A program made the position numbers and the translations under genes. From positions 1-31,732 of the IMG/VR virus record IMGVR_UViG_3300027801_000096: a stretch of DNA of 31,732 bases; one strand, 5' to 3'. The notes beneath the pieces were generated by a model. That model was given only the letters and a program-made list of their open reading frames with translations. It did not search any database and was not told where the DNA came from. The number at the start of each line of letters is the position of its first letter. Positions within the stretch are counted from its first letter, which is position 1. Shown piece by piece: positions 1 through 31,732 of this stretch. The stretch is from a virus.

Positions 1-2
1 AT

Positions 3-818
3 GACGAAAATAAAAATAAAGAGAACGGGAAGAACTTAACACCCAATTATTATTCTAATATTATTAGAGGTAAGACTAAATCATGGATAGATGTTTATAT
101 ATTAAACAAGCTAGGACAGATTGAAGACGGCAAACCTGTCTATGAAATGTTTAGAAGAGACGTACATGTAGCTAAATCAGACGTAGCTATCATGAAAGAT
201 AGTCCTATATACGTAGGAATAGACTTTGGATTGACTCCAGCCTGTGTATTTGGACAGAGAGTTAGGGGTAGATGGCTTATCATTGATGAATTAGTAGCAG
301 AAGATATGGGTATATTAAGGTTCTCAGACCTTATGAAACAAAAAATGGCAGAGTATCTACCTAGAAACTTTGTTATATTTGGTGACCCAGCTGGAGACCA
401 TAGAGCGCAGACTGATGAATCAACTCCCTTTCAGATACTAAGAGGTAGAGGAATCAGTGCAAGACCCGCACCTAGTAACGATGTTATGTTGAGATTAGAG
501 AGTGTTAATGTTACTTTATCTAGAATGATAGATGGAGATTCAGGTTTATTAATAGACCCTAAGTGTATAAATATTATTAAAGGTTTTGATGGTGGATATC
601 ATTATAGAAGAATGCAAGTATCTGGAGAAAGATACGATGAGAAACCAAATAAAAATAGATTCTCCCACATACACGATGCACTACAGTATATGTTATTAGG
701 TGCTGGAGAAGGAAGAGCATTGACAATTGGTGGGAAAACTAGCAAAGTTATAGTAGCAAAAAGAAATTTTAATGTATTTGACGTTAAGCCAAAGCATTAC
801 AACGAAAGGAGAAAATGA
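3..818 (+). CDS. terL: Terminase large subunit, C-terminal nuclease part (5' truncated by window edge)
   Basis: The frame is open from the first bases, so the gene starts upstream; only about 271 C-terminal residues are here and an internal ATG at 147 is not the true start. The visible part is the RNase H-like nuclease domain that cuts concatemeric DNA during packaging. A first strand with a likely metal-binding Asp (YVGIDFG, Asp near base 222) is followed by a conserved FGDPAGDHRAQ segment (about 381-413) and the typical terminase ending HIHDALQYMLLG (about 666-701). The ATPase half with Walker motifs must lie before base 1. The gene directly precedes the portal gene, whereas in T7 the terminase (gp19) is at the far end of the late region. 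Family assignment is confident; which DNA-end type it makes cannot be told. Confidence 0.93.
   Translation, partial: DENKNKENGKNLTPNYYSNIIRGKTKSWIDVYILNKLGQIEDGKPVYEMFRRDVHVAKSDVAIMKDSPIYVGIDFGLTPACVFGQRVRGRWLIIDELVAEDMGILRFSDLMKQKMAEYLPRNFVIFGDPAGDHRAQTDESTPFQILRGRGISARPAPSNDVMLRLESVNVTLSRMIDGDSGLLIDPKCINIIKGFDGGYHYRRMQVSGERYDEKPNKNRFSHIHDALQYMLLGAGEGRALTIGGKTSKVIVAKRNFNVFDVKPKHYNERRK
805..811 (+). promoter_or_regulatory. Shine-Dalgarno deciding the start at 820
   Basis: AAAGGAG sits 8 bases before the ATG at 820. A longer in-frame start at 772 would begin inside the terminase gene and has no such site, so 820 is preferred. The major capsid gene has the same heptamer at the same spacing. 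Confidence 0.75.
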
Positions 819-819
819 T

Positions 820-1086
820 ATGTGTGGAGGAGGAGGAGGACAACCAGCGCCACCGCCACCACCTGATCCTCGTATTGCGGAACAGGCGGCTGAGAAACGT
901 GCAAGAGAAAGGCGAGTAGCTTTAAACGAAAAATCAAGAATTAAAGATGAAGCTTTTGAAACAGCAGTTCAAGATGCTTACGGAAGAAAAAACCGTAGGT
1001 CATTATTGTCTAGCTCAAGTAGAAAAGGCGGAGAGGGATTTCAAGTAGCAACTGATTTGATGTCTAAAACTACATTAGGAGCTTAG
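820..1086 (+). CDS. Small Gly/Pro-rich head-region protein, unknown function
   Basis: An 88-residue protein starting MCGGGGGQPAPPPPPDPR. A glycine run and a proline run are followed by a charged, probably helical middle (EKRARERR) and a Ser/Gly tail. It starts one base after the terminase stop and ends one base before the portal ATG; its last codons carry the portal Shine-Dalgarno (AGGAG, 1077-1081). I do not recognise a characterised family. Small proteins with an MCGGGG start are, as I recall, frequent in marine podophages near the portal, suggesting a minor head or connector protein, but that is inference from position. The Met-Cys-Gly start has no preceding hydrophobic signal, so it is not a lipoprotein. 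Confidence 0.75.
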   Translation: MCGGGGGQPAPPPPPDPRIAEQAAEKRARERRVALNEKSRIKDEAFETAVQDAYGRKNRRSLLSSSSRKGGEGFQVATDLMSKTTLGA

Positions 1087-1087
1087 A

Positions 1088-2680
1088 ATGATAGAAACGC
1101 TTGAACAGCCTCAAGTTAATGTTAACGATTCAGATGTTAAACAATTATTATCTAGATACGAACACGCTAAAACAATTAAACATCAATGGCATGACACTTT
1201 TGAAGAGTGCTATGAGTATGCGTTACCTCAGAAAGAAAGTTTTTTTAATGAAACTCAAGGAAGAAGACGCACTGATAGAATATTTGATGAGACCGCAGTA
1301 GTAGGTGTACAGGAATTTGCTTCAAGATTACAAGCTGGTATCGTACCAAACTATGCTAGATGGGCTGATTTTGTAGCGGGAACAGACATTCCACCTGACC
1401 AAGCTAAAGAAGTAAATGAGATGTTAGACATGGTGACAGACTATGTGTTTGAAATATTACACTCATCTAATTTCTCACAAGAAGTACACGAATCATTTTT
1501 AGATATGGCTTTAGGAACAGGAGTCTTACTGGTTGAAGAAGGAGATGCTGTTAACCCTATAAGATTTAGAGCAATACCTTTGCCTCAAGTTTGGATAACA
1601 TCTGGACACGATGACAAAGTCGACCATGTTTTTAGAAGACGAGTAATTCGTATGAAAGAATTAGCAATTGCTTACCCAAATGCTGTTCTTAGCGACAAGA
1701 TGATGACTGACATGAACAAGAATCCAGACAAAGAATGTGAAATAATAGAGGTTGTATACAGAAATTACTACAATACTAAGGAAGAAGAGTACAAATTTTG
1801 TGCTATTTCTAAGATGTATGAGCATAAACTGTACTCAGATACGTTCAAAGGTAGGGGTTCTAACCCATATTTGATCTATAGATGGAGTAAATGTGCGGGT
1901 GAAGTCTATGGTCGTGGACCATTAATGAATGCTTTGCCAGCAATTAAGGTAGCAAATCTTACAATTGAAATGATTTTAGAAAATGCACAGATGTCTATCT
2001 CTGGTATGTATCAGGTTGAAGACGATGGTGTTGTCAATGTAGATAACATTCAATTGATTCCGGGAACTATAATTCCTAAAGCTGCTGGCTCACAAGGATT
2101 AACTCCTATAGCTCCAGCTGGAAGTTTCCAAGTATCAGACTTAGTTTTAAATGACATGAGGGCTAATATTAAGAAAGCCTTATATAATGATATGCTAGGA
2201 AATCCTAATGCTTCAACTCCAATGTCAGCTACTGAGGTAGCAGAAAGACAAGCAGACTTGTCACGTCAAATAGGTTCAGCATTCGGTAGATTGCAATCAG
2301 AATTAGTTAATCCTTTGCTAGAAAGAATCGTTTATATTCTTAAGAAGCAAGGAAGCATTAGTCTTCCAAAGATAAATGGTAAAGAAGTAAGAATTGTATC
2401 TACTTCTCCTTTAGCACAAGCTCAACAACAGAGCGATGTAGCTACTATTGATAGATTTTTAGGCATGATACAAGGCAGAGTAGGTCCAGAACTTATGAAT
2501 ATCTTAATAAAACAAGATGAAGTAGCTAAGTATGTGGCTAAAAAACTAGGGATTCCAGAGAATTTAATACGTTCTAAGGAAGAAATGCAAGAAGCTGCAC
2601 AACAAATGCAACAGATGATGCAACAACAACAGCAGCAACAACAACAACAACCTCAGGAGGAAGCACCTCCCGAGCAATAA
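1088..2680 (+). CDS. Portal (head-to-tail connecting) protein, T7 gp8-like
   Basis: At 530 residues it is close to T7 gp8 (536). The dodecameric portal forms the head vertex through which DNA enters and leaves, and it seeds assembly with the scaffold. Recognisable parts are the N-terminal LLSRYEHAKTIKHQWHDTFE helix, the conserved RTDRIFDETAVVGVQEFASR block (about residues 60-80), and the GRGPLMNALPAIKVANL segment (about 275-292) typical of Pfam head-tail connector proteins. The C-terminus is extremely Gln-rich, with ten consecutive Gln at residues 512-521 followed by an acidic Pro/Glu end, probably disordered. Start at 1088 is supported by AGGAG at 1077-1081. Its place between terminase and scaffold is standard for the head module. 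Confidence 0.93.
   Translation: MIETLEQPQVNVNDSDVKQLLSRYEHAKTIKHQWHDTFEECYEYALPQKESFFNETQGRRRTDRIFDETAVVGVQEFASRLQAGIVPNYARWADFVAGTDIPPDQAKEVNEMLDMVTDYVFEILHSSNFSQEVHESFLDMALGTGVLLVEEGDAVNPIRFRAIPLPQVWITSGHDDKVDHVFRRRVIRMKELAIAYPNAVLSDKMMTDMNKNPDKECEIIEVVYRNYYNTKEEEYKFCAISKMYEHKLYSDTFKGRGSNPYLIYRWSKCAGEVYGRGPLMNALPAIKVANLTIEMILENAQMSISGMYQVEDDGVVNVDNIQLIPGTIIPKAAGSQGLTPIAPAGSFQVSDLVLNDMRANIKKALYNDMLGNPNASTPMSATEVAERQADLSRQIGSAFGRLQSELVNPLLERIVYILKKQGSISLPKINGKEVRIVSTSPLAQAQQQSDVATIDRFLGMIQGRVGPELMNILIKQDEVAKYVAKKLGIPENLIRSKEEMQEAAQQMQQMMQQQQQQQQQQPQEEAPPEQ
2621..2650 (+). repeat. CAA/CAG glutamine microsatellite in the portal gene
   Basis: Ten consecutive Gln codons (three CAA, two CAG, five CAA), with further CAA/CAG/ATG codons upstream. 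Such runs can change length by slippage; the mixed CAG interruption would reduce that. Confidence 0.9.
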
Positions 2681-2689
2681 GGAGTAAAT

Positions 2690-2974
2690 ATGTCAGAGAA
2701 AAAGCCCAATAAGCTTATAGGATTGGATAATATCCAACGAAGTCCTAAAGATGAGGAGAACTTAAATACTTTGTTTTACAAAATGTTCAGCACAGATGGT
2801 GGTTCTTTTATTCTTAAATACTTAAAATCATTGACTCTAGAAGCAGTAGCTGGTCCAGAGATAACGGATCAACATCTGAGACATCTAGAAGGTCAACGCT
2901 ATTTAGTAGGACTTATTCAAAGAAGAGCAAATAAAGGCATAAGCCAAAACACAGTACAGGAGAATATTAAATGA
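2690..2974 (+). CDS. Small head-module protein, possible Bbp19-like
   Basis: A 94-residue protein. After a basic N-terminus it has FYKMFSTDGGSFILKYLKSL (about residues 28-47) and, near the C-terminus, HLRHLEGQRYLVGLIQRR. The pattern of 'F-x-T-x-DG ... L' followed by 'EGQR-hydrophobic-IxRR' resembles the small Bbp19-type phage proteins often encoded beside portal genes; I am moderately sure of this and the function of that family is not established. AAGGAG at 2679-2684, overlapping the portal stop codon, supports the start. Its 3' end overlaps the scaffold start (ATGA), pointing to translational coupling. Confidence 0.8.
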   Translation: MSEKKPNKLIGLDNIQRSPKDEENLNTLFYKMFSTDGGSFILKYLKSLTLEAVAGPEITDQHLRHLEGQRYLVGLIQRRANKGISQNTVQENIK

Positions 2975-3771
2975 GCGAAGAACAATTAGAAACTACAGAG
3001 CCTGTAGCACCTGAGACAACAAGTGACCTTTCACGTGGAACAGAAATCAATACAGAACCCCAGCCTACCGCACAAAGACCTGAGATTATTCCAGAAAAAT
3101 TTTGGAATGCAGATTCAGGAGAAGTTAATCTAGAGGACATGGCTAAGTCATACGCTCATCTAGAAAAATTTGCGAGTGGTAAACAAGAAGAAGTTAGAGA
3201 AGCTGTGATTGCAGAATTGAAAACAGAAGCTGCTGAAGGACTACCTGAAGACTCTAAAGGTTATAATCTACCACCTTTAATGGAAGGATTAACCGAAGAA
3301 ATGGTAGAAGAAAACCCATTAACAGGATGGTGGAGAGAAAAATGCCATGCAACAGGGCTAGACCAAGACCAATTTGAAGATGGAATTAACCAGTACATTC
3401 AATTTGCTCAACAACAACAACCAGATATTGAACAGGAAATGAAAAATCTAGGAGAAAACGCAAAGGAAAGAATACAAGCTGCTAACAATTGGGCTAGTAC
3501 TATGCTTAATCCAGAGCAATTTGAAGTTTTACAACAAACTTTAGGGCTATCTGCTAGAGGAATTGAGGTTATGGAAACTCTTATGGAGTCAAGTAAACAA
3601 AACATTTCAAGAGCAAACACTGTAGCTATGCCAGAAAGAGAGTTAGATCTTTCTCAGGTAAGAGAAATGATGAACGACAAAAAATACTTTGACCCTAGAT
3701 TTAGAGACAAAGACTATGTAAGAAAAGTAGACGAAGCCTTTGGGAGATTACAACTATCCGGCAAGTTATAA
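2971..3771 (+). CDS. Capsid scaffolding/assembly protein, T7 gp9-like
   Basis: A 266-residue acidic, Gln/Glu-rich and mostly helical protein. It shows the signature of podovirus scaffolds: 'IPEKFWNADSGEVNLEDM' followed by AKSYAHLEKFASG (about residues 40-70). Scaffold molecules fill the procapsid interior, direct capsid protein assembly and leave before DNA is packaged. The C-terminal part has a predicted basic patch (YFDPRFRDKDYVRKVDEAF), which in scaffolds typically contacts the capsid protein; that role here is inference. It starts inside the end of the preceding gene (ATGA overlap) with AGGAG upstream. T7 gp9 is about 307 residues, so this is slightly short. Confidence 0.88.
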   Translation: MSEEQLETTEPVAPETTSDLSRGTEINTEPQPTAQRPEIIPEKFWNADSGEVNLEDMAKSYAHLEKFASGKQEEVREAVIAELKTEAAEGLPEDSKGYNLPPLMEGLTEEMVEENPLTGWWREKCHATGLDQDQFEDGINQYIQFAQQQQPDIEQEMKNLGENAKERIQAANNWASTMLNPEQFEVLQQTLGLSARGIEVMETLMESSKQNISRANTVAMPERELDLSQVREMMNDKKYFDPRFRDKDYVRKVDEAFGRLQLSGKL

Positions 3772-4320
3772 ATGCTTTATGTAGAAAAAGGAATACCAGC
3801 TCATGCTTTTGAGTTAGCTTTTAAATTAAAAGAATCTGATAAGTATGAACTGGCTATTATGGGACACGACCCCTTAACTGCTTTAACTAATGTTTTTAGG
3901 TACAGTAGAAAGGGAATAAGAACTTATACTATCTTTGAAGAAGATAAAGTCTTAGCAATGTTTGGTGTAGTTTCTGAGGAAAAGAATCAAAAGAGAGGAG
4001 CTGTTTGGTTTTTGTCTACAGACTTTACTAAGAAACAATGGTCTTATTTCTTAAAAAGAAACAAAAAGTGGACAGAATTTTTTCTTTCTGACTATGAGTA
4101 TGTGGCTAATCTTGTACCTAAAGACAACAAAAACACTATTAAGTGGTTAAAATGGCAAGGTTTTTCTTTTAATACTAAATCTATTCTTGTAAAAGGTGTT
4201 AAGTTATTGTATTTTTATAAGAAGATACATAAGGTATCTAATGGGATACAGCCCGTTTTAGATGATATCGGTCCACTGTGGACAACCGATGGTAAGTTAA
4301 AAAGGACAACTGTAATATAA
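3772..4320 (+). CDS. T7 gp13-like internal/assembly protein with acyltransferase (GNAT) fold
   Basis: A 182-residue protein with the layout of the phage gp13 group (Pfam DUF2833 family, GNAT-like fold). A strand pair YTIFEEDKVLAMFGVVSEEK (about residues 52-71) is followed by AVWFLSTDFTKKQWSYFLKR, and then VANLVPKDNKNTIKWLKWQG (about 113-132), where a GNAT protein has its 'N-x-x-x-x-x-x-L-x-x-x-GF' helix and strand. T7 gp13 (138 aa) is an internal virion/assembly protein; enzymatic activity is not established for the group. ATG follows the scaffold TAA with no gap and no clear Shine-Dalgarno, so it is probably translated by re-initiation. In T7 this gene lies after gene 12; here it is between scaffold and capsid. 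The extra C-terminal 30 residues are unassigned. Confidence 0.75.
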   Translation: MLYVEKGIPAHAFELAFKLKESDKYELAIMGHDPLTALTNVFRYSRKGIRTYTIFEEDKVLAMFGVVSEEKNQKRGAVWFLSTDFTKKQWSYFLKRNKKWTEFFLSDYEYVANLVPKDNKNTIKWLKWQGFSFNTKSILVKGVKLLYFYKKIHKVSNGIQPVLDDIGPLWTTDGKLKRTTVI

Positions 4321-4330
4321 CGTAACTTTT

Positions 4331-4337
4331 AAAGGAG
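4331..4337 (+). promoter_or_regulatory. Shine-Dalgarno deciding the capsid start at 4346
   Basis: AAAGGAG lies 8 bases before ATG 4346. A TTG two codons upstream (4340) is also in frame but sits only two bases after this site, so the ATG is chosen. Confidence 0.8.
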
Positions 4338-4345
4338 AATTGCTA

Positions 4346-5170
4346 ATGGCAACTCAAATTTCAACGGCGTTTATTAAGCAGTTTGAAGCCGAAGTGCATA
4401 TGGCTTACCAGCGCATGGGATCAAAACTGAAGAATACTGTACGCCAATCAAACAACGTGGTGGGTAATCAAGCTCGCTTTCAAAAAGTAGGGAAAGGTAC
4501 TGCGTCTACTAAATCTAGACACGGACAAGTTTCTACAATGGAAGTGGCTCACACTACTGTTGACGCAACACTTAGTGACTTCTATGCAGCCGACTATGTC
4601 GACACATTAGATGAACTAAAAACAAACATTGACGAAAGACAAGTACTTGCAACATCTGCTGCTAGTGCTTTAGGAAGAAAAATTGACGACCTTATCCTCA
4701 CAGTATTAGATGCTAACGGCAACAGTAACAATATTGCTCACGGAAGTGCGGCATTTACTTTAGCTAAAGCAACTTCTATCTGGGAAGACATGGGTTCTGC
4801 TGATGTTCCAGACGACGGGCAAAGATACTTAGTAGTATCTCCAGCTGGTTGGGCTGATTTATTAGCTTTGGATCAATTTTCAAGAGCAGAATATGTGGGC
4901 GAAGCTGACCTACCATATGCTGGCGGTATGACTGCTAAGCGTTGGTTAGGGTTTACAGTCTTTGTACACTCGGGACTGTCTATAACAAGTACAACTCGTG
5001 AATGTCACGCTTACCATGCTTCGGCAATAGGTTTGGCAACGGGTTCTGATATTAGAACAGAAATGAACTACGTGCCTGAAAAGGTAAGTAACTTAGTAAC
5101 CTCTTACTTCTCAGCTGGAGCCGTTGAAATAGACGAATCTGGTATGATTAAAGTACAGATTACTGAATAA
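4346..5170 (+). CDS. Major capsid protein
   Basis: A 274-residue protein starting MATQISTAFIKQFEAEVHMA. It has the features of the short podovirus capsid proteins. An N-terminal helix is followed by a polar extended arm (VGNQARFQKVGKGTASTKSR), then VDATLSDFYAADYVDTLDEL and the long helix KTNIDERQVLATSAASALGRK (spine helix of the HK97 fold), and a C-terminal beta-rich part ending SAGAVEIDESGMIKVQ. T7 gp10A is 345 residues, so this is compact, similar in size to capsid proteins recalled from marine podophages. It follows the scaffold/gp13-like genes and has the best ribosome-binding site in the window, consistent with the most abundant virion protein. Codon use is somewhat less AT-biased than its neighbours by eye, as expected for a highly expressed gene. 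Confidence 0.9.
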   Translation: MATQISTAFIKQFEAEVHMAYQRMGSKLKNTVRQSNNVVGNQARFQKVGKGTASTKSRHGQVSTMEVAHTTVDATLSDFYAADYVDTLDELKTNIDERQVLATSAASALGRKIDDLILTVLDANGNSNNIAHGSAAFTLAKATSIWEDMGSADVPDDGQRYLVVSPAGWADLLALDQFSRAEYVGEADLPYAGGMTAKRWLGFTVFVHSGLSITSTTRECHAYHASAIGLATGSDIRTEMNYVPEKVSNLVTSYFSAGAVEIDESGMIKVQITE

Positions 5171-5182
5171 GGAGAATATTAT

Positions 5183-5431
5183 ATGGCATATGCAGCAGCA
5201 AACCTTAAAAAAATAGCTGGTGGAGGCGATCATAATCTCTTTTTATACAAGAGTACTGATGCTTTATCAGTAATTATTGCATCTGGTTACTTCAGCACAA
5301 GCACAGCAGACCTTAAAAAGTTTGATGTGATTATAGCTATTGGTACATCAGGCGGTACTGCGACAGTGGATGTGATTTATGTCTCATCTGCAACAGCAGC
5401 GGCAACTGTAACAACGGTAAACGGAACATAA
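5183..5431 (+). CDS. Small probable capsid decoration/head-associated protein
   Basis: An 82-residue protein starting MAYAAANLKKIAGGGDHNLF. Its pattern 'MAYxAANL ... G ... LFLYKSTDA ... SGYF ... L-x-x-x-DVIIAIG' followed by a Val/Thr/Ala-rich beta end (VDVIYVSSATAAATVTTV) matches small phage proteins found directly after the major capsid gene. These are generally annotated as head or decoration proteins. AAGGAG at 5169-5174, overlapping the capsid stop, gives a spacing of 8 to the ATG, so abundant co-expression with the capsid protein is likely. The function is inferred from position and pattern only. The gene is followed directly by the only strong intergenic hairpin seen in the window. Confidence 0.72.
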   Translation: MAYAAANLKKIAGGGDHNLFLYKSTDALSVIIASGYFSTSTADLKKFDVIIAIGTSGGTATVDVIYVSSATAAATVTTVNGT

Positions 5432-5438
5432 CATTCCA

Positions 5439-5471
5439 GATGTGGGAGATTCTCCAAGTGTCTCCCGCATC
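5439..5471 (+). terminator. Intergenic hairpin after the capsid genes (possible leaky terminator or processing site)
   Basis: An 11-bp stem with a single G-T wobble: GATGTGGGAGA (5439-5449) pairs with TCTCCCGCATC (5461-5471), leaving an 11-base loop. It fills the largest clean gap between genes. It is not followed by a T run (ACTTAAAAAATT follows), so it is not a textbook intrinsic terminator. T7 places its late terminator at the same point, right after capsid gene 10, which supports a role in lowering downstream expression or in RNA processing/stability. Confidence 0.55.
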
Positions 5472-5483
5472 ACTTAAAAAATT

Positions 5484-6095
5484 ATGAGTGAAAGTAAATA
5501 CACATTATGTAGCAAAGGCATGGTTTTAGTAGGAGCTAACACTATTACTTCGTTCACAGAAAGCACTACTGAATCAAAAGTGGCGAGTCAGCTGTATGAA
5601 ACTACACTAGAAACTATGCTAACTAGACTTAGATGGAGATTTGCATCTAAACAATCACAACTATCAAGACATGCAGATGCACCAGAAGCAAGATACTCTG
5701 CTAAATACGCAGTACCATCAGGAACTTTAATCATTCATACTTTAACAGTAGGTGATAACGTAATAGAATATGATAGATATGAAGACTTCTTGTATTGTGA
5801 TGCCTCTACTTCTGACGTAGTAGTAGCTGATTATACTTATCAACCCTCAGAAGCTAATTTTCCAGCATACTTTAAACAAGCATTAATTTTTGAACTCGCA
5901 TCATTATTTGCTGGAGCAATAGCTAGAAACGATAGCTTGTCTCAGTTATATCAACAAAGAGCAATGCAACAACTTGCAATAGCAAAAGCCCAAGACTCTC
6001 AAGCTCAGACATCAAGAAGATTAGATGTTAGTAGATTTAGAAATAGGAGGAACTCAGGGGCTATGGGGACAATCAAAGCCACTGTATCATCGTAA
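5484..6095 (+). CDS. Tail tubular protein A, T7 gp11-like
   Basis: At 203 residues it is near T7 gp11 (196). The gp11 ring joins the portal to the tail nozzle (gp12). Family features are the helical N-terminal half (ESTTESKVASQLYETTLETM then LTRLRWRFASKQSQLSR, about residues 26-63), the 'ARYSAKYAVPSG' strand and a C-terminal helical stretch (FPAYFKQALIFELASLFAGA, then QLYQQRAMQQLAIAKAQDSQ) with an Arg-rich end. Unlike its neighbours it has no Shine-Dalgarno; the 12 bases before ATG are the 3' flank of the hairpin plus an A-rich stretch. Stop and the next start abut (TAAATG), so it is coupled with the gp12-like gene. Confidence 0.9.
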   Translation: MSESKYTLCSKGMVLVGANTITSFTESTTESKVASQLYETTLETMLTRLRWRFASKQSQLSRHADAPEARYSAKYAVPSGTLIIHTLTVGDNVIEYDRYEDFLYCDASTSDVVVADYTYQPSEANFPAYFKQALIFELASLFAGAIARNDSLSQLYQQRAMQQLAIAKAQDSQAQTSRRLDVSRFRNRRNSGAMGTIKATVSS

Positions 6096-8576
6096 ATGGG
6101 AATCCATAGAATACATCAATCCAATTTTAATAAAGGCGAGCTTGACCCTAATCTAATTTCAAGAACAGACATGACTTCATATGGTTCAGGTTTAAAAAAA
6201 TCTAGAAATACTATACACACTAATCAAGGACCAGTAGAAAGAAGAGGTGGAACTTACTATAGAGGAGACTTAGGAGCTAGTACTAGACTAGAATCTTTTA
6301 TATTTAGCGAAGATCAAGAATATATTTTTGCATTTCAAAACACAGTATTAAAAATATACTCTACAGCGGGAGCGTTATTACAAACAATTACTTCTTGCTC
6401 TTGGTTATTAGCTGATTTATTTGAGTTAAATTGGACACAGCAAGGCGATACAATGATTATTGTACATAAAGACCATGCTCCAACAATGATTACTAGAACA
6501 GGTGCATCATCATTTGTTAAAGCTGATTTTACTTTTGACTCAAGCATTAATGGAGAAATGCTATATCAACCTTATTTTAAGTTTGCTAGTGATACTATTA
6601 CTCTAGATATTAATTCAGTAACAAAAGACGCTACAGGTGTTACATGTACAGCTTCTTCGGCTTATTTTACTGATGCCTATGTTGGTACAAGAATTAGATA
6701 CATGGATGCAGAATTGCTTATTACGGGCTTTACAAGTACTACTGTGGTTACAGCTACATTAAAGTCTGTACCAATATTAGAATTAGATGAAGATCCGTTT
6801 GCAACTTCAGCTGGAAGTGCTGTTGTTGTAGTAACTCATGTAGCACATGGTTTTAGCACAGGAGCTTCTGTAACGATTGCTGGAGCAGAATCTATCAATG
6901 ATGTTGATGGAGCGGGTATTGCTTATAGTAATCTTAATGGAGCTAGAACAATTACAACAGTAGATGATAATCATTATTCATTTACAACAGGTAGTAGTGA
7001 TGCAGCAACAGAATCAATAGATGGTGGCGGTGTTAGAGTAACTGTATCTGGACACCCTCCTACTAGAAACTGGGACGAACAAGTGTTTTCTGCTGTAAAC
7101 GGATATCCAAGAGCAGTAACTTTTCATGAAAATCGTTTATTTTTTGGAGGAGTAACTTCTTTACCAGACGGAATACAATCTAGTAAGGTAGGTCAATTTT
7201 TTAACTTTGATGTTGGAACCGCAGCTGATACAGATTCGGTACAAATACAAATAGCTTCTAACGAAATCAATGAGATTAGACATTTAATTTCTGGAAAAGT
7301 TCTAGAAATATTAACCAATACATCTGAGTTTTATCTAAAACCTCAAGTCTCTAAACCAATAACACCTATAGATGTACAGATTATTAGACAAACTACTATA
7401 GGCGCACAAGAAAAAGCAATGCCTAGAATATTTGATGGAGCAACTATATATGTTCAGACTAATGGAAAAACAGTTAGAGAGTATTTATACAGCTCATCTT
7501 TTGAGGAATTTACCTCTTTAGCTATAAGTTTAGAATCAAATCATTTAATAGGAACTCCTACAGATACTGCTTATATTAATGCTATTCCAGATAGAACAGA
7601 ACAATTCTACTTTGTAGTTAATACTGACGGAACAATGGCTGTTTATTCAGCACAAAGAGAACAAAAAATATTTGGATGGAATCTCTGGTCAACTGACGGA
7701 ACTATTGAATCAGTGGCTTGTACTACAAATTTTATATATGTATCAATAAAAAGAGTTATAAATAGTGCAACTGTTTATTATTTGGAGCAGTTTGCTGCTA
7801 CTTCTTTTGATATACCAACAGATATGACAGTGACCAAAACATTGTCTGGGAGCTACCAGCCTCATGGTTCACCCCTAACCAACGGCACAACGAGTAGCTC
7901 CACCAATGTTATTGTCAATGGAATGACATCAGCTCCACAAGTAGGAGAAAAGTTTACTTTTGCTGGAAATGCTACTGTCTATACAGTTAACGCAGCTTCA
8001 GCTACCTCTAATTCAAATGAATATTCTATCACAGTTAACGCTGCAAAGAGTACAGCCAATGATGTTGCTCTTACTTTTACTTCTTCTAGAACATGGTCTG
8101 GATTAAATTCAGCTCCTGACATGAGATTAAAAACAGTTTACGGAACATCGGGTTCTGTAGAAGGGGGAAGCATTAATTATTATGGAGATGGTGTAGTAAA
8201 TAGTAGTGGTGTTGTTGTTCTTGATAGTGCAACATCAGCTGTAGATATAGGTTTAAACTATGTTTTAGAAATAAATACTATGCCTGTAGACGGAGCTATA
8301 GCTAGATCTTTAGGAGCATCTCCTTTGACAAATGCACCAAGAAAAATATCTAAAGCTATACTGGAACTATCAAGTAGTTATAATATAAGGGTAAATGATA
8401 CAGATGTTTTAATAGGTACTGTTTCAAACTTAGATACATCAGCAGCTTTAAATAGTTTTACAGGAAAAAAAGATGTGTTTTTTTTGGGATATGATAATGA
8501 GCCTTATTTAACTATAACTCAATCAGCTCCTCTACCTCTTAGAATATTAGGAATAACATCGGAGATTTATTATTAA
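6096..8576 (+). CDS. Tail tubular protein B / tail nozzle, T7 gp12-like
   Basis: At 826 residues it is close to T7 gp12 (794), whose hexamer forms the nozzle of the short tail and anchors the fibres. The N-terminus IHQSNFNKGELDPNLISRTD and then GLKKSRNTIHTNQGPVERRG (about residues 31-51) is characteristic of gp12-type proteins, as are VTFHENRLFFGG (about 341-352) and the central beta-propeller-like strands (LEILTNTSEFYLKP). An inserted small beta module (about residues 240-318, HVAHGFSTGASVTIAG ... LNGARTITTVD) resembles modules in the 791-aa gene at 25043. It starts immediately after the gp11-like stop without a Shine-Dalgarno and overlaps the next gene by one base (TAATG). Confidence 0.9.
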   Translation: MGIHRIHQSNFNKGELDPNLISRTDMTSYGSGLKKSRNTIHTNQGPVERRGGTYYRGDLGASTRLESFIFSEDQEYIFAFQNTVLKIYSTAGALLQTITSCSWLLADLFELNWTQQGDTMIIVHKDHAPTMITRTGASSFVKADFTFDSSINGEMLYQPYFKFASDTITLDINSVTKDATGVTCTASSAYFTDAYVGTRIRYMDAELLITGFTSTTVVTATLKSVPILELDEDPFATSAGSAVVVVTHVAHGFSTGASVTIAGAESINDVDGAGIAYSNLNGARTITTVDDNHYSFTTGSSDAATESIDGGGVRVTVSGHPPTRNWDEQVFSAVNGYPRAVTFHENRLFFGGVTSLPDGIQSSKVGQFFNFDVGTAADTDSVQIQIASNEINEIRHLISGKVLEILTNTSEFYLKPQVSKPITPIDVQIIRQTTIGAQEKAMPRIFDGATIYVQTNGKTVREYLYSSSFEEFTSLAISLESNHLIGTPTDTAYINAIPDRTEQFYFVVNTDGTMAVYSAQREQKIFGWNLWSTDGTIESVACTTNFIYVSIKRVINSATVYYLEQFAATSFDIPTDMTVTKTLSGSYQPHGSPLTNGTTSSSTNVIVNGMTSAPQVGEKFTFAGNATVYTVNAASATSNSNEYSITVNAAKSTANDVALTFTSSRTWSGLNSAPDMRLKTVYGTSGSVEGGSINYYGDGVVNSSGVVVLDSATSAVDIGLNYVLEINTMPVDGAIARSLGASPLTNAPRKISKAILELSSSYNIRVNDTDVLIGTVSNLDTSAALNSFTGKKDVFFLGYDNEPYLTITQSAPLPLRILGITSEIYY

Positions 8577-9211
8577 TGTGTGATCCAGTAACTTTAGCAG
8601 TAGTAGCGGGGACAGGTGCAACATACGGCACGGCTGCTGTCGTAGGTGGTGCTGTAACAACTGGGATGATAGGTATAGGTTTAACTGTTGGTATGGGTGT
8701 AATGCAATATGCCTCAGCAAGACAAGCAAATAAAGCACAAAACAAAGCTTATGATGCAACTGATACTAGATTAAAAACAGAAATGGAACAGAAGAATTTA
8801 AAAATGATATTAGATTCTAATCAAATTAACAAAGAATACCAGAAAGAAAGAGTAAAAATGTTGTCTACTTTTGCTGCAAGAGGCATCACATTAGGCGGTC
8901 AATCTATTAACGCAGCTTTTAAAACAATGGATGATGACGAAAGGGATGATTTAGCTTTAGCTGGTTTATCTAATTTAGAGTCTCAAACAGTTACTGCTGC
9001 AAATATTTCTGATAACGAAGCTGCAAAAGATGCTTCTAATCAAGCTTATAAAACAGATAGAGCGTTAAGTTTGTTTCAAACAGGAAGACAATTAACAAGT
9101 TCTTTTAGTGAAATATCAGGTGCTAAACCAATTGATAAGTCAAAAGGAAGTAGTGTTACAAGCACCTATAATTCATACAAAGGACCAACAACAGGTTATA
9201 AAATAAATTAA
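8576..9211 (+). CDS. Internal virion protein B, T7 gp14-like
   Basis: At 211 residues it is near T7 gp14 (196), the first ejected protein, which forms the outer-membrane pore. It shares with gp14 the Met-Cys start (MCDPVTLAVVAG), an N-terminal hydrophobic Gly/Ala/Val region (about residues 6-44), then 'QYASARQANKAQNKAYDATD', a long amphipathic helical region and an Arg/Lys-containing centre (QKERVKMLSTFAARGITLGG). The C-terminus is polar. It overlaps both neighbours by one base (TAATG), placing it in an 11-12-14-15-16 order. Sequence divergence from T7 is high, so the assignment relies on length, start, hydrophobic profile and position. Confidence 0.82.
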   Translation: MCDPVTLAVVAGTGATYGTAAVVGGAVTTGMIGIGLTVGMGVMQYASARQANKAQNKAYDATDTRLKTEMEQKNLKMILDSNQINKEYQKERVKMLSTFAARGITLGGQSINAAFKTMDDDERDDLALAGLSNLESQTVTAANISDNEAAKDASNQAYKTDRALSLFQTGRQLTSSFSEISGAKPIDKSKGSSVTSTYNSYKGPTTGYKIN

Positions 9212-11481
9212 TGGCTAAGTTAGTAGATTACAGACCACAGATAGGAATAAATAGAGGTAGAGGTTTATACCAAGCTGCCGCTATAAAAACAAATACAGCC
9301 AATAAGTTTTCACAAGCTCAAGAATATTTTGCCGATGAAACTTTAAAAGCTTTAAAAGAAGAAGGTGAAAAAAGAGGTACTGAAGAAGGAATAGCTTTTC
9401 AATTTGCAGATAAAGAAGTCATGGTTACAGATGAAAATGGGGAAAAAGAATTTATAAACATTCCTCTTCAACCTGAAATACCTGATTATTTAGGCGCTAC
9501 TGCAAGAAAAAGTTTTGAAGCCACTACAAACAAAAGACTTCTTTTAAAGAACCAAAGTCTTGTTGAAAGTATTATTGGCAAAGAATACCTTGAGGCAAAA
9601 GAAAAAGACCTTTCTCCTTCGGTTGTAGAAAATACCATAAACTCTTTAAAGGAAACCTATGTAGAAACTTTAGGTCCAAAATTTGGCGAGTTAATGAAAG
9701 ATCATTGGGACAGCACAGTAAAACAAAAAGGGCTGGGTTATCTGGGTACTTATGGAGAGAGAAGAAAAAAAGAATCTAAAGCTGTTTTAGACAATGAGAC
9801 AATAAATATTTCAAATGACATTAAAGATGCGGCAACAAAAGGTTTAGACTATTCTAGTGATTTTATAAGAGAACACGCAGATGAACTTTATAGCAATGGT
9901 GTAATGACAAAAGTTGAAGCAGATTTATTTTATAATAAAACAAATGGAAACAAAAATGCTTTGCTTGGTATTACAAAAACACTTTCTAAATTTATTGGAG
10001 TAACCAATGATGAGATAAATGGCAAAGATTTAACAACTAGTAATGAGTTAAACGTTAATAGAAAAAGAGTTCTTAGTATGGTAAACATGGACGGAATCCG
10101 TCCAAAGTCAGTTATATTGTCTTCTGGTGGAGAAAAGTTTGTTTTAACTCAAAAAATGGTAGATGAGTTTTCAGACAATGATTTAAGTAATTTTGAAACA
10201 ACTAATGATTTTCTTAAAAAGACTGTTGAAATTACAAGTGAATTATCTAAAGCTTTTCAACTTGAAGTAAGTGCAAACAAACAATTTGAAAGGAATATTT
10301 CTAATCATAATAACGGTGTAGGGCTAGAATATACTATTAAAAAGAAAGATTTTCAAGACTGGATGGACAGTGAAAAAGGAAGAAGTAAAATTACACACCA
10401 GCTTAATTTAAGCTTAAACAAAGGTGAGATGCCTTACACTTCAGATACTGTCTATAGCAATATAGATGCTATTAAAAAGATTGTTAGAAGACATGGAGTT
10501 ATACCAGCTTCACTAGTAGAAACATATCAAAACAAAATAAGAAGTTTAGATCCAAAAAATTTTACTGAAGAGGATTATGAGCTTTTAAATATTCTTCATA
10601 GCTCAGGTTCTTCTCAGGGTAATTTTGATTATCAGGTTGATTGGGGGTTTAGTGCTAAAGTTAAAAAATTAATGGACGAAATTAATCTTACAAGATTGGG
10701 CGACCCAGATGCAAGTCTTACTGAAGTACTTTCAAATGTTCAAGTTAACAGAGACACAAACGTAAGAGAGAAATCAAGAGATGTTTATGAAAGTTTTTAT
10801 GACACATCTAGTTGGAAAGATGCTGGGGCTTTTTCTGAATCAGTCCACCAGAGACTAATGACTGAACTTGCAAACGATCCTAAGTTTGGAGACAAATTAA
10901 CATTGGGAACTTATTTTATCTCTAGTTTAAAATCAAAAGTTTTTAATGAAATAGAAACTTCATCAATACAAACTCTTAACGAAACACAGATAAATTATCA
11001 TATTAAAAATGTTCTTGCTTCAAGTGGTATAAAATATAAATTTGGGAGAAGTAACGCTGTAGTAGGAATTTCTCAAACGATAAGAAAAGATGAGGACTAT
11101 ACAACAGAGTCGTTTGTAGCTTTACCATCCGAACAAATCTATAGCATGGAAGGTGAGTCTACAAAAAACGCTCAAACAAATATACAGAATATGCTTATTG
11201 ATAGACCTATGAATGAAGCTAGCAGAAAACTTTTTAATAAAACTAGTGAAAGAGTATTTTCAGATAAGTTAGGATTAATCCCAACAGATTACAATGTGTT
11301 ACGAGATCATAATTTTGCTCGTAATTTAGACAAAGCTTTTAAAAACGAAGAATTTGATAGACCCGTATACTATGTAGCTGGATGGAATGAAAATAAAAGT
11401 CGTTGGGAAATGCTGGTAGACGAAGACGGTAATTTTTACATCACAGAACAAGATACTTTTAGAAAAAAATTAGAGGAGTAA
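9211..11481 (+). CDS. Internal virion protein C, T7 gp15-like
   Basis: At 756 residues it is nearly the length of T7 gp15 (747), which with gp16 forms the internal core and the periplasmic tunnel during DNA ejection. It is hydrophilic, rich in Lys, Glu and Asn, and mostly helical. The start MAKLVDYRPQIGINRGRGLY resembles the N-terminus of gp15-type proteins ('P x x x...R x x Y'), followed by 'AIKTNTANKFSQAQEYFADE' and long charged helices. No membrane segment is seen, consistent with a periplasmic tube protein. It overlaps the upstream gene (TAATG), and GAGGAG inside its last codons (about 11473-11478) serves the next gene. Position between gp14- and gp16-like genes is the strongest evidence. 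Confidence 0.83.
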   Translation: MAKLVDYRPQIGINRGRGLYQAAAIKTNTANKFSQAQEYFADETLKALKEEGEKRGTEEGIAFQFADKEVMVTDENGEKEFINIPLQPEIPDYLGATARKSFEATTNKRLLLKNQSLVESIIGKEYLEAKEKDLSPSVVENTINSLKETYVETLGPKFGELMKDHWDSTVKQKGLGYLGTYGERRKKESKAVLDNETINISNDIKDAATKGLDYSSDFIREHADELYSNGVMTKVEADLFYNKTNGNKNALLGITKTLSKFIGVTNDEINGKDLTTSNELNVNRKRVLSMVNMDGIRPKSVILSSGGEKFVLTQKMVDEFSDNDLSNFETTNDFLKKTVEITSELSKAFQLEVSANKQFERNISNHNNGVGLEYTIKKKDFQDWMDSEKGRSKITHQLNLSLNKGEMPYTSDTVYSNIDAIKKIVRRHGVIPASLVETYQNKIRSLDPKNFTEEDYELLNILHSSGSSQGNFDYQVDWGFSAKVKKLMDEINLTRLGDPDASLTEVLSNVQVNRDTNVREKSRDVYESFYDTSSWKDAGAFSESVHQRLMTELANDPKFGDKLTLGTYFISSLKSKVFNEIETSSIQTLNETQINYHIKNVLASSGIKYKFGRSNAVVGISQTIRKDEDYTTESFVALPSEQIYSMEGESTKNAQTNIQNMLIDRPMNEASRKLFNKTSERVFSDKLGLIPTDYNVLRDHNFARNLDKAFKNEEFDRPVYYVAGWNENKSRWEMLVDEDGNFYITEQDTFRKKLEE

Positions 11482-11483
11482 TC

Positions 11484-14400
11484 ATGGCTGAAAAGAAAAT
11501 TTCTCCAACAACAGGTCAACCAAGATTCGATGACGTTGGTTATCTAGAGTCAGTTTTTGGAGGCAATGTAGATTACTCTAAAGCCCTTATTGACCAAGCA
11601 AGAAAAGAAGGAAGAACTATCCAAGAAGCTAAAGAGTTAGGTTATCCTACTCCTGAGTATATAGTTCAAACCGAAGAAGAAATGACTACTATTCTCCAAC
11701 AAAGATATGATAGTGCTGTTTCAAACTTACCTCCAAGAAAAGAAAATTTATACCCACAAGATGAAAGCAAGGTAGAGTTTGGTGAAGCTTATGAAGCAAA
11801 TTGGATGCTTGGTTATGGAGGTCAATCTATACAACATGTAGGTTTAATGAGTGAAATAGGGTTTGTAAATAAAAAAGCTCAGTACGATGACAAAGGAAAT
11901 CTTTACGATGTTTTTTCAGACCCAGCTTTTTCTTCAATTATATCAAAAGGTTATGGTCCTAAGTTTATAGAAGAGAGAGTTGTGAATAGAGAGTACGCTT
12001 TTTACTTAGCAGAACAAATGTACAGAAATGCAAACTACTATGACAAAGCTGCAAGAGGAGGAATAGCTCCAATGTTGTTAGCGGGGTTAACAGACTTAGT
12101 AAACTTTGCTGGATTTGGATTAGTTAAAGGTCCGGGAATGTATATAATGTCTTTTTTAGATAAAGGTTTTAAAGGAGGAATTGTTAAAAACATGCCTTGG
12201 CATGTTCCTATTGTTGGAGCAACTGCTGGGAAAACTTTTGAAAAATTTATTACTTCTGGGGCTTCAGTTGCAGTAACAACGGCAGCGTTAGAACCTCTCC
12301 GATGGAAGCTAGATCCTTTTGGTACTCCATTACAAAGCCCAGCAATTATAGTTGGCTCTTTTATATTGGGAGGAGCAGTTCATGCAGTTGCTATTCCTTC
12401 AATACAAAATTTTTCAAAAGTTGCATTTGGTCGTAAATACAGAGAAAAACATTTTGACCCACACGGAGGAGAAGAACAATTAAAACAAAAATATATCAAT
12501 GACCAGATTAATAAACATCTTGATGGTGAAGACTGGGATTCATTTCAATATAGAATTGGAGATGATTATGTGGGAATTGCAACAACAGAATATAAACCAA
12601 CAAATACTTTTATCCATAAAGATGGAGGCATACTTATAACTAAGCCTGCCCCAGATAAAATGATTCAACAAAATCCTGATTGGGAATATATGCCTATAGA
12701 AATAGTAGAGGTTAAATCAAAAGGAACACAGCCAGCTATTGAAATAATTTACGATAAAGTTACTGTAGATGTTTTTTATAATAAAGGTTGGTGGAAAGAT
12801 ATGGTTCCTGAGTCAATGCATAAAATGATAAATAGTGCAGATGATTTAGGTAAATGGTTTTTAAAAAAAGAATATTATAGGTCAATTAAGTTTCCTAAAA
12901 AAACAAATGAAACGGCTTTGCAACATAAAGAAAGAATAGATGACTTAGCATCTAGAGATTTAATGGCAAGACAAATAGATGACCGCACAACTGATTATGG
13001 AAGGATTCCTTTGCTTAGTAATATTGTCAAAGCATTGAATGCTTATGGTGATTTAGAGATAGGTACTAGAGCATTTAATAACAATATAATTGTTCAAAAT
13101 AAAATTGGCAGTTCTTTTTCTAGGCTTTCTCATGACAATGCTCTTGCTAGCCATACTCAGATTTCTGGAGAAATACAATCTGCTCATATGATGACTCGTA
13201 CAGTTTTCCAACCACTTGCAAATAGATTTACAGAAGACATTATGAATGATTATAATCAATATTATCTTGGATTATATAACCAAGACTTTACATATAGATT
13301 TCCGGGTGCACGTTTTAATACACAAAAACAATTGAATGAACTTGACCAAACGGTTGTAAGAACTAAAGATGCTGTTGCACAAGCTATACGTACTAGTAAA
13401 AAATATTTAATTGATGATAAAGCTAATTTAGTACCTGAAGTTCCAAGAGACCAAAAATTACGTAAAAAAGAATTTGAAGAAAGAATCGCAAAACTTTCTA
13501 TGACGGAAGAACACTTTAGCCAGATAACAGATCAAGGAGTAATTAACGCTGTCAATAGAACAAGAAAATACTGGGAGCCATATAAAGCAGACATAGATAG
13601 ATTAAAAATGTTAGAAACTCCTGAGACAAGATTTGATATACAAGAAAAGTTTAATAAATCAATAGAATATAAAATTAAAATAATTGATGACCACAATAAA
13701 GGTATTAAAAAATTAAGTAAAGCTGGAGAAGATTTTATAAAAACAGCTAGAAATCAACAAATTTCTGAAAGAAACTCTATGGGTTTAAAAGAGCCTATTA
13801 ATGTTAAAGAGGAAAATAGGTTAATAGCAGAAAATCCTAAACCAAAATATGAGCTAGACAAAGAATGGTATCCAAGACAATATTTAGTAGACAACATTAT
13901 TAACCATAATCTTACTTATGAAACCAGAGTATTATATCCATATTTTATGGCTGAAAGATTAGGTATAGATGCTATGAATCAAAATGGCACTCAAATGAAA
14001 TGGTTTGAGCTTACACCTTTAATAACACAAAAACTAAATTCTCTACCAAACAAAGACGCTATTATTGCAAAAGTATTAAAAAACGTAAGAGCAACAAGTA
14101 CTAGAATTATAGATGTAAATTCAATTCACTCTGACATAGAAGGAGGATTTATTGGCTATCAAAAAGAGTTTATGGATAAATCTAATAAAAATAAAATAAG
14201 TTCTTTAATTGGTAGACGGATAAGAATAGCAAGTAATAATATGGTAGACATATCTATTATAGGTAAAGAAGGAAAAACAGTAGATTTTATAAGCACAGCG
14301 TTAACTTCCAATATAACCCAATATCAAAAATCTGTTGGAGTAGCTATAAGCATGGTTAATTATTTTGGAGATAAAAATGGAAGATTGGAACTGCATAGAA

Positions 14401-16181
14401 TGCAAGATTTAATTATATCTGAAATGATAAAGGCTCCTAAAATTACATCTAAAATGGTAAACGAAGCTAACAAAGTTTTATCTGCATGGGAAAATGCTGT
14501 TAATAAACAATATCAAACTCACCAACCTTTAGACCCTAGAGCGGTTTCTACTAAACTTGCTAACATAGGGAAAGGTATTCTTACGCCAGCAAAACTGTCT
14601 ATGGTGGTAGGAACTTCTCTTGTAGATTATGCTCAGCATGGTTTAGTTTCAGGATTTGCTCAACATTTTAAATCTATTAACGCTGGGAAACAACTTAAAC
14701 TACTTTTATCGCCAGAAGAAAAAATTATTATGAAAAAAGATAGTCAGTATTTAATAGGTATTCTTGAAGATTTTGCTAATCTTGGTCAGTTCAATAGATA
14801 TGTTGTAAATGATCCAATACCAATTGGGATTAAAACTAGACTAGAAGAGCCAAGCGGTAATCTTATTAAAGATGCGGGAAGGTCTTTGCTTGGCAAAGGA
14901 GAGTCTCTTCTTGCTAAGACGGAAAAAGGTTTGGAGTCGTTTAATACTTTTTTCTTTCAATCAGTATTTTTATCACAGTTCACTAGGATGCACAAAGAAA
15001 TAGCCAGAAAACATCACACTCATACTATTTTAGACTACCTTGTTAAAGTAGGTAAAAATAAATTTACCGGAAGAGACGACCCTAAATACATAAATAGATT
15101 TTTAAGAGAATTTGGTTTTAGTAAAGGAGATATTGAAGTGGCAATGAGATTGTATGATGCTGGTCTTTTTGGTCAAAGAATTGTTAAGGAAAAATCTTTT
15201 ACTTTATCTTTAAGTAAATCATATAACAAAGATACATTTGCATATCATCCTAAATTACATAAATGGGGTTTAAGTAATATTCCCGGAGCTGATTCTTTTG
15301 CTTTAAAAATAAGAATGGCAATTGCTAATGCGGTAGATAAAACTATTTTAACACCAAACGCTAATGTTGATTACAATTTTACTGGAGGAGCTGTTAACCT
15401 TTATAGTAAAAAAGGAATGGAAATTGCAACTAGCCCTTTCTTTAAGCCCGGATTAACAACTGTGGCAACAGGTCTTGGATTTGTTGCGGGAGGTCCTGTT
15501 GGAGCAATAGCCGCTGGAGCAATAGCTGCATCAACAAAAGTTAAAAAACAAAATCACCATGTTTCTGTAGCAAATGTTTTTAACAAAATATACTGGATGT
15601 TTTTGAGTTGGACTAAAACAGCTACAAGAACTAGATTAAGCAATGCTGTTGCTGGACACGAAGGCTCATATGTAGCGGGGAGTTTTGCAATAGCTTTATT
15701 AGGTTTATTAGGGTTGTGGATAAAAAATCCTGACGTAGTAGAAAAAATGTTTGAAGAGGGGGATTACGCAGAAATATCAATACAGTCTTATTTATCTGGA
15801 GGAGGAGGGGCTGGTGTTGCGGATATTGCTGCAGCAATGGATGTTGCAACAGATTACAATTATGGACTAAGAAGTACATTTGGAATGCCTAATCCTTACG
15901 ATGGAGGTTTTAATGATGGTCTGAATTATTCTAGAAACTTTGGAGCTTTAACCTCAACTTTAATTGAAGGGTGGAATGTTTATCAAAATGGAACAGACGA
16001 TCAACAAGCAGACTGGATAGCTAAAAGTATAATTCCTTATAATAATTTAAGGACTCCGGGAGTTCCCCCTTGGTTTCCATCACAAGCAATAGGAAAAAAT
16101 GTTTATCAACCAGCAGACAAAGGCGGTAGTGCTGTTGGTGAATTTGTAAGAGATAAAATACTTATGCCAATTGTAGATTAA
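11484..16181 (+). CDS. Internal virion protein D / DNA-ejection channel protein, T7 gp16-like
   Basis: The largest gene here, 1565 residues against 1318 for T7 gp16. gp16 crosses the inner membrane and pulls in the first part of the genome. The segment APMLLAGLTDLVNFAGFG (about residues 195-212), the hydrophobic stretch AIIVGSFILGGAVHAVAIP (about 285-303) and C-terminal hydrophobic segments (TVATGLGFVAGGPVGAIAAG, about 1323-1342; GSFAIALLGLLGLW, about 1399-1412) fit a membrane-inserting ejection protein. The middle is long, charged and helical. T7 gp16 begins with a lytic transglycosylase domain; I cannot find its catalytic motifs at this N-terminus, so this homologue probably lacks that activity. 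GAGGAG at 11473-11478 supports the start. The last segment, VPPWFPSQAIGKNVYQPADK, is typical of phage proteins ending near a structural joint. Confidence 0.83.
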   Translation: MAEKKISPTTGQPRFDDVGYLESVFGGNVDYSKALIDQARKEGRTIQEAKELGYPTPEYIVQTEEEMTTILQQRYDSAVSNLPPRKENLYPQDESKVEFGEAYEANWMLGYGGQSIQHVGLMSEIGFVNKKAQYDDKGNLYDVFSDPAFSSIISKGYGPKFIEERVVNREYAFYLAEQMYRNANYYDKAARGGIAPMLLAGLTDLVNFAGFGLVKGPGMYIMSFLDKGFKGGIVKNMPWHVPIVGATAGKTFEKFITSGASVAVTTAALEPLRWKLDPFGTPLQSPAIIVGSFILGGAVHAVAIPSIQNFSKVAFGRKYREKHFDPHGGEEQLKQKYINDQINKHLDGEDWDSFQYRIGDDYVGIATTEYKPTNTFIHKDGGILITKPAPDKMIQQNPDWEYMPIEIVEVKSKGTQPAIEIIYDKVTVDVFYNKGWWKDMVPESMHKMINSADDLGKWFLKKEYYRSIKFPKKTNETALQHKERIDDLASRDLMARQIDDRTTDYGRIPLLSNIVKALNAYGDLEIGTRAFNNNIIVQNKIGSSFSRLSHDNALASHTQISGEIQSAHMMTRTVFQPLANRFTEDIMNDYNQYYLGLYNQDFTYRFPGARFNTQKQLNELDQTVVRTKDAVAQAIRTSKKYLIDDKANLVPEVPRDQKLRKKEFEERIAKLSMTEEHFSQITDQGVINAVNRTRKYWEPYKADIDRLKMLETPETRFDIQEKFNKSIEYKIKIIDDHNKGIKKLSKAGEDFIKTARNQQISERNSMGLKEPINVKEENRLIAENPKPKYELDKEWYPRQYLVDNIINHNLTYETRVLYPYFMAERLGIDAMNQNGTQMKWFELTPLITQKLNSLPNKDAIIAKVLKNVRATSTRIIDVNSIHSDIEGGFIGYQKEFMDKSNKNKISSLIGRRIRIASNNMVDISIIGKEGKTVDFISTALTSNITQYQKSVGVAISMVNYFGDKNGRLELHRMQDLIISEMIKAPKITSKMVNEANKVLSAWENAVNKQYQTHQPLDPRAVSTKLANIGKGILTPAKLSMVVGTSLVDYAQHGLVSGFAQHFKSINAGKQLKLLLSPEEKIIMKKDSQYLIGILEDFANLGQFNRYVVNDPIPIGIKTRLEEPSGNLIKDAGRSLLGKGESLLAKTEKGLESFNTFFFQSVFLSQFTRMHKEIARKHHTHTILDYLVKVGKNKFTGRDDPKYINRFLREFGFSKGDIEVAMRLYDAGLFGQRIVKEKSFTLSLSKSYNKDTFAYHPKLHKWGLSNIPGADSFALKIRMAIANAVDKTILTPNANVDYNFTGGAVNLYSKKGMEIATSPFFKPGLTTVATGLGFVAGGPVGAIAAGAIAASTKVKKQNHHVSVANVFNKIYWMFLSWTKTATRTRLSNAVAGHEGSYVAGSFAIALLGLLGLWIKNPDVVEKMFEEGDYAEISIQSYLSGGGGAGVADIAAAMDVATDYNYGLRSTFGMPNPYDGGFNDGLNYSRNFGALTSTLIEGWNVYQNGTDDQQADWIAKSIIPYNNLRTPGVPPWFPSQAIGKNVYQPADKGGSAVGEFVRDKILMPIVD

Positions 16182-16206
16182 CTATGAGTATAGTAGAGTT
16201 TAAGAT

Positions 16207-17928
16207 ATGACAATAGCTAGTAATAAAAATACACCAAGAGTTGCTTATACTGCTTCAGCAAATCAGTTAACTTTCACTATACCCTTTGAATTTTTTGCAG
16301 TCACTGACATAAAGGTATATAACGGAACAACTCTTCTTACTTATGATGCTAATGCTGATGCTGTTACAGAATACAGTCTTACAGGTACAGCTTCAGATAG
16401 TGATGAGTCTTATGAATTTGGTGCTGGTGGCACAGTAACTATAGGAGCTACTGGTATTCTTAATGGGTCAATTATTACAATCATAAGAGATATTGTAATA
16501 GAAAGAGCCTCAGACTTTCCGTCATCTGGTTCGTTTGACATGAAATCTCTTAATACAGATTTAGATAAAGTCTATGCAAAACTTGCAGACTTAGACCAAC
16601 ACATAGATAGATCCGTCAAATTATTAGACACAGATTCAATTGCAGCAAACATGGCGTTACCAGCTAAAGCTACTAGAGCAAGCAAGGTAATGGCTTTTGC
16701 TAGTGATGGCACAATAGATGTAAGTAATAGCACAGCAAGTGTTGCAACGATTGCAGCGATTGCGTCAGATGTAACAGCAGTATCTAACATAGCTAGTGAT
16801 GTAGCAGCGGTTCAAGACATTGCTGCGAATGTAACTTCAGTAGCGGGTATTGCAAGTAACGTAACAAGCGTTGCGGGTATTGCATCTAACGTTACAACAG
16901 TGGCTGGGATTGCATCAAACGTTACTTCGGTAGCTGGAATTGCATCTAATGTAACTACTGTAGCTGGCAATATAACTGGATTAAATAGTTTTGCAGATAG
17001 ATATAGAGTGACTAGTGGAGATCCAGATTCATCTTTAAATGCTGGTGATTTAAACTTCAATACCTCATCTAATACCTTTAAGTATTACTCAGGTTCAGCA
17101 TGGGCTTCAGTTGCAGCAACAGATTCAAATATAAAAGTTTCCTCAAACGACAGCAGTGCTGGTGGTTTGTTAGCTAAGCTAACGGCTACAGGAAGTACTG
17201 GTGTTACTCTCACCGAGACTAATGATGGTAGCAATGAGACACTAAACATTACTCTTGCTGGCATTCCTATTGCCAAATTGGCAGCTTCCGCTATTACCAT
17301 TAATGGAAGTGCAGTTAGTCTGGGTGGAAGTGTGACAGTTGGTGAGACTAAACCTACAATATCAGGCATAAGCCCATCAATAGCACTAGCCTCAACAGCA
17401 ACAACAATTGTGATCACAGGTTCAAACTTTGTAGTTACACCTAATGTAGAAATTATAAATACAAGTGGAGCTATTAGCTACCCATTAACAGTAGTAAGAA
17501 ACAGCGCTACTCAATTAACGATTACAGTAAACCTATCAACTAAAGCATCTTACTTTTTAAGAATTGAAAATCCTGATGGACTAGCAGTGAGGTCAAGCTC
17601 GGCATTATTGGTAGTATCAAATGCTCCTACATTTAGTACAAATTCAGGTTCTCTGGGCGAAGCAGATAAAGCATCTGCAATGAGCTTTGATGTAGATGGT
17701 AGCAGTGATTCAACAGTAGCATTCTCTAAAACAGCTGGAGCTTTTCCATCCGGACTTAGTTTAAACACCTCAACAGGTGTAATATCTGGAACTGAGAATG
17801 GCTCACAAACTTCAACAACAGTGTATAACTTTACCTTAAGATTAACTGACAACGAGTCTCAGACCGTTGACAGGGCATTCTCTATCAGTGTTTCAGTAGG
17901 TATGGAAAACTCAGGACAATTTAACTAA
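16207..17928 (+). CDS. Tail fibre protein with T7 gp17-type N-terminus, decapeptide repeats and Ig-like domains
   Basis: 573 residues (T7 gp17 is 553). The N-terminal ~150 residues match the tail-attachment domain of T7-type fibres: NTPRVAYTASANQLTFTIPF, then EFFAVTDIKVYNGTTLL, IITIIRDIVIERASDFPSSG and LNTDLDKVYAKLADLDQHID. Residues 185-254 are seven decapeptide repeats (IASNVTSVAG type). Residues about 376-470 look like an IPT/TIG Ig-like domain (PTISGISPSIALASTATTIV ... NPDGLAVRSSSALLVV), and 475-565 like a He_PIG/cadherin-like domain (FPSGLSLNTSTGVISGTENG ... LRLTDNESQTVDRAF). The first domain docks on the tail and the rest makes a trimeric shaft with distal binding modules; receptor unknown. 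No clear Shine-Dalgarno, but an 8-codon ORF (16184-16210) ends across its ATG. Confidence 0.88.
   Translation: MTIASNKNTPRVAYTASANQLTFTIPFEFFAVTDIKVYNGTTLLTYDANADAVTEYSLTGTASDSDESYEFGAGGTVTIGATGILNGSIITIIRDIVIERASDFPSSGSFDMKSLNTDLDKVYAKLADLDQHIDRSVKLLDTDSIAANMALPAKATRASKVMAFASDGTIDVSNSTASVATIAAIASDVTAVSNIASDVAAVQDIAANVTSVAGIASNVTSVAGIASNVTTVAGIASNVTSVAGIASNVTTVAGNITGLNSFADRYRVTSGDPDSSLNAGDLNFNTSSNTFKYYSGSAWASVAATDSNIKVSSNDSSAGGLLAKLTATGSTGVTLTETNDGSNETLNITLAGIPIAKLAASAITINGSAVSLGGSVTVGETKPTISGISPSIALASTATTIVITGSNFVVTPNVEIINTSGAISYPLTVVRNSATQLTITVNLSTKASYFLRIENPDGLAVRSSSALLVVSNAPTFSTNSGSLGEADKASAMSFDVDGSSDSTVAFSKTAGAFPSGLSLNTSTGVISGTENGSQTSTTVYNFTLRLTDNESQTVDRAFSISVSVGMENSGQFN
16759..16968 (+). 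repeat. Seven tandem 30-bp repeats coding a decapeptide in the fibre shaft
   Basis: Units encode IASDVTAVSN, IASDVAAVQD, IAANVTSVAG, IASNVTSVAG, IASNVTTVAG, IASNVTSVAG, IASNVTTVAG. The last five are nearly identical in protein but differ at third codon positions, so the array is maintained by selection on protein and is not a fresh duplication. The periodic small/hydrophobic pattern suits a trimeric beta or coiled shaft. Confidence 0.93.
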
Positions 17929-19373
17929 TGGCTAATTCAGTTTTAACTAAAGTATTTTCAAGCAATGGTAATAGAAGAACTATGGCTATTTCTTTTTGGC
18001 TAAAAAGAGCAAGTGTAGGAACTCAAACAACTATAATGGGTACTGGAAGTACAGGTAGTATAAATTCATTTATAAGATTTGAACCAAATGGGGCATTAAA
18101 AATATTTGATTACAATGGTCAAGCTGGGCAATGGATAGTACAAACGAGTCGATTACTTCTTGATTGTTCTTCTTGGTATCATCTTCACTTTATACTTGAT
18201 TCAACACAATCGACAGCTGCTGACAGAGTACAAATATGGATTAATGGGGAAAGAATAACAGGTCTATCTAGTCCAACTTATCCTAACCAAAACACAGATT
18301 TTAACTGGAACAGTGCAGCTCAATCTTGGGGAATAGGTTGTCAAAGATATGGGGGTAGTAACTCACAATTTTTCGATGGACAACTAGCTCACATAAATTT
18401 TGTAGATGGGACTGCATCAGCTTGTACAGTGTTTGGAGAAACAGATTCTACTACTGGTGAATGGAAACCAATACTTAGCCCATCAGTTACTTATGGTGAT
18501 GAAGGGTTTTTCTTAAAATTTGAAAACGCTGGAGCTTTAGGCACAGATTCATCAGGTAACTCTAATACTTTTACAGTCAGTGGAAATTTAAAACAATCTA
18601 TATCAACTCCTAGTAATTTATTTAACACATTAAATGCAAACGAGGGTTACATAACTAACATTATAACTGCAATTAAATATGCTGGAACAGGGTGGGAAGA
18701 TGCTAATACAGGAGCAGATGGTATAAAAGGAATAACTGGAACATTAGGTATGGCTAGTGGTAAATGGTATTACGAAATGAAATACACCTCACCAGCTATG
18801 TATAGTAATTTTGGTATAGGCAAAGCAAACACTTTAGCTTCATCTAAATTGATTCTAGATACTCAACGCGCTCCATGGTATCAGGGTAACGAAGGAGATG
18901 GATTTGGATTTAGAGTTGGCAGTACAACACCAGTAATTTTTAGAGGAGATAATATAGAAATTACTTGGCTTACCAATTCAAGTGATGCTAACTCAGCTAT
19001 ATCACCAGCGACCAATGGTCAGATATGTATGTGTGCCTTTGATTTAGATGCTGGTAAAATTTGGTGGGGAATTAATGGTACATGGAATACTGTTCCAGGC
19101 TCAACCACGACCACATCATCAGCTCAAATAGCTTCAGGTGCTAATGCTCATAAAACATGGACACCAACTGGTGCTTTTTATAGAACAGGTCACTCAGAAT
19201 ATAATAGATTTGGAAACGCAGCAGCACAAAAACTCAACTTTGGGGAAGGAAGATTTGGGGTAGATGCAGTAGCTAGTGGAAATGCAGACTCTGCTGGAGA
19301 GGGAGTCTTTGAATATGCTCCACCAACAAATTTCTTAGCAATATGTACTAAGAATATTAAGAACACAGGATAA
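17928..19373 (+). CDS. Tail-associated adhesin-like protein: LamG/concanavalin-like plus SPRY-like domains
   Basis: 481 residues in two domains. The first (about 1-230) has the laminin-G/concanavalin A-like signature of marine phage tail proteins: RRTMAISFWLKRA, WYHLHFILDSTQSTAADRVQ, IWINGERITG and the FFDGQLAHINFVDG strand pair. The second (about 231-480) is SPRY-like: ASGKWYYEMKYTSPAMYSNF, GFGFRVGSTTPVI, 'ICMCAFDLDAGKIWWGINGT', W, ending KLNFGEGRFG and PPTNFLAICTKNIKNTG. Such proteins bind glycans or other surface ligands and are virion components in relatives; the ligand is unknown. It overlaps the fibre stop (TAATG) and ends four bases before the next ORF. In many phages, as I recall, the module in that next gene is fused directly to this one. 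Confidence 0.82.
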   Translation: MANSVLTKVFSSNGNRRTMAISFWLKRASVGTQTTIMGTGSTGSINSFIRFEPNGALKIFDYNGQAGQWIVQTSRLLLDCSSWYHLHFILDSTQSTAADRVQIWINGERITGLSSPTYPNQNTDFNWNSAAQSWGIGCQRYGGSNSQFFDGQLAHINFVDGTASACTVFGETDSTTGEWKPILSPSVTYGDEGFFLKFENAGALGTDSSGNSNTFTVSGNLKQSISTPSNLFNTLNANEGYITNIITAIKYAGTGWEDANTGADGIKGITGTLGMASGKWYYEMKYTSPAMYSNFGIGKANTLASSKLILDTQRAPWYQGNEGDGFGFRVGSTTPVIFRGDNIEITWLTNSSDANSAISPATNGQICMCAFDLDAGKIWWGINGTWNTVPGSTTTTSSAQIASGANAHKTWTPTGAFYRTGHSEYNRFGNAAAQKLNFGEGRFGVDAVASGNADSAGEGVFEYAPPTNFLAICTKNIKNTG

Positions 19374-19377
19374 CGAT

Positions 19378-20481
19378 ATGGCATATACAACCATTGACAA
19401 ACCATCAGCACATTGCTCACAAAAAACCTATGCTGGTAGTAATAGCACAACAACAATTAGTGGAATGGGTTTTAAACCTGATTTAATTATTACTAAGAAT
19501 AGACCTGATTCTTCTAACTGGAATACAGTGGACAGCTCAAGAGGTAATACTAAAAATATTTATACTAATGATGTTTCAGGTGGTTCTCCAGTTGAAGATA
19601 CAAATACAAGAATAGCTAGTTTTACATCAGATGGATATACTTTAACTGGTGGTGATGCTTTAACTAACACAGCATCTAAACAATTCCGTTCATGGAATTG
19701 GAAAGCAAATGGGGGGAGTAGAACTACCTTTACTGAAAATGGTAATAATCCAGGTGGTGGTCGCCAAGTTAATGTTGCTGGTGGCTTTGCAATCATAGAT
19801 TATGTCGGCACTGGAGCTGTGGGTACAATTGCTCATGGACTTGGTGCAGCACCAGCTTACATATCAATTAAAAATAGAAGTGTCGCAGACCATTGGAGTT
19901 TATTTCATGGGAAGCAAGATGCGATTGGAGTAACAGACCCTCAAACAGATTATTATGGGTGGAGTAATGAAAGTGGTACACAAGATTCAGCAGCTTTCTG
20001 GAATGATACAGCTCCAACTTCATCAGTCTTTACAGTAGGTACAGACCATAGATGTAATGCAGATGGAGAAAATTATGTAGCTTATGTTTGGACTCCTATT
20101 CAAGGTTACAGCGACATTGGTTCATATACTGGAAACGGAAATGCTAATGGAAGTTTTATTTATACTGGTTTTAGACCAGCGATGACCATTACTAAAAAAC
20201 AAAATGGAAACGAGCAATGGCTTATTCAAGATGCTGGTAGCACTATAATTACAAAAGCTGGTGCTCTTGGTATAGGTGGGAATCCTATCGCACAAAGATT
20301 ATCATTAAAAGACCCAGTAGCAGAAGATGATAATAATTCACCAGTTGATTATTATTCAAATGGGTTTAAATGGAAAGCTGGTAATGCAAGAGAAAATGGA
20401 GCTGGTGTACCATTTATTTATATCGCCTTTGCTGAGATGCCACTGGTAGGAACTAACGGCGTAATAGCTTTGGCAACATGA
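19378..20481 (+). CDS. Tail-associated protein with 'GFKPDLIITKNR' module (DUF7483-like)
   Basis: 367 residues of beta-rich, Gly/Asn/Thr-rich sequence. The opening AHCSQKTYAGSNSTTTISGM then GFKPDLIITKNR (about residues 32-43), repeated in variant form as GTIAHGLGAAPAYISIKNRS (about 149-168) and YTGFRPAMTITKKQNG (about 261-276), is the pattern of a module widespread in marine phage tail proteins next to LamG/SPRY domains; I recall it as DUF7483, with moderate certainty. Three similar 'G-hydrophobic-x-P-x-hydrophobic-x-I-K/T-x' strands suggest internal repeats. AGGATAACG precedes the ATG. The end TNGVIALAT is echoed by a 35-bp downstream duplication. Probably a virion adhesin or fibre-tip protein; receptor unknown. 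Confidence 0.78.
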   Translation: MAYTTIDKPSAHCSQKTYAGSNSTTTISGMGFKPDLIITKNRPDSSNWNTVDSSRGNTKNIYTNDVSGGSPVEDTNTRIASFTSDGYTLTGGDALTNTASKQFRSWNWKANGGSRTTFTENGNNPGGGRQVNVAGGFAIIDYVGTGAVGTIAHGLGAAPAYISIKNRSVADHWSLFHGKQDAIGVTDPQTDYYGWSNESGTQDSAAFWNDTAPTSSVFTVGTDHRCNADGENYVAYVWTPIQGYSDIGSYTGNGNANGSFIYTGFRPAMTITKKQNGNEQWLIQDAGSTIITKAGALGIGGNPIAQRLSLKDPVAEDDNNSPVDYYSNGFKWKAGNARENGAGVPFIYIAFAEMPLVGTNGVIALAT

Positions 20482-20518
20482 AAGTAACTAACGGAACAAT
20501 AGCTTTAAAAACATAGGA
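20452..20518 (+). repeat. Imperfect 35-bp tandem duplication between tail genes, creating a 12-codon mini-ORF
   Basis: ACTAACGG...AATAGCTTT...AACAT occurs at 20452 and again 35 bases later at 20487. The first copy codes the end of the upstream gene (TNGVIALAT, stop). The second falls in another frame as ATG AAA GTA ACT ... TAG (20478-20516), coding MKVTNGTIALKT, whose ATG overlaps the upstream stop (ATGA). AGGAGA at the end of the second copy is the Shine-Dalgarno of the next gene. Whether the mini-ORF is translated usefully is unknown. Confidence 0.8.
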
Positions 20519-20525
20519 GAAACAA

Positions 20526-21296
20526 ATGGGAGTTAAAGTAACAAACAACGGATTTGGAACCCTCGCATCTGGTATTAATACTTCTGTTACGACAGTAGCT
20601 CTTACTTCAGGACAGGGGGCTAAATTTCCTAGTACTAGTTCTAGTGACTATTTCTACGGAACTCTTATTGATAGCTCAAATAATCTTGAAGTAGTAAAAG
20701 TTACTGCTCGTTCAACTGATTCTATGACTGTTACACGGGCTCAAGACAATACATCAGCTAGAGCTTTTATAACAGGTGACAGATTTGAACTTAGACCTAA
20801 CGCTAAGTTGTTTGAAGATATACAAACAGAAGCTAGGGATTTAAATGGGGCTGAGTTTATATTAGATGCTGATGCTGATACGACTATACATTCTAGTACG
20901 GATGACCAGATAGATATTAAAATAGGTAACGCAGATGACTTTAAGTTTACTGCAAACGTGTTCACAGCAGAAACTGGCTCAGGAATACTTCTAACAAAAT
21001 CATCTGCTACTTCTAATGAAGCAACTAGTGCTGGTAACTTTACTGAAAATAATTACAACATATCTCACACTTTAACTTTAGATGGAACTTTAGCTAATGA
21101 TGCTGTGCTAGCAGACTTTACTGTGACATCTAATAAATGTCTTGTTACGTCAGTAATTATAGCAACGTGTGGTCTTAAGTGTCATGTAGACATACACACA
21201 GTAACGGCAGGTTCTTTTAAAGTTAGTGTAACAAATAAATCAGGTGGAACTTTAGCCAATGATTCAACTATGGTATTAAACTATGCCATTTTATAA
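20526..21296 (+). CDS. Probable virion/tail fibre-associated protein ('NNGFGTLASGI' family)
   Basis: 256 residues. The first ~100 residues form a recognisable module of marine phage structural proteins: KVTNNGFGTLASGINTSVTT, VALTSGQGAKFP, DYFYGTLIDSSNNLEVVKVT and then ARSTDSMTVTRAQDNTSARA with F-I-x-GDRFELR. This is followed by a short region with LNGAEFILDADADTTIHSST then DDQIDIKIGNADDFKFTANV, a pattern seen in fibre-type proteins, and a beta-rich C-terminal half with two cysteines close together (CLVTSVIIATCGLKCHVDIH). AGGAGA, 6 bases from the ATG, supports the start. It overlaps the 53-codon ORF at 21283. Tail-fibre or baseplate-type role is inferred from family context; no enzymatic motif is seen. 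Confidence 0.78.
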   Translation: MGVKVTNNGFGTLASGINTSVTTVALTSGQGAKFPSTSSSDYFYGTLIDSSNNLEVVKVTARSTDSMTVTRAQDNTSARAFITGDRFELRPNAKLFEDIQTEARDLNGAEFILDADADTTIHSSTDDQIDIKIGNADDFKFTANVFTAETGSGILLTKSSATSNEATSAGNFTENNYNISHTLTLDGTLANDAVLADFTVTSNKCLVTSVIIATCGLKCHVDIHTVTAGSFKVSVTNKSGGTLANDSTMVLNYAIL

Positions 21297-21444
21297 ACAA
21301 ACACCCCTGCTAATGTTTCCTAATGGAACTATAGCTAGAAGTAAAACAATGATAGAAGGTTGTATAATAGTAGAAGAACCTGAATTAGAAGAAATTACTG
21401 CGGTAACAATAGACCAAACGGAAGCTGTAAAGAATGGAAGTTAA
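21283..21444 (+). CDS. Small acidic protein, unknown
   Basis: A 53-codon ORF starting MPFYKQTPLLMFPNGTIARS and ending in an acidic stretch (VEEPELEEITAVTIDQTEAV). It begins 14 bases before the upstream stop and ends 11 bases inside the next gene, which fills an otherwise empty gap of about 140 bases in this very compact genome and argues that it is real. A second in-frame ATG (MFPNGTIARSK, 21313) is possible. The DNA word coding NGTIA (AATGGAACTATAGCT, 21322-21336) nearly repeats the one in the 35-bp duplication about 830 bases upstream. No family recognised. Confidence 0.6.
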   Translation: MPFYKQTPLLMFPNGTIARSKTMIEGCIIVEEPELEEITAVTIDQTEAVKNGS

Positions 21445-21661
21445 ATTAAAAGAAATGAAGGACAATAATGAATTAACTCTTGAGGTTGAACTTATTAAAA
21501 AAGATATCTACGACATTAAGAATAATCATCTAACTCATATTGAATCAGATTTAAGAGATGTAAAACGAGAAGTCTTTAAATTTAAGTACATAGCTTGGAC
21601 AGCTATTGTTATTTTTATCCTAGCTACAGATAGATTTACAGACATAATTAAACTTTTATAA
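21434..21661 (+). CDS. Coiled-coil plus single-TM protein, XhlA/holin-accessory-like
   Basis: 75 residues: a charged heptad-like helix (about 13-48, VELIKKDIYDIKNNHLTHIE then SDLRDVKREV) followed by one transmembrane segment (about 52-66, YIAWTAIVIFILAT) and a short tail. This is the layout of XhlA-type haemolysin/holin-accessory proteins, small cytoplasmic-coil, inner-membrane proteins of phage lysis modules; the phrase IxxDIxxIKxxHLxHIExDL is similar to that group. Start overlaps the previous ORF; only a weak GGAAG precedes it. It opens the envelope/lysis block. A lysis role is likely but not proven, as single-TM coiled-coil proteins also act as spanin-like or virion proteins. Confidence 0.72.
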   Translation: MEVKLKEMKDNNELTLEVELIKKDIYDIKNNHLTHIESDLRDVKREVFKFKYIAWTAIVIFILATDRFTDIIKLL

Positions 21662-21672
21662 GGGATACTATA

Positions 21673-21843
21673 ATGGCAGCAGGAACTAAACATTATCTTA
21701 AAACAGGTAAAGAATTTAAAGGCGTTGTTCATAAAATGCCTGGAGGTAAAATACATACGGGCAAGGCACATACTGCAAGTTCTAAACCTGTTGTGCATTT
21801 TAAAAATTTATCAGCAGCAGCAAAAAAGGTGGCTAAAGGATAA
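21673..21843 (+). CDS. Small basic His/Lys-rich protein, unknown
   Basis: A 56-residue ORF starting MAAGTKHYLKTGKEFKGVVH and containing HKMPGGKIHTGKAHTASS and VHFKNLSAAAKKVAKG. The pattern 'H-x-L-K-x-G-x-E-[FY]-K-G-x-x-H-K-M-x-x-G-x-x-H-T-G-K-x-H' recurs, as I recall, in small marine phage proteins of unknown function placed just before DUF6321-type genes, exactly as here. AAGGGAT precedes the ATG by a suitable distance and its stop overlaps the next start (TAATG). No enzyme motif or membrane segment. The strong positive charge suggests nucleic-acid or membrane-surface contact, which is inference. Confidence 0.72.
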   Translation: MAAGTKHYLKTGKEFKGVVHKMPGGKIHTGKAHTASSKPVVHFKNLSAAAKKVAKG

Positions 21844-22097
21844 TGGTTTTAAAAAAACATCAAAACCCTACAGGTGGACTCAATGCAGCAGGTAGAGCTC
21901 ACTTTAATAAAAAGACTGGCTCTAAGCTTAAGCCTCCAGTAACAGGCAAAGCTCCTAAAGGTTCTAAAGCTGCAGGTAGACGAGCAAGTTTCTGTGCAAG
22001 AATGGGTGGAGTTAAAGGACCTATGAAAGATTCTAAAGGTAGACCAACGAGGAAAGCATTGGCTTTAAGAAAATGGAAATGCGGAAGAAAATCTTAA
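21843..22097 (+). CDS. Small basic protein, DUF6321-like
   Basis: 84 residues, very basic. The sequence NPTGGLNAAGRAHFNKKTGS, KLKPPVTGKAPKGSKAAGRR, 'ASFCARMGGVKGPMKDSKGR' and PTRKALALRKWKC matches the conserved small phage family I recall as DUF6321 (GGLxAAGRxxYN ... LKPPV ... RRxSFCARM ... PTRKALALRKWxC). The two cysteines (FCARM and WKC) are family-conserved; the function is unknown. The family is usually found among late genes of tailed phages. It overlaps the 56-residue ORF upstream (TAATG) and the exported-protein gene downstream (25 bases), so the three are likely co-translated. Confidence 0.82.
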   Translation: MVLKKHQNPTGGLNAAGRAHFNKKTGSKLKPPVTGKAPKGSKAAGRRASFCARMGGVKGPMKDSKGRPTRKALALRKWKCGRKS

Positions 22098-22678
22098 AAG
22101 GATTAGGCATCTTAGCGTTAATAATCTTAGCCTTGTGCTTAGAGAATGCCATAGCGGATGTTACTTCATCTGGTAGTACAACTAATACCCAATCAAACAA
22201 TGCTGGTTCTAACACAGCAATTACAGGTGGATATGAATCTGCAACCACATATCAGAGTGGCTCATCTTCCAACAGTACAACAAGTAATGAGACAAACAAT
22301 AGTAGCAATACTAAAACTGCTGTAAACAGCTCATCAGCTCCTGCTATGAGCTCATATGGCCAAGATTCGTGCGTTATCCCGTTGGCAGCTGGAGTTACAG
22401 TCATTGGATTTTCAGGTACATTTGGGAGCTACTATAAAGACCCTAACTGCGAAAGAAGAAAATCAGTATCAGTATTATCTAAACTAGGAATGAAAGTAGC
22501 CGCTATCTCACTTATGTGTCAAGACGTTGACGTGTGGCAAGCTATGATGAATGCCGGCACGCCATGCCCTATAGATGGATTGATTGGCGAGAAAGCTAAA
22601 GCAAGATGGATGGAGAAAAGAAAAGGAGAACTGAGGACTACTGGGGATAATAAAACCAGTATGACTTGGAATGAATAG
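22073..22678 (+). CDS. Exported protein with signal peptide, Asn/Ser/Thr-rich linker and four-Cys C-terminal domain
   Basis: 201 residues from ATG 22073; ATG 22079 (MRKKILKG) gives a better signal-peptide start. The basic end and hydrophobic core ILKGLGILALIILALCLENA end in a likely signal-peptidase I site AIA/DVTSS. Because no Ala/Gly/Ser directly precedes the signal cysteine (ALC), it is not a standard lipoprotein. The mature part begins with a ~70-residue Asn/Ser/Thr/Gly-rich linker and continues with a compact domain holding four cysteines: DSCVIPLAAGVTVIGF, DPNCERRKSVSVLSKLGMKV, AAISLMCQD and AMMNAGTPCPIDG. I recall similar 'NCER...GMKVAAxxLMCQD...AGTPCP' domains in marine phages including cyanophages, function unknown. 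An even number of Cys in an exported protein suggests disulfides. The stop overlaps the next exported protein's start. Confidence 0.82.
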   Translation: MEMRKKILKGLGILALIILALCLENAIADVTSSGSTTNTQSNNAGSNTAITGGYESATTYQSGSSSNSTTSNETNNSSNTKTAVNSSSAPAMSSYGQDSCVIPLAAGVTVIGFSGTFGSYYKDPNCERRKSVSVLSKLGMKVAAISLMCQDVDVWQAMMNAGTPCPIDGLIGEKAKARWMEKRKGELRTTGDNKTSMTWNE

Positions 22679-24377
22679 GTTAATAATATTATTATTTCCG
22701 TTATCTTTGTTTGCTGATACTACTGGTAACTTATTACCTCAACAGTTTTTTAATAACAACCAAGGTCATGGTGGCTGGAATTGTAATGACCCCTCACACA
22801 ATCATGGCAACAATACGGTTGCTGCTGTTCATGGAGATTTTATAGAGAACACTATTACACTAGGAGATACACTCAACCAATCAGAAATTAATGGTGGTTG
22901 GACATCTACACTGGGTGCTGATATATGGGGCTGGAACGCCTACGACCAACAAGTTAAGATGACTCAAACTATAACTGACGTAAGTGGCACAGTCACTACA
23001 CAGATAAGAGATGTAGCTATCCCTGGTTGTAGCGGATATAACTGTAGTTCGTATGAAACTTATACAGACAGCTATACACAAGGTATTAACAGCCAATCAA
23101 GTTATAACATTAGAGTAAGGTTTGATTTTACTGAGTCATCCCAGTCTACTTCTCACAGAGCAGTAGACTTAAAAAATCCTACATTAGTAGTAGAGTATAG
23201 TGTCTTAGATGTAAGTCAGGTAGCTGAGTTGAAGACAATGAGTGAAACAGTGTATAATGTTGTGGAAGATATAGACTTCTATGAGTATATACCCGAAGAA
23301 GAATTTAACTTTGAAATAACAGAACAACCGATAATGGAAATGTCCATTATAGAAGAATTTTACTTTGAGCCACAGGCTATTGAAGAATTAAATTCAGGTG
23401 TTGTAAATGTATTTCAGGAGATAACATATGACAGTACAACGAACTTCGAAGAAGTCTCAACAGAAATCAAAGTTGAAGAAGTCTTCTTTGAAACAGGAGA
23501 AAGTTTTGACACTACCCAAGCAAACGGAATTATCCAAGAGTTCTTTAGCGAAGAAATCTACGAAACCCCTATTGAAATTAAGCAAGAAGAAGTCTACGAA
23601 GAACGGGAGACCAACATCCAAACCTCAGACGCTAGCGGAATCACTGAGCGAGAGCCTATACAACAAGAGACTAGCGGAAGAGAAAGTGAAGAAGTCAATG
23701 GAGTCGAGGATACTGGAACAGGAAATGGTAGTCCACCAAGAAAAGACGAAGGAAGAATTGTTGAACAGTCTGGAGAAAACAGCACCGTTGCAGAAAACTC
23801 TAATGATGAAAATTCTAACGAGACTGTATCTCCTGAAACAATTTCTGATAGTGATAGTACAGAAGATACAACTGTTGCTGAAGAAGTAGATGAGCCTGTC
23901 GGAGAAGGAGAAGCAGGAGGAAGTGAATCTGGAAATGAACGAACTGAGGTCGCTGATTCAGGAGAAGAAACCCTCGAAAGCAGAGATACAGAGGTGGAAG
24001 AAAGCGGGACTGAAGGAACTACTAGAGTCAGTAATCAAGCTATTACAGTAGAATCTATAGAGAGAAAGGTTAACGAAACCCTGACAAGGATAGACCAAAG
24101 ACTGGTAGCCACTTCCCTCATTGTGGCACGGGCTATGGAAAGCCCCCTTTCTATGGACAATTACGGCAATACAAACGATAATATATTTAATAACCAACTA
24201 AATATAGATGGTGGAGAATATTATGACCAGAGACAATACATTGATGCTAGAAATATATATGCTGAGAATCAAATTGCATATAACGACCCTATGGCAAAGA
24301 GTCAAAAGATTCTTCAAGAATCTATAGACAATAGAATTAGGGCAGAAGAAAATTTAAAACGAATAAGAGGATATTGA
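22671..24377 (+). CDS. Exported protein with signal peptide, beta-rich N-domain, long acidic stalk and helical C-domain
   Basis: 568 residues. MNRLIILLFPLSLFA is a clear short signal peptide with cleavage before DTTG. Residues 16-180 form a probable beta domain with three Cys, aromatic/Asn-rich (NNNQGHGGWNCNDPSHNHGN; LGADIWGWNAYDQQ; AIPGCSGYNCSSYETYTDSY). Residues about 190-460 are extremely Glu-rich and low-complexity (EEFNFEITEQ, EEFYFEPQ, EEVFFETG, then Glu/Ser/Thr/Gly), probably an extended stalk. Residues 461-568 are helical with NETLTRIDQRLVATSLIVAR and repeated Asn/Tyr motifs (YYDQRQYIDARNIYAENQIA). It overlaps the upstream exported gene by 8 bases, so the two are coupled and likely partners. 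Function not recognised; surface display, envelope modification or virion adhesion are possible. It contains a nested +1-frame ORF. Confidence 0.82.
   Translation: MNRLIILLFPLSLFADTTGNLLPQQFFNNNQGHGGWNCNDPSHNHGNNTVAAVHGDFIENTITLGDTLNQSEINGGWTSTLGADIWGWNAYDQQVKMTQTITDVSGTVTTQIRDVAIPGCSGYNCSSYETYTDSYTQGINSQSSYNIRVRFDFTESSQSTSHRAVDLKNPTLVVEYSVLDVSQVAELKTMSETVYNVVEDIDFYEYIPEEEFNFEITEQPIMEMSIIEEFYFEPQAIEELNSGVVNVFQEITYDSTTNFEEVSTEIKVEEVFFETGESFDTTQANGIIQEFFSEEIYETPIEIKQEEVYEERETNIQTSDASGITEREPIQQETSGRESEEVNGVEDTGTGNGSPPRKDEGRIVEQSGENSTVAENSNDENSNETVSPETISDSDSTEDTTVAEEVDEPVGEGEAGGSESGNERTEVADSGEETLESRDTEVEESGTEGTTRVSNQAITVESIERKVNETLTRIDQRLVATSLIVARAMESPLSMDNYGNTNDNIFNNQLNIDGGEYYDQRQYIDARNIYAENQIAYNDPMAKSQKILQESIDNRIRAEENLKRIRGY
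23416..23420 (+). promoter_or_regulatory. Internal Shine-Dalgarno (AGGAG) ahead of a nested ORF
   Basis: AGGAG lies 7 bases before ATG 23428, which opens a 153-codon frame inside the exported-protein gene. It is a better site than either exported gene has at its own start. It may still be chance, since the sense codons (CAG GAG) are ordinary for this acidic region. Confidence 0.4.
23428..23889 (+). CDS. Nested +1-frame ORF, Lys/Ser-rich with hydrophobic C-terminus (candidate overprinted gene)
   Basis: 153 residues read in the +1 frame within the acidic region of the 22671-24377 gene (its residues about 252-406). The product is very basic (QRTSKKSQQKSKLKKSSLKQ; KLSKKKSTKNGRPTSK) and ends with a hydrophobic/basic helix (MMKILTRLYLLKQFLIVIVQ). 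For: a well-spaced AGGAG, length, and an amphipathic end in a block of membrane proteins. Against: shifting GAA-rich codons by one gives AAG-rich codons with few stops, so length and basicity follow from the parent frame's composition. It is not a classic Rz1, as it has no lipobox or signal peptide. Treat as possible only. Confidence 0.25.
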   Translation: MTVQRTSKKSQQKSKLKKSSLKQEKVLTLPKQTELSKSSLAKKSTKPLLKLSKKKSTKNGRPTSKPQTLAESLSESLYNKRLAEEKVKKSMESRILEQEMVVHQEKTKEELLNSLEKTAPLQKTLMMKILTRLYLLKQFLIVIVQKIQLLLKK

Positions 24378-24378
24378 T

Positions 24379-24612
24379 ATGGGAGTAAAAGAATGGCTTG
24401 GAATAGGCTCACTCATAATTACATTATTAGGATTTGCAATCTTACAGGGAAAGCTAATCGAAAGAATTAATGTATTAGAATCCCAACAATCAGTAGACAT
24501 AAAACCTATTGTAGCAGACATAGCAATTAACAAAGCAGAAATAGCTGTTCTTAACAGTAAGGTTAACGAGATGAAGGCTAGGACAAGTAACCCTCTTGGA
24601 GGTGGTTTATGA
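24379..24612 (+). CDS. Single-TM, coiled-coil membrane protein (lysis-block candidate)
   Basis: 77 residues: an N-terminal membrane segment (about 6-23, WLGIGSLIITLLGFAILQ) followed by a charged helix with heptad spacing (about 24-68, KLIERINVLESQQSVDIKPI then NKAEIAVLNSKVNEMKART). This N-in, single-TM plus periplasmic coil arrangement is that of inner-membrane spanin (Rz-like) subunits or holin accessory proteins, though it is shorter than typical Rz. No partner lipoprotein (o-spanin) is evident. GAGGAT precedes the ATG, and its stop overlaps the next gene's ATG (ATGA), tying it to the three-TM holin candidate. Family not firmly recognised. Confidence 0.72.
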   Translation: MGVKEWLGIGSLIITLLGFAILQGKLIERINVLESQQSVDIKPIVADIAINKAEIAVLNSKVNEMKARTSNPLGGGL

Positions 24613-25043
24613 TACCAATGGAATTAGTAAGCATGGGTGCAAGTACCATATTAGGTGGAGTACTAGGCATCATGGCTCAGAAGGCTAAAGATAAAGCTGA
24701 TGAACAAAAGAATTTAATGGCACGAGCTGGTTTTGTAGCTGAACAAGCAGACAAAGCAAGGGATGTTACGGATTCTTTTACTAAATCAACAAGAAGATAC
24801 ATTGCGTTAATGTGTGTGTTTGCAATTTTAGTATTACCTAAACTTGTATTTCTTATAGCTCCTGAAACTCCTATTTATGTAGGTTATACCGAAGCAGTCA
24901 TGGAAGGATTTTGGATATTTTCATATTCAGTAGATGTAACAGAATGGAAGCCAATGACTGGATTAGTTATCACGCCCCTCGACACGCATGTAGTTAGCTC
25001 AATCATTGGTCTCTACTTTGGAGGTAGCCTAGTAAGGCGGTAA
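24609..25043 (+). CDS. Three-TM holin candidate (GTA/phage 3TM holin type)
   Basis: 144 residues with three hydrophobic segments: about 5-23 (ELVSMGASTILGGVLGIMA), 64-83 (YIALMCVFAILVLPKLVFLI) and 126-142 (HVVSSIIGLYFGGSLV). The first two are separated by a charged, probably amphipathic helix (QKAKDKADEQKNLMARAGFV). The pattern, including 'STRRYIAL' before TM2 and a Trp-containing loop, matches the 3TM holin family (Pfam 'holin of 3TMs, for gene-transfer release'). Holins permeabilise the inner membrane at a set time to release or activate the murein-degrading enzyme. It is coupled to the preceding TM/coil gene by ATGA and to the next gene by TAATG. No endolysin gene is recognisable nearby. 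Confidence 0.78.
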   Translation: MIPMELVSMGASTILGGVLGIMAQKAKDKADEQKNLMARAGFVAEQADKARDVTDSFTKSTRRYIALMCVFAILVLPKLVFLIAPETPIYVGYTEAVMEGFWIFSYSVDVTEWKPMTGLVITPLDTHVVSSIIGLYFGGSLVRR

Positions 25044-27418
25044 TGGCTGCATTTAAAATAAATAAATTTAGAGGCTCATCTCCTAGAGTAGCTTCAGAGT
25101 TACTAAAGCCTGGTTTTGCACAAGAAGCTCTTAATCTGAAGTTGTCGTCAGGTGATTTAGTTCCTTATAGAGCTCCAGTTGTTATAGATAATACACAACG
25201 TACAGTAAATGTAAGTACGATATATGCTTTAAAAAATCCTGATACAAACGCTTTAGCATGGCTTAGTTGGACTACAGATGTTGATATTGTTACAGCCTCA
25301 GACTCGTCTGATAATGAGCAACGATTTTATTTTACAGGAGATGGAGTACCAAAAGTTTCTAATTATTCTTTATCCACAACAGGTTCTGAGCCACATCCAT
25401 CGACAAGCGGGTATTATGAATTGGGATTACCATTACCTACAACTGTGTCTACAGCTACGGCTACATCTTTTTCTGTAGTTAGTTCAACTCATTACGAAAG
25501 AGATTCTGGCAATACAGCTACAGTATACGGAGGAACGCACAACTTACGTACAGGTAATGTAGTATCTATACGTGACTTTGCAAGCACAGATGAAGCTAAA
25601 GCTTTTAATACTACAAATGTAGAAATAACGGTTCTTAATGCTACAGATTTTCAATACTATAATCCAGGTGCTGCGGTGTCTAAAACATCTAATACAACTG
25701 GTAGGATTGACATGGCAGGTAGCACACAAGTTAGAACTTATATATATACATGGATTACACCATGGGGTGAAGAATCAGTACCTTCTTCAGTTTCAAACGA
25801 AGTCTACATAAAAGAAGGACAAACAGTTACTGTAGGGAATTTACCTAGTGCAAAACCTTCTGGAGATAATTTTGTACGAGGTGTAAGGTTATATCGTAGT
25901 ATTACATCAGCAGCAGCTACTGATTATTTTTTATTAGATACTCTATGGTTTACTACTTCTACAGTAAGTTTTTCTAGGGCTAGCAATGTAGCTACCGTAA
26001 TACTTGCTCTTCCACATAATATGATTGTGGGCAACAGGTTTAAAATAAAAAGCACCACTATAGACAGCGGAGGATTTAATGTTACGGGGGGCATTGTTGT
26101 TAGTGTTATTGATAAGTACTCATTTACCTATGCAGATTCTGGCAGCAACGTTAGTATCACAGGAGATACAGATGGTGTTCTATGCCACGATGTTGCTGAA
26201 GTTGTAGCAGATACAGCTAGATATTGGGGAGATAGTAACTACAATTTTACAGATGATTTTTCAATCTCAGGTCTTTCTACTGTTATAGCCTCTGAGTTTT
26301 ATGACAAACCAAAGTCTACTATGAAAGGCATAACAAACTACCATAGAAATATGTTGGTAGGATTTTTTGATAATCAGTTATGTATATCATTCCCTAATAA
26401 ACCACACGCATGGCCTGAAAAATTTAGGCTAACTTTAAACTCTAACATAGTTTCTATAGCTGTAAATGGTGGGTATATATTAGTTTTAACAGAATCGTAT
26501 CCATATATTATATCGGGAAATAGTCCAGCATCTATGAGTGTAACTCGAATTGATGCTAATTACCCATGCCTATCAAAACAATCTGTAGTAAATGTTGGAA
26601 TACAAGGTGTAATGTGGGCAACACATGGAGGCATGGCAGCATGGAAAGGAGGAGGAGGAATAGGTATCTCTACAGTTCTACTACATGACTGGGATACATG
26701 GGGGGATTATTTAGACCCCACTACTTTAATTGGGCATTATTATAATGATAAATATTTTGGCTCTCATGAATCAGGGTCATTTACTTTTGAAGTTGCTGAA
26801 GATGGTGGAACTTTTGTTTTAATTAACTATAAGTTTACCGCAGCTTACACTGACCCTATTTCAGGGACTATGTATTATACCTCAGATACTTCAGGGGATA
26901 TTATAGAGTGGGATAATAAAACTCAGATACTGGCACCTATGGAATGGAAATCAAAAACTATTACTATTCCATCATATTCAAATATGGGAGCTGCTAGAGT
27001 TGTAGCTGACTACACTGTAACTAGTGCAGAAACTCTTATTAATACTAACTACAATAACTCTGTAGCTGTGTCTAATGCTAGTGTATGGACTGCGTCACAA
27101 CAACTTGGTTGTTTAAATGGACCTACTGACTATGCAGTTTCTGGTATAAGACAAGAGAACAGCGGTACATTAAATGCATTCCCTATAAATGGAGATGGAC
27201 AAACTAAAGATTTAGTAGAAGTTACAGGAACTTTACCTATAACATTTAAACTGTTTGCTGATAAAGTTCTTATATTCCAAGGTACTGTATCGTCTAGTAA
27301 TATATTTAGATTACCATCTGGGTATAGGTCTGATACATTTGAAGTAGCTGTATCAGGTTCAGCAAGAGTTAGAGCCATACACATTGGGGAAACGCCAATA
27401 GGATTAAAAGCTATATGA
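25043..27418 (+). CDS. Large beta-rich virion protein, distantly gp12-like
   Basis: 791 residues, no membrane segment or signal. The start, KINKFRGSSPRVASELLKPG then FAQEALNLKLSSGDLVPYRA, resembles the opening of phage tail proteins that begin with 'N-x-x-G ... R ... A x N ... G'. Two similar small beta modules are visible (about residues 142-220 and 306-380), of the same style as the insertion in the gp12-like protein at 6813-7049. A Fn3-like segment (TYIYTWITPWGEESVPSS) lies between them. The centre (TNYHRNMLVGFFDNQLCISF; GGYILVLTESYPYIISGN; GVMWATHGGMAAWKGGGG) has the repeating strand pattern of a beta-propeller. I infer a structural protein, possibly a second tail-nozzle or adaptor component. 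TAATG overlap with the holin candidate. Confidence 0.78.
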   Translation: MAAFKINKFRGSSPRVASELLKPGFAQEALNLKLSSGDLVPYRAPVVIDNTQRTVNVSTIYALKNPDTNALAWLSWTTDVDIVTASDSSDNEQRFYFTGDGVPKVSNYSLSTTGSEPHPSTSGYYELGLPLPTTVSTATATSFSVVSSTHYERDSGNTATVYGGTHNLRTGNVVSIRDFASTDEAKAFNTTNVEITVLNATDFQYYNPGAAVSKTSNTTGRIDMAGSTQVRTYIYTWITPWGEESVPSSVSNEVYIKEGQTVTVGNLPSAKPSGDNFVRGVRLYRSITSAAATDYFLLDTLWFTTSTVSFSRASNVATVILALPHNMIVGNRFKIKSTTIDSGGFNVTGGIVVSVIDKYSFTYADSGSNVSITGDTDGVLCHDVAEVVADTARYWGDSNYNFTDDFSISGLSTVIASEFYDKPKSTMKGITNYHRNMLVGFFDNQLCISFPNKPHAWPEKFRLTLNSNIVSIAVNGGYILVLTESYPYIISGNSPASMSVTRIDANYPCLSKQSVVNVGIQGVMWATHGGMAAWKGGGGIGISTVLLHDWDTWGDYLDPTTLIGHYYNDKYFGSHESGSFTFEVAEDGGTFVLINYKFTAAYTDPISGTMYYTSDTSGDIIEWDNKTQILAPMEWKSKTITIPSYSNMGAARVVADYTVTSAETLINTNYNNSVAVSNASVWTASQQLGCLNGPTDYAVSGIRQENSGTLNAFPINGDGQTKDLVEVTGTLPITFKLFADKVLIFQGTVSSSNIFRLPSGYRSDTFEVAVSGSARVRAIHIGETPIGLKAI

Positions 27419-27774
27419 GTAACAGATTTATATCCGTACCAGCCGTACCTACTAATACTAACTTAAGCCAGCAAATAACTGTGCTAATAGAAAACATAAA
27501 AGAAAATGTTGAGTTGCTTACAGGTCTTAGAGATGAAGCAGATGCTATTAGTAAATCAATTACACAAGGACAAGTAACACTTTTAAATATGCCTATTCAA
27601 AATATGCGGCAAGTAGCTGCTAAAGGAGTAGGATTTACAATAAGTGGGGAAAAAGTTGCTAGCCTTGATGACTATGGTAAACTAATCGTAGATGTACAAA
27701 CACTAGCTAATGATGTTAAAGTTACTAGAGATGTGTTAAATATTTTAATAAGGCAATTAAAGGGGTCAGCGTAA
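27415..27774 (+). CDS. Small helical protein of the second structural block, unknown
   Basis: 119 residues, starting MSNRFISVPAVPTNTNLSQQ. It has a helical/coiled region (ITVLIENIKENVELLTGLRD, about 21-40), a short beta-type centre (GVGFTISGEKVASLDDYGK) and a C-terminal helix (IVDVQTLANDVKVTRDVLNI). The gene overlaps the 791-aa protein (ATGA) and the next gene (TAATG), so all are coupled. The layout of two helices around a small strand pair suggests an oligomeric minor virion protein or assembly factor; no family recognised. Confidence 0.72.
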   Translation: MSNRFISVPAVPTNTNLSQQITVLIENIKENVELLTGLRDEADAISKSITQGQVTLLNMPIQNMRQVAAKGVGFTISGEKVASLDDYGKLIVDVQTLANDVKVTRDVLNILIRQLKGSA

Positions 27775-28517
27775 TGGATAAAGATATAAATGTAAAGTTG
27801 GGTGCTGTAGGTACAAATGCCGATACATCTTTAGACTTACCACCACAAATTGAAGCCCTACTAAATATGGGTGGACCACAACAACCTATGACTAATTCAG
27901 TTCCATCTTATGAAGTAGGTGGCATGGTGCAACCTGCTGGTGTTCAACCTATGGGTGCTCAACCTATGGGTGCTCAATCTGGGCCTATGAATGGACAGAT
28001 GATGGAGATGCAAATAAATCAAATGGCAGCACAAAACCCTGAAGTTGTAGCAAGAATTAGAGCGGCTATTGAAGCTGGACTACAAGCAGGTGAGTTAAGT
28101 ATGGAAGAGCTAAACATGGCTATAGAACTTGCTAAGACAGTTTTACAAAATCCCGAGATGTACCCACAGGTTAGACAATTTGCTATACAAAAAGGACTAG
28201 CTGGAGAAGGAGATTTATCAGTAGAGTATGATGAGGGTATAGTAGTTGCTTTGCTTATGGCAGCCAAATCAATGGCAACCGATATAGAATTTGAAGGTCA
28301 ACAGTCAGCACAAGAAGTACAAGAAATGCAAGCAGGGGGGGTTTTAGAAGGACCGTCTCATGATGACGGAGGCATACCAGTTAAAGTAGCTGGAAGTGGA
28401 AGAGCTGAAATGGAAGGCGGAGAATACGTCATACCTAAAAGTGTTGTTATGGCTAAAGGAACAGATTTTTTTGATAAGATGTTAGCTAGCTATGAGGATA
28501 AACCAGATGCTTCATGA
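27774..28517 (+). CDS. Met/Gln/Gly-rich phage protein with GPSHDDGGIPV motif
   Basis: 247 residues. The N-terminal third is low-complexity, with PMGAQ-type pentapeptides (about residues 53-67) flanked by Gly/Met/Gln. The middle is helical (EVVARIRAAIEAGLQAGELS; MEELNMAIELAKTVLQNPEM). The C-terminal part contains AGGVLEGPSHDDGGIPVKVA then EMEGGEYVIPKSVV (about 199-228). The pattern 'G-x-SH-x-x-GGI-x-V ... EGGEY-[VI]-I' recurs in many unrelated phage structural proteins, including tape-measure-like and tail-associated ones; its role is unknown. AAAGGGG upstream gives a good start. It overlaps the GNAT-like gene downstream. Confidence 0.77.
   Translation: MDKDINVKLGAVGTNADTSLDLPPQIEALLNMGGPQQPMTNSVPSYEVGGMVQPAGVQPMGAQPMGAQSGPMNGQMMEMQINQMAAQNPEVVARIRAAIEAGLQAGELSMEELNMAIELAKTVLQNPEMYPQVRQFAIQKGLAGEGDLSVEYDEGIVVALLMAAKSMATDIEFEGQQSAQEVQEMQAGGVLEGPSHDDGGIPVKVAGSGRAEMEGGEYVIPKSVVMAKGTDFFDKMLASYEDKPDAS
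27930..27974 (+). repeat. Three 15-bp units coding QPxGx pentapeptides
   Basis: CAACCTGCTGGTGTT, then two exact copies of CAACCTATGGGTGCT, then a decayed start (CAATCTGGG). They code QPAGV, QPMGA, QPMGA. The exact pair suggests a recent duplication within a disordered segment. Confidence 0.85.
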
Positions 28518-28980
28518 AATAAAAAATACAACTAACTCGACATACACACCACAACTTCTCTCCACGAAAGAACTTATAGATAAATACTGGGGTCAATGCA
28601 TTCCACTATTAGAAAAATGTATCGACAGACAGATGCATGGTGAGATGGAAGTAGAAGATATATACACTCGTGCCTTAAAAGGAGAGATGTATATAATCGC
28701 AGTTAAAAATGATACACCAGAAATACCTGATGTAAAGTTAGTTCTAGTATTAGAACTTATATACTACCCAAGGTTTACAGCTATGAATGTTGTAGCATTA
28801 GGTGGAAAAGATTTAAAGAATATGATAAAAATGTTTTGGCAACACGTTTGTGGGTGGGCTCGTATATGCGGAGTAACTAAAATGGAATGCTCAGTACCTC
28901 CTGCTATGGAAAGAATTTTAACCGATGTAGGATTTAAACCAACCTATACTCAAATGCGACAAGACTTAACGGAGGTCTAG
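28507..28980 (+). CDS. GNAT-like (acyltransferase-fold) phage protein
   Basis: 157 residues from ATG 28507. A slightly longer frame from ATG 28492 exists, but GAGGA at 28494-28498 lies 8 bases before 28507 and would be inside the longer version, so the shorter start is preferred. The core MYIIAVKNDTPEIPDVKLVL then VLELIYYPRFTAMNVVALGG, KMFWQHVCGWARICGVTKME and VPPAMERILTDVGF follows the beta-beta-helix-beta-helix order of GNAT proteins, with the final 'A-x-x-R-x-L-x-x-x-GF' and following strand. The acetyl-CoA pyrophosphate loop (Q/R-x-x-G-x-G/A) is not obvious, so catalysis is doubtful; it may be a structural relative of T7 gp13. It overlaps the upstream gene by 11 bases and touches the next ATG. 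Confidence 0.75.
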   Translation: MLHEIKNTTNSTYTPQLLSTKELIDKYWGQCIPLLEKCIDRQMHGEMEVEDIYTRALKGEMYIIAVKNDTPEIPDVKLVLVLELIYYPRFTAMNVVALGGKDLKNMIKMFWQHVCGWARICGVTKMECSVPPAMERILTDVGFKPTYTQMRQDLTEV

Positions 28981-30225
28981 ATGGATACTGTAAGAATAAA
29001 CCCATTAATAGTTTCGGTAAGTCCTACTGACCATACTTTAATATCACCAATTCAACCTACAATGCATAAAGGCGGACTAGGAAAACTACTATCTATAGCC
29101 GCTGCCGTAGCAATACCTTTTGCAGCCCCAGCTATTGCAGGTTCAATAGCAGCTTCGGGATATTTATCTGCTACTATGACAACTTTTATGACCACAGTAG
29201 GTGGTAAAATGATGGTAGGTGCAGCACTAGGAGCAGTTAGTGCAGCAGTACAGGGTCAAAATGTATTAAAAGGAGCACTCATGGGTGGAGCAACCACAGG
29301 AATTGCTTCTTACACAGGAGCAAATGATTTCTCAGGAAAAGAAGGACTAGGAGCAGCAGAAGGTGCGGCAGGATTACAAGGTCCAAATACATACACAGGT
29401 GGATTTGGTAGTGCTACTGCTGGAATAGGAGCAGAACAAGGAACAATGTTAGCAGAACAGACAGCTGCTTTTGGAAGCAACCTTGCAGCAACCCCATTAT
29501 CACTTACACAGTTAGCTAAACAAACAGGTAGTGCGGTAGCAAGTAAACTAAAAAACACTGATGCTCTTGCTAATATTACTATGCAAGCAGTTGGTAATTT
29601 ACTGGGAGAAGCAGCAGTTCCTGAAGGCTCACTAGCTCTACTATCACCAGAAGAACAAGCATTAGTTGAAGAGCGTACAGCGGAATTAAAAATTTTAAGG
29701 GATAGAGACAACGAAGCATATCTTACACAAATTGATTTATCAAAAAAATATATGGTTCAAGCAGGACAAATTGACCCTACTTACTTTGCTAATCAAGAAG
29801 CAAATAAATCTAAAGTTGAGTCTGGTCGGACTATAAATAAAATAAAAGAACAAGCAGCCCTTAGTGATAAAACTTTTACAGATAACGAAGCAAACAGATT
29901 TGGTCTAGATGCAGCTAGATTATCCGCTTCAAAATATGATGAAGGATTTACAACTGGGTTGAACACTAAAAATGCTTATATGAATCAAGCTATGTCTACA
30001 ATGCCTAAAAGTGCTCCAACTAATTACAGTAAAGGTTTAGCAGGATTACAAGATGTATATAAAGGCCAAAGAGAAGAAGCTAATGAGGAAAGAGACAGCT
30101 ATCAAACGTTGTTCGCTGGTATGAATACTACAGAAGGCAACACTAATGAAGAGGCAGCAAAAAAAGCTAAATTGTATGACTTAGAACAACAGACTAATAA
30201 AGTAAAAGCAACAATTACTACATAG
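28981..30225 (+). CDS. Gly/Ala-rich protein with N-terminal hydrophobic region, possible ejection/virion protein
   Basis: 414 residues. After a short polar start, residues about 35-105 are strongly hydrophobic and Gly/Ala-rich (LLSIAAAVAIPFAAPAIAGS; IAASGYLSATMTTF; KMMVGAALGAVSAAVQGQNV), resembling the membrane-active parts of phage ejection and tape-measure-related proteins. The rest is polar and helical, with long Glu/Gln/Lys/Ala helices (about 225-330) and a charged C-terminus. GGAGG immediately upstream of the ATG indicates strong translation. With three T7-type ejection proteins already encoded at 8576-16181, this may be an additional internal or pilot protein; that is inference from hydrophobic profile and neighbours. 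Confidence 0.75.
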   Translation: MDTVRINPLIVSVSPTDHTLISPIQPTMHKGGLGKLLSIAAAVAIPFAAPAIAGSIAASGYLSATMTTFMTTVGGKMMVGAALGAVSAAVQGQNVLKGALMGGATTGIASYTGANDFSGKEGLGAAEGAAGLQGPNTYTGGFGSATAGIGAEQGTMLAEQTAAFGSNLAATPLSLTQLAKQTGSAVASKLKNTDALANITMQAVGNLLGEAAVPEGSLALLSPEEQALVEERTAELKILRDRDNEAYLTQIDLSKKYMVQAGQIDPTYFANQEANKSKVESGRTINKIKEQAALSDKTFTDNEANRFGLDAARLSASKYDEGFTTGLNTKNAYMNQAMSTMPKSAPTNYSKGLAGLQDVYKGQREEANEERDSYQTLFAGMNTTEGNTNEEAAKKAKLYDLEQQTNKVKATITT

Positions 30226-30233
30226 GATAAATT

Positions 30234-31732
30234 ATGGCAATATTAAAACCTTCTGAATATATGCAAGCTGTAAAAGACGCTAGTGGGCTAAGAGATTTAC
30301 AGCGTACTAACCAAGCAAGAAGTGATTTCCAAGAGTTTACTCCAGACATAAAAAGAAAATCTGCAGGTTTAAAACTAGGAGCTCAACCTGAAACACGTTC
30401 TATGATTAGAAAGAATGTTGACGGTAGTTACGGCACAGACACAGGACTTGATGAGCTTAATAAAACAGGAAAAATTACAGGGAATAAAGTTGGTTTAATA
30501 GACCCGAATAAAGCTCCGCCTCCAAGTGAAGCTGCTATGAAAATTAATTATAATCAATACCAAAATACAGTTGACGATAGATTTAAAAACGCAAGTGTTA
30601 CTGGTCTTACACCTAATATATTTGGTTCATCATTCGGAAGAGCTATAGATTCATTAGCTGGGGACAAAGATTATTTACTTAATGCAGATGGTGAGCCGAT
30701 AAGTGGGACTGGAGCCATAGGTCGTGCTATTTTTGGTAGTACGGGTGTAAATGAAATTGACGAATACCAAACAAAAAAAGCTATAGCTGCAAAAATAAAT
30801 CCTGGAGGTTTTGTAGAAGGTATAAAAGATGTTGATACCTATTTAGAATATGGACAACCTAATATGAAACCTGGTCCTGCAGCAGATGAATTACAATCTA
30901 GAATAAATAAAAAGAGAATGGACAGGCTTTCTACAACATTAGATTTTACTAAAGATGAGCGAAAAGAATTAGATAGAGTTAGTAAACTTACAGACCCAAC
31001 CGAAAAAGATGAAGCTAGAATAACAATAGCTAAAAAAATAGATGTAAGAAGGCAAAGAGAAATATTAAATAAAATTAAAGATATGCCTGAAGGCCCAGTC
31101 AAAAGAGCTAATCTTGAAGAATTTAAAAGTAACTTGCGAGCATCTATTATTGAAGATGAAATAGTATATAGAGCAAAAGGAGATGGTAGTTTTGAAACTG
31201 TAGGAGTTCCTAAAATATTAGCAGAAATACAAGGTATACAAAATACTACTGACCCAAGTGAGATAACTAGTACTTTTCAAAATGTTACCCTTAACTCTGC
31301 TAATGATACTGTAAGAATGTCTATACAAAAAAGAGATGAGATTGTAAGACAAGCTAACATAGCTAAGTCTAGAGGTAATGAAAAAGAATTTATCCAACTT
31401 AAAAATCAATTGTTTGCACTCGATAACGGTATAGTTCTAGCACAAGGTATGCAAGGATTAAATGATATAGACGTAGGTGATACAAGAAGATTAAGTGCTG
31501 CTCTGTCAAATTCTTTAGGACGTAACGTACAAATTACACCAAGAGATGATGATTTTTTTGATGTTGTAGGTTTAGACGACCAGCCACGAAAAATGTCTGC
31601 TGCTGATATAAAGCGTAAAGGACGACTTATATTTGACCAAGCATATAAGAAACAAATGAATGATATAGCTATGGAGACAGCAAAACTAGAACTTAAAAAC
31701 AAATTAGAAATCAGGAAAGAAGCATTTAAATC
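30234..31732 (+). CDS. Long hydrophilic protein, unknown (3' truncated by window edge)
   Basis: The frame starting MAILKPSEYMQAVKDASGLR is open to the last base (about 499 residues) and therefore incomplete. AGGAT precedes the ATG, 8 bases after the upstream stop. It is Lys/Asp/Glu-rich and mainly helical, with no signal or clear membrane segment. Visible parts include 'RNVDGSYGTDTG'-type polar loops early, SSFGRAIDSLAGDKDYLLNA (about residues 130-149), charged helices (NKKRMDRLSTTLDFTKDERK) and FFDVVGLDDQPRKMSAADIK near the edge. Composition and length resemble the gp15-like protein here, and it follows a hydrophobic Gly/Ala protein as gp15 follows gp14, so an ejection-type virion protein is a reasonable but unproven guess. 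Confidence 0.75.
   Translation, partial: MAILKPSEYMQAVKDASGLRDLQRTNQARSDFQEFTPDIKRKSAGLKLGAQPETRSMIRKNVDGSYGTDTGLDELNKTGKITGNKVGLIDPNKAPPPSEAAMKINYNQYQNTVDDRFKNASVTGLTPNIFGSSFGRAIDSLAGDKDYLLNADGEPISGTGAIGRAIFGSTGVNEIDEYQTKKAIAAKINPGGFVEGIKDVDTYLEYGQPNMKPGPAADELQSRINKKRMDRLSTTLDFTKDERKELDRVSKLTDPTEKDEARITIAKKIDVRRQREILNKIKDMPEGPVKRANLEEFKSNLRASIIEDEIVYRAKGDGSFETVGVPKILAEIQGIQNTTDPSEITSTFQNVTLNSANDTVRMSIQKRDEIVRQANIAKSRGNEKEFIQLKNQLFALDNGIVLAQGMQGLNDIDVGDTRRLSAALSNSLGRNVQITPRDDDFFDVVGLDDQPRKMSAADIKRKGRLIFDQAYKKQMNDIAMETAKLELKNKLEIRKEAFK

Follow-up and report, generated by a model that had tools for sequence, protein, structure and literature searches.

A gene pair of marine phages with signal-peptide-like N-termini and an exchangeable carbohydrate-binding-type head

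We have analyzed two adjacent genes, here termed A and B, within a 31.7-kb stretch of viral DNA (the window, meaning the whole stretch analyzed). Both encode N-termini that look like Sec signal peptides, and the pair is carried by pelagiphages of several types, by roseophages and by at least hundreds of marine viral contigs. The new observation is that the head of B is swapped between phages with near-identical adjacent DNA, as recognition domains are. Export of A and B into the host envelope is probable. Our favored reading, which we hold tentatively, is that they form an envelope cassette on the infected cell that recognizes a variable surface target, with masking of a receptor or of the surface as its likeliest purpose.

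The gene pair and its neighborhood in the window

The window derives from a T7-like phage, with matches to portal-type, capsid, tail and internal virion proteins. A encodes 201 aa and B 568 aa, and their reading frames overlap by 8 nt, as described in an earlier note on this DNA. The features are as follows.

21843-22097, + strand: DUF6321 gene, sharing 25 nt with the start of A; it may not belong to the unit
22073-22678, + strand: A, with predicted signal peptide (residues 1-28), Ser/Thr/Asn linker (29-92) and four-Cys domain (~98-180), from alignment and AF2
22671-24377, + strand: B, a putative exported protein, comprising a predicted jelly-roll head, an acidic stalk and a C-terminal domain of helices
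22671-22715, + strand: signal-peptide-like N-terminus of B, MNRLIILLFPLSLFA followed by DTTGN
22716-23201, + strand: head of B, residues 16-177, predicted CBM-like jelly roll; the swapped segment, alpha allele
23268-24035, + strand: acidic stalk of B, predicted disordered, residues ~200-455
24036-24374, + strand: helical C-terminal domain of B, residues 456-568, kept in pairs whose heads differ
24379-24612, + strand: gene C, with N-terminal TM helix, coiled coil and C-terminal NPL motif; the usual third gene of the unit
24609-25043, + strand: possible holin-like TM gene adjoining the unit, matching the function-less phrog_38283 (E = 1.2e-7)

Between 21283 and 28517 the genes are close-packed, with overlaps or gaps of no more than 11 nt. 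Tail-fiber matches and the DUF6321 gene lie upstream of the pair, and downstream there is a gene matching phrog_511 'internal virion protein' (E = 2e-107). The earlier note had placed the pair in a membrane/lysis block flanked by holin and TM genes. The possible holin at 24609 has no match in Pfam, and on its upstream and downstream matches the block is equally one of tail and virion genes. Close packing suggests co-transcription with these virion genes, and the cassette is probably expressed late in the window phage. The DUF6321 gene is present in most close relatives in which this flank is covered. Elsewhere in the window, a 756-aa gene of the internal-virion-protein block (9211-11481) has a borderline Pfam match to MACPF_D2 over residues 302-361 (E = 4.5e-5, 23.8 bits against a cut-off of 24.2).

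Signal-like N-termini of A and B

The N-terminus of A is MEMRKKILKGLGILALIILALCLENAIA followed by DVTSS. The presumed signals end at AIA before Asp in A and at LFA before Asp in B. We scored such N-termini with a simple rule rather than with SignalP, requiring a hydrophobic core, charge, and small residues at -3 and -1. Both proteins pass, in agreement with the clear signal peptides that had been claimed for them, as do 119 of 126 non-redundant homologues of A and 96 of 103 of B; several of the failures resemble wrongly chosen start codons. The rule is passed by 54 of 487 (11%) other genes of at least 100 aa on the same contigs, a background count that also demanded a soluble mature part, so that the rates are not strictly comparable. 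At the level of sequence the excess is not due to chance. Close relatives lack a lipobox (0 of 157 for A and 0 of 129 for B), and lipobox-like motifs occur in distant B proteins only, and in a minority of those. Export to the host envelope is the most economical reading of A and B.

Architecture of the two proteins

The earlier note had described A as a four-Cys domain after a Ser/Thr/Asn linker, and B as a beta domain, a Glu-rich stalk and a helical C-terminal domain, and all of these elements are found. Residues 29-92 of A are 62% Ser, Thr or Asn. Its cysteines are at position 22, within the signal, and at 100, 126, 149 and 165; the latter four are kept in an alignment of 72 homologues, together with motifs around GMKVAA, CQD and GTPCP, and may form disulfides. 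The AF2 model (pTM 0.35) comprises a hairpin (101-122) and helices (124-189), with pLDDT of ~83-85 in the helices, ~50-72 in the hairpin and low values in the linker. Comparison of the fold with the PDB using Foldseek and VIA gave nothing above Z = 3.2, and a profile search likewise gave none. Model confidence is low outside the helices, and we do not claim a new fold. Some relatives of A have a hydrophobic C-terminal tail, suggestive of membrane anchoring in those relatives. Residues 28-166 match PHROG 20531 (E = 1.1e-10), a function-less family that says nothing of B. A PHROG match to 'superinfection exclusion' (E = 0.0047) was discarded because it covers the low-complexity linker.

In the AF2 model of B the beta head (15-177) has blocks of pLDDT 73-97. 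The stalk corresponds to a low-confidence region (~200-455) with 29% Asp or Glu and 4% Lys or Arg, and is followed by conserved C-terminal helices at 460-490, 496-507 and 540-566. The head is predicted to have a jelly-roll CBM fold. Using VIA, 158 residues superimpose on the sugar-binding domain of Fbs1 at 3.0 Å (Z = 16.3), and many CBMs are among the best matches, including CBM16 (Z ~12.9) and CBM61 (Z = 12.7); Foldseek E values start at 4.9e-6. Phage tail-spike domains are also present among the structural matches. In predicted fold the head is like CBM16, 22, 4-9 and 61 and the Fbs1 domain (Z 11-16), but has ~11-13% identity to the top matches and no attached enzyme. It may bind glycans, although a shared fold alone does not show sugar binding.

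The 129 heads analyzed fall into three allele classes, of 80, 47 and 2 members. The alpha head has no Pfam CBM match, and the beta allele matches CBM_4_9 below threshold (E 0.02-0.07, 13.9-15.7 bits against a cut-off of 25.9). The alpha and beta profiles align with each other (hhalign 92.8%, part of the match being in the signal region), and from their sequences the two are diverged relatives. We considered that the heads might be several unrelated folds, and rejected this. Single linkage places nearly all pelagiphage-type heads in one family, and the alignment of the two profiles is a further argument against it.

Distribution and gene order

A tblastn search with A matched 11 of 50,697 phage records, comprising six pelagiphages including the myovirus Mosig, the environmental Autographiviridae phage S28-C10, two roseophages and two spring-water phages. 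In IMG/VR, at least 597 stretches encode a relative. B is the next large gene after A in all 125 close relatives with enough sequence, taken as a long ORF starting within 950 nt. Across diverse non-redundant loci it follows within 350 nt in 103 of 107, counting the helical partner of roseophages as B, and short ORFs come first in the other four. The genes overlap in 78 of the 103 pairs. Gene C, which has an N-terminal TM and coiled-coil layout by sequence, follows with its NPL end in 66 of 87 cases under a strict pattern. Adjacency of the homologues, on which the earlier idea of a coupled pair depended, therefore holds, but most carriers have A and B within a unit of three genes, A-B-C. The suggestion of a general, undescribed system also stands, since the pair recurs in at least hundreds of marine contigs and we found no description of it in open-access papers. 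No family in Pfam, NCBIfam or PADLOC covers A or B.

The unit occupies very different genome positions across phages, lying beside primase and RNR genes in Mosig and beside terminase in HTVC202P. Neither A nor B was found in HTVC022P or in the scanned 25 kb of HTVC027P, two phages for which transcript timing has been published (PMC12753301); HTVC022P does have a homologue of C. The failure to find the pair in this relative and the variable position of the unit suggest an accessory trait.

There are several variants of the arrangement. In carriers of Rhodobacteraceae type, B and C are separated by three additional signal-bearing proteins, D1-D3 (loci L113, L123, L155 and about 50 more, for example L123:6706-8013). 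By eye D1 looked like a pilin and D2 like a PapD-like chaperone, but profile searches of Pfam, PHROGs and the PDB returned nothing. In roseophages a helical, putatively exported protein (B') takes the place of B; it is conserved beside A and has no family match (L193-L272, for example L194:1681-2505). Distant relatives of A without a neighboring B are found in Achromobacter phages JWAlpha and JWDelta, an EBPR podovirus and Agrobacterium phage JP1.

Three further observations concern individual records. Gene C is labeled lysozyme in GenBank in two roseophages, CRP-810 (L006:6207-6629) and CRP-207 (L009:3292-3873); this label is probably wrong, the profile being that of the TM/coiled-coil C gene. 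The 64-kb viral contig IMGVR_UViG_3300046171_000068 has two A loci (L278 and L288) ~38 kb apart, perhaps through joined genomes or duplication. A 335-kb contig filed under Neomarinimicrobiota, possibly a large phage, has an A-B-C unit (L105:7233-11375) in which A is 385 aa and B 853 aa long; neighboring genes there resemble Hsp20 and ClpS by eye.

Exchange of the B head

The head of B is exchanged, as islands of ~500-600 nt in three backgrounds, between phages that share 92-97% identity in the adjacent DNA. Loci L031 and L033 are 94% identical in the core of A and 95% in the C-terminal domain of B, but 24% in the head, and for L029 and L031 the corresponding values are 95%, 94% and 27%. The reverse is seen for L019 and L031, where A is 61%, the B C-terminus 41% and the head 80% identical. 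Among near relatives, in pairs that are not independent, identity in the A core correlates with that in the B C-terminus (rho 0.48), whereas head identity correlates weakly with A (0.23) and not with the C-terminus (0.09). DNA identity is 32-53% across the head and 92-100% beyond its far side, with a weaker dip to 67-78% over the signal and linker part of A.

In 41 contig pairs the flanks are at least 90% identical and the heads differ. These collapse to three backgrounds: L031/L305 (one contig) versus the L278 group and relatives; L372 versus L370, L371, L373 and L374; and L367 versus L389. Downstream identity is 96.4% over 6.6 kb for L370/L372 and 97.2% over 2.9 kb for L367/L389, the upstream side being more diverged at 80-90%. 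Each swap has few contigs on one side, so any single one could be a chimeric assembly, but three swaps in different backgrounds make this unlikely overall. No tail-fiber gene was identified in the swap-pair contigs. Receptor-binding and surface-recognition proteins behave in this way, a recognition-type head being exchanged while its partners are conserved. Such exchange of a CBM-type head between otherwise near-identical phages points to a role in recognition on the infected cell.

A possible recognition cassette in the host envelope

If A and B form a recognition cassette, this accessory unit would reach the envelope of the infected host by Sec export. A would fold in the periplasm as a disulfide-stabilized four-Cys domain, and C would be an inner-membrane protein. 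B would display its carbohydrate-binding-type head on the long acidic disordered stalk, held through its conserved C-terminal helices by probable docking to A, to the coiled coil of C, or to both. The target of the head would vary between hosts or competing phages, and would most likely be a surface glycan or LPS that is the phage receptor. Masking of the infected cell or of debris would then give superinfection exclusion, or protect progeny from re-adsorbing.

The exchange of a carbohydrate-binding-type head between near-identical phages indirectly favors receptor masking or superinfection exclusion, both among the roles suggested in the earlier note. A late gene would suit the task of shielding progeny from receptors on cells and debris, by analogy with T5 Llp, a small lipoprotein reported to protect progeny from re-adsorbing. 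Like Llp-type exclusion and masking proteins, A and B are phage-encoded, accessory and putatively exported, and would shield a receptor. They differ in having no lipobox, in belonging to a two- or three-gene unit and in the predicted glycan-binding-type head on a stalk. Other considerations count against masking. We know of no outer-membrane exporter able to place B on the outer surface, and a head confined to the periplasm would not directly mask a surface receptor. Moreover, classical exclusion genes are mostly early, whereas the unit looks late in the window.

The stronger proposal that A-B-C is a categorically new phage envelope machine, acting where phages compete over SAR11 and Roseobacter cells, seems to us doubtful. 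The four-Cys periplasmic A and the inner-membrane coiled coil of C would together hold a long acidic tether showing exchangeable glycan-recognition heads, and the machine would be used by unrelated marine phages. The pelagiphage curli/type VIII secretion genes (PMC9599517, PMC9004378) are comparable as a multi-gene, putatively exported envelope trait across marine phage groups. They are different genes, and A, B and the B homologues have no Pfam match to a curlin repeat or Csg profile.

Alternative roles

Envelope disruption, as the earlier note had also proposed, would place C in the inner membrane and B across the periplasm, with A and B acting on the outer membrane at lysis in the manner of a spanin. 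C has the layout of an i-spanin, and the overlapping gene pair recalls two-component spanins of the Rz/Rz1 type. Lysis genes are found near the unit in several carriers: an M15 peptidase in HTVC023P, lysozyme in L007, GTA_holin_3TM with a weak GH19 match in L155, and GTA_holin_3TM with M15 in L095. In a survey of 677 phages, 91 had no recognized spanin, and many of those 91 are marine cyanophages (PMC6139136). Yet lysis families are rare in 24-31 sampled neighborhoods and occur on both sides, and low counts on either side of A were also obtained when lysis genes were looked for with a simple seed search. The position of the unit in Mosig and HTVC202P, and the C homologue without A and B in HTVC022P, do not fit lysis, and a swappable sugar-binding-type head is unexpected for a lysis protein. 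The lipobox-free A and B together with inconsistent linkage to lysis genes rule out a canonical spanin, and count against envelope disruption; a spanin-like role of some kind is rather unlikely.

We also regard as unlikely that A and B are one lineage within a general family of exported envelope-modifying proteins that serves a different role, such as a surface fiber, a periplasmic inhibitor or nutrient binding. The added D1-D3 proteins and the distant A relatives that lack a neighboring B would accord with this, but no enzyme, transporter or fiber family was found using Pfam, PHROGs, NCBIfam and PDB profiles.

Finally, we consider it unlikely, more so than the other alternatives, that B together with A serves the virion as an adhesin or decoration, a role that the earlier note had also suggested; B would then be a stalked appendage for glycan binding that particles gain in the periplasm or lysate. 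Receptor-binding proteins likewise combine a variable head with a conserved stalk and anchor, the window neighbors are tail-fiber and internal virion genes and the head has tail-spike domains among its structural matches, but signal-like N-termini would take both proteins away from the cytoplasm where virions assemble, and in Mosig and HTVC202P the pair lies outside the structural module.

Significance

SAR11 phages rank with the most abundant biological entities, and to our knowledge little is known of how an infected SAR11 cell interacts with further phages. If outer-membrane disruption were the function of the cassette, it would help to explain marine phages that have no recognized spanin. 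If instead it is the cell surface that the cassette masks or alters, competition between phages in the ocean would become open to concrete tests, and the exchangeable heads would report which surface targets are important.
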